Translations under genes and position numbers: made by a program | Part shown: positions 1 to 64,000 of the stretch, piece after piece | Layout of the letters: each line of letters opens with the position of its first letter | Position numbering within the stretch: position 1 is the stretch's first letter | NCBI RefSeq assembly: GCF_000001735.4 | Contig: NC_003075.7 | Coordinates: 18,477,001-18,541,000 of the forward strand | Length of the DNA stretch: 64,000 nucleotides | DNA from: Arabidopsis thaliana | Taxonomy: Eukaryota > Streptophyta > Magnoliopsida > Brassicales > Brassicaceae | Direction of reading: 5' to 3' | The notes under the pieces: model-generated | The model's database searches: none | The model's input: only the letters and a program-made list of their open reading frames with translations | Told to the model about the DNA's origin: nothing

Positions 1-924
1 CTTTGCCACAACATAAACCAAAGCCTTATTCCTACCAACAAGATTGTTGAACTGTATCTCGTTCAATAAACCATTGCTCTTTCCTTCATTCAACATCTTC
101 TCAACTCTATCAAACGTAGTTTTAGCTCCTTCTACATCACCAAACTGCATCTGAACAGACCCTAGTTTCGAAATCAAAACCGGGTCTAACGGATCACGAT
201 TGATCAATTCCTTCATCAAATCCAAAGACACCCCAAATTCCTTGTGACCTAAATGAAACCCTAGCAAGCAATTCATCACAAATGTCTCTCTTTTCTTCCA
301 CAATTCCACAGAACTCTCTAAACTCTGAGATTCTTTCTCTCTGATTCGATCTCGAACAAAGTCAAGCAAAACATATAAACGATCTAACCCTTCCTGACGA
401 TTACCAAGCTTAGTCGGGATCAAAGCGTAGAGCCATCGTAAAGAGAAAGGAACCATAGATCCTCTCCGATTAGGGTAAATCTCAGGGAACGATTCGTACC
501 TGTAATGCGTCCCGTCGAAATCGTGCAAGGAATTAAGCTCATGAGAAGCTTCATCGGAGCGACGAAGCTTCGCGAGAGCCATAACTTGGTAAGTGAGATA
601 AGTGAGATGCTCGTGAGGCTTTGTGAGGAGGAAGAGAGCTCTGGCTTGAGATATCTTCTCGAGGATCGCTTGCCATGAGCCACGGGTCGAAAGCTCGTGG
701 AGCGAGCCGAGATCGTGTGTTAATTCGTCGAGCGAATTGAATCGTTCCGGTGGTAGATCGGCGACGGATGTGACTTGGGATGAGGCTAATTCGAATGCCG
801 TCGGTTCCCCTGCATCGGTTGACTCTGCCATGGCGGTGGAATCAGTGGAGGAGGGATTGAATTCGGGTCGGGTTTCGGATTCGGGTAAATCCGGATCCAT
901 TGCTGGAGATGACTCCGTGAACAT
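1..924 (-). CDS. TRAPPC12: TRAPPC12-like TPR protein, 5' part (runs off the window)
   Basis: An open frame on the minus strand runs from ATG at 924 to base 1 without a stop (308 codons), so the C-terminus lies outside the window. The N-terminal 65 residues are acidic and Pro/Ser/Thr-rich. Helical repeat-like sequence follows, rich in Leu/Ala with degenerate TPR spacing, for example the segment with KLGSVQMQFGDVEGAK near residues 265-280. The protein resembles the plant homologue of TRAPPC12 (I recall At4g39820), a subunit of the TRAPP tethering complex that acts in Golgi and post-Golgi traffic; that role is family knowledge. An in-frame ATG at 831 (MAES) is an alternative start. I chose 924 because the frame stays open upstream of 831. 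No intron is evident in the part seen. Confidence 0.8.
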   Translation of the reverse strand, partial: MFTESSPAMDPDLPESETRPEFNPSSTDSTAMAESTDAGEPTAFELASSQVTSVADLPPERFNSLDELTHDLGSLHELSTRGSWQAILEKISQARALFLLTKPHEHLTYLTYQVMALAKLRRSDEASHELNSLHDFDGTHYRYESFPEIYPNRRGSMVPFSLRWLYALIPTKLGNRQEGLDRLYVLLDFVRDRIREKESQSLESSVELWKKRETFVMNCLLGFHLGHKEFGVSLDLMKELINRDPLDPVLISKLGSVQMQFGDVEGAKTTFDRVEKMLNEGKSNGLLNEIQFNNLVGRNKALVYVVAK

Positions 925-2102
925 TGTGGAAGTAACCTGGTTTGGTCTTTGGATTTGGGTCGTCTTTCCAATAGATACCATTACGCTAAATTCTTCTTTT
1001 TGGCATAAAAATTTAGATTATTTTTTATTAAAAAAAAACATTTGATATGATTATGATTTTAGGCGGTTTATTAAGATTTTTTTATAATTAGATCAAAAAT
1101 AATTAGATCAAATACTAAAATTGGAGGAGAATCCAAACTTTGGATTTCATATATTTTATTTTTTAATTCACTAGAAATGAAACAATAATTAAATCCAAAA
1201 TTACAATTAACTTGTCTCGGATCGATTGATCAATGTTGATTTTTTGTCTTATGACTTTTCTTCGTGTAACGAAAGGAGTTACTTAAATGGTGGAGTAATG
1301 GTAATAAATACCATGTTATAATATTGTTACATACTGATAATATTATTTTCCCCATGTTACATGTTACATCATTGATTTTTACGTAGATATTTAATATAAC
1401 GACCAAAAAAAATTAAGCTCTGACTTGGTCCAAGAGATTTTTTCTCGATTCTTACCATTGACCCTGAGCTAAGACTTGACCAAATTAAAAGTCTATGTGG
1501 AATGTACTGCAATAAGTAAGTCTTTTTAATTAACTAAAGAATTTCAGACCTAACCCCATATTTTTTTCGGATAAGGGGTATGAACATGTAAATTATTCAA
1601 TTTTCTATTGTAGGTATTTAAATTCGAGATTTTTAAAAAATGAAATGAGTGACTAACTAGCTAGTTCAAACCGTAAAACCTATTATTCATTTAATGATTT
1701 GATTAAGTATTTTGTTTTAACAATAGTTTAGGCTTTAAAAATCTTACAATCAAACATCAAAATATAATGTGGTTTTACTACGGAAAAAGGAAAAGCAGTG
1801 TAGAAGCATCGAACATACTTGACTTTTATGACTTACAAAACACATGAGGTACACAGAATCATATACTACAATTTTACTTTGCTAATAAAAGTCGATGTAT
1901 TATTATTAGAAATTATCACTAAATCGTAGAAAAGTGAAACGCGTTTTCTCTCCAGTTTTTCTCCAAAAGACAAATGAGTTATCTGTAAACACATGACATG
2001 CAATGATCTATCGTTATGTATATATGAATTGATTAATCTCGAACTATATATTGAAATCTCAGCTTCTTATCTTCTTTGATTCTTGGAGACACGATTGGAA
2101 AA
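925..2102. other. intergenic region between two divergent genes
   Basis: AT-rich DNA shared as the upstream region of the TRAPPC12-like gene (leftward) and the multicopper oxidase gene (rightward). I see no convincing ORF, RNA gene or repeat. A TATA-like stretch (gtatatatgaat, near 2017-2028) lies about 80 bases before the oxidase start. Confidence 0.5.
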
Positions 2103-4184
2103 ATGATGAGACCGAAGAGATCATCAGACACAGTCCATGTCTTCAATCTTATGGTCCTCTGTTTCATTGCCCTGTTTTTTTCTTCCGTCCTCTGTCAGGG
2201 AAAGATCCGGAGATTCAAATGGGAAGTGAAGTACGAGTTCAAGTCACCGGATTGTTTCGAGAAGCTAGTAATCACAATCAATGGTAAGTTTCCAGGTCCC
2301 ACCATTAAAGCTCAACAAGGTGACACCATCGTTGTCGAGCTCAAGAATAGCTTCATGACTGAAAATGTCGCTGTCCATTGGCATGGAATCCGACAGGTAC
2401 GTAAACATCCTCGTAAGCACTCGGTGAATGACTGAAAAAGATTGATTTATATATGTTTCAGATTGGGACTCCATGGTTCGATGGAGTAGAAGGTGTTACT
2501 CAATGTCCAATTCTTCCTGGAGAAGTCTTCATTTACCAATTTGTCGTTGATAGGGTAAAGAGTTATAAAACTCACATTAAAGTTTCAATCTTTCTTTATG
2601 TTTTTATGTTAAGTTTTGAAATTTGTTTGTAGCCTGGTACATACATGTATCATTCACACTATGGGATGCAGAGAGAGTCTGGATTAATCGGAATGATTCA
2701 AGTTTCTCCTCCGGCCACAGAGCCCGAACCGTTTACATACGATTATGACCGGAACTTTTTGTTAACTGATTGGTATCACAAAAGTATGTCAGAGAAAGCC
2801 ACCGGTTTAGCATCCATACCCTTCAAGTGGGTCGGTGAGCCACAAGTGAGTTCTTTTTTCCATCACTCAAAAGTCAGATTCTTGTTTGATCGATCAAATT
2901 TTATGTTTATGGATGATTCTTATTTGGATATATTATCAGTCGCTTATGATACAAGGAAGAGGAAGATTCAACTGCTCAAACAACCTAACCACTCCTCCAA
3001 GCTTAGTGTCTGGAGTATGTAACGTCTCAAACGCTGATTGTTCGCGTTTTATTCTTACGGTGATTCCCGGAAAGACATACAGGCTTCGAATAGGTAGCTT
3101 GACGGCTCTCTCTGCTCTCAGTTTCCAAATCGAGGTACTTAGCTTGAGAATCAAGCCAATCATTTTCATTGTCTTCTCTGTTTCTTTCTTTTTCGTATTC
3201 TAATGGAAGATGGGTTAAATTAAACAACAGGGACATAATTTGACAGTTGTTGAAGCAGACGGACACTACGTAGAACCATTCACGGTGAAGAATCTCTTTG
3301 TATACTCCGGCGAAACTTATTCCGTACTTCTCAAGGCAGATCAAAACCCTCGACGAAACTATTGGATCACCTCAAGCATAGTTAGCCGTCCGGCGACAAC
3401 TCCACCGGCAACCGCTGTACTCAACTACTACCCGAACCACCCACGACGGCGTCCTCCCACGTCGGAATCATCCAATATCGTACCGGAATGGAACGACACG
3501 CGCTCCCGTCTTGCACAAAGCCTAGCAATCAAGGCGCGTCGAGGATTCATTCACGCGCTGCCGGAGAATTCTGACAAAGTCATTGTGCTTCTGAATACAC
3601 AAAACGAAGTCAACGGATACAGACGTTGGTCGGTCAACAACGTTTCCTATCACCACCCTAAAACGCCGTACCTAATCGCGTTAAAGCAAAACCTCACAAA
3701 CGCGTTTGACTGGCGTTTCACGGCACCGGAGAACTACGATTCTCGAAATTACGACATATTCGCGAAACCCCTTAACGCTAACGCGACGACGAGCGATGGA
3801 ATCTACAGATTGAGATTCAATTCAACCGTGGACGTGATTTTACAAAACGCGAATACAATGAACGCAAACAACAGTGAAACGCACCCGTGGCATTTACACG
3901 GTCATGATTTTTGGGTGCTTGGGTACGGAGAAGGAAAGTTTAATGAGTCGGAGGATCCGAAAAGGTATAACCGGGTCGACCCGATAAAGAAAAACACGGT
4001 TGCGGTTCAACCGTTTGGCTGGACGGCGTTGCGTTTTAGAGCGGATAATCCTGGCGTTTGGTCGTTTCACTGCCACATTGAATCGCATTTTTTCATGGGA
4101 ATGGGGATTGTGTTCGAGTCTGGGATTGATAAGGTTTCTAGTTTACCTTCTTCTATAATGGGATGTGGTCAGACTAAACGCTGA
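2103..4184 (+). CDS. L-ascorbate oxidase-type multicopper oxidase (cupredoxin), secreted
   Basis: Five exons rebuilt from splice signals: 2103-2396, 2462-2554, 2633-2845, 2940-3134 and 3231-4184, giving 582 residues with all junctions in frame. A signal peptide covers about residues 1-32. All four copper-binding blocks are visible: HWHG (92-95), HSHY (136-139), HPWHLHGH (483-490) and HCHIESH with the following GM (545-556). The enzyme should bind four coppers and be active. The family oxidises ascorbate or phenolics with O2 in the apoplast; the exact substrate cannot be read from sequence. I recall this as At4g39830. Start: the first in-frame ATG of a MetMet pair; the frame upstream has only non-ATG codons. 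The last codons and the 3' flank recur, diverged, at 5781-6016. Confidence 0.93.
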
Positions 4185-4401
4185 TTATATTGTTTAATCA
4201 AATTCGAGTAGAAAATATTCATTGTTTAATCATTGAGACACCTGTTTTTTTTTTAGCCAATGAGACACCTGTTTTATTTAATGTAAGTAATGTTAGATAA
4301 CAAGGTGGATATTTTGCTATAATTTATGTGTCACAAATTTAGCAATGGTTTGGTTTACCTACGTTATGAAAACTCGTTGTGATTGGACCGGGGACAGATT
4401 G
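4134..4401 (+). repeat. copy 1 of duplicated oxidase 3' end
   Basis: Last coding bases and 3' flank of the multicopper oxidase gene, repeated in the same orientation at 5781-6016. This copy has an extra internal tandem repeat of the gagacacctg motif (about 4225-4273) that copy 2 lacks. The two copies are clearly similar by eye but contain several substitutions and indels. Confidence 0.85.
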
Positions 4402-5282
4402 TGGATAATTCACATTCAATTTGTTAACTGAATCATATGATCACTTTATTTGTTTCTGGTCTTATGTAAAACAGTAAAAGTAAAACCAATCAATGAGTTC
4501 TTCAAACAAAAAGAAACAAAAAAACAATCATTGAATATTTAATCTTTCAATACTTCTATTGAGTTAAAAGACTAGGACATGAACACACTAACACTAGATA
4601 CTATAATATTCTATTCCCTTGTTTTAGTGCTATTTTTAGGAATTTCTCATATTTATAAGCTTCTGTACTTGTTGTATTTGTGTCTATAATTTTCGTGCTT
4701 TGTTCATTTCTTATTAATATTTTATTATTAAAAAAAAAGATTCAAAGTTTCAAAGAAGAATTATTATTTTTTTTGGTCAGAAAGAATGTTATGTGTTTAG
4801 TAAAAATTCTATTCAGAATATTAAATAGTAATTTTGGACGTCAATTGGTATTTGTAAATAGATATATATACACATTATAAATTAATAAATAAAATACACT
4901 AATTTTAGTTTTCTTATAAACTAATAGAAACAAAGAAAAAGCCAAATATATAGAAAATTGACAACAGAAAAAAAAAGTTACACTAAAGAATTAAAAGATT
5001 ACTACTACTCTATTCTCAAATTTATAGATTGAAAACAATTGATGATATTTAAACATCAATAATTCAATAAGTTTTGACTTTGCTGGATCTACTATATAAT
5101 TTTCATTTTTCATAGTAAAAAAAAAAAGATTAGAAAATTGTCTAAATTGAAACTCACCAATTAAAGAAAACAATCAAACAGAGCATCATAGTGTAAAACA
5201 GAGCGTAGAGTGATGTCAAAAACAAGAAGAAAAAAAACAACAATCGTCAACCATATCCACTAACGCTGTTGCCTGTTGCTGC

Positions 5283-5396
5283 TTAATTAGGAATGATCGG
5301 CCAATTCTTTCCACGAATATAAGGAATTGAAGGCAATAAAAGTGACGGAGTTTTACCTTTAGGTAACGAAGACACTTTATCTCCCAACTCACTTGC
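5283..5396 (-). pseudogene. coding-like fragment of unknown origin
   Basis: On the minus strand an AG at 5398-5397 (a possible splice acceptor) is followed by an open frame that ends in a stop at 5285-5283. It reads about 38 residues including SSLPKGKTPSLLLPSIPYI and ends NWPIIPN. Composition is richer in G+C than its surroundings and looks protein-coding. No upstream exon or start could be found. It may be the last exon of a small unrecognised gene or a remnant of one. I do not recognise the family. Confidence 0.3.
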
Positions 5397-5663
5397 CTTA
5401 AGAATAATAATTACATAATTGTATCAACTAAATATATACATTATATATTTATAAGTAAAAAAGTTCTTTGAAATATATTTCTAATATTCTTTTACTTAAA
5501 TTTGTATTTATTTTTATTTGAAATTTAGTTCTAATATTTTACTGTATCAAAAAATTTTGGTGTTGTTTCTGTACATGATACTATCTTTTACTTGTAACTG
5601 ATTCTAGAAAGATATTTTCTATAATAAATAAATTGTATATTTTTTTAAAAAAGTTATTAAAAT

Positions 5664-5774
5664 AGGAAATTCTCTCTATAAATTAATATTTATTAATTTA
5701 TCGATAAGTTAAAACCTCTGTAAGTTAATAATATTTTGTAGTCCCAACATTATTAATTTATAGAGGTTTTAGTG
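5664..5774. mobile_element. Emigrant-type (pogo-like) MITE remnant
   Basis: The right end reads, on the minus strand, CACTAAAACCTCTATAAATT, a near match to the terminal repeat I recall for the Arabidopsis Emigrant MITE. The left end carries the same CTCTATAAATTAATA core in inverted orientation, and another copy (AAAACCTCTGTAAGTTAATA) lies inside. TA is present at the edges, fitting the TA target duplication of the group. About 110 bp remain, far shorter than a full element, so it is truncated. Family assignment is from memory of the terminus. Confidence 0.6.
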
Positions 5775-5780
5775 TAATAA

Positions 5781-6016
5781 GTTTCTAATTTACCTTCTTC
5801 TATCATGTGATCTGGCTAAACACTGATTATATTCTTTAATCAAATTCGAATAGAAAACATTCATTGTTTAATCATTGAGACAAAATTTTCAATTAATGTA
5901 TGTTATGTTAGAAAACAATGTGGATATTTTGCTATAATTTATGTGTCACAAATTTAGCAATGGTTTGGTCTACCTACGTTAAGAAAACTTGTTGTGATTT
6001 GGACTGGGGACAGGTT
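5781..6016 (+). repeat. copy 2 of duplicated oxidase 3' end
   Basis: A diverged copy of 4134-4401. It starts at the bases matching the last coding codons of the oxidase (gtttcta) and continues through the 3' flank (shared blocks include ctataatttatgtgtcac and agcaatggtttggt). It begins only a few bases after the MITE terminus at 5774. It carries no usable reading frame and is a truncated gene-tail duplication. Confidence 0.85.
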
Positions 6017-7090
6017 GAAGGGTTTTAAATGTGCTTTTACTAATGGACTCAATTTGAGCCCATTTCAGTTTCTAGCACATGCTTAGCACATGGTCCTTCT
6101 CACCAAAAAGTAATTCACATGATTTATATATTCAAAAGTAAATTTTATTTTTAAATACATAAATTTTATCTTTTCTTATAGATATTTGATATTTTTACAT
6201 AGGATCCAGCGATTTAGCGGACAAGAAAATTAATGTCATGCAGACTACCAGTTTTTTTTAAGTGTCAGGCTATTTAACCATATAAGAATAAAAATATATA
6301 TTTTAAACAAAAAGAAAAAATATATATTAATTCGCAATACGTAAGTATAGGTTACATCAAGTATTCAATATTGTGACCCAAAAAAAAGTCAATTATTATC
6401 ACCCCTGAGTCCAAAGTCCATATTCACATTTTGGGATTTGTTCCCACTTTTGTATACACTGTATTTTAGATCAAAGACCTTGGTCAAAGAATCAGATTTT
6501 CATTTACTAGTAGTATTATTTTTTGATAAAAAGCTACTTTACCAATCGATTAATTACATTTCTTTCATAGTTATACTATGATCATTGTATTATATGAAAT
6601 GTCTATCTACAAATGTCCTAATTATTTGTCAGTTTATATCGCACTATTAACTTGACATGACTTTCACTTTTTTACTAAACCCATTAGTCAAAAAGTGGTG
6701 GAGTCAAAAGTCGTTGATCGTTGACTTGGGATACATGGGGGAGAAAGTGTTAAGTGCCCAAACAAAAAGACAGCGACTCATTAGAGAATTACGTGTTATA
6801 AATTAAACTTTTTTGGTATTACAATTCTTAAGTCTTGCAGTATTTGATAATTTGGGTAATTAATCGAGTCTCCAAGCAAAATACATATATAACCATAAAC
6901 TTGAATATACTTGCAGCACTACATATGAGTGGGATACAAGCAATATATTTTTTCATTATTCAACACATTCGTCAAAGTCGAGTTAATACGGGCCATGTGA
7001 GTATCTCCACAATACTCAAGTTACTGTTAAGTGCATAATCATCACTAAGTATAGTTTACAAACATACAATTAACACATTGAAGTAATCTG

Positions 7091-7108
7091 TATATATATA
7101 TATATATA
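7091..7108. repeat. short (TA)n microsatellite
   Basis: A run of alternating T and A, flanked on both sides by the short direct repeat gtttacaaacatacaatta (near 7054 and 7111). Confidence 0.8.
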
Positions 7109-8267
7109 GTGTTTACAAACATACAATTAGTCATATTATTAACGAACTTGCAACTAGTCAGTTATTAATAAACGTATAATTATTAAATTACGCGAGGATA
7201 CAAATAGATTTATTCGTATTTACTAAGCACATGAGCAAAAACAATGAAAGCGCGTTGAGAAAGAACAGAAAAGAAAGCAAAAAAAAAGTGTCGTTTTTGG
7301 TCCTCCATGTGAGTGATCTGTGATCTCAACTTTCTCACTTTTGCATTAAATTCTTATCCTTTTTCTTTATTTCCTTTTTCATGTTTGTATTTATTTAATT
7401 TACGAGTAGTTTGCATTATCATACATTCATACTATAGATTCGCTAAACACGTAAAAATAGAGACAAATTATTAGTATTAAACAGAAGTGACAAATACCAT
7501 TTTAGATGATTAGATCATTCGATTGAATAGACTCCCATTTTAACGAGGTCGTTATCGGATCAATGTACTTATTCAATATGGTAGCTGCACATACAAAACT
7601 AGATACAATATTAATCTAGAAATCAAACTAAATATATAGTTGTAATATTTTAAGTGGAAAGATAGCCTTTTGTCTCTCGACAATGGGATCACCATTAAAC
7701 CAAATCAGATAGAAGTTGTGGGAGTAGTTATGCTTAAATTCCTTTTGTTTTTTCACATAATAATAGCGTATGAAAATTTAGTTACACATACACAAAAATG
7801 TCTCTTCTATATTTATTTATAAGAAAACGACTTTTCTAATTTTAGATCTCGCAAATGATTGCTATTGTTTTTTTACTACTACTCACGTACAATGAAACTT
7901 TCCAACAATTCATTTTTTTTTTACTTATCACCTACCAAATACAAACAATCACATAAATACAAAAAAATGCAGAATCATATAAAAAATTAGACAAGTAGCA
8001 GAGAATCTGCAACATGACGGTGCGGTTAAACAGTAGTAAGTACATTGATATTATCAAAGGGACTGAATTAGTAAATTCTCTGGTCTCCATCTTCTCTCTT
8101 ATCGTTCACACACACACAAACACTCATATATAAACACATATGCACACTGTCACTAATGCTTCTCTCTCTCTCTCTTTCTCTTTTCCTATATATTGACAAG
8201 CTTGCGATCTCTGTTCGCTAGATCTGTCTGAAACAGTGAGGGGATTCCTAGGTTTCAGAGCAAAGTA

Positions 8268-9623
8268 ATGTCTCCACTCAAGTACTTGTGTTTTAGAAAG
8301 GTACTCTTGTTGTTGCTCTATTCCAGTCTCTTCCTATTCTCTTCTTCTTCTTTCTTTGCCTCATCAGTTGATGATCATGAGCTACAACGAATAGATCCTC
8401 ATTTCCGAGTGAGAAGATTGTTGGTGAAAGATCTGGATTCAACTGGTGATGATGATGAAACCAATCTTCCTCCTCCTCCTAAGAAGAAGAAGCTTCTTAC
8501 TGATTCTGTTTCATCATCATCATCATCATCTGGTACTAAGAAGAATCAAACCAAGCTCCTTAAACCCATCTCTTCTTCTTCTTCCACCAAGAACCAAACT
8601 AAACTCGCCAAGACCACCACCATGGGTACGTCTCACAAACTTAACTCCACAAAATCTTCTTCTAACACAACCAAGACCAGCTCTGAGCTCAAGAAGCTCA
8701 ATTCCGGAACAAAATCCACAAATTCTACTTCTTCGATCAAGAAATCAGCAGATCTGTCCAAATCAAGCTCATCCAAAAACAAAACCACCATAAAACCCCC
8801 AAGTTCCAAACTTTCTTCACCTCCATCAGAGAAGAAATCACAACCCTCCTCAAAACCAGTGACCAAATCGAAACAATCCGAGAAAGAAATCAAACCATTC
8901 TGGCTAGACGACGAAGAAGACGAAGATTTCGTAAGCGAATTCAGAGATCTACCAACAAGATTCCAAAGATCCCTAATCCCAGACCTAGAGCGAATCTCAA
9001 CAACATCCAAAAACTACATCAACAAAGCCAACAAACAGATCACCAAAAACTTCAAACCCTATTTCGGCAACAAATACGCACCAACCATAGCTTCCGTAGT
9101 CTCTTTCGTCTTCATCCTCGTCCCTCTACTCTTAGTCTCACTCATTTTCAACAGATTCAAAGCTTATTTCTCACTCCAGAAGATCCTAATCTTCATCCAA
9201 ATCTACCTCTCGATCTACTTCTCAATCCTATGCCTCTCATCGCTCGTCACCGGAATCGAACCACTCAAGTTTCTCTACGCAACATCGAGCTCAACATACG
9301 TTTGCTTGCAGATCCTGCAAACCCTAGGCTACGTCTTCTACCTCTTGCTTCTTCTCATGTACCTCGTTCTCGTCTTCTCCACGGATTGTGGTTTGGGCCT
9401 TAAGGTATTGGGCTTGGCGCAGACCTTTGTGGGCTTTGCTGTAGGTCTGCATTATTACGTGGCGGTGTTTCATAGGGTGGTGCTTCGTCAGCCTCCGAAG
9501 ACGAACTGGAAGATACACGGTGTGTATGCCACGTGTTTCCTTTTGATTTGTCTGTTATCTAATGCTGAGAGGAGGAAGAAAGAGTACTTGGAAGAAGGCG
9601 GTGACGAAGGGAAGAAAAATTGA
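8268..9623 (+). CDS. Ser/Lys-rich multi-pass membrane protein (cell wall integrity/stress response component-like)
   Basis: A single exon encoding 451 residues, starting at an ATG that follows a CT-rich leader. A signal peptide or anchor covers about residues 1-33. Residues 60-205 are low complexity, Ser/Thr/Lys-rich with NQTK-type repeats, resembling a flexible extracellular or wall-facing region. An acidic patch (DDEEDEDF) sits near 212. The C-terminal part has about five hydrophobic helices (roughly 272-294, 307-330, 343-370, 378-399, 415-430). I recall this as At4g39840, annotated as a cell wall integrity/stress response component-like protein; that label rests on the Ser-rich domain, and no biochemical function is known to me. 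A frame of 125 residues antisense to the low-complexity part is a shadow. Confidence 0.88.
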   Translation: MSPLKYLCFRKVLLLLLYSSLFLFSSSSFFASSVDDHELQRIDPHFRVRRLLVKDLDSTGDDDETNLPPPPKKKKLLTDSVSSSSSSSGTKKNQTKLLKPISSSSSTKNQTKLAKTTTMGTSHKLNSTKSSSNTTKTSSELKKLNSGTKSTNSTSSIKKSADLSKSSSSKNKTTIKPPSSKLSSPPSEKKSQPSSKPVTKSKQSEKEIKPFWLDDEEDEDFVSEFRDLPTRFQRSLIPDLERISTTSKNYINKANKQITKNFKPYFGNKYAPTIASVVSFVFILVPLLLVSLIFNRFKAYFSLQKILIFIQIYLSIYFSILCLSSLVTGIEPLKFLYATSSSTYVCLQILQTLGYVFYLLLLLMYLVLVFSTDCGLGLKVLGLAQTFVGFAVGLHYYVAVFHRVVLRQPPKTNWKIHGVYATCFLLICLLSNAERRKKEYLEEGGDEGKKN

Positions 9624-11470
9624 AATTTTCTTTATTTTATTCTTCTCTATCTTTGTATTTTTATATTTTAAATTTTGAAAAATTCGGCAAAATTTTAGCT
9701 GAGAAATGCAATAGAAAGAACAATTACTGGTGGATGGTTGGAAACTTTTTTTAAAAACTTCAATTGTATTTATAATAAATCGATAAATGTGGAATAAAAT
9801 TTCATAATCTCATTATAATTGTCTCTTTTTTTTCTTTGTAAAAATTACAAATATGTTGTGAAATGTGGACGGCGAGAAGAATGAATTAATTAAATGTTTT
9901 TCTTGATAACCGCGAAAATTAAATGTTTCTGTTTGAAATAAAAAAAATATGAGAAGTCAAAAATTAAATAAGGTGGGGTCTACGGAATCGTAGAGTCGAC
10001 GACTTTCGTGAGGATGGGGCATTTCGGTCATTGAAGGAGTTACCGACGGAACTGGGTGCTGTAGTGTTTTATTGACTTGTGTCGGTGGATTGGCGATTGA
10101 GTGTGGGGCGTATGGTGAGAAAAATGGGGCTTTTGTGTCCTAACGTGTTGTTGTATGGGCCACTCATTTCTCAAGGCCCATCACCTCACCTCATATTGTG
10201 CCGGAATGTTGTTTTAACTTTATGACGTGACGTGTGTATTATGAAACTGAAAATAGAGTTCCTCCAACTTTGAATCTATTTTACAATTTTATTATTATTT
10301 TTTTTTTTTGTCAAATCATAGAAATTACATGCACAACTATCACGACGATAGAAATTTATAAGCACAATTAGCCAAATAAAAAAATCGAGGAAAAAGTTTC
10401 TAAATGTAGGCAATGCCCAAATGTCATAAATAGCCTACTTATTTTGTCAATCTTGTCACTTAGAAACTCGGCACTTGTATAAAAACGTTTCATTCAACTT
10501 TTGGTATCACATGTACATTATTCAATTGTGAATTCCTAAATTTATTGTGTGCTGTGATAATTCACCAGATCAACCAGTTTAAAGACCCGTGAACAAAAAT
10601 GCCCATAACATTTTTTTGTATTGGGTTTCAATCAAGTTAAGGCCCATTTTGGTTTAGTATACGGATTGTGTTGGGCGAAAGGAGTGATGTAATATGTACT
10701 TATCAGAAACAAAGTAGGAAGACATCACAGTATCACAACATTGATTTGTGTGCTTCAATCATGCGGTGTACAATTTGCACTTTTCCCACTTCACAAAATT
10801 CACACCTTAAATATCAATTTGTGAAAAGTATTGACTTTTAACTTTACCAAATTAAACTCTTTTAGTGAACAATCTTTAACAACCATTTTATTTCACATAT
10901 CTGATGACTCAATAATTCGTGCAAATTTCAAATGTCCTTGTATATTATCGTGTTTGAATTTCAACTTTTTTTCCAAACATGAAATAACAATCCATGATTT
11001 TATTGCTAATATGTCTATCATATATTTAAGTTTACAGACCAATCACAATTTCCTCAATTAGAAAAAACAAACTTACCAATGGAAGGATAGCAGTGTATGT
11101 CCATAGGACTCGACACTTCTATACATAGTACTATTTGTATTCAAATTATACATAAAGGAAATAAATCTGTCTATACATGGTTTTAGTACCAAGTTTTTTA
11201 ATAAGAAAAAAGAAACAATTGATAGTTTGATACATTACCAACTAGGCTAAGATATTTTATTTATTTTTACAGTACAGCGTTAACATTTTTTTTAACGAGA
11301 ATGAAACGGTGGCTAGAGTTACCTGAGTAAAAAATCTAAAAAATAAGGTAAAAATATCTGATAGCATTCGTAACGAAATCAATTAGTACTAGACAAGAAG
11401 ATGGTATAAAAATAGAAGAAAAGTAAAAAATGGCACGAGTGAATATGTTCGCACGTGTAAAATAAGCGTC
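9624..11470. other. intergenic region
   Basis: AT-rich region between the membrane protein gene and the transporter gene. GGCCCA-type elements occur near 10155-10183 and 10640. No ORF, RNA gene or mobile element was convincing. Confidence 0.5.
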
Positions 11471-12219
11471 ATCATCTTCTCCTCTTCCCAAGTTTCGGCT
11501 CTCACTTTCTCTCGTTCTCTCTCTCTCTCTCTATCTCTATCTCTCGATTTGGGGGAGTTCCGTCACGGTGGACTAGTACGTCTCGTTGCCGTTGGTGGCG
11601 TAGTCGGAATTAATTTCCTCGGCGTTGAGATTCACATGGTCTAGAATTCTAGCTAAGTGGTTGTTGTTGTTGTTACGATTTCCGATTTCTCGAGTTTTTT
11701 TTTTATATTTAGCTTCTGTTTCGTTTATCCCTCCCGGAGACACTCCTTGGTCGAATCTCTCATGCTGAGGTAATTCGTCATGGATTTGTTTAATTGCATA
11801 AGCTTTTTTGCAATTGTCTAAGCTTTTATCGGTTTGTTTTGTTTTTTGATTTACGAATCTAGATTTTGCGCTTTCTTATGTATGTAATCAGGATCAAATT
11901 TGCTGGGTTGTTAAACAATTTTTGTCTGTGTTAGGATTCTAATTACGCGTGTTACTATACATGAATCATTTTCATTGTTTTTCTTCTTGATCCAAAAGTG
12001 TGAGAATCTTACTTTAGGCGTAATTCACATTTTTTGCATTAATTTCAACGGTTACACGTTTTTTTTCTTTGCTTTAGATTTGTTATAATTTGGTTGTTCT
12101 AATATTCATAACCTTGGAGTTTTGGTATTACTTCAGGTGTTTTGGACACTTGTTGTCAAGAAGAAACCAGTTTTGGTTCTGATTAATCGTTGGTTGGAAA
12201 ATATACTCAATTCCAGGCC
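11471..12219 (+). promoter_or_regulatory. 5' leader of PXA1 with a leader intron and a possible spliced uORF
   Basis: A CT-rich initiator-like stretch (about 11511-11543) precedes a G+C-richer leader. A good donor after 11769 and an acceptor ending at 12136 suggest an intron in the leader. Across that junction an upstream frame starts at ATG 11762 (MLR..) and, after splicing, runs 17 codons to a TGA at 12180-12182, ending before the main ATG at 12220. A two-codon ATG-GTC-stop lies at 11636. The intron and uORF are inferences from splice signals. Confidence 0.5.
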
Positions 12220-15200
12220 ATGCCTTCACTTCAACTATTGCAGTTAACTGAGCGGGGTCGGGGTCTTGTAGCGTCAAGACGGTAACCATTTCCTTGCTCT
12301 TCATTGTATTCTAGATGGAAGTTTTTTTTGTTCGTTTGGGCTCAGATTTCATCTTTCTCTGTTTCATTCTTTAGGAAATCTATACTGCTTGCGGCTGGGA
12401 TTGTAGCTGCTGGTGGAACTGCTGTTTACCTGAAATCAAGGGTCGCTTCCCGGAGGCCTGATTCTTCGCGTCTTTGCAATGGTCAGAGTGATGATGATGA
12501 GACTTTGGAAAAGCTGACTGCAACTGATCAAAATGCAAAGATAACCACGAAAAAGAAGAAAGGAGGAGGATTGAAGTCTCTTCAGGTTCTGACTGCTATT
12601 CTTCTCTCTCAGATGGGAAAAATGGGTGCCAGGGATCTTTTGGCACTAGTCGCCACCGTGGTATGCATTTCCTCTTAATTAATAAGTTTTTACTTTTGTT
12701 TTATGTTTTTGCCCAAGTCAGATAGATTTTCTGTCTGGTTGTTTAAGTTTGATCTCGTGCTGTTGCAAAGTCCTGTAGATATTCATGGAAATTCACAATT
12801 GCGAACCGTTGCTTTATTGTTATGGAATACCGGGTGTCTCTCTTTTTAGCTGAAAGAAACACCAATCTAACTTTACGGCCAATAGTCGGGAAAAGTCTGG
12901 TTACTTCTCTTACTTATGCGGGACTAGTACTCTTTCCAATCTGTTATTCTATAACTTGTAGGTTTTCAGAACAGCTTTGAGCAATAGATTGGCAAAAGTG
13001 CAAGGTTTCCTTTTCCGTGCTGCTTTCTTAAGGCGTGCGCCACTGTTTCTACGGCTCATCTCCGAGAATATTATGTTGTGTTTCATGCTATCAACATTGC
13101 ACTCTACTTCAAAGTACATAACTGGGGCATTGAGTTTGCGATTCAGAAAGATATTGACCAAGATTATCCATTCACACTATTTTGAGGTAGCAACTGCCAT
13201 CTCTTCTGCCATTCAATTGTTTACTATTTCTTTAGATACGAGTGTTTTTGACTAGTGAGAGTATCGAGTATACTTCAGACTGCTGGATATCTCTTCACTC
13301 AGTTTTAATTGTTGTTTTCAGAATATGGTATATTACAAAATATCACACGTGGATGGTCGGATTACGCACCCTGAACAAAGAATTGCCAGCGATGTACCAA
13401 GATTCTCCTCAGAGTTGAGCGATCTTATACTGGATGATTTGACGGCGGTTACTGATGGAATTTTGTATGCATGGCGCCTGTGTTCATATGCTAGTCCAAA
13501 ATACATCTTCTGGATACTGGTGATTCATGTTTAATCTTCTATACTTCAAGATTGACCTTATGTTGGGCCATTTATGCTGCTTTTCCTTGTATCCGTTCAC
13601 AGTACAATTCTTTCGGTCTGGTATCTATAAACTAACCTATACAATTGTTGTGTAGGCCTATGTACTGGGGGCTGGGACGGCGATAAGAAACTTTTCTCCT
13701 TCTTTTGGGAAATTGATGTCCAAGGAACAGCAGTTAGAAGGAGAGTACCGGCAACTTCATTCACGCTTAAGGACTCATTCGGAAAGCATAGCATTCTATG
13801 GTGGGGAAACCAGGGAAGAATCTCATATACAACAAAAGTTCAAGAATCTTGTTAGCCATATGAGTCACGTGCTTCATGATCACTGGTGGTTTGGTATGAT
13901 CCAAGATTTTCTGCTGAAGTATCTTGGGGCCACAGTTGCAGTTATTCTGATTATCGAACCATTCTTCTCTGGGCATCTAAGACCTGACGACTCGACCTTA
14001 GGAAGAGCTGAGATGCTTAGCAATATAAGATATCACACTAGTGTCATTATATCTCTCTTTCAGGCGTTGGGAACACTTTCTATAAGTTCCAGGCGGCTCA
14101 ACCGACTCAGGTAATGCTTTATGTTGGATCTCATGTCAGACGCTTAAATGGTGAATACTGTTTAGCTGTTTCTAATTATTGGAATGTTGTTGCTTCCGGC
14201 AGTGGTTATGCTGACCGAATCCATGAGTTGATGGCTGTCTCAAGAGAACTCAGTGGTGATGATAAATCGTCTTTCCAGAGAAATAGAAGCAGAAATTATC
14301 TAAGTGAAGCTAATTATGTAGAGTTTTCCGATGTCAAGGTAGTTGGAATAGATTCATGTTACTGTAATCCTTTCCAAAATGTCGTGTTCTTAATGTTTCT
14401 TAACACACTCTAGGTTGTTACTCCAACCGGAAATGTTTTGGTGGAGGATCTCACCCTTCGAGTTGAGCAAGGGTCTAATCTTCTGATTACAGGTGAACGC
14501 TTTATATCTAGAACATAATATGACTATCAATTTCCCTTTTCATTGCTTTTTTTTTTTGCACAGTAAAGCGTATACCACTACTGTTTAGTTCTATGGTCCT
14601 TGAGATGAGTAGCAAAGATGAAAATCTCAGTACCCCTTGTTGTCCTTATGAAGTGCAAAAAAATGGGAATGTGAATTTGAAATACTATTCTGAAAGAATT
14701 AATTCTTCTTGTATTCTGGAAGGGATAGCACTATAAACTTGTCAAAATTAGATTTGGTATGCCTAGTTATTGACGAACCATTCATATCCAGCTCAACGAC
14801 TAGGGTGTTAGTGGAATGCTGGCAACACATCATCTTCTGGGGTTGATTTACTGGACTATTTTTGGCTTTCTGGGTTTTCATTTTATGTTATATTGATTAA
14901 GCAATAACATCTAGATTCGAAATTTTGATTTCTGCTTACCTGATATATCATTATTTGCTCAACAATATGTATCGTAGGTCCTAATGGAAGTGGCAAGAGT
15001 TCCCTTTTCCGAGTATTAGGAGGTCTATGGCCCCTGGTGTCTGGACATATTGTGAAGCCAGGAGTTGGTTCTGATCTTAACAAGGAGATCTTCTATGTGC
15101 CGCAACGGCCTTATATGGCAGTAGGAACACTTCGTGACCAGTTAATATATCCTCTTACTTCTGGCCAAGAGAGTGAACTGCTCACTGAGATTGGAATGGT

Positions 15201-18200
15201 GGAGCTATTGAAAAATGTCAGTATCCTTGTTTCTCTATTCTATACTAGGATGGTTTAAGTTAGTGTTTTGTATGTTACGCTTATTTTTGTGGACTTTTGC
15301 TTGTAGGTTGATCTAGAATATTTATTGGATCGCTACCAACCTGAAAAAGAGGTTAATTGGGGTGATGAATTATCTCTTGGAGAGCAACAGAGATTGGGTA
15401 TGGCCAGACTATTCTACCACAAACCCAAATTTGCAATTCTAGATGAATGCACAAGTGCTGTCACAACTGATATGGAAGAACGCTTTGCCGCTAAGGTTCG
15501 AGCTATGGGAACTTCTTGCATAACAATCTCCCATCGTCCAGCGCTTGTTGCATTCCATGATGTTGTTCTGTCATTAGACGGTGAAGGAGGATGGAGTGTT
15601 CATTACAAGAGGTTGGGATTGTTTCTTAGCCATGTTTGTGAGAATTATTAAAGTTTATTTTTATTTACTTATTAAAATGACTAAACCTTCAGGGATGACT
15701 CTGCCCTTCTGACGGATGCTGAAATTGATTCAGTGAAAAGTTCAGATACAGATCGGCAAAATGATGCGATGGTTGTTCAACGAGCGTTTGCTGCAGCTAG
15801 AAAGGTCTCAGCCGAAGTTTTATTTGTTTATTATAATTTTCGTTGACGATGGTTCTAACCTGGTTACTCGGTGCTTTGTAGGAATCTGCTACTAATTCAA
15901 AGGCTCAGTCGTACCAGACACAGTTAATTGCAAGATCACCTGTTGTAGATAAAAGTGTAGTGTTGCCTCGTTTTCCTCAACCTCAAACATCCCAAAGGGC
16001 TTTACCATCAAGAGTAGCTGCAATGTTAAACGTGTTGGTGAGCTTGAGTTACTAGTGTGAATTTTATTGTAGATAGCTGTACCAATCATTCTTAACTTAG
16101 ATATCAATACACATGCTTTTTGCAGCTGCATTCATATATCCACCTTTTTCTCTTCCATTCTCCTCAGCTTGGCATTTCAGTGCATTTCTTTAGCTTCCTT
16201 GGAAACCCCACCTTTTGTTTTGCATTTCCACTTGGCTAACTTATTCGTCCTGCGCTGATGCTAATATTGATATTATACTTCTCAAAATAACTGACCACTT
16301 CATTGTTACATTTCAGATACCCACTATATTTGACAAGCAAGGAGCTCAACTGCTTGCTGTTGCTTGCCTTGTCGTCTCAAGAACGCTGATCTCTGACCGA
16401 ATAGCCTCTTTGAATGGTAAACATACTCCATATTGTTACTTGATCAGTTTTATTGATAGGGTTCCTTTTCTAACAAGCAACCATGATTTTTGCAGGGACC
16501 ACTGTGAAGTATGTCTTGGAGCAAGATAAGGCAGCCTTTGTTCGTTTGATTGGTTTGAGTGTTCTCCAAAGTGGTGCATCTTCTATAATTGCTCCTTCAC
16601 TAAGGTAATCTTTCCTTTTTATGCATTTTTAGTGTTTCGAAGTCCCACCCGCTATGATCACCTTGTCACGACTTACTAAATTGCTCAATGAATTATGTTG
16701 TTTTCATTTCTTGCATGTTGATAAAAAAGCAAGTTATTGAACTAATTTAAAGTAGCTTATTAGTTATATTTATTAAACACCTCGCTAATATGGTTTCACA
16801 TAACTCTTTTTGTTACACTCTTCAGGCATTTAACGCAAAGGCTAGCGTTAGGGTGGAGGATTCGTTTGACTCAACATCTGCTAAGGAACTATTTGAGAAA
16901 TAATGCGTTTTACAAGGTCAATTCACGATTATGCTTTTTTCATGCATTGTGAATGATGATTATGAAGCATGAACTTGTGTTATTCAGTGCAACTTGACCT
17001 AAAAGAAAGCATGATGCGTTATTTGCACTTATAAGAAATATGCAGAGATTCTGAAAGATCCATACCAATTTAAATTTATATTGATTTGTGATTGTTCTAT
17101 GCTTCTGTCTGTTTATATGTTTCTTGTAAGTTGATGTCGCATGGCTAGAGACACTAAAGATCTCATTGGGTTCATATCTATTCAGGTTTTCCACATGTCA
17201 GGCAATAGTATTGATGCGGACCAGAGACTCACTCGTGACCTGGAAAAGTTAACCGCTGACTTGTCTGGACTTCTTACTGGAATGGTAAAGCCATCGGTTG
17301 ACATTCTCTGGTACGTACGCTATGTTGGATTGATTTCTAATATTTGTTTCATGGTTCTTGGTTTGAATTATCATAATGCAAAAAAAAAACAAATTGAAGG
17401 TTCACCTGGAGGATGAAGTTACTGACTGGTCAGAGGGGAGTTGCCATACTTTACACATATATGTTACTTGGTCTTGGTTTTCTGAGACGTGTTGCTCCCG
17501 ATTTCGGTGATCTAGCCGGTGAAGAACAGCAGCTTGAAGGGAAGTTTCGGTAAGTTTTTTACGCTTCTTCCAGTTTGCATATGATTTGTGTTATAGCGAC
17601 TATCAGACCAACTTCTTCCTGCTTATGTAGGTTTATGCACGAGAGGCTGAACACTCATGCTGAATCTATTGCATTCTTTGGAGGTGGAGCTCGAGAAAAG
17701 GCTGTAAGTTTCTTAATTGCCCTAGCTATAGCTGCTGGATTTTGGGTAGTTATTTTTGAATCAAAGCTACCGGAAGTGAACTTGGAATTGTTTTATCATT
17801 TATGTGATGATGGTCTTTTCATGTCAAATGTGGCTTCACTTGTGTGAGCTTTAACATGTCTCATAGGTGAATCTGCTCTTATTTTATTTCTCTCCATGGA
17901 GCAGATGGTTGACAAAAAATTCAGGGCCCTACTGGATCATTCTCTCATGCTCTTGAGGAAGAAATGGTTGTATGGCATACTTGATGATTTTGTGACAAAG
18001 CAACTTCCCAATAATGTGACGTGGGGATTGAGTTTATTGTATGCCCTAGAACACAAGGGAGACAGAGCACTTGTCTCCACTCAAGGTGAAGATCTGTCAC
18101 ACTTCATTGTAGTTAATCACTTCCTTGATTAACGTGAGCCAGTTAAGTATTTACATGTCCTCTACATGATGCTTTTGATACCAGGTGAATTGGCACATGC

Positions 18201-19762
18201 ATTGCGGTATCTAGCTTCTGTTGTCTCCCAAAGCTTTATGGCTTTTGGCGATATTCTTGAACTACACAAGAAGTTCCTGGAGCTCTCTGGTGGTATTAAC
18301 AGAATTTTTGAGCTCGATGAGTTTTTGGATGCTTCTCAGTCAGGTACTACAGCATATATAGGTTCACACTTTGGCTAGGCGATGCAAAATCTTGGTGCTT
18401 TATGTAACATATATGAAGTCATTATTCAGATTGTGATCTTTTCATGAACTCTTTCCATCATTACCTAATGTCTGTACTTGAGTTGATCATATTCGTTATG
18501 TCCAACTATTTTAGGTGTTACCTCAGAAAATCAAACAAGTCGTTTGGATTCTCAAGATCTACTTTCCTTTTCGGAGGTGGATATCATTACCCCTGCTCAG
18601 AAATTGATGGCTAGCAAGTTGTCGTGTGAAATAGTTTCAGGGAAAAGCCTGCTCGTCACAGGTTGGTGAATTAATCTCTGTCATTGAATTTATTGCATGA
18701 GCCCCAAGCTAACAGTAGCAACATTTTCAGGTCCAAATGGTAGTGGAAAGACTTCAGTATTTAGAGTCCTTAGAGATATCTGGCCCACTGTATGTGGAAG
18801 ACTTACCAAACCATCATTGGATATCAAAGAACTTGGGTCAGGGAATGGCATGTTTTTTGTCCCGCAGCGACCTTATACATGTTTAGGGACACTGAGAGAT
18901 CAAATTATATACCCTCTATCTAAAGAAGAAGCAGAGAAAAGGGCAGCAAAGTTGTACACCAGTGGTAAGTCCAAAAATTCACTTACTTCAAAAGGTCTAG
19001 TTGGTTCTCAAATCACATGATCTATCTGTTACCACCCTAAAAGAATTGAAGTACAAGTTAAGATATTTGATCTTCCTATCTCTCATATGTGTGGAATATT
19101 GGTGTGAGTAACAGGAGAGAGCTCAACAGAAGCTGGAAGCATTCTGGATTCTCATTTGAAAACCATTCTGGAGAATGTTCGGTTAGTTTATCTCTTGGAA
19201 AGAGACGTAGGTGGTTGGGATGCTACTACCAATTGGGAAGACATATTATCTCTTGGAGAGCAACAGAGATTAGGCATGGTAAGTCTCTTGTAGAGCAACA
19301 CCAGACTTATATAGTTTATGATTCAGGTGAATAATCTGACTTGGTTCGTATTGTAGGCACGTTTATTCTTTCACAGGCCGAAGTTTGGAGTCCTTGATGA
19401 ATGCACAAAGTAAATGATCAGTCTTTTCCTGCAGTATCCCTGTACTTTTACAATCATCTTCCCTTGTAATTATAAATCTGCTCTTTGATTTGCAGTGCGA
19501 CGAGTGTTGATGTTGAGGAACAGCTCTATAGAGTTGCACGAGACATGGGAGTCACTTTCATAACCTCATCACAAGTAAGTTTCTTTTCCATACACTCTTT
19601 AGTCGTTACCATGAAACCACATCAGAGCTCTTAACAGAATCTAATCAATTTTCTCATAAACCGCAGCGGCCGGCTCTGATCCCATTCCATTCCTTGGAGC
19701 TAAGGCTGATTGATGGAGAAGGAAACTGGGAGCTCCGTTCGATCGAACAGACAACAGAGTGA
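12220..19762 (+). CDS. PXA1: peroxisomal full-size ABC transporter PXA1/COMATOSE (ABCD1)
   Basis: Imports fatty acyl substrates and jasmonate and auxin precursors into peroxisomes for beta-oxidation (family knowledge; also called CTS, PED3, ABCD1). I rebuilt 25 coding exons: first 12220-12281, last 19667-19762. Their lengths sum to 4014 bases, exactly 1337 codons plus stop. It is a fused dimer: two membrane halves, each followed by an ATP-binding domain. NBD1 has Walker A GPNGSGKS (481-488), signature LSLGEQQ (582-588) and Walker B ILDE (604-607). NBD2 has GPNGSGKT (1130-1137) and a second [16 protein letters not shown]-like loop motifs ([12 protein letters not shown] and its N-half counterpart) occur in both halves. 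A basic, hydrophobic N-terminus may carry peroxisomal targeting. No defect seen. Confidence 0.98.
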
Positions 19763-21357
19763 ACTCAGCAAAACATTTTTAGAAAGGTCTATATAGTTGT
19801 TAAAGAAAAAAGTAATAAAGTTAAAGCCATTAGACGATGCAAGCTATATGGTATGTAGTATATGGATTCTTCCTCGATCGCAAGGAGTGGAAGAGAATGC
19901 GTCGATGCTAGTGCTTTTGTTAGAATTGGAGGATTTGATTTGATTCTAGATATATATAAATGTAGGCGATTGAATTGGTGGAGCATTTTGAGTTCTCCTA
20001 TGGAGTATGGTCTTAGCTTTGAACAAACAAAGAATATAGTGATCACTCAAATAATGTACAGTTCGTTTCAATTTCCTTTGTTGGGATTAGTTTTTCTATC
20101 TTATAATTAAAAGAATGAAATTGAAGTGGTTGAATCTTTGCTCGGTTACTTTTGTTGCCGATATGTATTCAAACTGAGTTTGGAATGGTTCAAGAGATTT
20201 GTTTAATATTTGGTATTTGATTTGAAATTGAATGGTTAAAGGAACTTATAACTTTAACACTGTCGTGCCAGAAAAAAAGCTTGGTAACTGAAAATTATTA
20301 CTATATACAAAATGAATTCACAACTGATTGGCTTTACCTTAGAGAAGGAACTAGCTTCCCAGAGTAGGTCTATTTTGAAACAAGAAGAAGATCGTTTTAA
20401 GTGAAGTATCAATGATTTCAAGTGTAATCAGAGTCGAGAGTTCCGGTTATGTTGATGCTACAGCGATGCTAGTACCGAGCCTTGTTCACTCTTGTATTGG
20501 TTAAGATATAGATTTGAAAGAAAAATCTTACAGCCTATGTCACCGCACCATAAACTATTTCTCTTTTTGTATTTTTTGGGTCAAAACCCCACCACAGACT
20601 ATCTTCGATAATACGTGCATGAGCCAATGGGCTTCTTTTTTTAAAATATAAATAAACAAAAAAGAAATCTTTCAAATTTGTGGGTATGTGTAGTTGAAGA
20701 TGTTACTTGTGCATGGCGACAATTAAACTTGAGAAAGATTTATTATTTGGTATTTGGAAGAGAGTTACAGTTTTATAACAAGAATTGGGTTAGAGAAACT
20801 TTGGAAAAATTCTTAAACCCTAAACCCATGGAGCTAATAAAAATCTTTGTGACTTGCTTTCTCCTCAAGAAATATAATTGATGTTATTGTATGAAATGAA
20901 TACAATTAATTATTAATAAGATTATCAACTCCCGTTTTTCTCTTATTCTTCTTCTAGTGTCTTCTAAATACATTTGAAATCGTAAATAAAACAAGTAAAC
21001 AACTCGTTCCCCTAGATATATACATACGCTTAAAAGTAAACGTTGTATGCAACGGTAACTTTCGTAATAGTAATGGGGAATATGTAATTATTGTAATGTA
21101 ACGGTAATATTTTGTTTTATCAAAAAAAAGGAAAATAATTAACCCACACGACTCTTTAAATACGGCCTTTGCTTCTTCATTAACAGATCAAAATTCTCGT
21201 ACTCAAGAGAGAAAAAAAAACCCTAGAATCGAATCCTCTCTACAAAAGTCCTCTTTGTAGAAAAACCTATTTCTCAATCGATCAGTGGTTCAGAGAATCT
21301 CTTACGGTTATGGTTCTGTTCTAATTTAATCGTCGTAGCTAGTGCGAAGATCCGGCG

Positions 21358-21462
21358 ATGAAGACTTGCATGAAAGCGATGGCGTTGAAGAAACTCGCTA
21401 CAGAAGACTCATCGATCTGCCGCCGAGTCACCACCGAGATTCGCTCTGTTTTGCGGTTCTAA
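21358..21462 (+). CDS. small ORF of unknown function, possibly a gene fragment
   Basis: ATG to TAA, 34 codons (MKTCMKAMALKKLATEDSS...), following a leader-like stretch with CCCTAGAATCGAATCC and a TATA-like sequence (tttaaatac) at about 21154. Codon use is coding-like (Arg CGC/CGA, Ser TCG) compared with the AT-rich surroundings, and coding-like composition continues in other frames to about 21600. That fits either a real small peptide gene or a decayed fragment of a larger gene. I do not recognise it. Confidence 0.3.
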   Translation: MKTCMKAMALKKLATEDSSICRRVTTEIRSVLRF

Positions 21463-21870
21463 TGATTAATTCAAGACAACGTTGGGCTTCGTGAATCGTG
21501 ACAATCGACGACATAGAGAGAGCTTCCCGATCACGGTGGTGGAGGAATGCTTTACCGCGATACAGATTTGTCGTGGATTAGGGTGCAATTTTTCAAAGCC
21601 CAACAACATCAATTCTAGCCCATCAAAACAGGTCAATTCTCAGCCCATTCATCTTTTAATTTTTTCTCATCCCAATAACAAATTCACATTACAAATAGGG
21701 TTTTATACACGGATTTTTTATATATAAATAATACAACTTTTTATTCAGGTCTTCTTTTTTTTGGAAATTTTAGATAGAAAAACTTTAAAGTCTTTTTCTT
21801 ATTATTTTAAATAAAATATTAGATAAACAGTTTTTTAGGTATAAATAATATTTTTATTTTTTATTTTTTG

Positions 21871-21988
21871 AAGTGTTAAATTTTATATATGTGTAAACTA
21901 ATCGGACACAACATCCCGTCCATAATATGAGGTCCTTCAGCGGTGTCATAGGTTCAACATGTTTACACATCATTTGAATTTAACACTT
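21871..21988. repeat. palindromic MITE-like unit, copy A
   Basis: A 118-bp unit with imperfect inverted ends of about 28 bp: it starts aagtgttaaatttt and ends tttgaatttaacactt. An almost identical unit of the same length lies at 22089-22206 in the same orientation. The core contains atcggacacaacatcccg. Confidence 0.85.
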
Positions 21989-22088
21989 TTTTTTTTTTTT
22001 TTTTTTTACTAAAAATACTTTTTTTGATTTTTAAAATAAAATATTATTTTCTTATTAAGTATACATAATATTTTTATTTTTTATTTTT

Positions 22089-22206
22089 AAGTGTTAAATT
22101 TTAGATGTGTGTAAACTAATCGGACACAACATCCCGTCCATAATATGAGGTCCTTCAGCGGTGTCCTAAGTTCAACATGTTTACACATCATTTGAATTTA
22201 ACACTT
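22089..22206. repeat. palindromic MITE-like unit, copy B
   Basis: Second 118-bp copy of the unit at 21871-21988, differing at only a handful of positions. The AT-rich flank to the left is also shared, so the duplication seems to span about 218 bp from start to start. Confidence 0.85.
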
Positions 22207-22908
22207 TCTTTATTTTCATACTTTTATTAAACTTAATTTTAAGGTTTGCAAATAATGTTATAAATATATTGATGTATGTTAAAAAATTTATCACTTAATT
22301 TTAGACATAATTTAAAATCTTAACACTTATTTCTTTTATTTAAAAACATTTATATATCAATATCTAAACTGTAAAGTTTTTTTTTGTTTTTAACTTAAAT
22401 TTAGATAAACAGTTTTATTTTCTTACATAATATTTTTGTTTTTAAAAAAAAGTTGTAAGTATTTTTGTTTAAATGTGTAAAAAGAATTGAATGATAACAG
22501 ATTCTTTACTCACAGAACAAGAGATATTAAATTTTCTTTATGTTTATAGTATTTAATAAAGTTTATAGTATTTATTTCCATATATACATTTGTTTCTGTA
22601 AGAACTATCCATTTGATACTAGAATAAATTTCTTCATTTGGATTAGATTGTTCAGTACAAAACTCTATTTCTGGCATGTCAATAAATAACAAATGCTAAT
22701 TTTGGCTCTTAATCTTGTTGATAGAATACTAAACTTGCAATGCTTTTTACACTAATCTTTATCTCTTTATATATTTATTTTTAAAAACTCTTCTTTCCTT
22801 TTTTTCTGATTTAAAGTACAAAAAAAAAACAATACATCTTTCCATTGAACTAGAAGAAAACATTTTCACTGTCCTTTTGAATCAGAAGAAGAAAGAGAAA
22901 AAAAAGAG

Positions 22909-24472
22909 ATGGAGAGAAACACGCCGGTGAGAAACCCTCACACTTCCACCGCCGATCTGCTTTCTTGGTCGGAAACTCCTCCTCCTCCTCACCACTCAAC
23001 CCCTTCCGCCGCTCGTTCTCACCAGGTCCGTTTCTTCAACAAATGTTCTCACTTTCTCTTTCTATAGAGAGAAGCTGAGGTTTTTTCTTCTTTCTTCTTT
23101 CATTTTCAGCCGTCCGATGGAATCAGCAAGATTCTAGGCGGTGGTCAGATCACAGATGAAGAAGCCCAGTCGCTTAATAAGCTGTAAAAGATTCATTTAA
23201 TCTCTATCTCTCATTGCATTACCAGATCTAATAAGTATACCTGGATTTGTTTTTTGTATTACAACTGAAACTTAAAGTTTAAAGCTTTGATCTTGTGATT
23301 CACCAAAATGGTTTCTTTGAATGATGAAGTCACTTCTTTTTCTTAGTGATAAATTTTTATGAAAGGGATTGGTCAAATGCTTTTTGGCTTTTCTGAGAAG
23401 TTTTAGTGTTAATAGTATTTTATTACATTCTTTGTTCATCAAAGCCCCACACCATTTACATGTCAAACTACTACTGTTCATTATCTAATGAGGAGATCTT
23501 TGTCTTCTTTGTTATTTTTGATTGTTTCATTAAGTGACTTCATCATTACATGTAAAGGTCTTTACCGGTCTCTAATATGGCGCTTTTTGGTACAGAAAGA
23601 ATTGTTCAGGGTACAAGTTAAAAGAGATGACTGGTAGTGGCATATTTACTGATAAGGGAAAAGTTGGATCTGAATCCGATGCTACTACTGATCCAAAGAC
23701 TGGACTCCGTTACTATCAGGTAGCTTACTTGTGTCTTGTCTTATGTTTCAACAGATTTAGACAAGTGTAAATTGAAACGATTGTTATGTGAATTTTGCAG
23801 CAGACTCTGAATGGAATGAGTCAGATATCTTTCAGTGCTGACGGTAATGTTTCCCCGAAGAAACCAACCACTTTAACCGAGGTTGCAAAGCAAAGAGAGC
23901 TGAGCGGGAACTTGCTAACCGAGGCGGATTTAAAGAGCAACAAGCAGATATCAAGTGCTAAGATTGAAGAGATCAGCGGTCATGACATCTTTGCACCTCC
24001 ATCTGAGATTCAGCCTCGATCTTTGGTTGCTGCACAGCAAGAAGCTAGAGGTAACAGAGACATGGGAGAGCCTGCACCAAGGAACTTACGCACTTCTGTT
24101 AAAGTTTCCAACGTAAGTCTTGCCATTGCTTTTGCTTTGAGAGGAAACTCAAACTTAGTGCCCAACCAAATCAGTAAATTTTCTCTTCTATTCCAACAGC
24201 CTGCAGGAGGACAAAGCAACATACTATTCAGTGAAGAACCTGTTGTGAAGACATCAAAGAAGATACATAACCAGAAGTTTCAGGAACTCACAGGCAACGG
24301 CATTTTCAAAGGCGATGAATCACCTGGTAGTGCGGATAAGCAGTTAAGCTCAGCTAAACTCCGTGAAATGAGCGGAAACAACATTTTCGCAGACGGAAAG
24401 TCAGAGTCCCGAGACTACTTTGGCGGCGTGAGGAAACCTCCCGGAGGTGAAAGCAGCATTTCATTGGTCTAA
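22909..24472 (+). CDS. DUF4057 / HN1-like (Jupiter-like) repeat protein
   Basis: Five exons (22909-23025, 23110-23183, 23596-23719, 23801-24112, 24200-24472) encode 299 residues with all phases consistent. I recall it as At4g39860, labelled hematological/neurological expressed-like; its function is unknown. The protein is hydrophilic, with no signal peptide or membrane helix, and is probably disordered. It contains five short motifs of the type E-[ML/I]-[ST]-G-x-x-[I/L]-[F/L] (about residues 74-81, 138-144, 162-169, 238-245 and 265-272). Three Gly-x-Ser-x-Ile-type motifs occur near 109-116, 212-219 and 291-298. Such arrays suggest repeated binding sites for a partner, which is inference. Confidence 0.85.
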
Positions 24473-24711
24473 TAAGTAAGACTCGGGGCTGTATGGTATT
24501 ATCCGCGCATATGCTCAACTCTCACATTTCAGCTTCTTTAGAATTTAGTTTCTTAGAGTCTGAAGAGAGCTCATTGTACGGATCCTTTAAAACCTTTTGG
24601 TGTTGTCTCTAATACTTGAAGTTTCTTAACTGTTTCTGCATTTCTCCTACTCTTCACTTAAAAAACAAGTATGGTTTCAATACATCATCGTTTTCGTGTT
24701 GAAAAGAGAAA

Positions 24712-24784
24712 CGACTCCACTGGGGATCGAACCCAGAATCTCTGGTTTCGTAGACCAGCGCCTTATCCATTGGGCCATGGAGTC
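24712..24784 (-). tRNA. tRNA-Arg (anticodon ACG)
   Basis: 73 bases on the minus strand fold as a cloverleaf. The acceptor GACTCCA pairs with TGGAGTC, followed by discriminator G. The anticodon stem CTGGT/ACCAG encloses loop CTACGAA with anticodon ACG. The T arm reads CTGGG-TTCGATC-CCCAG. There is no intron and CCA is not encoded. A run of T follows shortly after the 3' end in the transcribed direction (minus strand), as expected for RNA polymerase III termination. Confidence 0.95.
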
Positions 24785-25233
24785 TTATTTGACTAAGAAT
24801 TTCTACAAAAGGTATTTATATTAAACAACTGGTTTAAAAGGGTGAAGTATACATCTCTCATCATAGCTCGTCGCCTTCTCTTACCGAATATGATCGTCTT
24901 TTTAGTTAAGCTGTCTCAAAAACACTCGGCATAAAATTCAGCTCTTTAAGAAAAAAATTCAGAGGAAAATTAAAAAAAGTGGATATAATAGAGAAAAAGG
25001 TAAAGGAAAGGAATAGTGAGAGAGAGAGAGGGAGAGATGGTCTTCTTGTTTAGAACATGTTGTTTCCAATTATTCTAAGAATGGCGTTTTAGGTAAATGA
25101 TCACAGCTTATTACAGATGGAAGAGAAGCTGACTCAATTTGTGGTTTAGATTTGTCAAAGAGGATCGTGTGGAATCTGAAAGTTTTCAATTTTCACTAAA
25201 AATAGGATTAGAGTTAAAAAGGAGGAAGAAGAA
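24785..25233. other. intergenic / 5' leader region
   Basis: The 449 bases between the tRNA gene and the TLD gene hold a purine-rich (GA) stretch at about 25014-25034 and probably the TLD gene's promoter and leader. No other feature seen. Confidence 0.5.
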
Positions 25234-27275
25234 ATGGGGAAACACAAATCTTTCAGAAGCAAAGCAGTGCACTTTGTCACCGATCTCACCGCTGGTCTTC
25301 TTAATCCCATCTCTGATAAACCCTCCTCCGCTCATCCTCCTCCTCCTCTTCCGGTACCCAAAGTTCTCATCTTTTTGTGTGTTTTGTGTTGACCCAATCC
25401 CACAATTATTCTTAAAAAGGGTTCTTCTGGATTAAAGTCTTTATCTCTGTTCTTGACTCTGGGAATTTCTGGTTTTTCTTGGCTTTTGTGTTTATGCTTA
25501 GTTGTTTCAGGATTTTGAGTGTTTCTAGGTGGGAGTTTCAATTTGTGTGATCATTTAATGAGAGCTCTTGTTAATTTTCAATTGTTTTTTTCTTAATTAG
25601 GATGAGGAAGATGAGTCTAAGAGAAATCAGCTAGAGTCTACAACTGCAGAGCAGCCTAAGGATTTGGTTGACGAACCAGACACTTCTTCTTTCTCTGCAT
25701 TCCTTGGTTCACTGTTATCTTCAGATCCCAAAGACAAAAGGAAGGATCAGGATCCAGAGGACGAAGAAGACGAGGAAGAAGACGAAGAAGAAGATTCTGA
25801 GGCAGAAACAAGCGATACATCATCATCATCTGCCAATCCTACTAGAACTATGAAGGAGACTACTAGTGGTGGTGCTGCAAAGAAGAGTTTTTTGTCCAAG
25901 TACAAACAGCATTTTAGGAATTTTTACCAGGCTGTTAAGTTTCCCGGGGTCAAGGAGCGAAAGGGAAATTCTGATGTGATACCAGATGATGAGGAGACTG
26001 AATATTATGATGGCTTAGAGATGAAGCCGATGCAGAATAATAATGTCAAAGAGGAAGTGACAGTAGTAGTGCAAGCAATTATACCTGAAATTTCAGAACC
26101 CTCTTTGCTTTTATCGGAGCAGTCTAGACGCTCCCTTTATACTTCACTTCCTGCGCTTGTTCAAGGGAGGAAATGGATATTGCTTTATAGGTGAGACAAC
26201 ACATTCAAAGCATTTCGAGCTGATTATAAATCTTAAGAATGGTTTATTTCATATATTCTATCTGTGTGTGTGTGTGATCATTTTTCTGAAATCTTGCAAT
26301 TTTCTAGTACATGGAGGCATGGTATATCACTATCCACGCTATACAGGAAAAGCCTTCTCTGGCCAGGTCTTAGCCTACTGGTAAAATGAAATTCTTGTTC
26401 TGATTCAAATTGTAAAAGTGTGAACCTTTTGTTGAGCTTTATGGAAACTGCCGGTGTTTCAGGTTGTTGGAGACAGAAAAGGTTCGGTTTTTGGTGGTCT
26501 TGTTGAGGCACCTTTGATACCAACTGATAAAAAGTATCAGGTTTGGTTCTAAAGATCCAATCTTTGTATATAGATTCCATCTATCCAGTTTTCTTTCTTT
26601 TCACTGTAATTAACATTCTTTTGTGTTGGGTTGTTTTGGCAGGGAACCAACAGTACCTTTGTTTTCACAAATAAATCAGGACAACCCACAATATACCGTC
26701 CCACAGGTATTTATTATGCATTACTTGGATACATAGAACTTGTTGGGAGTTGTTTCATTATTCACCTGTAATTATGGATCAGGCGCAAATCGGTTCTACA
26801 CTTTATGCTCCAAGGAATTCCTAGCTCTGGGCGGTGGTGGACGGTTTGCTCTCTATCTAGACAGTGAGCTGTAAGATTTCCTTACCAAATCTCTTAAAAT
26901 CATATTTGCATTTTTATTATATTGCAAGATTGCGACAGACAACAAGGCATTTTTCCTCAAATCGATTGATCCATTGTGTTCTTATAGGCTAAGCGGATCG
27001 AGCGCTTACTCAGAGACGTATGGGAACTCTTGTCTCGCAGACTCTCAGGACTTTGATGTTAAGGAAGTGGAGGTAGTTAAATTTCATCCCTCTCCTTGAA
27101 AAATAAAAGCTTTATATTTCAATATTTTGCAACACCTTTTAACTGAAACAAGCAAACAAACACACCATTGGTTGATTGATTGTTGCAGCTATGGGGATTT
27201 GTGTATGGCTCAAAGTATGATGAGATTCTAGCTCACAGCAAAACAATGGAGCCTGGTCTTTGCAGATGGTCATGA
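25234..27275 (+). CDS. TLD-domain protein
   Basis: Eight exons (25234-25353, 25601-26190, 26308-26380, 26463-26540, 26643-26706, 26783-26870, 26988-27072, 27189-27275) encode 394 residues, phases consistent. Residues 1-40 are basic. Residues 60-115 are acidic/Ser-rich (DEEDEEEDEEEDS-like). A conserved block follows (about 123-145, FLSKYKQHFRNFY). The C-terminal TLD domain spans about 175-394, with WRHGISLSTLYRKS, GDRKGSVFGG, YTLCSKEFLALGGGG and ELWGFVYGS. TLD proteins are linked to oxidative-stress protection and V-ATPase binding in other eukaryotes; the plant role is not known to me. I recall it as At4g39870. Confidence 0.92.
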
Positions 27276-27600
27276 TCATTATAAAGAAAACCCAAATGAA
27301 TTCAACTGAGATTCGTCTTTTTGTTGTTGTTGTTGTTGTTGTTGTATAAATCTGTAGTAAAAGAAATCTTGTTGTCTTGTAACTTGGCTAAAATCACATA
27401 TATGTTACTCTCTCTCACTTGTAATGATGATTTTGAAATAACAAAATAAAACCACCTATTAGGCTCATTCGGCCCATTAAGGCCCATTAAAGCATATGTG
27501 TGTGTGAAGAGGGATTAATTTTAGTGGGGAAGAATCAAAGAAGAAAAACCCTTGCTACTGCTTTTCATTTCTGACCTAAAAGCTCAGCTCCGATTTGAAA
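27276..27600 (+). promoter_or_regulatory. short promoter with paired GGCCCA (site II) elements
   Basis: Between the TLD gene and the uL23 gene, two GGCCCATTAA copies lie in tandem at 27471-27490, with a related TTCGGCCCA just before. Such site II elements (bound by TCP factors) are typical of plant genes for ribosomal and mitochondrial proteins, which fits the downstream gene. A (TTG)n run at about 27320-27344 lies in the 3' UTR of the TLD gene. Confidence 0.7.
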
Positions 27601-28137
27601 ATGGGGAGTAGATTGGGAGGACGAGTGGTTCATTTCGCGAATCTTCCGATTAAGCTTCTGATGCCTGCGAAGCTGACCAACATTCACGAATTCGCGTTGA
27701 AAACGATTCCTTCCGCGTCCAAGATCGAGATCAAGCGAGTCCTGGAGTCGCTCTACGGATTCGATGTGGAGAAGGTGAATACTTTAAACATGGATGGGAA
27801 GAAGAAGAAGCGTGGTGGTTTGTTGATAGCGAAAGCTGATTACAAGAAGGCTTACGTCACGCTACGTAGTCCATTGTCGATTTCTAGGGATTTGTTTCCG
27901 GTGAAGTATATCGAGGAAGATAGGAAGAGTAAAGTGAAAGGATCTAGCTTTGTTGAGGAAGAAGATGATAAGAAGAGTCATTGGCTTGATCGTAAGGAGA
28001 AGAGGGAGATTGGTGGTTATGGTAAAGGTAAAGGTCGTCGAGGTGGTGAAAGGGCTAACTCTCCGACGAGAGGTGGTGCTGCGGCGGCGGGGACGGCCAA
28101 GTTTCCATGGAGCAACATGAGATTTGTTGGTAAGTAG
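27601..28137 (+). CDS. mitochondrial ribosomal protein uL23-like
   Basis: Intronless, 178 residues. Residues 1-100 match the ribosomal L23/L15e fold: LGGRVVHFANLPIKLLMP, a segment IHEFALKTIPSASKIEIKRVLESLYGF, then VEKVNT, a lysine-rich loop (GKKKKRGG) and KKAYVTLR. The C-terminal tail is basic and Gly-rich (GYGKGKGRRGGERANSP). The family binds near the polypeptide exit of the large subunit. I recall it as At4g39880, the mitochondrial uL23 protein. Start: ATG at 27601. The site II promoter elements just upstream agree with the role. Confidence 0.92.
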   Translation: MGSRLGGRVVHFANLPIKLLMPAKLTNIHEFALKTIPSASKIEIKRVLESLYGFDVEKVNTLNMDGKKKKRGGLLIAKADYKKAYVTLRSPLSISRDLFPVKYIEEDRKSKVKGSSFVEEEDDKKSHWLDRKEKREIGGYGKGKGRRGGERANSPTRGGAAAAGTAKFPWSNMRFVGK

Positions 28138-30459
<2,322 letters not shown>

Positions 30460-30623
30460 TTCAAAAATACATAATTCCAAAACTTGTGAAGCAAACAAAA
30501 GGGATCACGTTAGTTTTGTGGTTTTCATCTTATTAACTGACACAGAATATAAAACATCAAAGAGAAAAGGATTACTATTTTTACACATGTGAATCTTTTG
30601 CCTTGTTCTGTATTTGATCTGTT

Positions 30624-31127
30624 TTAGACATTGACGGTAGCAGAATACAAAACCTTATTCTGATCACCACCAAATGAACCAAAGGGAGAAGGATCAACTG
30701 TGGTGACAGCTTCCTTCCACTCAATTGTACCCCAAATCTCACCTTTCGAACGAAATCTCGGCACACCAAACATCCAATCTCTCATCATCATCATTACGCT
30801 CAAGCCAGAAGAGAACAATGTTCACACCAAAACTGTTCACTTGACTGATATTCTTAGAGCCTCCAAACCTTTAACTATCTTCCATTCTGATTCCTCAGAC
30901 TCTTGCCAAAACACTCACCGGAAGCTCATATCGGTACCGTATAACAACAATTCCTCAACTACACAATAACTCAAAAGATGTGGCCTATTCGTTCTTCCCC
31001 ATTTACCATCACTGGGAGAGTAATAAACACTTCCTTCAAACCATTTCACTCCGTAAACCTTGTCTTCCTTAACAAGGCTTCCATTGGCGTTTGTTTTGGC
31101 CACTACGATTATCGGCGGGAAGGTTTT
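30624..31127 (-). pseudogene. F-box/kelch-repeat gene, C-terminal pseudogene
   Basis: Minus-strand frames show, in order: PPIIVVAKTNANG, VYGVKWFEGSVYYSPSDGKWG, FWQESEESEWKIVKGLEAL, NIVLFWLERNDDDERLDVWC, AEISFER, then EIWGTIEWKEAV and a C-terminus ending KVLYSATVNV with a stop at 30624. The order and the EIWG..EW motif fit the end of Arabidopsis F-box/kelch proteins. The frame is broken: a stop follows DMSFR, and the NIVLFW..FER and GEIWG segments lie in different frames. No F-box was found. F-box/kelch clusters occur nearby on this chromosome arm (from memory), so it is probably a local degraded copy. Confidence 0.75.
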
Positions 31128-31568
31128 GTTGTTTCTTCTCTTCTTGGAAAACGAAAAACGTTATCCTTTATTTGTTCTTCTCTTGTTTTACTTTTTTATT
31201 GAGCCTTCAAACATTCGTTAGTGTTATCAACTCAATGAAACTTGTAACACAACAAGTTGATTAGTGAATTAGTTTGTGCTTACTCATCTCAGACATTAAC
31301 ATATAATACTTGTTAAATACTTTTGAAGATTCGTATTATCTTTGTATATATTTGTATACTAAAGAGAATAGTAACGATAATCACGATGCTAAGCACTCTT
31401 GATTCTACTTTTTTAACCTCTTGTTTGGTTACACGTTAATTAGGCATTTGCAAGAGCAAGTGTTATTTTATCAACATTTTGAAACTTGGAACAAAAGACA
31501 AGTTTGGGGAAGAGATTCTAAACAGCGAGACAACGAAGGAGAGAAAAGGCCAAAAGAGATGCTACAGT
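31128..31568. other. intergenic region
   Basis: AT-rich DNA between the F-box/kelch remnant and the 3' end of the tail-anchored protein gene, including the likely 3' UTR of the latter. Nothing else seen. Confidence 0.5.
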
Positions 31569-33289
31569 TTACATGTGATTGAAGCTGTTGTTGTTGTTGT
31601 CTCCGTTTTGCTTCACTCTCAGTGTCAGGTAGATCAATATCAATGTTCCCACACTTGATCTGCAATCCAAGACTTTTTAAAGTTAATACTGAATGCATCG
31701 TTAGTATAGATTTATACGAATTAAGTACGTAGAGGAAGGATAGTTACAAGATGGAGAATAGGATGACGATTTTCCTTGAATCAAATGAAGCGGCACGCTT
31801 GTATCTTCTCCACCTGTTTGTTGGTGCATCGTGGCATCGTTCGGAGAGAGCTTTATCTGCAACAGAAATTTTCTTAAGATTCAGTGCATAAACACAACAG
31901 ACAAATCTTAAAATTATGCAACTTCAGTGAAATTATATCGTTATCTTACCAGTGCTCAAACTTGCTTGTCTCTGTAATACCTTTTGCATATGCTGTGAAA
32001 GATATCATAGTAACCACATAAGAAGAGTCAGACATTTGGATTTCATCTTTTTGATATGGACCAAGCAAAACTAGCATATGTTGTCGTTGTGAGATAGAAA
32101 GAACTTACTACACTCTCGGATTTCATACTTGCAACAACTTCGTCATGAGATGTCACAGTCTCACCACCATTCCCTTTCTCGACGTTTATGTCCACAACGC
32201 ATGATTGATAGGAATCAGTGCCTCCCAGTAGCACATTGATGCGGTTCTGCGTTTTCTGACAATTCAGTTGCGCATCGATCAACATCTGATTTTTAGATGG
32301 AAGCAGAGCCTTGACGAAGCTCAGGAGAGTAAAGTGCGAGGTACATTGTGGGATTGTATTTCCTTCATCAGGTAAGACTGAGATAGTACACACGTCTTGG
32401 ACCTATTACAAATGGAAGAGTTTGAAGGACTCATTATAGAACACCCACAATGCTACTTGTGAAGATCTATATAGTTCTTAGATGCAGCAACGATCTATTA
32501 ATTAACATATCATCCCTCTTCCATAAAGTAAGGACTTGTAAAGTAATAAAGAACACACCAGTGAAGTATCGATGTCACGGTCTTCTTTTAAAGGAAATGC
32601 AGCCTCCTTGACAAGAAGTGGGAAAACATCTGCATCGCAAAAAACGGAAGATCAGTTTACTCATTAGCATAATATTTCATTTGATCATGATACACTGATT
32701 TAGAAGAGCATAATCCTTATTTAGCTTCTACCAATGGCGCTATGTTTGCCAGTATCTCCGAAAGTCGACTTAGGTAGCTTGAAGCTTGGATACTTAAGTG
32801 GTGCATTCCCATCAGCAACACTTGCGAATTGCTGCTTCCCCTGTAGATATATATACACATCAGAAGCCCTTGAGTCAAAAAATCAACACCATGGAAAGAT
32901 CACAAAGAGTTGACCAAACAGTAACACTGTTACAACTTGTTGAGTCACTTAGACTCAAAATTTGTAAACATAAAGTGATCATTTACTATTTCATCTTCTC
33001 ATAAGTAAGAAAGTGACGACTAGACTAAAACAGTGTCCAAGATTAGTAAAATTCCTAAAAATAGTCTTCTCTCATGATTCATCCTAAGAAATGAAATGGC
33101 CAAATGCAGGATGATTTGAATCTATTAGTGGAAAATAAAAGCTTCCAGAATCGAACCCCAAGTCTCTCATCTTCTTCTCATTATTCCCAAATCGAAGAAG
33201 ATTCGATTCCAAATCCCCAAATCGATTGTGAAACAACAACAGTAGAGGGAAGAAGTAATGAAACTAACCTCATCGAAGAAATCACTCAT
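31569..33289 (-). CDS. hypothetical protein with a C-terminal membrane anchor
   Basis: Rebuilt on the minus strand as seven exons: 33269-33289, 32732-32840, 32559-32629, 32109-32402, 31950-31992, 31748-31856 and 31569-31659. They total 738 bases, 245 residues plus stop, with every junction in phase. I recall the locus as At4g39900, of unknown function. The N-terminal 60 residues are hydrophilic (KYPSFKLPKSTFG). The middle holds possible coiled-coil sequence (MLIDAQLNCQKTQNRINVLL, about 118-137). A single hydrophobic helix lies at about 208-228 (VILFSILLSSVGTLILIYL), leaving a 17-residue polar tail. That topology is that of a tail-anchored protein. The exon model is mine; exon 1 has only seven codons. 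Confidence 0.7.
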
Positions 33290-33478
33290 TGCAGAGAGAA
33301 TCGTGAACCAACGATGGAGGAAAGAAGAAGCGATTCTCAAAAGAGGAAGAAGACGCGGAAGCTTGAAGACTCGTCGTATAGTGTTGTAGTTGTACAACAA
33401 CAATGCATGTAGAGAGTGTTTTGAATCGGAAGCTTCCGCGTGACGGCAGATTCAGAGAGAAAGTGAAGAAGAAGAAGT

Positions 33479-33482
<4 letters not shown>

Positions 33483-33557
<75 letters not shown>
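33483..33557. repeat. (GA)n microsatellite, about 37 units
   Basis: An uninterrupted AG run. On the transcribed (minus) strand it is (CT)n, 194-268 bases upstream of the ATG at 33289, so it lies in the 5' leader or core promoter. It generates long spurious Ser/Leu ORFs. Confidence 0.97.
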
Positions 33558-33560
<3 letters not shown>

Positions 33561-34362
33561 GGAAGACGCTCTCTTCTCCTGTGATGGCTTCTCCTTCATC
33601 TGATTGCGACATCAATTCACGGGATAACGACAAATCCTCATTCTTCGTCCTCCCTTAAATTACCAATCTACCCTTTTACTTTTTCTATTATCTCCTCGAT
33701 CATGTTACTAATTAAACTTGATTAGTTAGGGATTTCATAATTTTTTAATTATTACTACATATGGGATCATCATCAACATAATGACATTTACTGACAAATA
33801 AATGCATGTCTGTAGATTTCTGCTGTTTGATACTACTATACTATCAGTCATAATTACAATTTACTATTTATGAGCTGTCTACTACCTTTTTGTAATGCAC
33901 AAAAACACATCATTTTTTATTTTATTTTTGGAGGAAACAATATGATAAATGGTATATACAAGAATCAACAGACCATATAAAATCCACCCATGCACTTCCT
34001 TTTTTCTTTTTTGCTAAATTGTGTAAATGTCATATGCATTTAATTCTCCCGTGCCATTGCCAGCTTTTTATTGTTTATTGACTCACTCTTTCTTAACTAA
34101 ATAAAATATATATATATATAAAAAGAAATATGGCATAGTTTTTGAAGTAGTACTACTCAGCTAATCTTAATAACTCTTGAATCTGTAAAAATCACAAAAT
34201 CAAAACATTTATGTATGAGAAAAAGGCACATACAGAGCTCACGGGCCTCTGTCTGTATCTTCTTCGTCAACTTCTCCCGTGATCTTTCCTTTTGAGTTTT
34301 GTCTCTTTGTTTCTTTCTTTTTTAACTTTATTCTCACCACCACTACGTGATTATCGCTGGGC

Positions 34363-34476
34363 CTAATTTCTTTATCAGCCCAATTTTTCTTAATGGGTCG
34401 TATCAGACTTTATATTTATTCCATCATACTGACTGATACGGCCCATTAAGAACAATTGGGCTGATAAAGAAATTAG
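34363..34476. repeat. 44-bp near-perfect inverted repeat (hairpin)
   Basis: The left arm 34363-34406 (ctaatttctttatcagccca...) and right arm 34433-34476 pair with about 2 mismatches, separated by a 26-base AT-rich loop. It could be a small MITE or a hairpin-RNA source. It contains two GGCCCA/TGGGTC-type motifs and TGATACGG words like those in the element at 40136-41905. Confidence 0.85.
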
Positions 34477-34857
34477 TCAACAACAATTTCGTACTCTGAC
34501 TCTCTTTTGTTGTGATAAGACGACATTAACACTAAACAACTAATTCAACAACACAATTGTAGCCAAAGTAATTCAACATATTGTAACCTTCTTCCTTTGC
34601 TAAAGATACAAAGACAAGGAGTTATTTGCCATAAACTGTACATGGCCTTTTTCAAAGTATACAAATTCCAGTTAAAACTTCCAATTTTAAAACTCACCAA
34701 ATATCTTTGGGAGAGAGACACAGAGAAAGAACAAAAACCAAAAAAAAAAAAAAGTTACTGTCAATTGAGTTTGACTTTTAAGACAAACATATACCATTAC
34801 TAATAATAGTTAAGAGAAAAAAAACGAAGAAAGTCCTTCTTTCTGCTTTCTCAGCTT

Positions 34858-37139
34858 TCACTTGGTCGGTCCAAGGCTCTCATAGAACAGGATGTAACCA
34901 TGGTCAGTATTGCTCGAATACTCCTGAGACGATCCAAAGAATGTTTGAACAGCTGATTCTTCAATCATCTCAACATTCTCATCATCAAAGAAGAGCCAAT
35001 GGTTATGGCTTTTCACAAGGCTTACGTAATGACCATGGTTGGGTCCACTTCCCACATGAACCACCACTGCAAACAGAGAGTACTCCACGTCTGCGTATGG
35101 TTCCACTGTGTTGCTCAGTTTTAGCTCCAAAGGGAAGACAACTCTATAGGAGAGCTTCTTGTAGCGGCCTAGCTGTTCGATGTATTTGAATCGTTTTAGA
35201 TGAATCACTAGGATGTGTGGTGGCTTCTTGATCTTCATCCGCTTTTGTGCTTCTTGTAAGCTGCAAATATAAACATTCAATAATCAGGCTTCACTCCCAT
35301 GGCGCCTAACAAAGTCTAACACTGTGGAGCGCTTATTGAAGGATTAAGAGGGAGCTTAAAGACCAGTTTTCAGTTTCAGCTACTATAAAGGAAAGGTGAG
35401 GAATTGATATTTGAACCAACATTTTACCTGCAGCATTTGTCACAAAAGAATTTGTCTTCAGCGTGAAGCGTCTCTGTGGAGCTGAAGTTTTTCAAACAGC
35501 TAGTTATCGAACTGTTCTGTTCGATATCAAGGCTTAGGTCTAGGAATGTTTCGTCTCTTGCTGTCACTGTTTCACATCGCAGACACCTTGTCTCGTTGGT
35601 AAGTATGCCCTGTGTACATACCCCGAATTTAAAATAAGCCAAAAATAGCACAACATAGTCGCACCTTATAAGGAGAAGTGAACCTTTTCATTAGAAACAA
35701 CTGACCTGAAAAATATTGTGCACCCATGTAACAATAGGCTCCTTGTGCACAACACCATTTGCCTGAGGAACTTTCAGTCCATTTGCTATCTTCTCGGGAG
35801 ATGATGATGACGAGGTTTCATGTTCAGTTTTTGTAGCTTTTGCCTCTTTCTCCAGTATGTCAACAACTTCATTCAGCAAATAATTCAGGAATTCATGTGC
35901 ATCCTACATGAGATAAGAAACGTAAAATCAATCAAATGTTAATTGCTTATCTCGCATCTTCTGTAAAATAGCTCCCGAAAAGATGGGGAGATTTGCAAAG
36001 ATCACCTGGTGCATATAACTCCGAAACAGCTCATTTTGTTTCTTCAACCTCTGTACAAATCGCTTAGGCGCAATAACACCTGTTTTCTTCTTCTGGGAAC
36101 TTATCTACAGAATGAATAACTATGATCAGACTTATGATTACACCCTCTCTTTTTTTTCCACAGAATGACTAGCATACAATTATCTAAATGATGATGACAA
36201 GATATGATATACTAGGCACTTCATCAAGCACATTTAGTATCTCGAAGATATTTAACTATGTACACAATAATATCAAGTTCATGTAATGCCAAAAAAAACA
36301 TTGACTTGTGCCTATAAATAATTGATTAAATCCACTTATGATGTCAAGTGAGAAATCAAGTAAACCAACCTCAAGAGAAATATTGTCAGAGAATACAAGA
36401 TTGGTCACTTGAGTTAAGACAGTATGGAAGACCTCGAAAGGGTAGATAAAAATTAAACTCTCAAAAGGAAAAGAAAGCCAAAGATCACAAATACCTGCGA
36501 AAACAAGTCTGCCAGGCAGGTCATAAGATTCTCTTCAGCATCGGCCACGCTTTTATTACTGGTATAGTATTCGAGCAGTTGTTCACGGAAAGGAACACAG
36601 AAATAAAGAGCCTGCACAAGGGAGAGAGATTCAATACACATTTTGACTATTTCAGTTGAAGAAGAATCGATCACTAGCCAATGATAAAGGTCTTTCTCCA
36701 GTCCAGAGAACTTATTCATATACATAGCACACAGAGATATCGAAAAATCAATAGAGCTGATACACAATTGCAATTGCACACATGATTTACATTAAGTATT
36801 AACCTCCTTGAGTAAATCTATCTACACACTCCATCCAATTCGAAAGAGCTAATGATTCGAGAAATATCAATGCAACCAAATCAAATTTAACCTATTGAAA
36901 CGAATTTGAAATCAAACGCTTTAAAAACACACACTAATTCAACAAAATCCAGAAGAAATCGTCGCGATGGGGAATCAAAGAGGCAGTGAAAGCAAAGGAA
37001 AGAGAGAAAGGAGCAAGGGGACCTGCAAAACGCTGTTACAGTAGCAAGTGTTGCCGAAATTCTCGAATCCAAAGTAGCGTTCACCTTCGGGGAACTGGTC
37101 GCCGAGAGCTTTCTCGAGTTTGGAGCCCGCGGCGCCCAT
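34858..37139 (-). CDS. UBP3: ubiquitin-specific protease UBP3
   Basis: Six exons on the minus strand (37023-37139, 36495-36611, 36006-36104, 35706-35903, 35428-35609, 34858-35260) encode 371 residues, all in phase. It is a cysteine protease that removes ubiquitin from proteins. The Cys box is [13 protein letters not shown] (catalytic C32). The His box is [10 protein letters not shown] (H315), followed by the FFDDENV Asp region near 329-335. CLRC and CDKC pairs form the zinc-binding fingers. The N-terminus MGAAGS is a possible myristoylation site. Arabidopsis UBP3 and its close relative UBP4 are needed for pollen development (knowledge, not sequence). UBP3 rather than UBP4 is chosen from remembered locus order. 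Confidence 0.95.
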
Positions 37140-38212
37140 TAGCCCTAGAACTAGCTTCCGTATCACCGTTTTTTCTGATCCTGACTCGGAGATTCTCTCA
37201 AAGGTCCTCTTCTTAGCCTCTGCGATTGGTTCGATTCGATCGGAGAATTCAGATTTCCAACGAGCCTCAGAGAAGAGAAGAGAAGAGGATCGATTATTTT
37301 ACTATTAAACTTTTTCTCTTCTTTTCTGTCCAAAGCGACGAAGCAACGAAGGAAGATGTGGATTTGATTATCAAAAACTATTTGAGTCAAAATTGCAACT
37401 TACTCCTCCAAATTTTGTAAACTTTACGACATTTAACTTTTAGTTTTTGAAACTTATTTTATATACCTAACCCAAGTCATGCATTGCAAATTCTCTGATT
37501 CACCTTACTTCGTCTTTTTGATAGTTTAAACTTAATACATACTCTTGACAACAACAACAAAAAACTTAATACATACTATGTTGTGCCCAAAAACAAAAAC
37601 AAAAAGAACTTATTCTAAAAAAAAATTAGTTTTAATATCACATAAATTTCATATTATAAAAATTATCTTTACATCCTAAAATTTTATAACTTAATTATAT
37701 GGTATAAAAATTTTATCTCTATTAATTAATATTACATATAGTGAAGTATCATTACTTTTATTTTTATCACCTAAAAGGCCATAACTTAATTATATGGTAT
37801 GAAATTTTATCTTTATTAATACTTTTGATATTTTGAAACAAAAATAAAATAAATATGGTATTCCATTCCTTAATGTACAACTTGATTAAATATATTCAGT
37901 CCATCTTTTATTTTCATTTTCACTTATATAATCAAGTTATTATTTTGACCAATCCATGTTTAATCTCTTGGTGATATATTTCCTTACATATAATTATTTT
38001 CTACCAAATTTACTATATGACATATTATATTTTACCAAATTACTTCTTAGTCAAATTTTCTATAAGAATAAGTTGGTTCAGTGTATATATTTTGATTTTG
38101 GTTGGATTTTGTGTCACCAATTATCTATATAAAAACTCATTAGATCTCAACACAAAACATAAGAAAATATTTTACAACAATACATTATACATTAGAACAA
38201 TACTTCAAAAAA
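37140..38212. other. intergenic region between divergent genes
   Basis: UBP3 leader and promoter (to about 37310), then very AT-rich DNA. A direct repeat of about 40 bp occurs at 37686-37726 and 37781-37820 (ataacttaattatatggtat...). TATATAAAA at 38126-38134 is a good TATA box for the defensin-like gene. Confidence 0.6.
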
Positions 38213-38602
38213 ATGGCCAAGATCAAATCTTTAGATGTTATTACTGTCGCAATAATTTTGTTGTTGGTGATTGCAGGTTAATCAAGCACTCTTATTTTTC
38301 TCATTTTCAAAATACGTTCTTAGATATAATCATGTATATTATATTTTAAAGCTTACAATTCCTTTGGTTTTATACATTACATTTCTTTTTAATTAGTACT
38401 TTTTATTATTTTTGTAGATCAAGCAACTGCAATTACTGTTCAAGCCGATTGTATTGGACCGTGCAATGACGATTGCCAGCAGCTTTGCAAGTCGAAAGGT
38501 TACACAGACTGGACTTGTGCATCATTTAGAACCAAGTCGAGTTGTTGTTGCAAACCACCGAGACATCAAATCTTTGAACAAAATGCTCAATTGAACAACT
38601 AA
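38213..38602 (+). CDS. defensin-like (DEFL) cysteine-rich secreted peptide
   Basis: Two exons, 38213-38276 and 38418-38602, encode 82 residues; the intron sits near the end of the signal peptide, as is usual for DEFL genes. Signal peptide about 1-26 (VAIILLLVIADQATA). The mature part has eight Cys at 33, 37, 41, 45, 55, 64, 65 and 66, with a CCC cluster, and a basic/polar C-terminal tail of about 15 residues. Such peptides act in defence or in cell-cell signalling, often in reproductive tissue; which applies here is unknown. No long ORF covers it because of the intron. Confidence 0.85.
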
Positions 38603-38881
38603 AACCGCTTTTATATTGTTCTCAATTTGTATGATCATTAACAAATATTCAAAGATAAGAAATAATTTAGAGAAATCAATTGATATCATTTTTTCTTATC
38701 ACTTATCATCATTCTACTCTTGATTTTGGGCTATTTTGTAATAAGATAACCTGAATTACAATAGCACTGTTTGATCATAGTATTTTCATTTGATTAAAAC
38801 GGCACCGTTTAGGTTAATCTTGGTCTTAGTTTTCGATTCGGGAACGCCGCCGTCCCAATCACACAACTGGGTAAAAACGAT

Positions 38882-39919
38882 ATGGAAGACGATGGTCAGA
38901 GCTCCGTCGCCGAAACCCTAGATCCGGCATTGCAGAAGAAGCACCATGATATGCTCGAGCGTCTCTCCGCTCGTCACCAAGCTCGAAAATCAGATTCACC
39001 TGACTCTTCCTCTTCGTCGTCCTCCACTCTTGAATCGACTTCCTCGTTTCTCGCTAAATTCTCCGATTCAAAGCGATCCATCGAGTCTCGGATCGCCGAG
39101 TCACGACTCGCTTCCTCCTCTACGGATTCGTCAAAGCTTAAGTCGGATCTTGCTGAGATCTCCGTAGCCATTGACAATCTCGAGAAGCTTCTCGCTGAGA
39201 ACTCGTATTTTCTTCCTTCCTACGAGGTTCGATCCTCTCTGAAAATCGTATCCGATCTCAAACAGAGTCTCGACATTCTCTCCGGCGAGTTAGTCCCGAA
39301 GAAGAAATTCTCGTTCAAGAGCAAATCAACGACCAAAAAGCCGGAATCAAAACTCCCGGAGATACAGAAACCCGACGTCGTTTTACCTCCGAAACTCGTC
39401 CCCGTACGCGATTCTCCGGGATTGAGAAACAAACACGGAGAGACTCTTGTGAAAAGCTTCGAAGGCTCGTCGATCGGAGAATTCACATTGTCGGATCTTG
39501 ATTCATGTCAAGTAAAATTAACAGGAACGGTCAACGCTCTGTTCCTTCACCGACTGAAGAAGTGTAGTGTCTACACAGGTCCAGTGATTGGTTCGATTCT
39601 GATTGATGACGTAGAAGATTGTGTTCTGGTATTGGCGTCGCATCAGATCAGAATCCATTGCGCTAGGAAGAGTGATTTCTACCTGAGAGTGAGGAGTCGT
39701 CCCATAATTGAAGACAGTAACGGTGTCAGATTTGCTCCTTATTGTTTGGATTACAAAGGGATTGATGAAGATTTGAAGACGGCTGGTTTGGAGGAGGAGA
39801 CTAACAACTGGGCCAATGTGGATGATTTCCGGTGGCTGAGAGCTGTACAGTCGCCGAATTGGTCACTTTTGCCGGAAGAAGAAAGGGTCTCTTTGCTTAC
39901 CATTTCCGGGGATTCTTGA
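38882..39919 (+). CDS. POR: tubulin-folding cofactor C, PORCINO
   Basis: Intronless, 345 residues, starting at the ATG of MEDDGQSS. The N-terminal spectrin-like helical part (about 15-130) includes KKHHDMLERLSARHQARK and a Ser-rich stretch. A basic linker follows (KKKFSFKSKSTTKK). The C-CAP/cofactor C beta-helix domain (about 190-320) has GLRNKHGETLVKSF, GEFTLSDLDSCQVKLTG, IGSILIDDVEDCVLVLASHQIRIH and the conserved DFYLRVRSRPIIEDS. Cofactor C works in alpha/beta-tubulin heterodimer assembly. In Arabidopsis porcino mutants lack microtubules and die as embryos (knowledge). Confidence 0.95.
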   Translation: MEDDGQSSVAETLDPALQKKHHDMLERLSARHQARKSDSPDSSSSSSSTLESTSSFLAKFSDSKRSIESRIAESRLASSSTDSSKLKSDLAEISVAIDNLEKLLAENSYFLPSYEVRSSLKIVSDLKQSLDILSGELVPKKKFSFKSKSTTKKPESKLPEIQKPDVVLPPKLVPVRDSPGLRNKHGETLVKSFEGSSIGEFTLSDLDSCQVKLTGTVNALFLHRLKKCSVYTGPVIGSILIDDVEDCVLVLASHQIRIHCARKSDFYLRVRSRPIIEDSNGVRFAPYCLDYKGIDEDLKTAGLEEETNNWANVDDFRWLRAVQSPNWSLLPEEERVSLLTISGDS

Positions 39920-40509
39920 TCAAAATCATCAGGTACCAAAATTACCTTAAAGCTTGAACATTTATACGAGAAATCATCAGGCATTCTTTTAAACAAGTCG
40001 ATTTGTATTCGATTATGATTGTGTGTTCCCAAAGAATGTTGCTTCTTTACATATTTTGCCTTTATTTGTGATCTTGGAGTTGGTTTCATGGAGGTAATTT
40101 TTTGATCTTGAATATAGAGAAAAGCCAAATACTAAGAGCATGTATATGGGTGATACCCATATAGTATCATAAAGAATGTTTTAGTATTATTTATAATATT
40201 TGTTTATTGTTTGAGATTTTTTATGATACTCTTATTAAATATGTTTACATTGATGATACCACATGTTTAAGTATCATGAAATAAATAAATTTGCAATATG
40301 GATTTTAGAACATGAGATTATTCTTTGAAATACATTCTTCTTTTTTTTATCTATTATCATCTTTCTGTCGTTCATTAGATTATATATAGAGGGATGACCT
40401 GAATCAAGCCTCAAAGTTCGATCTTATTCTATGAACACAAAGTGACAACACACAAAACAAGATCTAATCCTTTTGTACATAAAGAATGCATGAATTTATC
40501 TTAAGCTTC

Positions 40510-40695
40510 CTATGAACAAAATAAAGCACACTCACACAAATACAAACGCTCACACACACAATCCCGAGTTTCGGATGATTGCCATTTGCCACAGTAGAAA
40601 CCCGACGCCCATGATTCCTTAAGGTCCCTCATGCCATGAACTCCAGCGATGTAAATAAGCTGGGTGACTGAGAGTATGATCAAGAACGCCTCCAT
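40510..40695 (-). CDS. short ORF inside the transposon-like unit
   Basis: ATG at 40695, 61 residues, preceded by a splice-acceptor-like AG at about 40701-40702. It starts with a hydrophobic segment (FLIILSVTQLIYIAGVHG) followed by a polar part with several Cys. No family recognised. It may be the end of a chimeric transcript or a chance frame. Confidence 0.25.
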   Translation of the reverse strand: MEAFLIILSVTQLIYIAGVHGMRDLKESWASGFYCGKWQSSETRDCVCERLYLCECALFCS

Positions 40696-40817
40696 GGTTC
40701 TCTACATAGAAAAATGAGAGAAAATGGACGTGTCATGAAGGCAACAATGGTGGGATTTCCAAATTTTAATCTATAATTTGGTCACAGTACCATTTCTCTC
40801 AGAATTTAAGAAAGAAC

Positions 40818-41028
40818 CTGACAGAGAAATGATTTCAAATCGGCCCTGCAACAACAACACATCCAATACAGCTCAATACAAGATTTAAATTCCAGCTCCA
40901 TTCGATAACAACAAAGGTCAAAATGAGGCCAAGGAGCAAGCAATGCACAAAGCACATGAGTAAATTTATACCTCATACTTAACAGTTCCAGTAGGATTGC
41001 TATTGTTAGCTTGACGAAGCATCACATT
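40818..41028 (-). pseudogene. AHL (AT-hook nuclear-localized) PPC-domain fragment
   Basis: The minus-strand exon-like piece 41028-40972 encodes NVMLRQANNSNPTGTVKYE. A GT donor, a short intron and an AG acceptor follow, then 40845-40818 encoding GRFEIISLS and another donor. Joined, this is the PPC-domain signature of AHL proteins (LRQ...TVKYEGRFEIISLSG), with an intron between E and G as in intron-bearing AHL genes. No AT-hook or remaining PPC sequence was found, so it is a captured or degraded piece and not a working gene. Confidence 0.7.
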
Positions 41029-41293
41029 AGTAGATTCAAAGATCACATGTCGAGAACATACTAGAAAACTAAGAAGCCAAATCTAAAGGCAAAACAGAGA
41101 CTAATGTTGAATCAGATAAATATATGAAGTTTTTTAAAAAGGAAGTATTTTTTCTGTTCTTCTCATTACAAATCTTTTCATTCTCTAGTCATATTTGTAC
41201 ATAAAGAATGACAATTGAAATTGAACAACTTCTACAAGAAACAAATTCAAGAATCATCAAAACAATGTGCAGAGAGAGGATATGTATACTCAC

Positions 41294-41409
41294 CAACCTT
41301 CAGGAATGAATACTGCATCACCAACGTTAAGAGTAACCTCCTGTGACTGCTTCAGAGAATGCTCTCCCCTTAAGATGGTTTCTCGGTGCTTTTTCTCACC
41401 TGTCACAGT
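41294..41409 (-). pseudogene. JmjC-domain fragment (JMJ31-like)
   Basis: An acceptor-like TATCAG precedes an open stretch whose second half reads EHSLKQSQEVTLNVGDAVFIPEGW, then a GT donor. The pattern (SQ..TLN.GDA.FIPEGW) is the C-terminal part of the JmjC fold in HSPBAP1/JMJ31-like proteins. The rest of the domain, including the HxD iron site, is absent. Confidence 0.65.
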
Positions 41410-41498
41410 CTGATAACACAAAATAGCAACGATACACTCAATCTTTCAATAATCGAAGAACAGGCAGAAGAATTTCAACTATCCGGATCTGAGCTTAC

Positions 41499-41590
41499 TT
41501 GTCGAGAAACTCTTGGTCGACGACGGCAGAGACGACGAGGAGTGGGTTTCTCATTCCCAAGAGGATTCCATCGAAATCAGAGGAAGCCAT
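41499..41590 (-). other. possible first exon of a chimeric transcript
   Basis: ATG at 41590 opens a frame (MASSDFDGILLGMRNPLLVV...) to a GTAAG donor after 41499. It does not join in frame to the JmjC fragment using the splice sites I can see. I recognise no family. It may be another captured exon. An unannotated locus such as At4g39930 could correspond. Confidence 0.3.
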
Positions 41591-42786
41591 GGATGATGAT
41601 CTGAGAAGGATTTTCGAGAAAAGGGAAGAGATTCAGAAGGAATCGAAACAGAAGAAAATTGATCGGCAAAATTAGAAGGAATCGGAAAATTCCCCACGAG
41701 AGAGAATTTTTTTGAGAGAAACAGAAGGAATTTTTTTTCGACAAAAATAAATGGACGACCAATCAGAGCCTGCCACGTAATATGAGACTGAGTATCAGAA
41801 GTCTCAATAGACTGATACGGCTCAGCCCAGTTTTTTGTGGTTGGTCCATTAAAAAATTGTAAATGGGCTACTGATACTCTAAAAATATGAGCTATGTACA
41901 TGGTCTAAGTTGAGTCTGCCACAAAAAACCTAGTACAGTTGGGCTACAAGGCCCAATATAAATGTAAGCCCTTTAACAAAGAGGGAACCGCCTGCTTTGA
42001 CTGTTGAGAACAACTTGCTGGATTCTTTTTTCTTCCCGGTAAATTGAGAAACCAAGAAAATCAAACAAGTACTGCAATAAGAAAGTGTTGAATCTGATTT
42101 TGGAAATATTATTTGACTCCATTATTCCCTTCATAAATATATACAGTCAAGCATATTTATTTGAACAAGAAAATAAAGTCATACTAATAAGCATAGAGAT
42201 AAAGTAAGATCATAAAATAAGTATAAAGACATATAGCTTATTAAATCACATGGGTCTCTGAATGGGTATTGGTAGGTTGGTAGATGGAACAAAATCAGTC
42301 ATACAATCATTTTCCCAAAAGATTGGCCTCCATCATCAGTGATTCAGTGATTCATGCACACATACCAAAACCACTATATAGTTTTTTTTTTATTATTATT
42401 CAAATTACACAAATAAATAAATAAACCTTTTTTATTAACCGGTAAAATATTCCCATACCTGTTTCGTCAAAAAAAATAACCGGTAAAATACTAATAATTT
42501 GTTCTGTTTTGTGTAAAAAAGAATGTATGATTTTATTTTGATTATTTTTTTTGTTAATAAGACATTAAGACTATTGAAATGATGTTGGAATATGGTCATG
42601 TGTTTTTTGTGGAGGAATTATATAGTTGGTAGTAGTAGTACCATTACTCTCCTTCTCACCTGTTTTCTTCCTCTTAAAGTCTTCTCTATATATTTTCAAT
42701 ATAATCCGTCTTTCTTATACATAAACTTATTTTGTACGATCACATAAAACTGTAAACCCCCACACAGTTATTGGCCGTCGGATTCA

Positions 42787-44276
42787 ATGGAAGGATTAGC
42801 TATCAGAGCATCTCGACCGTCGGTTTTCTGTTCTATTCCAGGTCTCGGCGGCGATTCCCACCGAAAACCTCCAAGTGACGGTTTCCTCAAGCTGCCTGCG
42901 TCGTCTATTCCGGCGGACAGCCGAAAATTAGTAGCGAATTCTACTTCCTTTCATCCAATCTCAGCCGTTAACGTCTCTGCTCAAGCTTCCCTCACCGCTG
43001 ATTTTCCCGCCCTTTCAGGTTCTCCCATCTCTCTCTGTTTCGTCATATAGCAGATCGTTCACATTTCAGAAAAAGCAATTTAGGTTTAAGCATCTCCACA
43101 AATCGTGTTGTTGTTTTTTTCTGACCATTTTTACAATCTCTTTAACTTTGTGTTTGCGCAGAAACTATACTGAAAGAGGGAAGAAATAACGGAAAAGAGA
43201 AAGCAGAGAACATCGTGTGGCACGAGAGTTCGATATGCAGATGCGACAGACAACAACTTCTTCAACAAAAGGGTTGTGTCGTTTGGATCACTGGTCTCAG
43301 TGGTTCAGGGAAAAGCACTGTTGCTTGTGCACTAAGTAAAGCATTGTTTGAAAGAGGCAAACTTACTTACACACTCGACGGCGACAATGTCCGTCACGGC
43401 CTTAACCGTGACCTCACTTTCAAAGCAGAGCACCGCACCGAAAACATTAGAAGAATTGGTACACAATTTTTCCTTTCTTCCAAAAATTATAATCATGTGT
43501 TTACTAACTCATGAAACCAATTTCTTTAACGCGTTTTATGGTATATGCTTAATGGTTTTTGTAAAGTGATTTGTGATTGATCTTTAAATTTAATATCAGG
43601 TGAGGTGGCTAAGTTGTTTGCTGACGTCGGAGTCATTTGTATAGCAAGTTTGATTTCTCCGTACCGGAGAGACAGAGACGCGTGCCGGTCCTTGTTACCT
43701 GACGGCGATTTCGTCGAGGTACGTACGCTATAACGTTTTACTATATATGAATTTGCTTGTTATAGAAGATATATTAGTATACATTGATTACATTACGAAA
43801 ACTTACTTTGATTTAGGTCTTCATGGACGTTCCTCTTCATGTGTGCGAGTCGAGAGATCCAAAGGGGTTGTACAAGCTTGCACGTGCAGGCAAAATCAAA
43901 GGTATCCCAAAAAAAAGAAAACGTACTTGTATAAAAGTTGACTTTGACTTTTTATTTTGTTCGATTCGTAGAGTTTGACTTATTGACCTAATTGTTGAGT
44001 GTAACTTATTGACCTAGCTAATTGTTGAGTTTTCTTGAATTAATTATCCAGGCTTCACTGGAATCGACGACCCTTACGAGGCACCAGTGAATTGCGAGGT
44101 TCGTCACGTGAATGATCAGATAGATTTTGGAACGTAAATTTGTACTAATAAAGTATTGATGTAATATCCTCCAGGTAGTGCTGAAACACACAGGAGACGA
44201 CGAGTCGTGTTCGCCACGTCAGATGGCTGAGAACATCATCTCTTACCTGCAAAACAAAGGTTATCTTGAGGGCTAA
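42787..44276 (+). CDS. APK2: adenosine-5'-phosphosulfate kinase 2, plastidial (APK2/AKN2)
   Basis: Six exons (42787-43018, 43162-43458, 43600-43718, 43817-43901, 44052-44098, 44175-44276) encode 293 residues. It phosphorylates APS to PAPS, the sulfate donor used by sulfotransferases, including those finishing glucosinolates. The first ~75 residues are Ser/Pro-rich and basic, a chloroplast transit peptide. The kinase follows: P-loop GLSGSGKST (about 122-130), [10 protein letters not shown], an FxxxHRxENIRRIGE block, [13 protein letters not shown], then [40 protein letters not shown]. All motifs are intact. Its pathway partner CYP79B2 is about 4 kb downstream. Confidence 0.97.
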
Positions 44277-44820
44277 GTCAAAGTCGGAAAAATCAACCCA
44301 ATTTGTCGATTCTATATATGGCTAAAGGATTGTTCTCCCTGATTCGGTCAGAAGCTTGAGACCTGGAAACGATGTCGTCTCGCTTCGTCACACTATCATT
44401 TGTTCTTGAATTGTGTTGAAGTCAAAAGCCAAAGGGAATATATCTATATTTGTTCTAATCATCATTTAGTTAGTTTATAAAGAGTTTTTGCTCCAATGAT
44501 ATCGACTGTGTTGTATAATGTGAATTAATAAAGTGGATTTCGTTGTATTTAAGTTTGTCTTACCAGCCTAACTAAATTATGTGATTTGGACTCATGAACC
44601 CGTTGATCCACAGAACAAGCTTAGTTAGTCCATGAATGTTTAATTATAATTCTGACTCATATTAGTTTATATTTCAGAGATGCAAATAATTATGCTCTTA
44701 AACACGTACAGTTTGATTACTTCACTCACAAAATATATATCAGATCACCTATAGTGTGTGCAAATGTCCCCGTTCACTCGTTCAGTGAATATGATCAACA
44801 GAAAACGTAAACTGTTCTCG

Positions 44821-45000
44821 TTTTTTTTTTTTTTTTTTTCAAAAGTCCAACGCATATAGATGAATCATAATTAATTAAGCCAGCCCATAACGGAAAAGAC
44901 CTAGCACCCGGCAAAAACTCAGAAACCATCTCACAAAATTGTGAAGAGATCAACATCCAAAATTCAAGAGCATTCACTTAAGATAGATGAACATGGTAGA
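44821..45000 (-). mobile_element. possible retroposed fragment with poly-A tail
   Basis: A run of 19 T at 44821-44839 is a poly-A tail on the minus strand. The preceding minus-strand sequence is G+C-richer than its surroundings and includes a 60-codon frame running into the A tract (FLPGARSFPLWAG). That is the look of a 3'-truncated or 5'-truncated reverse-transcribed copy (LINE end or processed transcript). No target duplication was found and the source is not recognised. Confidence 0.3.
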
Positions 45001-48000
45001 AGATTTGTCGCGCGATCAATACTTGAAAGTTGAAAACATAGTGCTGATCATCTGAAACTGCAGAGAGGAGGAGAGCTGAATGTAGTGCAGTAACATATGA
45101 TTTCTTTTAATTTACACAACAAACGATGGTCTTTGATGATCTCATGTACTTTTCATGTAGAGTATGTATACTTTGGTTTATATAATCACCTTATTTTTTG
45201 TCGTTTGTTGCAAAATATACTGTATCTTTCTTTTTTTTGGTTAAAATGGTCGATAGGTTTACTAATATCATTTTCAATACAACTATACCAAACAATCATA
45301 TATGAACCAATCTATCATGAACTTTTAAATTATGACTTTAATCAAATATATATTTAAAAAAAAAAGTATCATGCAATTTGTGAAATTTGACAGGTGAGAT
45401 TTGGCGGATGGAGCACGTTTTTATTTAGTCCATGCTATATATACAAAAATAAACTACCCTTGGTTGGCAGAGACATGGCAAAAATAATCCACATGCATGA
45501 TTGGTTAACTTTTTTCCCATCACTAAGATAAAATTACATACATTTATATAAAATTCGAAATAAAGAAAGCAAAAAAAAAACTGATGATATAATAAGCTTT
45601 TATTCATCAAAGTGGGTATGGTGATAGGACTACACTCTCTGGGTTGTGTTTTGGTATTACTGTGTAAGACTTCCTAGATTCATGAAAAAGTATCGAAAGT
45701 TAGAATCGAATTAATCCAAAAGGAATTATTGTGGAATTAACTAAAGCAATCCATACAAATCACAACAAAAGCTCGTCAAGTATATATAATCAGAATAGTC
45801 AATAATTTAGCTTTGAATGCCGAACTTGACTAAAACTCAGACATGTTATAGTACCAAAATATTTGTAATTTAGGGAATATCATTGCTAATACAATATAAA
45901 AAAGATCATAGCTAGATTCAAAATGTTGAACATGACCTACGACATTGTTGAATTCATTGATCTGGTCTTGCTAAAAACTTTAAAATTGATGAGTTCAACA
46001 TCTTCAAATGCATGATAACGGGTCCAACGGAAATTGACTTTTTTTTCATGCTCCTGATATATAATAATATCTAACGATTACGGGTTCCACTAATTGTCAT
46101 TACTCATTAACATTCCTATTTAAAAGTTGTGATAGTTTTAGGGTTTTACGTAGTCGTGTCATATAGCGATTAACTACGTACTTGTAGATTTATCAATTAC
46201 TTCTGTTGTTTACGAGAACCTAAAAAAAAGAAGCAGATGCCTAGTTTATAGAGCACGTGTACTGTCTTGAAAACTTAGGTAGGTTGGTAAGGTTACCAAA
46301 AGACCTTAAAGGAATATAAAGTTACTAATTAACTTAAGTAAAGTTGGTATTGCTTATATATTGCAAAGTATTACAAACCAATCCCCTCTGTATATTGTTT
46401 TAAACCATAGATTTTTTTACAATTAAGTTTATGATCAATCAATTATTTCACCATTTCTATTAAATTATGTAAAAAGAAAAGGATATATATATATATATAT
46501 AATTAAATAAGAATAAATCAAAATACCGAAATTTTTTATTATCCATTCTTTGTGGACATCGCCCCTAATATATAAAAAAAAAAAACTTTCGTATAACTGA
46601 TTTATATTTTTTTGTAAAAACTTAAAGGAAGCCTAAGAAATATCTTGTGATATTTTTGACAAAATGTGGTATATATCTTTTTATAATATCATTTATAAAG
46701 AAAATATTGATTACATGGTGAAAAACATTTTGCTAGCGATCAACAAAATTAAATAGGCACATGTTAACTGATCTCATACGACCTTGAAATTTTAATCTTT
46801 GTGTCGAGAGACCGATCTTTATGCAAATTATGAAACTACACATGGTTTATGCACGGAAGATCACATTGCATGTATACCATATTATAAACCAAAAATGATC
46901 AAGAAGAAGGCGAAAACATTTGGGTAAATTTTAAATTTCGATCATGCGATTTTTTAGCTCATCATCAACAGACAAGAAACTATCTTTTGTACTGTAAATA
47001 CTAAATACAAAATAAAATCTTCATCATTTTTTGCATGTGTCAAATAAATTACGCGAACTTTTTTTTTTTATCGACTATTAATAGAGAAACCTGTTTTATT
47101 TGCCTTGATTTGGAAAAATGGAGAAATTGACTTAAGACTTAGTCTCGGTCACATCGGCAACAACGGAGCTTAAACGGCGTCCGCAACATGGAAACTCAAG
47201 CCACGAATCTGATATATTGACTATAGAAGTAGTAAGTAACTTTGACTCGTCCCACATCAGTTTCAATTTCCACGAGGGTATTTGGCAGGTGAACTCTCTA
47301 CGTACCCAAAACATAATGGCTATTTTATTTCATAACTGATATTTAGCAATTAATTATTCGTCCTTTTTAAACCAATTTCTATAGTTGGGAAAATAATCAA
47401 TTTTTACACTTTCAATGTATACGTTACAGATTTTTTTTTATTAGTCATGCACATATTTTCAATTTTTACACTTTCAATGTAAACAATCGATTCTTAATTG
47501 TTAAAAATAGGTTTACGTAAGGAATTAAAGATTTGTTTAAAATATGTTCCGGCCGGTCTAATAATTTACTTGACGTTAATTTCTTAAACACTTTTAGATA
47601 GGAGGCTTTGTTTATCCCAAATGATTTTGTACCACTGCGACAATACTAGCTAGACATAAAATGTTAATAAATTTTTATTAAGTAATATAATCGAAGTATT
47701 AGATCAATGTAGTAGACAGTTAGGTTAACTAAAACAAGAGTAAACACTTTTTTTTTTCTTTTCAGGATAGGTAAAACAAATTTCACACTATTTTGCGTAT
47801 TTCCTTAAATTTGTTGTTCGTTTTCTCAGCAAAGATGAATATTTTGTTTCATAGTAATTCACAAGTATAAACTCGCCAGAACTCCTCAAACAGTGAAATA
47901 TAATATAGCTTTTAACTGTTTTTCGGCTGGACCGGGTTTTTAAGTGCATATATAACACGAGGAATTTTGGCAGGTCACCAACAAAACTTTTAAAAATATT

Positions 48001-48214
48001 AAAAATTCCCATCAAGAATAGAAATTAATAAACAATGATATCTCTAATAATATAGATATTTTGAAACGTTAGGAATAATCGTAATAATGTTCAACGTTGG
48101 TGGTGGTACTCAAGATGGACCCTCCCTCCCACATTTTCCTCACTCCTTCGTAAGTCCTTTCCACGCATAAGGGTATTATAGTCATTTCACATAAACTAAC
48201 GACTACTAGACTTG

Positions 48215-48285
48215 TATATAAATAGGAAGGTGAAGCTCTCTCTTTATCCATGCAGAGACAACAGAAACCACAACAAAAACTTTGA
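48215..48285 (+). promoter_or_regulatory. CYP79B2 TATA box and small uORF
   Basis: TATATAAATA at 48215-48224 is a good TATA box, predicting a transcript start near 48245-48255. An ATG at 48250 opens an 11-codon frame ([11 protein letters not shown]) closed by TGA at 48283-48285, 25 bases before the main ATG. Whether this ATG is inside the mRNA depends on the exact start site. Confidence 0.55.
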
Positions 48286-48310
48286 GTCCTCTTCTTCTCT
48301 ATACACAAAC

Positions 48311-50284
48311 ATGAACACTTTTACCTCAAACTCTTCGGATCTCACTACCACTGCAACCGAAACATCGTCCTTTAGCACCTTGTATCTCCTCTCAACACTT
48401 CAAGCTTTTGTGGCTATAACCTTAGTGATGCTACTCAAGAAATTGATGACGGATCCCAACAAAAAGAAACCGTATCTGCCACCGGGTCCCACAGGATGGC
48501 CGATCATTGGAATGATTCCGACGATGCTAAAGAGCCGGCCCGTTTTCCGGTGGCTCCACAGCATCATGAAGCAGCTCAATACTGAGATAGCATGCGTGAA
48601 GTTAGGAAACACTCATGTGATCACCGTCACGTGCCCTAAGATAGCACGTGAGATACTCAAGCAACAAGACGCTCTCTTCGCGTCGAGGCCTTTAACTTAC
48701 GCTCAGAAGATCCTCTCTAACGGCTACAAAACCTGCGTGATCACTCCCTTTGGTGACCAATTCAAGAAAATGAGGAAAGTTGTGATGACGGAACTCGTAT
48801 GTCCAGCGAGACACAGGTGGCTCCACCAGAAGAGATCAGAAGAAAACGATCATTTAACCGCTTGGGTATACAACATGGTTAAGAACTCGGGCTCTGTCGA
48901 TTTCCGGTTCATGACTAGGCATTACTGTGGAAATGCAATCAAGAAGCTTATGTTCGGGACGAGAACGTTCTCTAAGAACACTGCACCTGACGGTGGACCC
49001 ACCGTAGAAGATGTAGAGCACATGGAAGCAATGTTTGAAGCATTAGGGTTTACCTTCGCTTTTTGCATCTCTGATTATCTGCCGATGCTCACTGGACTTG
49101 ATCTTAACGGTCACGAGAAGATTATGAGAGAATCAAGTGCGATTATGGACAAGTATCATGACCCAATCATCGACGAGAGGATCAAGATGTGGAGAGAAGG
49201 AAAGAGAACTCAAATCGAAGATTTTCTTGATATTTTCATCTCTATCAAAGACGAACAAGGCAACCCATTGCTTACCGCCGATGAAATCAAACCCACCATT
49301 AAGGTATTTATCACGTTCCTTTCATATAAGGTTTCGATCGTAAAAATATCAAAAGAACAATTTTTGTTAAATTTTATTTGAGAAAGCATGCATATCAAAT
49401 TTATTTACACATACTAACATTTTGATTCATAAAACATTTATAAAAGAAGAAAGAAACATTTTGTGGTAAAAGTTGATTAGTTACAATATTTGTTTTTTTT
49501 TTGCTAAACATGGGCTACTTTTTTGTTTGTCTCTTTTGATTACTTTGGTCAAAGACAGATGCATGCAACTTAATTGTATTTATTTTTATGTTATACAAAA
49601 ATTAAAGATCCAAAATTAATAAAAGCTGGTATATATGTTTATAATGAATAGGAGCTTGTAATGGCGGCGCCAGACAATCCATCAAACGCCGTGGAATGGG
49701 CCATGGCGGAGATGGTGAACAAACCGGAGATTCTCCGTAAAGCAATGGAAGAGATCGACAGAGTCGTCGGGAAAGAGAGACTCGTTCAAGAATCCGACAT
49801 CCCAAAACTAAACTACGTCAAAGCTATCCTCCGCGAAGCTTTCCGTCTCCATCCCGTCGCCGCCTTCAACCTCCCCCACGTGGCACTTTCTGACACAACC
49901 GTCGCCGGATATCACATCCCTAAAGGAAGTCAAGTCCTTCTTAGCCGATATGGGCTGGGCCGTAACCCAAAAGTTTGGGCCGACCCACTTTGCTTTAAAC
50001 CGGAGAGACATCTCAACGAATGCTCCGAAGTTACTTTGACCGAGAACGATCTCCGGTTTATCTCGTTCAGTACCGGGAAAAGAGGTTGTGCGGCTCCGGC
50101 GCTAGGAACGGCGTTGACCACGATGATGCTCGCGAGACTTCTTCAAGGTTTCACTTGGAAGCTACCTGAGAATGAGACACGTGTCGAGCTGATGGAGTCT
50201 AGTCACGATATGTTTCTGGCTAAACCGTTGGTTATGGTCGGTGACCTTAGATTGCCGGAGCATCTCTACCCGACGGTGAAGTGA
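48311..50284 (+). CDS. CYP79B2: tryptophan N-monooxygenase CYP79B2
   Basis: Two exons, 48311-49303 and 49652-50284, encode 541 residues. It converts tryptophan to indole-3-acetaldoxime, the precursor of indole glucosinolates, camalexin and some auxin. It is a microsomal P450: N-terminal anchor about 27-45 ([17 protein letters not shown]), proline-rich [11 protein letters not shown] hinge, ExxR (EAFR) region, FKPERHL and the heme loop [14 protein letters not shown] with ligand C477. The I-helix reads AAPDNPSNA instead of the common AGxDTT, a known trait of the CYP79 family. The ATG at 48311 is the first that gives this N-terminus. B2 rather than B3 is judged from remembered sequence and gene order. 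Confidence 0.96.
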
Positions 50285-50679
50285 GATGAGACGACGCCGT
50301 ATATATTTTATGAAACTACTTTTATATAATCGCCCAACCAAGTTTGGTCAATTCCGGTTACCAGAAGATAATTGGTCAAATTGTGAACAAACTTGTGTGT
50401 TGGTTTCTTGGTTCTTTTTGGGACACTTGAATTGTGTCTCCTTTACCTCTTCTTTTGTTGTTTTCAATAAAAACTTTTATTACCATTTCAATAAAAAGAT
50501 CATCAAATTAACAAATCTGCCTGTAATATATATATATTTGGTCAATTTAAATCTAATTGAGAATCTATGACATTTGTTTTTACTGTTAATATAAAGCTCT
50601 GTTTCGGTTTTCTGGTGACCAACAAACATAAAATGGTTTGTTATTTAATTACAAAAAGGCCCATTAGAGAAATATTGCA
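50285..50679. other. intergenic region
   Basis: CYP79B2 3' UTR and the short promoter of the PPR gene, with AAAAGGCCCATTAGAG (site II type) at about 50654-50669, 11 bases before the PPR ATG. Confidence 0.5.
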
Positions 50680-53007
50680 ATGTTGCGTCGTCTCTTGAAA
50701 CCCAATCTTGTTGTTACTCTACGCAAACTCTCTTCTTCTTCCGCAAGCTACGTCGATCGTCATATTAGTGTGATTCTCTGCGATCAGAGCTTGAGCTTAG
50801 AGTCTCTGCGCAAACACAACGCTCTTATCATCACCGGAGGACTCTCGGAAAACATCTTCGTCGCATCGAAGCTAATTTCATCTTACGCTTCTTACGGGAA
50901 ACCCAATTTGTCTTCCAGAGTCTTCCATTTGGTTACTCGAAGAGATATCTTTCTTTGGAATTCTATTATCAAAGCACATTTCTCCAATGGGGATTATGCT
51001 CGATCCTTGTGTTTCTTCTTCTCAATGCTCTTGTCTGGCCAATCCCCTGATCATTTCACTGCTCCCATGGTTGTTTCTGCTTGTGCGGAGCTTTTGTGGT
51101 TTCATGTTGGGACTTTCGTTCACGGGCTTGTTTTGAAACATGGAGGTTTTGATAGAAACACTGCTGTGGGAGCTTCCTTTGTGTATTTCTACTCAAAGTG
51201 TGGGTTTTTACAAGATGCGTGTCTTGTGTTCGACGAAATGCCTGACAGAGATGTTGTTGCTTGGACTGCCATTATATCTGGGCATGTGCAGAACGGCGAG
51301 AGCGAGGGAGGTTTGGGTTATCTTTGCAAGATGCATAGTGCTGGTTCTGATGTTGATAAGCCGAATCCCAGAACATTGGAATGCGGATTCCAAGCTTGTT
51401 CTAATCTGGGAGCTTTGAAAGAAGGAAGATGTCTTCATGGATTTGCGGTGAAAAATGGTTTAGCTTCTTCCAAGTTTGTCCAGTCTTCCATGTTTTCATT
51501 CTATTCGAAATCTGGGAATCCATCCGAGGCTTATCTTTCTTTCCGTGAACTTGGGGATGAAGATATGTTTTCATGGACTTCGATTATAGCGTCACTGGCG
51601 AGATCAGGTGACATGGAGGAAAGTTTTGATATGTTCTGGGAAATGCAGAACAAGGGAATGCACCCAGATGGGGTTGTCATTAGCTGTTTGATTAATGAAC
51701 TAGGTAAGATGATGCTTGTCCCTCAGGGTAAAGCCTTTCACGGGTTCGTCATAAGACATTGTTTCTCTTTAGACAGTACAGTTTGCAATTCCTTGTTATC
51801 GATGTACTGCAAATTCGAGCTTCTGTCTGTGGCTGAGAAGCTTTTCTGTAGGATAAGCGAAGAAGGAAACAAAGAAGCTTGGAATACAATGCTTAAAGGC
51901 TATGGTAAAATGAAATGTCACGTAAAGTGTATCGAGTTATTTAGAAAAATTCAGAATCTTGGAATTGAAATCGACTCTGCCAGCGCAACCTCTGTCATAT
52001 CTTCTTGTTCCCACATAGGAGCGGTGCTACTAGGGAAGTCGTTGCATTGCTATGTTGTCAAAACTAGCCTGGATCTTACCATCTCAGTGGTCAATTCCCT
52101 CATTGATTTGTATGGAAAAATGGGAGACTTGACTGTAGCTTGGAGGATGTTTTGTGAAGCAGATACTAACGTTATCACTTGGAACGCAATGATTGCGTCT
52201 TATGTTCACTGTGAGCAATCCGAAAAAGCCATTGCATTGTTCGATAGAATGGTTTCTGAGAATTTCAAACCCAGCTCAATAACTTTGGTGACTCTGCTTA
52301 TGGCTTGTGTCAATACTGGCTCTCTGGAGAGAGGACAGATGATTCATCGGTACATCACTGAAACAGAGCACGAGATGAATCTTTCTCTTTCAGCTGCTCT
52401 CATTGACATGTACGCGAAATGTGGCCACCTTGAAAAGTCACGAGAACTGTTTGATGCTGGAAATCAGAAGGATGCCGTTTGTTGGAATGTGATGATATCA
52501 GGTTATGGAATGCACGGAGATGTTGAATCGGCCATAGCACTTTTTGATCAAATGGAAGAGTCTGATGTTAAACCAACCGGACCTACATTTCTTGCGCTTC
52601 TATCGGCTTGCACGCACGCTGGTTTAGTAGAACAAGGGAAAAAACTATTTCTCAAGATGCATCAGTACGATGTGAAACCCAACTTAAAGCATTACTCTTG
52701 TCTTGTGGATCTTCTTTCCAGGTCTGGTAATTTGGAGGAAGCTGAAAGCACAGTCATGTCTATGCCATTCTCACCAGACGGGGTCATATGGGGAACATTG
52801 TTGAGCTCATGCATGACCCATGGGGAGTTTGAGATGGGAATTCGAATGGCAGAACGTGCGGTTGCTAGTGATCCGCAGAACGATGGGTATTATATAATGC
52901 TTGCGAACATGTACAGTGCTGCAGGTAAGTGGGAAGAAGCGGAAAGGGCACGAGAGATGATGAGGGAAAGCGGAGTTGGTAAGAGAGCTGGTCATAGTGT
53001 AGTCTAA
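50680..53007 (+). CDS. PLS-type pentatricopeptide repeat protein, likely mitochondrial
   Basis: Intronless, 775 residues. The N-terminus ([21 protein letters not shown]) is basic and Ser-rich with no acid, typical of mitochondrial targeting. About 18-20 PPR motifs in P-L-S order follow, for example [43 protein letters not shown] and [21 protein letters not shown]. The last ~80 residues resemble an E domain ([20 protein letters not shown]), ending without a DYW domain. Such proteins bind organelle RNA and commonly direct C-to-U editing with a DYW partner; the target is unknown. I recall it as At4g39952. Confidence 0.93.
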
Positions 53008-53572
53008 TAATCTTTGATACAATGAATATCCTTGTGATTCATCTGTTTGAAACACATGTTCAATGGACAATGATGCATAGATTAGAAGATTAATTAGCTC
53101 ACCAAATAAGTAAAATTACGAGTCGATTACGACCACTTTAATTTTGGTTACACACATTGATCATGACTTGTTTTGAAGAAGAAACAATTTACGTAAAGAA
53201 TAAACAAAAATGGGAGCAGACACGTTTCCTTTCCCTTGGAATATTTTACATAGATTTGCATTCACTGTATCAGAAAAAAAAAAAAAATATATATATATAT
53301 ATATATATTTTACATTAGTAATTTTATACTATTTGTCTCTATCACATACAACTTTATTATTTTTTAATTCTTGTGGGAATAAAATTTCAAAGGCAGGAAC
53401 GGGAAGTCCACCAAAAAGGTGTTATTGTAAGGAATCAAAACATGTCACGTAATCACTAAGAATTATATTGTAATTATTTTTAATCCAATTCTTATTAATT
53501 ACCTTTTTTTTATTAAGGTCACTTGTACTTGTCTCTGTCTCTGCAAGTCTCATCAGAAGAGGAAGAGAATCA
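53008..53572. other. intergenic region
   Basis: 3' UTR of the PPR gene, an A-run followed by an (AT)n microsatellite at about 53287-53309, and the promoter of the hydrolase gene. Nothing else seen. Confidence 0.5.
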
Positions 53573-55088
53573 ATGGCGAGTTGCTTCAGCTACGTGTCTT
53601 CTCGTAACAAATGTTACCAATACAGCTTCTCTCGTGCTGGTCTCCGATCATCTACCTCCGATCTTGGCGACGGCACCGTCTTCCACTGTTGGATCCCACT
53701 TACTCACATCCACACCAAGCCCACGCTCCTCCTCCTTCACGGGATCGGAGCTAACGCTATGTGGCAGTGGGACCGCTTCATCGACCGTTTTATCCCCCGC
53801 TTCAACGTCTACGTACCGGACCTCATCTTCTTTGGCGACTCCTACACCACTCGTCCCGACCGCTCAGAGTCTTTCCAGGCGACTTGTGTCATGAAGGCGA
53901 TGGATGCTTACGGTGTTAGGACCATGACCGTCGCTGGCCTCAGCTACGGTGGTTTTGTGGCCTACTCCTTGGCGGCGCAGTTTAAGGAGAGGGTAGATCG
54001 AGTTGTGCTAATATGCGCCGGTGTTGCTCTGGAGGAGAAAGACTCGGAGGATGGTATGTTCAAAGTGAAGAGCCCGGAGGAAGCGGCGGCTGTTTTGTTT
54101 CCTCAGTCTCCTTCGATGCTCCGGCGGCTTCTCCAGTTATCTTTCTATAAACCGCCGATTTGGATCCCTTCTTGCTTTGCCATGGACTACATTCATGTAA
54201 GTCTTCACCTTTTTTCACTCTTACTATTTCTATTTTTCTATGATGATTGATGCTTGTGAAATGTTAATAATGGGAATCTTTCATATATAGGCTCGTTTAT
54301 TGTTGATTAGGGATGGAATGAAATAATCTTCCGATGAAGCTTAGTATCAATAAGTTTAGTCCTTTTGTGTATTCTTTCATTTAAATGGGCCCACCACATA
54401 CTTTTGAGTTTTACAGACAAAATGTTTGTGTGATTATTATGGTGTTGAGTTGTTTAGTTTAGTTTCAAAGGCATCACTCTTTGATGTAAGCTAGACTAAG
54501 AGTAGTTTGTTTGAAAAGAGTATTTGTATTCTGATGTTGTGAGGATTTGTTGCAAGGTAATGTGTAAAGACTATCTTCAAGAAAGGAAAGAACTTGTGGA
54601 AGCTCTGCATAAGGGTAGAAGATTCGCCAATCTTCCAAAGATAACACAGGTGATCTCTCTCTCTCTCTCTCAGTTCATACAAATCTATATAAATTTAAAG
54701 ATTATCATTGTTTGAATCCTGGTAACATTGATATGCAGCCGACATTGATGATATGGGGAGAGGAAGATCAAGTATTTCCAGTTGAATTAGCTCATAGATT
54801 GAAAAGGTTTTCTAATTTCATTATCACATTTTTCCATAATCATCATCATTTTTTTCTAAATGAATTGTCTTGTGTTGTTGTTTCAGATATTTAGGGGAAG
54901 ACAGAGCACAATTGGTGTTACTGAAGAAGACAGGACATGCGATTAATGAAGAGAAACCAAAAGAGATGTACAAACACATGAAATCTTTTCTTTGCACTGA
55001 CGCAATGATTCCTCAGAATCACCAGATCAATGCTAAGAGACTCATGTTAGCAAACTTGATATCCCCAGATCAGCAGATCAACAAGTGA
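53573..55088 (+). CDS. alpha/beta-hydrolase fold protein
   Basis: Four exons (53573-54196, 54557-54649, 54739-54806, 54887-55088) encode 328 residues. Oxyanion motif LLLHGIGANAMWQW and nucleophile elbow AGLSYGGFVAYSL (GLSYGG, Ser near 128). The acid is probably within WGEEDQVFPVELAHRL, and the catalytic His in LLKKTGHAINEEKPKEM. The triad is thus complete. No transit or signal peptide is obvious. The substrate is unknown; plant relatives act on esters and lipids. I recall it as At4g39955. Confidence 0.92.
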
Positions 55089-55314
55089 TGTTACTGCAGA
55101 AAAAAAAAAAGTGTTGTTAGAAGACATAATAGTTAATCATGTTTTTAGCTTGTCCCTAAATGTGATTTGTATCGTTATTGTTAAAGAAAGACATTGCTTC
55201 TAATAGTTGGAATTAAGAATACTTTTATTTCAAGAAAGTAATAATCATGTTCTTGAAGCTTGCCTTTTCTTTCTCATAAGGTTGTCAATTTTATTTAATC
55301 TCGTAGTACTAAAA

Positions 55315-55354
<40 letters not shown>

Positions 55355-56074
55355 TTTCTCATTTGATCAAATAAAATTATATTGGGTTGCTTTAATTTTC
55401 AGCCCTATACTAGTTGAAATCTCAACATTCCACCCTAAACTTTTAGGCACTTGAAAAACCACCATAAATAATTTTAATCTCGATAAAACTACATGTACTT
55501 TCGGATTTGTTCTTAAAACTACGCCTCCAATTGAACCGACCAGTTAACCGATAATTATACATCCGGTTTGACTTACCCATAATTTAACCGAAACTAATCC
55601 GATTTTGACTCTATTTTAGCCTAATTTTGACCCACACAAAATGTAAATAAATTGTCTTATTAAGAAGTAAAAGTATTTTTATTAATTTGTATTTGTGATA
55701 AATAATTAAAAATATTAAATTATTACTTAATTTTAGCAAAACTTAATATGACAAAATATACCCCAAATTATATTTTGAGCTACATTTTGTTATAAAATTT
55801 TGATAATATACAAACATATACATTTTCCTTTTGGCAATCATTTATATTTTTTTATAAATCTAAAGCTATGTCTTTTTTAAAACAAAAATATTCATTTTTC
55901 TTGAAATTATAATATATGACCTTTGAACTCTATATGTAATGAAATTCAAAATATATGCCAAATTTATTTTTATAGATATCCGTAAACACCACAATCAAAG
56001 TATATATTATGGTATTTATAAATTTATTTTTCTTTATAGATTCAGTTTTCTTTTTATATATTCAAGATGAGTTA

Positions 56075-56105
<31 letters not shown>

Positions 56106-57193
56106 GATTATGGTGTTTTTAAAAAGAAAATGACCTTTGAATTATTAAATTTAGAGTATATACCAAATACATTTATATATATAACACCATTGTATTTATA
56201 AAAAGAATTTGTTGTCTATTTTGTTATATTATTTTGCGGTATATTTTGTTTATTACCAAAATATATACTAAAATTTTATTATGTAATTTTGTGTGGTATA
56301 TTTTGTTATTTTATTATTTTGGTAAAATTAATTAATTTATTTTTAATTTTTTATAAAAATAAATGAAAATAAATAAAATGTATTTTTCTTCTAAAGAATA
56401 TATTTTTTGGGTATAAATTGGGTTAAAATAGAGTCAAAATCGGATTAGTTTTGGTCAAACCGGATGTATAATTATCGGTTAACTGGTTGGTTCAATTGGA
56501 GGCGTAGTTTTAAGAACAAATCCGAAAGTACATGTAGTTTTATCGAGATTAAAATTGTTTATGGTAGTTTTTCAAGTGGCTAAAAGTTTCGGGTGGAATG
56601 TTGAGATTCTAACTAGTATAGGGCTGAAAATTTAGGCAACCCAATTATATTTACTAAAACTACTAATAAATGATAACGAAAAACAAATTGTAAAAATAGT
56701 TTAATTTAAGGGGTAAAGTTGGAAGTTGGAAGAGTGAGAGAGAGTTGTCTTGTTTCATTTGAGTCTACTCGTTTTTTCTTATCTATCGCAAAACTCTCCC
56801 GTCGTCACCATTCGATTACGGTATGATTCAGCTTCTCTCGTTTGATTAGAGTCATCCATAGAATGTTGTTTTTCTATGTTTTCCTTCACTTGTCTTGATT
56901 TTTCCTCTAACTAAATGGTGGTGGCTCCAAGCTCGTGTTTTTACAGATTTGTTCACTCGAATTTCTTTAGAAAGCTGTGATTTTTTTCTGCTTAGTGGTT
57001 GAAGAATTCGTATGTTTCGTAATGGGTGCAAGCTTATTTGCGGTGAAAGTGAAACTCTTTTTGTCTCGGGTCGAAATTTCATGAAAATTGCATATAATCT
57101 TCTTAGGTTTTTAAAGCTTTCAACTTTCGGTTTGTTTGTTGAAGAAATTGGGTTTTGTTAGCTGAATCTAGTTCTTGTGTTGCAGGGAGTGTA
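55089..57193. other. interval with a long-TIR transposon and the DnaJ leader
   Basis: 3' UTR of the hydrolase gene, an (AT)n run with poly-T at about 55316-55357, the MULE at 55384-56642, then the promoter and leader of the DnaJ gene. The leader appears to contain an intron from 56821 (GTATGA donor) to 57185 (TGCAG), eight bases before the ATG. Confidence 0.65.
55384..56642. mobile_element. non-autonomous Mutator-like element with ~245-bp inverted ends
   Basis: Both ends start GGGTTGC (right end on the other strand) and are flanked by the same 9 bases, AATTATATT, at 55375-55383 and 56643-56651, the target duplication size of Mutator-like elements. The inverted arms run about 55384-55632 and 56398-56642 and pair over most of their length (shared words include ACATCCGGTTTGAC and AGTACATGTAGTTTTATC on opposite strands), with an 18-base block present only in the left arm. 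The middle ~760 bp is AT-rich and has no transposase frame. The intact target duplication and high arm similarity suggest fairly recent insertion. Confidence 0.9.
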
Positions 57194-59320
57194 ATGGCTC
57201 TTATACAATTTGGAAGTTCATGTGTTGCTCAATGGGGGATTCTTCGTCCTCGGTTTGCTGTTAAAGCTTTTTATCCAAGCAGATTGGAGTCTCACCAAGA
57301 CAAGTATGATTGTTGTAGAATTTTAATGCTTTGTTGAGTTATATTATTATCTGAAAGGCTAATTGAATTGTTTTTCTTTTGTTAACCTTTTGCAGTTGCA
57401 TCAGCCAAATAAATTGTCTGGGAGCTTCAAGGTCGAGTATGTTTGCACAGGGCTCTTTACCCTTCTTGTCATTGACGGGAGTATCTCCTAATACACATTC
57501 TCGTAGAGGAGCTCGCTTCACTGTTAGAGCTGATACTGTATGTTTACATACCCTTTCTTTTAGACTTTGAATGAAGCTTTTTTTTTTTTTTTTTTTTTTT
57601 GCTGAAGAGTGTGTGTATTTGTGTGTTCAATTTCCAGGATTTCTATTCTGTCCTTGGAGTCTCGAAAAATGCAACCAAAGCTGAGATTAAAAGCGGTATG
57701 CAATTCTATTTCACTGAGTTCCCTAATCAGGAAAATGCAACACTCATGTGTAGCATTGATGTTTCTCTTTGATGAGCTTCATGTGTTCAGCTTTTAAGTT
57801 GTGCTTTTCTATAGTTTGACAATGATTCTACTCTGCACCTATTTTGCAGCTTATCGGAAGCTCGCTAGGAGTTATCATCCAGATGTGAACAAGTAAGTGA
57901 AGGGTTTAGTTTACTTTGTATCCAGTATAAGGTCTTCGTCTGTTTATATTATTTACCTTCCTGCATCAAGATTGGTGTGTTTCTTGTTACAACTCGATTA
58001 CAATATTTGAGAAACGCTCAGTCTAGAAAATTATTGCAATTCGTTGGTTAAGTCTCTCCTTATATGAACGAACATACGACCACCAACCTGTAAAATTTTG
58101 ATGAAGAATTTCTGAAACTGCTTCAAAAGGTTTCAGTTGTCACAGTTCTGTTTACACTTTGATTACAGGGATGCTGGGGCAGAAGATAAATTTAAAGAAA
58201 TAAGTAATGCATATGAGGTAAAGTCCTTTAGATGTGTTTTTTTATCATTCTGCTGATACTTGAAGAGCCTAAACATTGTTTTTATTATTTTCTTGCAGAT
58301 CTTATCAGATGATGAGAAAAGATCTCTATACGACAGATATGGCGAGGCAGGAGTTAAAGGCGCTGGAATGGGAGGCATGGGGGTAAGTATATATGTTTCT
58401 CTAAGACATTTGAATCAACATTCTGATGATAAGAATCTTATCTGAAATTGTTAATTTTGCAGGATTATAGTAATCCGTTTGATCTATTTGAGTCATTATT
58501 CGAAGGAATGGGTGGGATGGGAGGAATGGGCGGTGGAATGGGTAGTAGAGGTTCAAGGAGCAGAGCTATCGATGGTGAAGATGAGTATTACTCACTAATC
58601 TTGAATTTCAAAGAAGCGGTTTTCGGTATTGAGAAAGAAATTGAGATATCTCGGTTAGAGAGCTGTGGGACTTGCAATGGTTCTGGAGCTAAAGCGGGAA
58701 CCAAACCAACCAAATGCAAAACATGTGGCGGGCAAGGACAGGTGGTAGCATCAACGAGGACACCACTCGGTGTATTCCAACAAGTGATGACTTGCTCTCC
58801 GTGTAACGGAACTGGGGAGATATCAAAACCGTGTGGTGCATGCTCAGGAGATGGACGTGTGAGAAGGACAAAGCGGATTAGTCTTAAAGTTCCTGCGGGT
58901 GTGGATTCTGGAAGTAGGTTAAGAGTGAGGGGAGAAGGGAATGCAGGAAAGAGAGGTGGATCACCGGGAGATCTCTTTGCGGTTATTGAGGTTATTCCAG
59001 ATCCGGTTTTGAAGCGTGATGATACAAATATACTTTATACGTGTAAGATATCGTATGTAGATGCCATATTGGGGACGACTTTGAAGGTACCAACAGTGGA
59101 TGGAGAGGTGGATTTGAAAGTACCGGCAGGGACACAACCAAGCACGACATTGGTGATGGCTAAAAAAGGAGTTCCGGTTTTGAATAAGAGCAAGATGAGA
59201 GGTGATCAGTTAGTGAGAGTGCAAGTTGAGATTCCTAAGAGATTGAGTAAAGAAGAGAAGATGCTTGTTGAGGAGCTGGCTGATATGAGCAAGAACAAGG
59301 TAGCTAATAGCAGGAGATAA
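57194..59320 (+). CDS. DJA5: chloroplast DnaJ/Hsp40 co-chaperone (DJA5)
   Basis: Seven coding exons (57194-57303, 57396-57537, 57638-57695, 57850-57892, 58169-58217, 58299-58382, 58463-59320) encode 447 residues. A Ser/Arg-rich transit peptide covers about 1-80, ending near FTVRADT. The J domain starts at 85, with HPD at 113-115. A Gly/Met-rich G/F region ([13 protein letters not shown]) follows. Four zinc-finger repeats are seen: [24 protein letters not shown] and CGACSGDG. Then comes the bacterial-type substrate-binding C-terminal domain. It is a type A J-protein that stimulates plastid Hsp70. DJA5/DJA6 have been linked to plastid iron-sulfur cluster assembly (knowledge). The number DJA5 is from memory. 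Confidence 0.95.
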
Positions 59321-59677
59321 ACCAACACACAATATTAGTGAAATGTGATGTTATATAGATTCATCATTCTCTGCTTGTCGTCTTTCTAATGGTTCGTCTA
59401 ACGATGGAGAAGATAAGCAAGAGGCAAAAGAAAGACTTATTAGGTGAGAGGAAAATTTGAAGAACTCTGGTTTTGGGTTTTCCTCTTCAATTTTTGTGTT
59501 TTACTTTTAAAACAAATTTTATGGATTTATCAGGATTCAGGGTAGGTCTTGATTGTATTGTACTGCTATTTTTATACATTTGAATCTTCTTTTCTTATTA
59601 ATGAAAATTTTATCAAACATAAACAACAAATGTACAGTTGCAGAAGAACAGTCAGAAATGAATAGGAGACAAATGTC
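59321..59677. other. region between convergent genes
   Basis: 3' UTRs of the DnaJ gene (plus) and the HAD gene (minus). No other feature. Confidence 0.5.
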
Positions 59678-61429
59678 TTAAGCTGCAGTGACTATTGTTT
59701 GAAGCAGAGTTTCCAAGTCCTTCAATCTACAAACAACAAGGAAACACCATAAAGTTAGCAGATGGGTACGAGGAACAGAGAGAACCTTTACGCATAATTT
59801 TTGTGAGAAACTTCAAGTTTGATATATGATCCTACTTACTTCACATTGCTGAGATCAGGGTATACGGCAATCGCATCATTGAAATTCTGGATAAAAAAAA
59901 ACAAAGTTTCCGCCTGTTCTTAAACCAAAGAGCAAAAGAATAGAGAAGTGAAGAAGATGTTGTTGTTGTAGACCAGACCTGATCAGAGGTTGAAGAAGTG
60001 TACGTGATCACACATGACATCCCTGCTTTTGTAGCAGCCTATATATAGATTAAAAGTCAAGGCATTTTAAGATTTTCTTTCAAGAATAGCGAGGACAAGC
60101 AAAAGATAAGACTTTTGACCTGCAGGCCAATCACACTGTCCTCTACGACCAAACAGTCTTTCACTGAAACACCTAGCTTCTGCAATCAACCAACATATAC
60201 AGAATGTGAAACTTGGGCTAATTCTTCTTGTTAAGTTATATTAACTTTCATTTTACTTGGGAGTTATATTACCTCGGCAGCTGTAATATATATCGAAGGA
60301 TCGGGTTTTTTCTCCTTAACATCATCCCCTACAAAGCCAAATATACAACCAAATGGATTCAAACTTTAGAAAAGTGTTTAACACATAAAATGCAAGTATA
60401 AGAAGAGAGAGAATGTGATGAAATCACCTGCAAGGAAGCAATCAAGTCCTTGGAACCGCTCCTAAACGACATAAAGTATAATCGATAAAGAAAAAACTTG
60501 AAAGAAGCATGGTAGATCAGAGATTGGCGAAAGGAAACAACTTACGATATCGATTAGATTCTCGAGACATAAGATTACTGAACTCTTTGTAGCTGCAGAA
60601 CAAACAGCTAGTTTTTTCCCCTGAAAGCATTTCAAGAACCTATTCTCATAAAGAGCTAAAAATACAGTTTAGACAATTATAAAAGGCTAAAAAGAAGATC
60701 TTATTACAGCAGCTTTTGCTTCATCCATTAGTCTTATTACACCAGGTCTTGGTTCTACCTGAAAGTAAAAAGCAGAGAGAGTTAGTTTCTCTCAGAGTAA
60801 GTAATCCCAAAACTACGATTTGGCTACTTACACTTCCTGATTTTATGATTTCTTTATACCTCTCAGTTTTCCAATCCTGCAAAAGATAAGAATCCAATCT
60901 TTTAACATCAACATTGCAGTAAATTATAGATTTGGTTCTTCTTCAGGCAAGTGACCTGAAGAGTATCGATTAACTTGGCTCGATCATCGTCATTCTGAGG
61001 AGGAGAGTCAAAAATGGTGGAAGTTGGCCATCCATTTTCTTTGAAATACCAACGCATTTTCGGTTTCCCACCTCCGACTAGATTCTGAAACTTATCGTAG
61101 AACTCGAGGCTCCAATCGAGAGACTCAGAGGAAGAAGGAGGACATCGAACATCGAAATGCGAGAAAGCATCGTTGTAAGCTTGACGGTGTAGATTCTCGG
61201 ATTCGAGAATCACGCCGTCGCAATCGAAAATCAGAGCTTCTAGAGAACGTAAAGGCAATGCCGAGACAGGAGAAGAAACTCTAGATTTCGAATAAACGCT
61301 TCTTGATTTGAAACGCAGCGTTTGGAAACGAGGAAAGCCGATGAGCGACGAGGAAGAAGTAACGGAGGAGGAACCAGCGGTGGATGATGGAGAGAAGAGA
61401 ATCGCAGAGTGGTTGCAAGAAACCGCCAT
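59678..61429 (-). CDS. chloroplast HAD-superfamily (CbbY-like) phosphatase
   Basis: Ten exons on the minus strand (60956-61429, 60832-60876, 60708-60758, 60546-60620, 60428-60461, 60273-60328, 60120-60179, 59979-60038, 59840-59886, 59678-59726) encode 316 residues, all in phase. A Ser/Arg-rich transit peptide covers about 1-58. HAD motif I FDCDGV has nucleophile D69 and acid/base D71. Motif II is VCSAAT, motif III KKPDPSIY and motif IV VEDSVIG. The spacing, with a cap domain between motifs I and II, is that of CbbY/beta-phosphoglucomutase-like enzymes, which hydrolyse sugar bisphosphates such as xylulose-1,5-bisphosphate. The substrate here is inferred. I recall it as At4g39970. Confidence 0.93.
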
Positions 61430-62653
61430 ATCGATGAATCTCTGTCTCTCTCTGGGTGTGTGTGGTTCTTCTCAAGATAAAATGAAAAAAAAAACAATCT
61501 GTGGTGGCTATAATTTGCGAAAACCTAATTTTCTTTACAAATAACGGTCAATAACTAACTTTTACCGCTCCATTTTTGTATTTTTGTTCAAATAATTAGT
61601 TGATGAATATTATAGGATTTTGAATAAGATTCTGTAAAATAATACTTTTTTGCAGATATAAAAAACTATCATCATCCAATAAAGACAGATTTTTTATAAG
61701 AAAAAAATCAAGCAATCAAGCATTTCCAAAACTATGATCCATTAAATGCTCTAAACTTATTGTAATGATTTTGGTAGGGGTTGATATTCGATTTTCTATC
61801 ACATTAATTTTATTTAAAATCCTTGTGTTTCATATATATAAAGGGAAGTTAGTATAAGATGGTGACAAATATTAAAAGGGCGTGGTCCATGAATTCATCA
61901 TATCTTATAAAAGGATTCAGTGTGTGTGTTAGGTGGTGATAAACACAAATTAGTCTTTAGATCATATGCAACTTGATGAGTGGTGGTAGATTTGGTTGGT
62001 GAAGGCTTTTTTTGTCATTAGCCCAATTTCCGGACTTCCCTTTAAATTTTTTTTTTGTCATCATCCAAATTTTGATAAGTGGCATCAAATTTCGAATGTT
62101 TTAAATGAGCTACCTAAAAAAGAAATATTATACGTAACGTGGCATAAATTAAGTTAACAAACATAAATATTGGAATATATTTTTATACTTTCCAAATTCT
62201 GGTTTTTCAACCTTTTGTTTTGTTTTGAGCTTTGTAAATCAACAACCAAAAGTTTTTAAATGTTATCTAGTATCTACCAAATTTTGGATCGGTTCAATCA
62301 AATTGAATCATTCTTTACTTTTTAGCATCATCTATTATAAAATTTATTTTTTACATGAAAAACGTTTCCTTTAACGGTGGCCAAAAGAGACAAAAGCTTC
62401 CACGTCGCCTGAAAAATATCTCAAAGCACACAATTTACATAAATACCCCTACGACGGCCAACAACCCTCTTTTTGGTACACTAGTGTTCTGTCTGCAAAA
62501 CAAAAAACTCTGAAAAGTCGAAACCAACCCTCTCCCTTATAAATACCTTCTTCTCTTTCCACATTGTCTTCTCTCTCCTCACATCAAAACCGCCTCCATT
62601 TCTCATTCTCTCTCTCTCTAAAAAACCAAATCCAGAGTCAGAGAAAATCTGTG
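61430..62653. other. intergenic region between divergent chloroplast-protein genes
   Basis: Leader of the HAD gene to about 61500, AT-rich DNA, then the DHS1 promoter. TATAAATA at 62539-62546 is a good TATA box, giving a CT-rich leader of roughly 80-90 bases. No ORF or repeat is convincing. Confidence 0.6.
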
Positions 62654-63914
62654 ATGGCTCTTTCCAACGCCTCCTCTCTCTCCACCAGATCTATCTACGG
62701 CGGTGATCTTTCTCACCGTCCAAGCAACCGTCAATCATCCTTCACATTTCATCCCGCCGTCAACACCAAGCCTAAATCCGTTAACCTCGTCACGGCTGTA
62801 CACGCGGCTGAGCCAGCTAGAAACGCTGTTTCAGTCAAAGAATCCGTTGCGTCTTCTTCGTCTGGTGCATTGAAATGGACTCCAGAGAGCTGGAAACTGA
62901 AGAAGGCTCTGCAACTTCCTGATTATCCTAACGCCAATGAGCTTGAGTCTGTGCTTAAAACGATAGAGGCTTTTCCTCCGATTGTGTTCGCCGGAGAAGC
63001 TAGGAATCTTGAAGAGAGATTGGCTGATGCTGCTGTTGGTAAAGCTTTTCTTCTCCAAGGAGGTGATTGTGCTGAGAGTTTCAAGGAGTTCAATGCTACT
63101 AATATCAGAGACACCTTCAGGGTTCTGCTTCAGATGAGTATTGTTCTTACATTCGGTGGCCAGGTTCCGGTCATTAAGGTCAGATCGATGAATTCAATCT
63201 TTCTTGTTTTTTCTTTTGAGCGGAATTTGAGAGAATTTGTGTGTTTAGGTTGGGAGGATGGCTGGTCAATTTGCAAAGCCTAGATCTGATGCATTTGAGG
63301 AGAAGGATGGAGTGAAATTACCAAGCTACAAGGGAGATAACATCAATGGTGATACTTTTGATGAGAAATCCAGGATTCCTGATCCTAATAGGATGATTCG
63401 AGCTTACACTCAATCTGCAGCTACTTTGAATCTTCTTAGAGCCTTTGCCACTGGAGGTTACGCTGCTATTCAAAGAGTTACTCAATGGAACCTTGATTTT
63501 GTTGAACAAAGTGAGCAAGCTGACAGGTACACCCAACTCATCAACTCAATTTTGAAAGCAAACTTTTCTAGATGAATTAGTGATGGTGATAGCAGCTATC
63601 CTAGGTTATGTAAGGTGCTAAAGGTTTTGCTGTACAGGTACCAGGAATTAGCTAATAGGGTTGATGAGGCCTTGGGGTTCATGTCTGCATGTGGACTTGG
63701 CACGGATCATCCACTTATGACTACAACTGATTTCTACACATCCCATGAGTGTTTGCTTCTGCCTTATGAACAGTCCCTTACAAGGTTGGATTCAACTTCT
63801 GGTCTCTACTATGATTGTTCTGCACACATGGTCTGGTGCGGAGAGCGTACCAGACAATTGGATGGCGCTCATGTCGAGTTTCTCAGGGGGATTGCTAATC
63901 CTCTGGGCATTAAG
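62654..63914 (+). CDS. DHS1: 3-deoxy-D-arabino-heptulosonate-7-phosphate synthase 1 (DHS1), 5' part
   Basis: Three exons lie in the window (62654-63178, 63249-63526, 63638-63914), giving residues 1-360; the next intron starts at 63915 and the rest (about 165 residues, from a usual length near 525) is beyond the end. It condenses phosphoenolpyruvate and erythrose-4-phosphate, the first step of the plastid shikimate pathway. A Ser-rich transit peptide covers about 1-50. Plant type II motifs are present: [10 protein letters not shown] with metal-ligand C139, [65 protein letters not shown]1 is known to be induced by wounding and pathogens. Assigned as DHS1, not DHS2/3, from gene order. Confidence 0.95.
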
Positions 63915-64000
63915 GTACTTTTAACTTTTTCAAAGAAAAATACAAAATTCAACGCGTAGGTAGAGCGATAATATGCAGCTTCTTACTGATATACTTAAAC

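What the first reader, a model, noticed from the sequence alone, without database searches (positions are those of the whole stretch)
40136..41905. Transposon-like unit that carries pieces of two unrelated host genes
Matching 14-bp ends, shared TAA/CTAA flanks and clusters of the TGATAC word near both ends mark a 1770-bp unit. Inside, on one strand, are a JmjC (JMJ31-like) piece and an AHL PPC-domain piece. The AHL piece keeps its intron position, so capture was at the DNA level, not through mRNA. If real this is a gene-shuffling (Pack-TIR) element, possibly of the PIF/Harbinger group, that could make a chimeric transcript.
Basis: partly seen in the sequence, partly recalled or inferred. Interest (0 to 1): 0.7.

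Follow-up and report, generated by a model that had tools for sequence, protein, structure and literature searches.

The report
Jumping element built from six genes
A small non-autonomous jumping element in a thale-cress chromosome carries pieces copied from six unrelated genes, all facing the same way and laid out like one gene; such elements are known from rice and maize, and I found no report of this superfamily doing it in Arabidopsis.

Summary
Window 40136-41905 is a 1770-bp element with imperfect inverted ends and a TAA target duplication. Its flanks are single-copy, its ends repeated. I paired 26 elements with such ends in this genome; 23 of 26 have identical TTA or TAA duplications, the PIF/Harbinger signature.

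The interior holds six donor pieces, not two: AWPM-19 last exon, AHL13, an LRR-gene intron, JMJ31, a SacI phosphatase and the ADK1 first exon (82-97% identity). All six lie sense on the minus strand. Introns are retained, so capture was not from spliced mRNA.

Two partial elements share the ADK1 junction; a second intact element carries two other donors in the same orientation. Junctions show fillers and a slight excess of microhomology, which suggests template-switching repair (inferred). The simplest splicing meets a stop after 32 residues, so a chimeric protein is not supported; transcription is untested.

Pack-PIF elements are known in rice and maize; a survey of known Arabidopsis ends found no new Pack superfamily. 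New member of a known kind; the one-way, gene-like order (8 of 8 oriented donors) is the interesting part.

The parts
40133..40135 (.). left target-site duplication TAA
40136..40297 (+). left end of the transposon family (tip GAGCATG..., TGATAC words)
   Evidence: 40 matches to 40136-40336, itself included; pattern TWAGAGCATGNNNATRRGTGATA 77 matches (some of them right tips) against 5 for the reversed control
40298..40776 (-). donor 1: AWPM-19-like gene, end of last intron, last exon (exon start 40701) and 3' flank; 93.4% to C1:10324369-10324852
   Evidence: donor gene PF05512, 103.5 bits without and 120.1 bits with this exon
40777..41031 (-). donor 2: AT-hook PPC-domain gene (AHL13 by recall), exon part - whole intron - exon part; 97.3% to C4:9967795-9968049
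   Evidence: donor PF03479
41032..41051 (.). 20-bp filler of unknown origin between donors 2 and 3
41052..41281 (-). donor 3: interior of the first intron of an LRR gene, splice sites left out; 82.4% to C3:15644356-15644577, with a poorly matching middle that holds a 17-bp copy of 40472-40488
   Evidence: donor PF08263 in the exon before and LRR repeats in the exon after
41284..41371 (-). donor 4: JmjC/cupin gene (JMJ31 by recall), exon part plus its 5' splice site; 94.3% to C5:6706999-6707086
   Evidence: donor PF13621
41362..41475 (-). donor 5: SacI-domain phosphatase gene (SAC5 by recall), intron end, 3' splice site and exon part; 96.5% to C1:5936242-5936355
   Evidence: donor PF02383 match weak, 19.4 bits against a cut-off of 27
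41294..41409 (-). predicted fused exon: SacI part joined in frame to JmjC part (open frame 41293-41445)
41477..41637 (-). donor 6: adenosine kinase gene (ADK1 by recall), 5' leader, start codon at 41590, exon 1 and 5' splice site at 41499/41498; 94.4% to C3:3012075-3012235
   Evidence: donor exon matches solved adenosine kinases; a later donor exon matches PfkB below the cut-off
41638..41756 (+). right subterminal stretch of unknown origin; it aligns along its length only with the sister elements L047 and L048, a few other members align into its right part (from 41714 at the earliest)
41757..41905 (+). right end of the transposon family
   Evidence: 23 matches to 41680-41905, itself included; pattern SYATGTACATGGTCTWA 44 matches against 7 for the reversed control
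41906..41908 (.). right target-site duplication TAA

Best explanation
It is a non-autonomous PIF/Harbinger-type transposon that has become a Pack-TYPE element: between its two family ends it carries pieces of six unrelated genes, copied from loci that still exist. Shown: the ends, the duplication, the family, the donors, their shared orientation, and one junction shared with two other copies. Inferred: the pieces were gathered over more than one round, when breaks inside the element (or excision gaps) were repaired by copying from other loci and from sister elements, with switches at short matches or with small fillers, and the product was then moved by a transposase made elsewhere. Its minus strand is laid out like a gene (leader and start codon from ADK1, internal exons, last exon and 3' flank from AWPM-19), so transcription from the right end towards the left is plausible, but a chimeric protein is not the likely product.
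For: Exact TAA duplication and single-copy flanks. 26 paired family elements, 23 with identical TTA/TAA. Six donors follow one another along 40298-41637, all sense on minus. Introns and splice sites retained. The ADK1/transposon seam is shared with L047 and L048 at other sites, and the JmjC piece shares a small change from JMJ31 with L047. Fillers of 20, 2 and 1 bp at three of five window seams; exact microhomology over the six filler-free seams of this element and L047 sums to 11, P 0.019; a 17-bp internal repeat, 2 of 2000 shuffles. A second intact element (L049) carries two other donors.
Against: No autonomous partner found: no pair of nearest facing ends between 1857 and 8000 bp, and one weak end-like match in the 15 of 63 DDE_Tnp_4 matches whose flanks I held. 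Only one of the five window seams shows exact microhomology (4 bp); one is blunt and three have fillers and were left out of the test; the two outer seams (40297/40298, 41637/41638) were not tested. The origin of 41638-41756 is unknown. The six-piece set was matched as a whole only here, so movement after the last capture is not shown. Empty site, transcription and mobility untested. First spliced frame ends after 32 residues.
Confidence: 0.85

Rival explanations
1. The six pieces were joined in one event, by end-joining of broken DNA, inside or beside a family element, so that capture was not stepwise.
For: One blunt and three filler junctions of five; five of the six pieces lie at 93-97% identity to their donors.
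Against: The ADK1/transposon seam is shared with L047 and L048, whose other contents differ, and the JmjC piece shares a change with L047: the history has more than one step.
Confidence: 0.12
2. Capture by another mechanism: a hybrid of two neighbouring elements that lost their facing ends and took in the DNA between them (the Pack-CACTA model as reported in PMC13317346).
For: It is the model reported for Arabidopsis Pack-CACTA elements (passage seen).
Against: As described it takes in the chromosomal DNA between two neighbours; here six pieces from separate loci on contigs C1, C3, C4 and C5 follow one another, and the searches of the interior named no family end between them.
Confidence: 0.05
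3. A functional chimeric host gene kept by selection on the minus strand.
For: All six pieces sense; start codon, splice sites, last exon and 3' flank in gene order; SacI and JmjC parts joined in frame.
Against: ADK1 exon 1 ends in phase 2 and the next exon starts in phase 0, giving a stop after 32 residues; the second AHL exon runs into a stop. No transcript data were available. The one paper found with AT4G39930, the locus number I guessed, lists it for a Nodulin-like protein entry that does not fit this interval.
Confidence: 0.07

Closest known systems
Pack-PIF elements of rice and maize (Gisby and Catoni 2022, PMC8903248; one section and passages read)
   Same: Non-autonomous, mostly TTA/TAA duplications, PIF-type ends, captured gene sequence.
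   Different: Found there with cereal PIF ends. The same authors ran ends of elements previously described in Arabidopsis and report no new Pack superfamily in that plant; this family evidently escaped.
Arabidopsis Pack-CACTA and Pack-MULE elements (PMC7385966, PMC12312487; passages read)
   Same: Gene-bearing non-autonomous elements in the same species.
   Different: Other superfamilies. The 2020 review, in the passages I saw, names MULE and CACTA derivation for Pack-like structures and counts 3 Harbinger families.
Multi-fragment maize Helitrons with stepwise capture (PMC3288121; abstract and passages read)
   Same: Several gene fragments gathered in steps, with relatives holding different sets.
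   Different: Helitrons make no target duplication (recalled); here a TAA duplication and inverted ends are present.
Pack-TIRs by gap filling or fork switching in animals (PMC8277862; abstract and passages read)
   Same: Microhomology, blunt joins or short insertions at junctions.
   Different: Animal elements; I saw no six-donor case in the passages shown.

Membership tests
PIF/Harbinger superfamily | 3-bp TTA/TAA target duplication | tested here: met
   TAA/TAA here; 23 of 26 paired family elements identical TTA or TAA
PIF/Harbinger superfamily | short terminal inverted repeats shared by a family | tested here: met
   imperfect, 11 of 14; patterns 77 against 5 and 44 against 7 in reversed controls
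PIF/Harbinger superfamily | mobilised by a DDE transposase (with a second Myb/ORF1 protein) of a partner with the same ends | tested here: inconclusive
   63 DDE_Tnp_4 matches in the genome; in the 15 with flanks held, one weak end-like match; no partner identified
Pack-TYPE element | non-autonomous, host gene sequence between transposon ends, parental copies elsewhere | tested here: met
   six donors
Pack-TYPE element | moved after capture | tested here: inconclusive
   the ADK1/transposon seam occurs at three sites, which implies movement after that capture; the six-piece set itself was matched as a whole only here
Pack-MULE | 8-11 bp duplication and long inverted repeats (recalled) | tested here: not met
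   3-bp duplication, short imperfect ends
Pack-CACTA | CACTA tips | tested here: not met
   tips are GAGCATG/GACCATG
Helitron | no target duplication, no terminal inverted repeats (recalled) | tested here: not met
   TAA duplication and inverted ends present

The most novel reading that the evidence does not exclude
In this family, capture or retention is directional: gene pieces are gathered in sense order from the right end to the left, with an N-terminal piece beside the right end and a C-terminal or last-exon piece beside the left, as though transcription through the element (nascent RNA, R-loops, or selection for a transcribed, spliceable unit) guided which pieces are joined. Eight of eight donors that I could orient in two intact elements are sense; two further L047 pieces could not be oriented, and L047's JMJ31 and ADK1 pieces, also sense, were not counted because they are not independent.
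Probability: 0.2. Interest if true: 0.75.

Novelty: new member of a known kind. Interest (0 to 1): 0.5.

Why it matters
It shows that the best-studied plant genome holds multi-gene Pack elements of a superfamily for which a dedicated survey reported none there, and gives a small, datable set (one intact six-donor element, two partial sisters, one independent two-donor element) in which the order of captures and a directional bias can be tested across the many Arabidopsis assemblies.

Tried and rejected
Chimeric protein from the minus strand: rejected for the simplest splicing (stop after 32 residues). TGATAC as a window-wide signal: not enriched. Pack-MULE, Pack-CACTA and Helitron: defining features not met. 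Autonomous partner: not found. Repbase family name: not established (one search listed no paper). AT4G39930 as a gene name for the locus: the one paper lists it for a Nodulin-like protein entry. Chimeric-RNA loci of PMC6545605: the 12 of 15 passages shown do not name this place. A long-read study of Arabidopsis gene-transposon transcripts (PMC10241880) has no mention of AT4G39 loci, AHL13 or ADK1 in its main text.

Not tested: empty site in A. lyrata or accessions, RNA, methylation. Two L047 pieces (C1:9920567 and the 394-bp repeat) were not oriented: Pfam gave nothing for either.

Full report
What was checked. Gene names below (AHL13, JMJ31, SAC5, ADK1, ADK2) are recalled, from map position and protein sequence; the families are. 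The element lies between a tubulin-cofactor-C gene (38882-39919) and an open frame with an APS-kinase match (43215-43514).

The unit. TAA at 40133-40135 and 41906-41908 bounds a 1770-bp element. The flanks (39921-40135 and 41906-42120) have one match each in the genome, themselves; the left end has 40 matches and the right end 23, itself included (lower bounds). A scan for the two end patterns gave 77 and 44 matches against 5 and 7 for reversed-pattern controls; the first pattern also picks up right tips. These are 95 distinct ends; pairing nearest facing ends within 8 kb gave 26 elements, with 43 ends left unpaired. Of the 26, 23 have identical TTA or TAA on both sides. Twelve are 246-259 bp, eleven 314-566 bp, and three long: this one (1770), C1:19068170-19070032 (1857; locus L049) and C3:18757108-18758307 (1194).

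The contents. Genome searches with the interior and a local comparison give, from left to right: AWPM-19 gene, last exon and 3' flank, 40298-40776, 93.4%; AHL13, 40777-41031, 97.3%, with its intron; 20 bp of filler; LRR-gene intron, 41052-41281, 82.4% overall, but 90.1% and 94.8% in its two outer parts; JMJ31 exon and 5' splice site, 41284-41371, 94.3%; SAC5 intron end, 3' splice site and exon, 41362-41475, 96.5%; ADK1 leader, start codon, exon 1 and 5' splice site, 41477-41637, 94.4%. The donors lie on C1 (two), C3 (two), C4 and C5. All six are sense on the window's minus strand. Pfam support is weak for two of the donor fragments given: SAC5 (19.4 bits, cut-off 27) and ADK1 (18.5, cut-off 25.8); the ADK1 first exon matches solved adenosine kinases. 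The last AWPM-19 exon raises the family score from 103.5 to 120.1 bits. The stretch 41638-41756 has no source found outside the family.

Layout as a gene. Read on the minus strand: ADK1 exon 1 to 41499; a fused exon 41409-41294 (SacI part, then JmjC part, in one open frame); an intron that starts with the JMJ31 splice site and continues in the LRR intron; the AHL13 exon-intron-exon; the AWPM-19 last exon from 40701 and its 3' flank. The LRR intron's own splice sites and a 5' splice site after the second AHL exon are missing, so later splicing would need cryptic sites. Splicing exon 1 to the fused exon shifts frame and stops after 32 residues. The layout is gene-like; the protein is not.

Relatives and history. 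L047 (C3:9557) and L048 (C3:17321) share the ADK1/transposon seam and the adjoining right end with this element, including three bases that differ from ADK1 in all three; one of these agrees with ADK2 and may be a change in ADK1. L047 further holds JMJ31 pieces in order with two internal skips, a second ADK1 piece, and two other pieces whose genes I could not name. Its JmjC piece shares a small change from JMJ31 beside the splice site with this element. No left tip was found for either sister in the DNA held. The history thus had several steps and probably exchange between elements.

A second Pack element. L049, intact with TAA/TAA, holds the C-terminal part of a jacalin-domain gene (83% to C3:7530275-7530698) and the N-terminal part of a coiled-coil gene (84% to C3:10608738-10609490; a neighbouring paralogue, C3:10621043-10621814, matches at 83%, and 94% against 90% in the N-terminal stretch, so either may be the donor). 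Both are sense on the element's minus strand, the N-terminal part beside the right end; the matched stretch seems to stop just short of the start codon (read by eye). With the six above, 8 of 8 oriented independent donors are sense (two-sided sign probability 0.008, my arithmetic). This was noticed after the fact, in two elements, and is not corrected for that.

Junctions. In one search I read nine internal seams (five here, four in L047); the two outer seams here were not tested. Three of the five here have fillers (20, 2 and 1 bp) and were left out of the test. Exact microhomology at the other six is 0 and 4 here, and 2, 4, 1 and 0 in L047. Random joins of the donor loci give a sum this large with P 0.019, and two or more of six at 4 bp or more with P 0.006. 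The effect is modest and the sample small. A 17-bp word of the AWPM-19 flank recurs inside the LRR piece; a 17-bp repeat arises in 2 of 2000 shuffles. Both fit repair by copying with template switches, but do not prove it.

Literature. Gisby and Catoni (PMC8903248; section 8 read, other passages seen) describe Pack-PIF elements in rice and maize and state that ends of previously described Arabidopsis elements gave no new Pack superfamily. A 2020 Arabidopsis review (PMC7385966, passages) names MULE and CACTA derivation for Pack-like structures. In the listings, and the passages I opened, I saw no report of an Arabidopsis Pack-PIF; only open-licence full texts were searched. The original Pack-CACTA and directional Pack-MULE papers were not held; what I say of them is recalled or seen as cited in others.

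Noticed in passing
L016 1501-2694 (C3:18757108-18758307): A 1194-bp family member with identical TTA on both sides whose left end is interrupted after about 36 bp by roughly 800 bp of other DNA, perhaps a nested element.
   Followed up: partly
L047 4136-4529: A 394-bp stretch of the sister element matches three other places (C5:7513895, C2:1877661, C2:2978823) at 94%, and several more at 73-81%: a dispersed repeat or gene family of unknown kind (Pfam nothing).
   Followed up: partly
L047 about 3710-3760 and 5853-5900: By eye, the sister element seems flanked by a short imperfect direct repeat, which may bear on its missing left tip.
   Followed up: no
C5:20592414 and C5:20625756: Two left ends 33 kb apart with identical 23-bp tips and equal scores to the query, probably a segmental duplication.
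   Followed up: no
window 41638-41756: Right subterminal stretch with no source found outside the family; it would be the leader or promoter region of a minus-strand transcript.
   Followed up: partly
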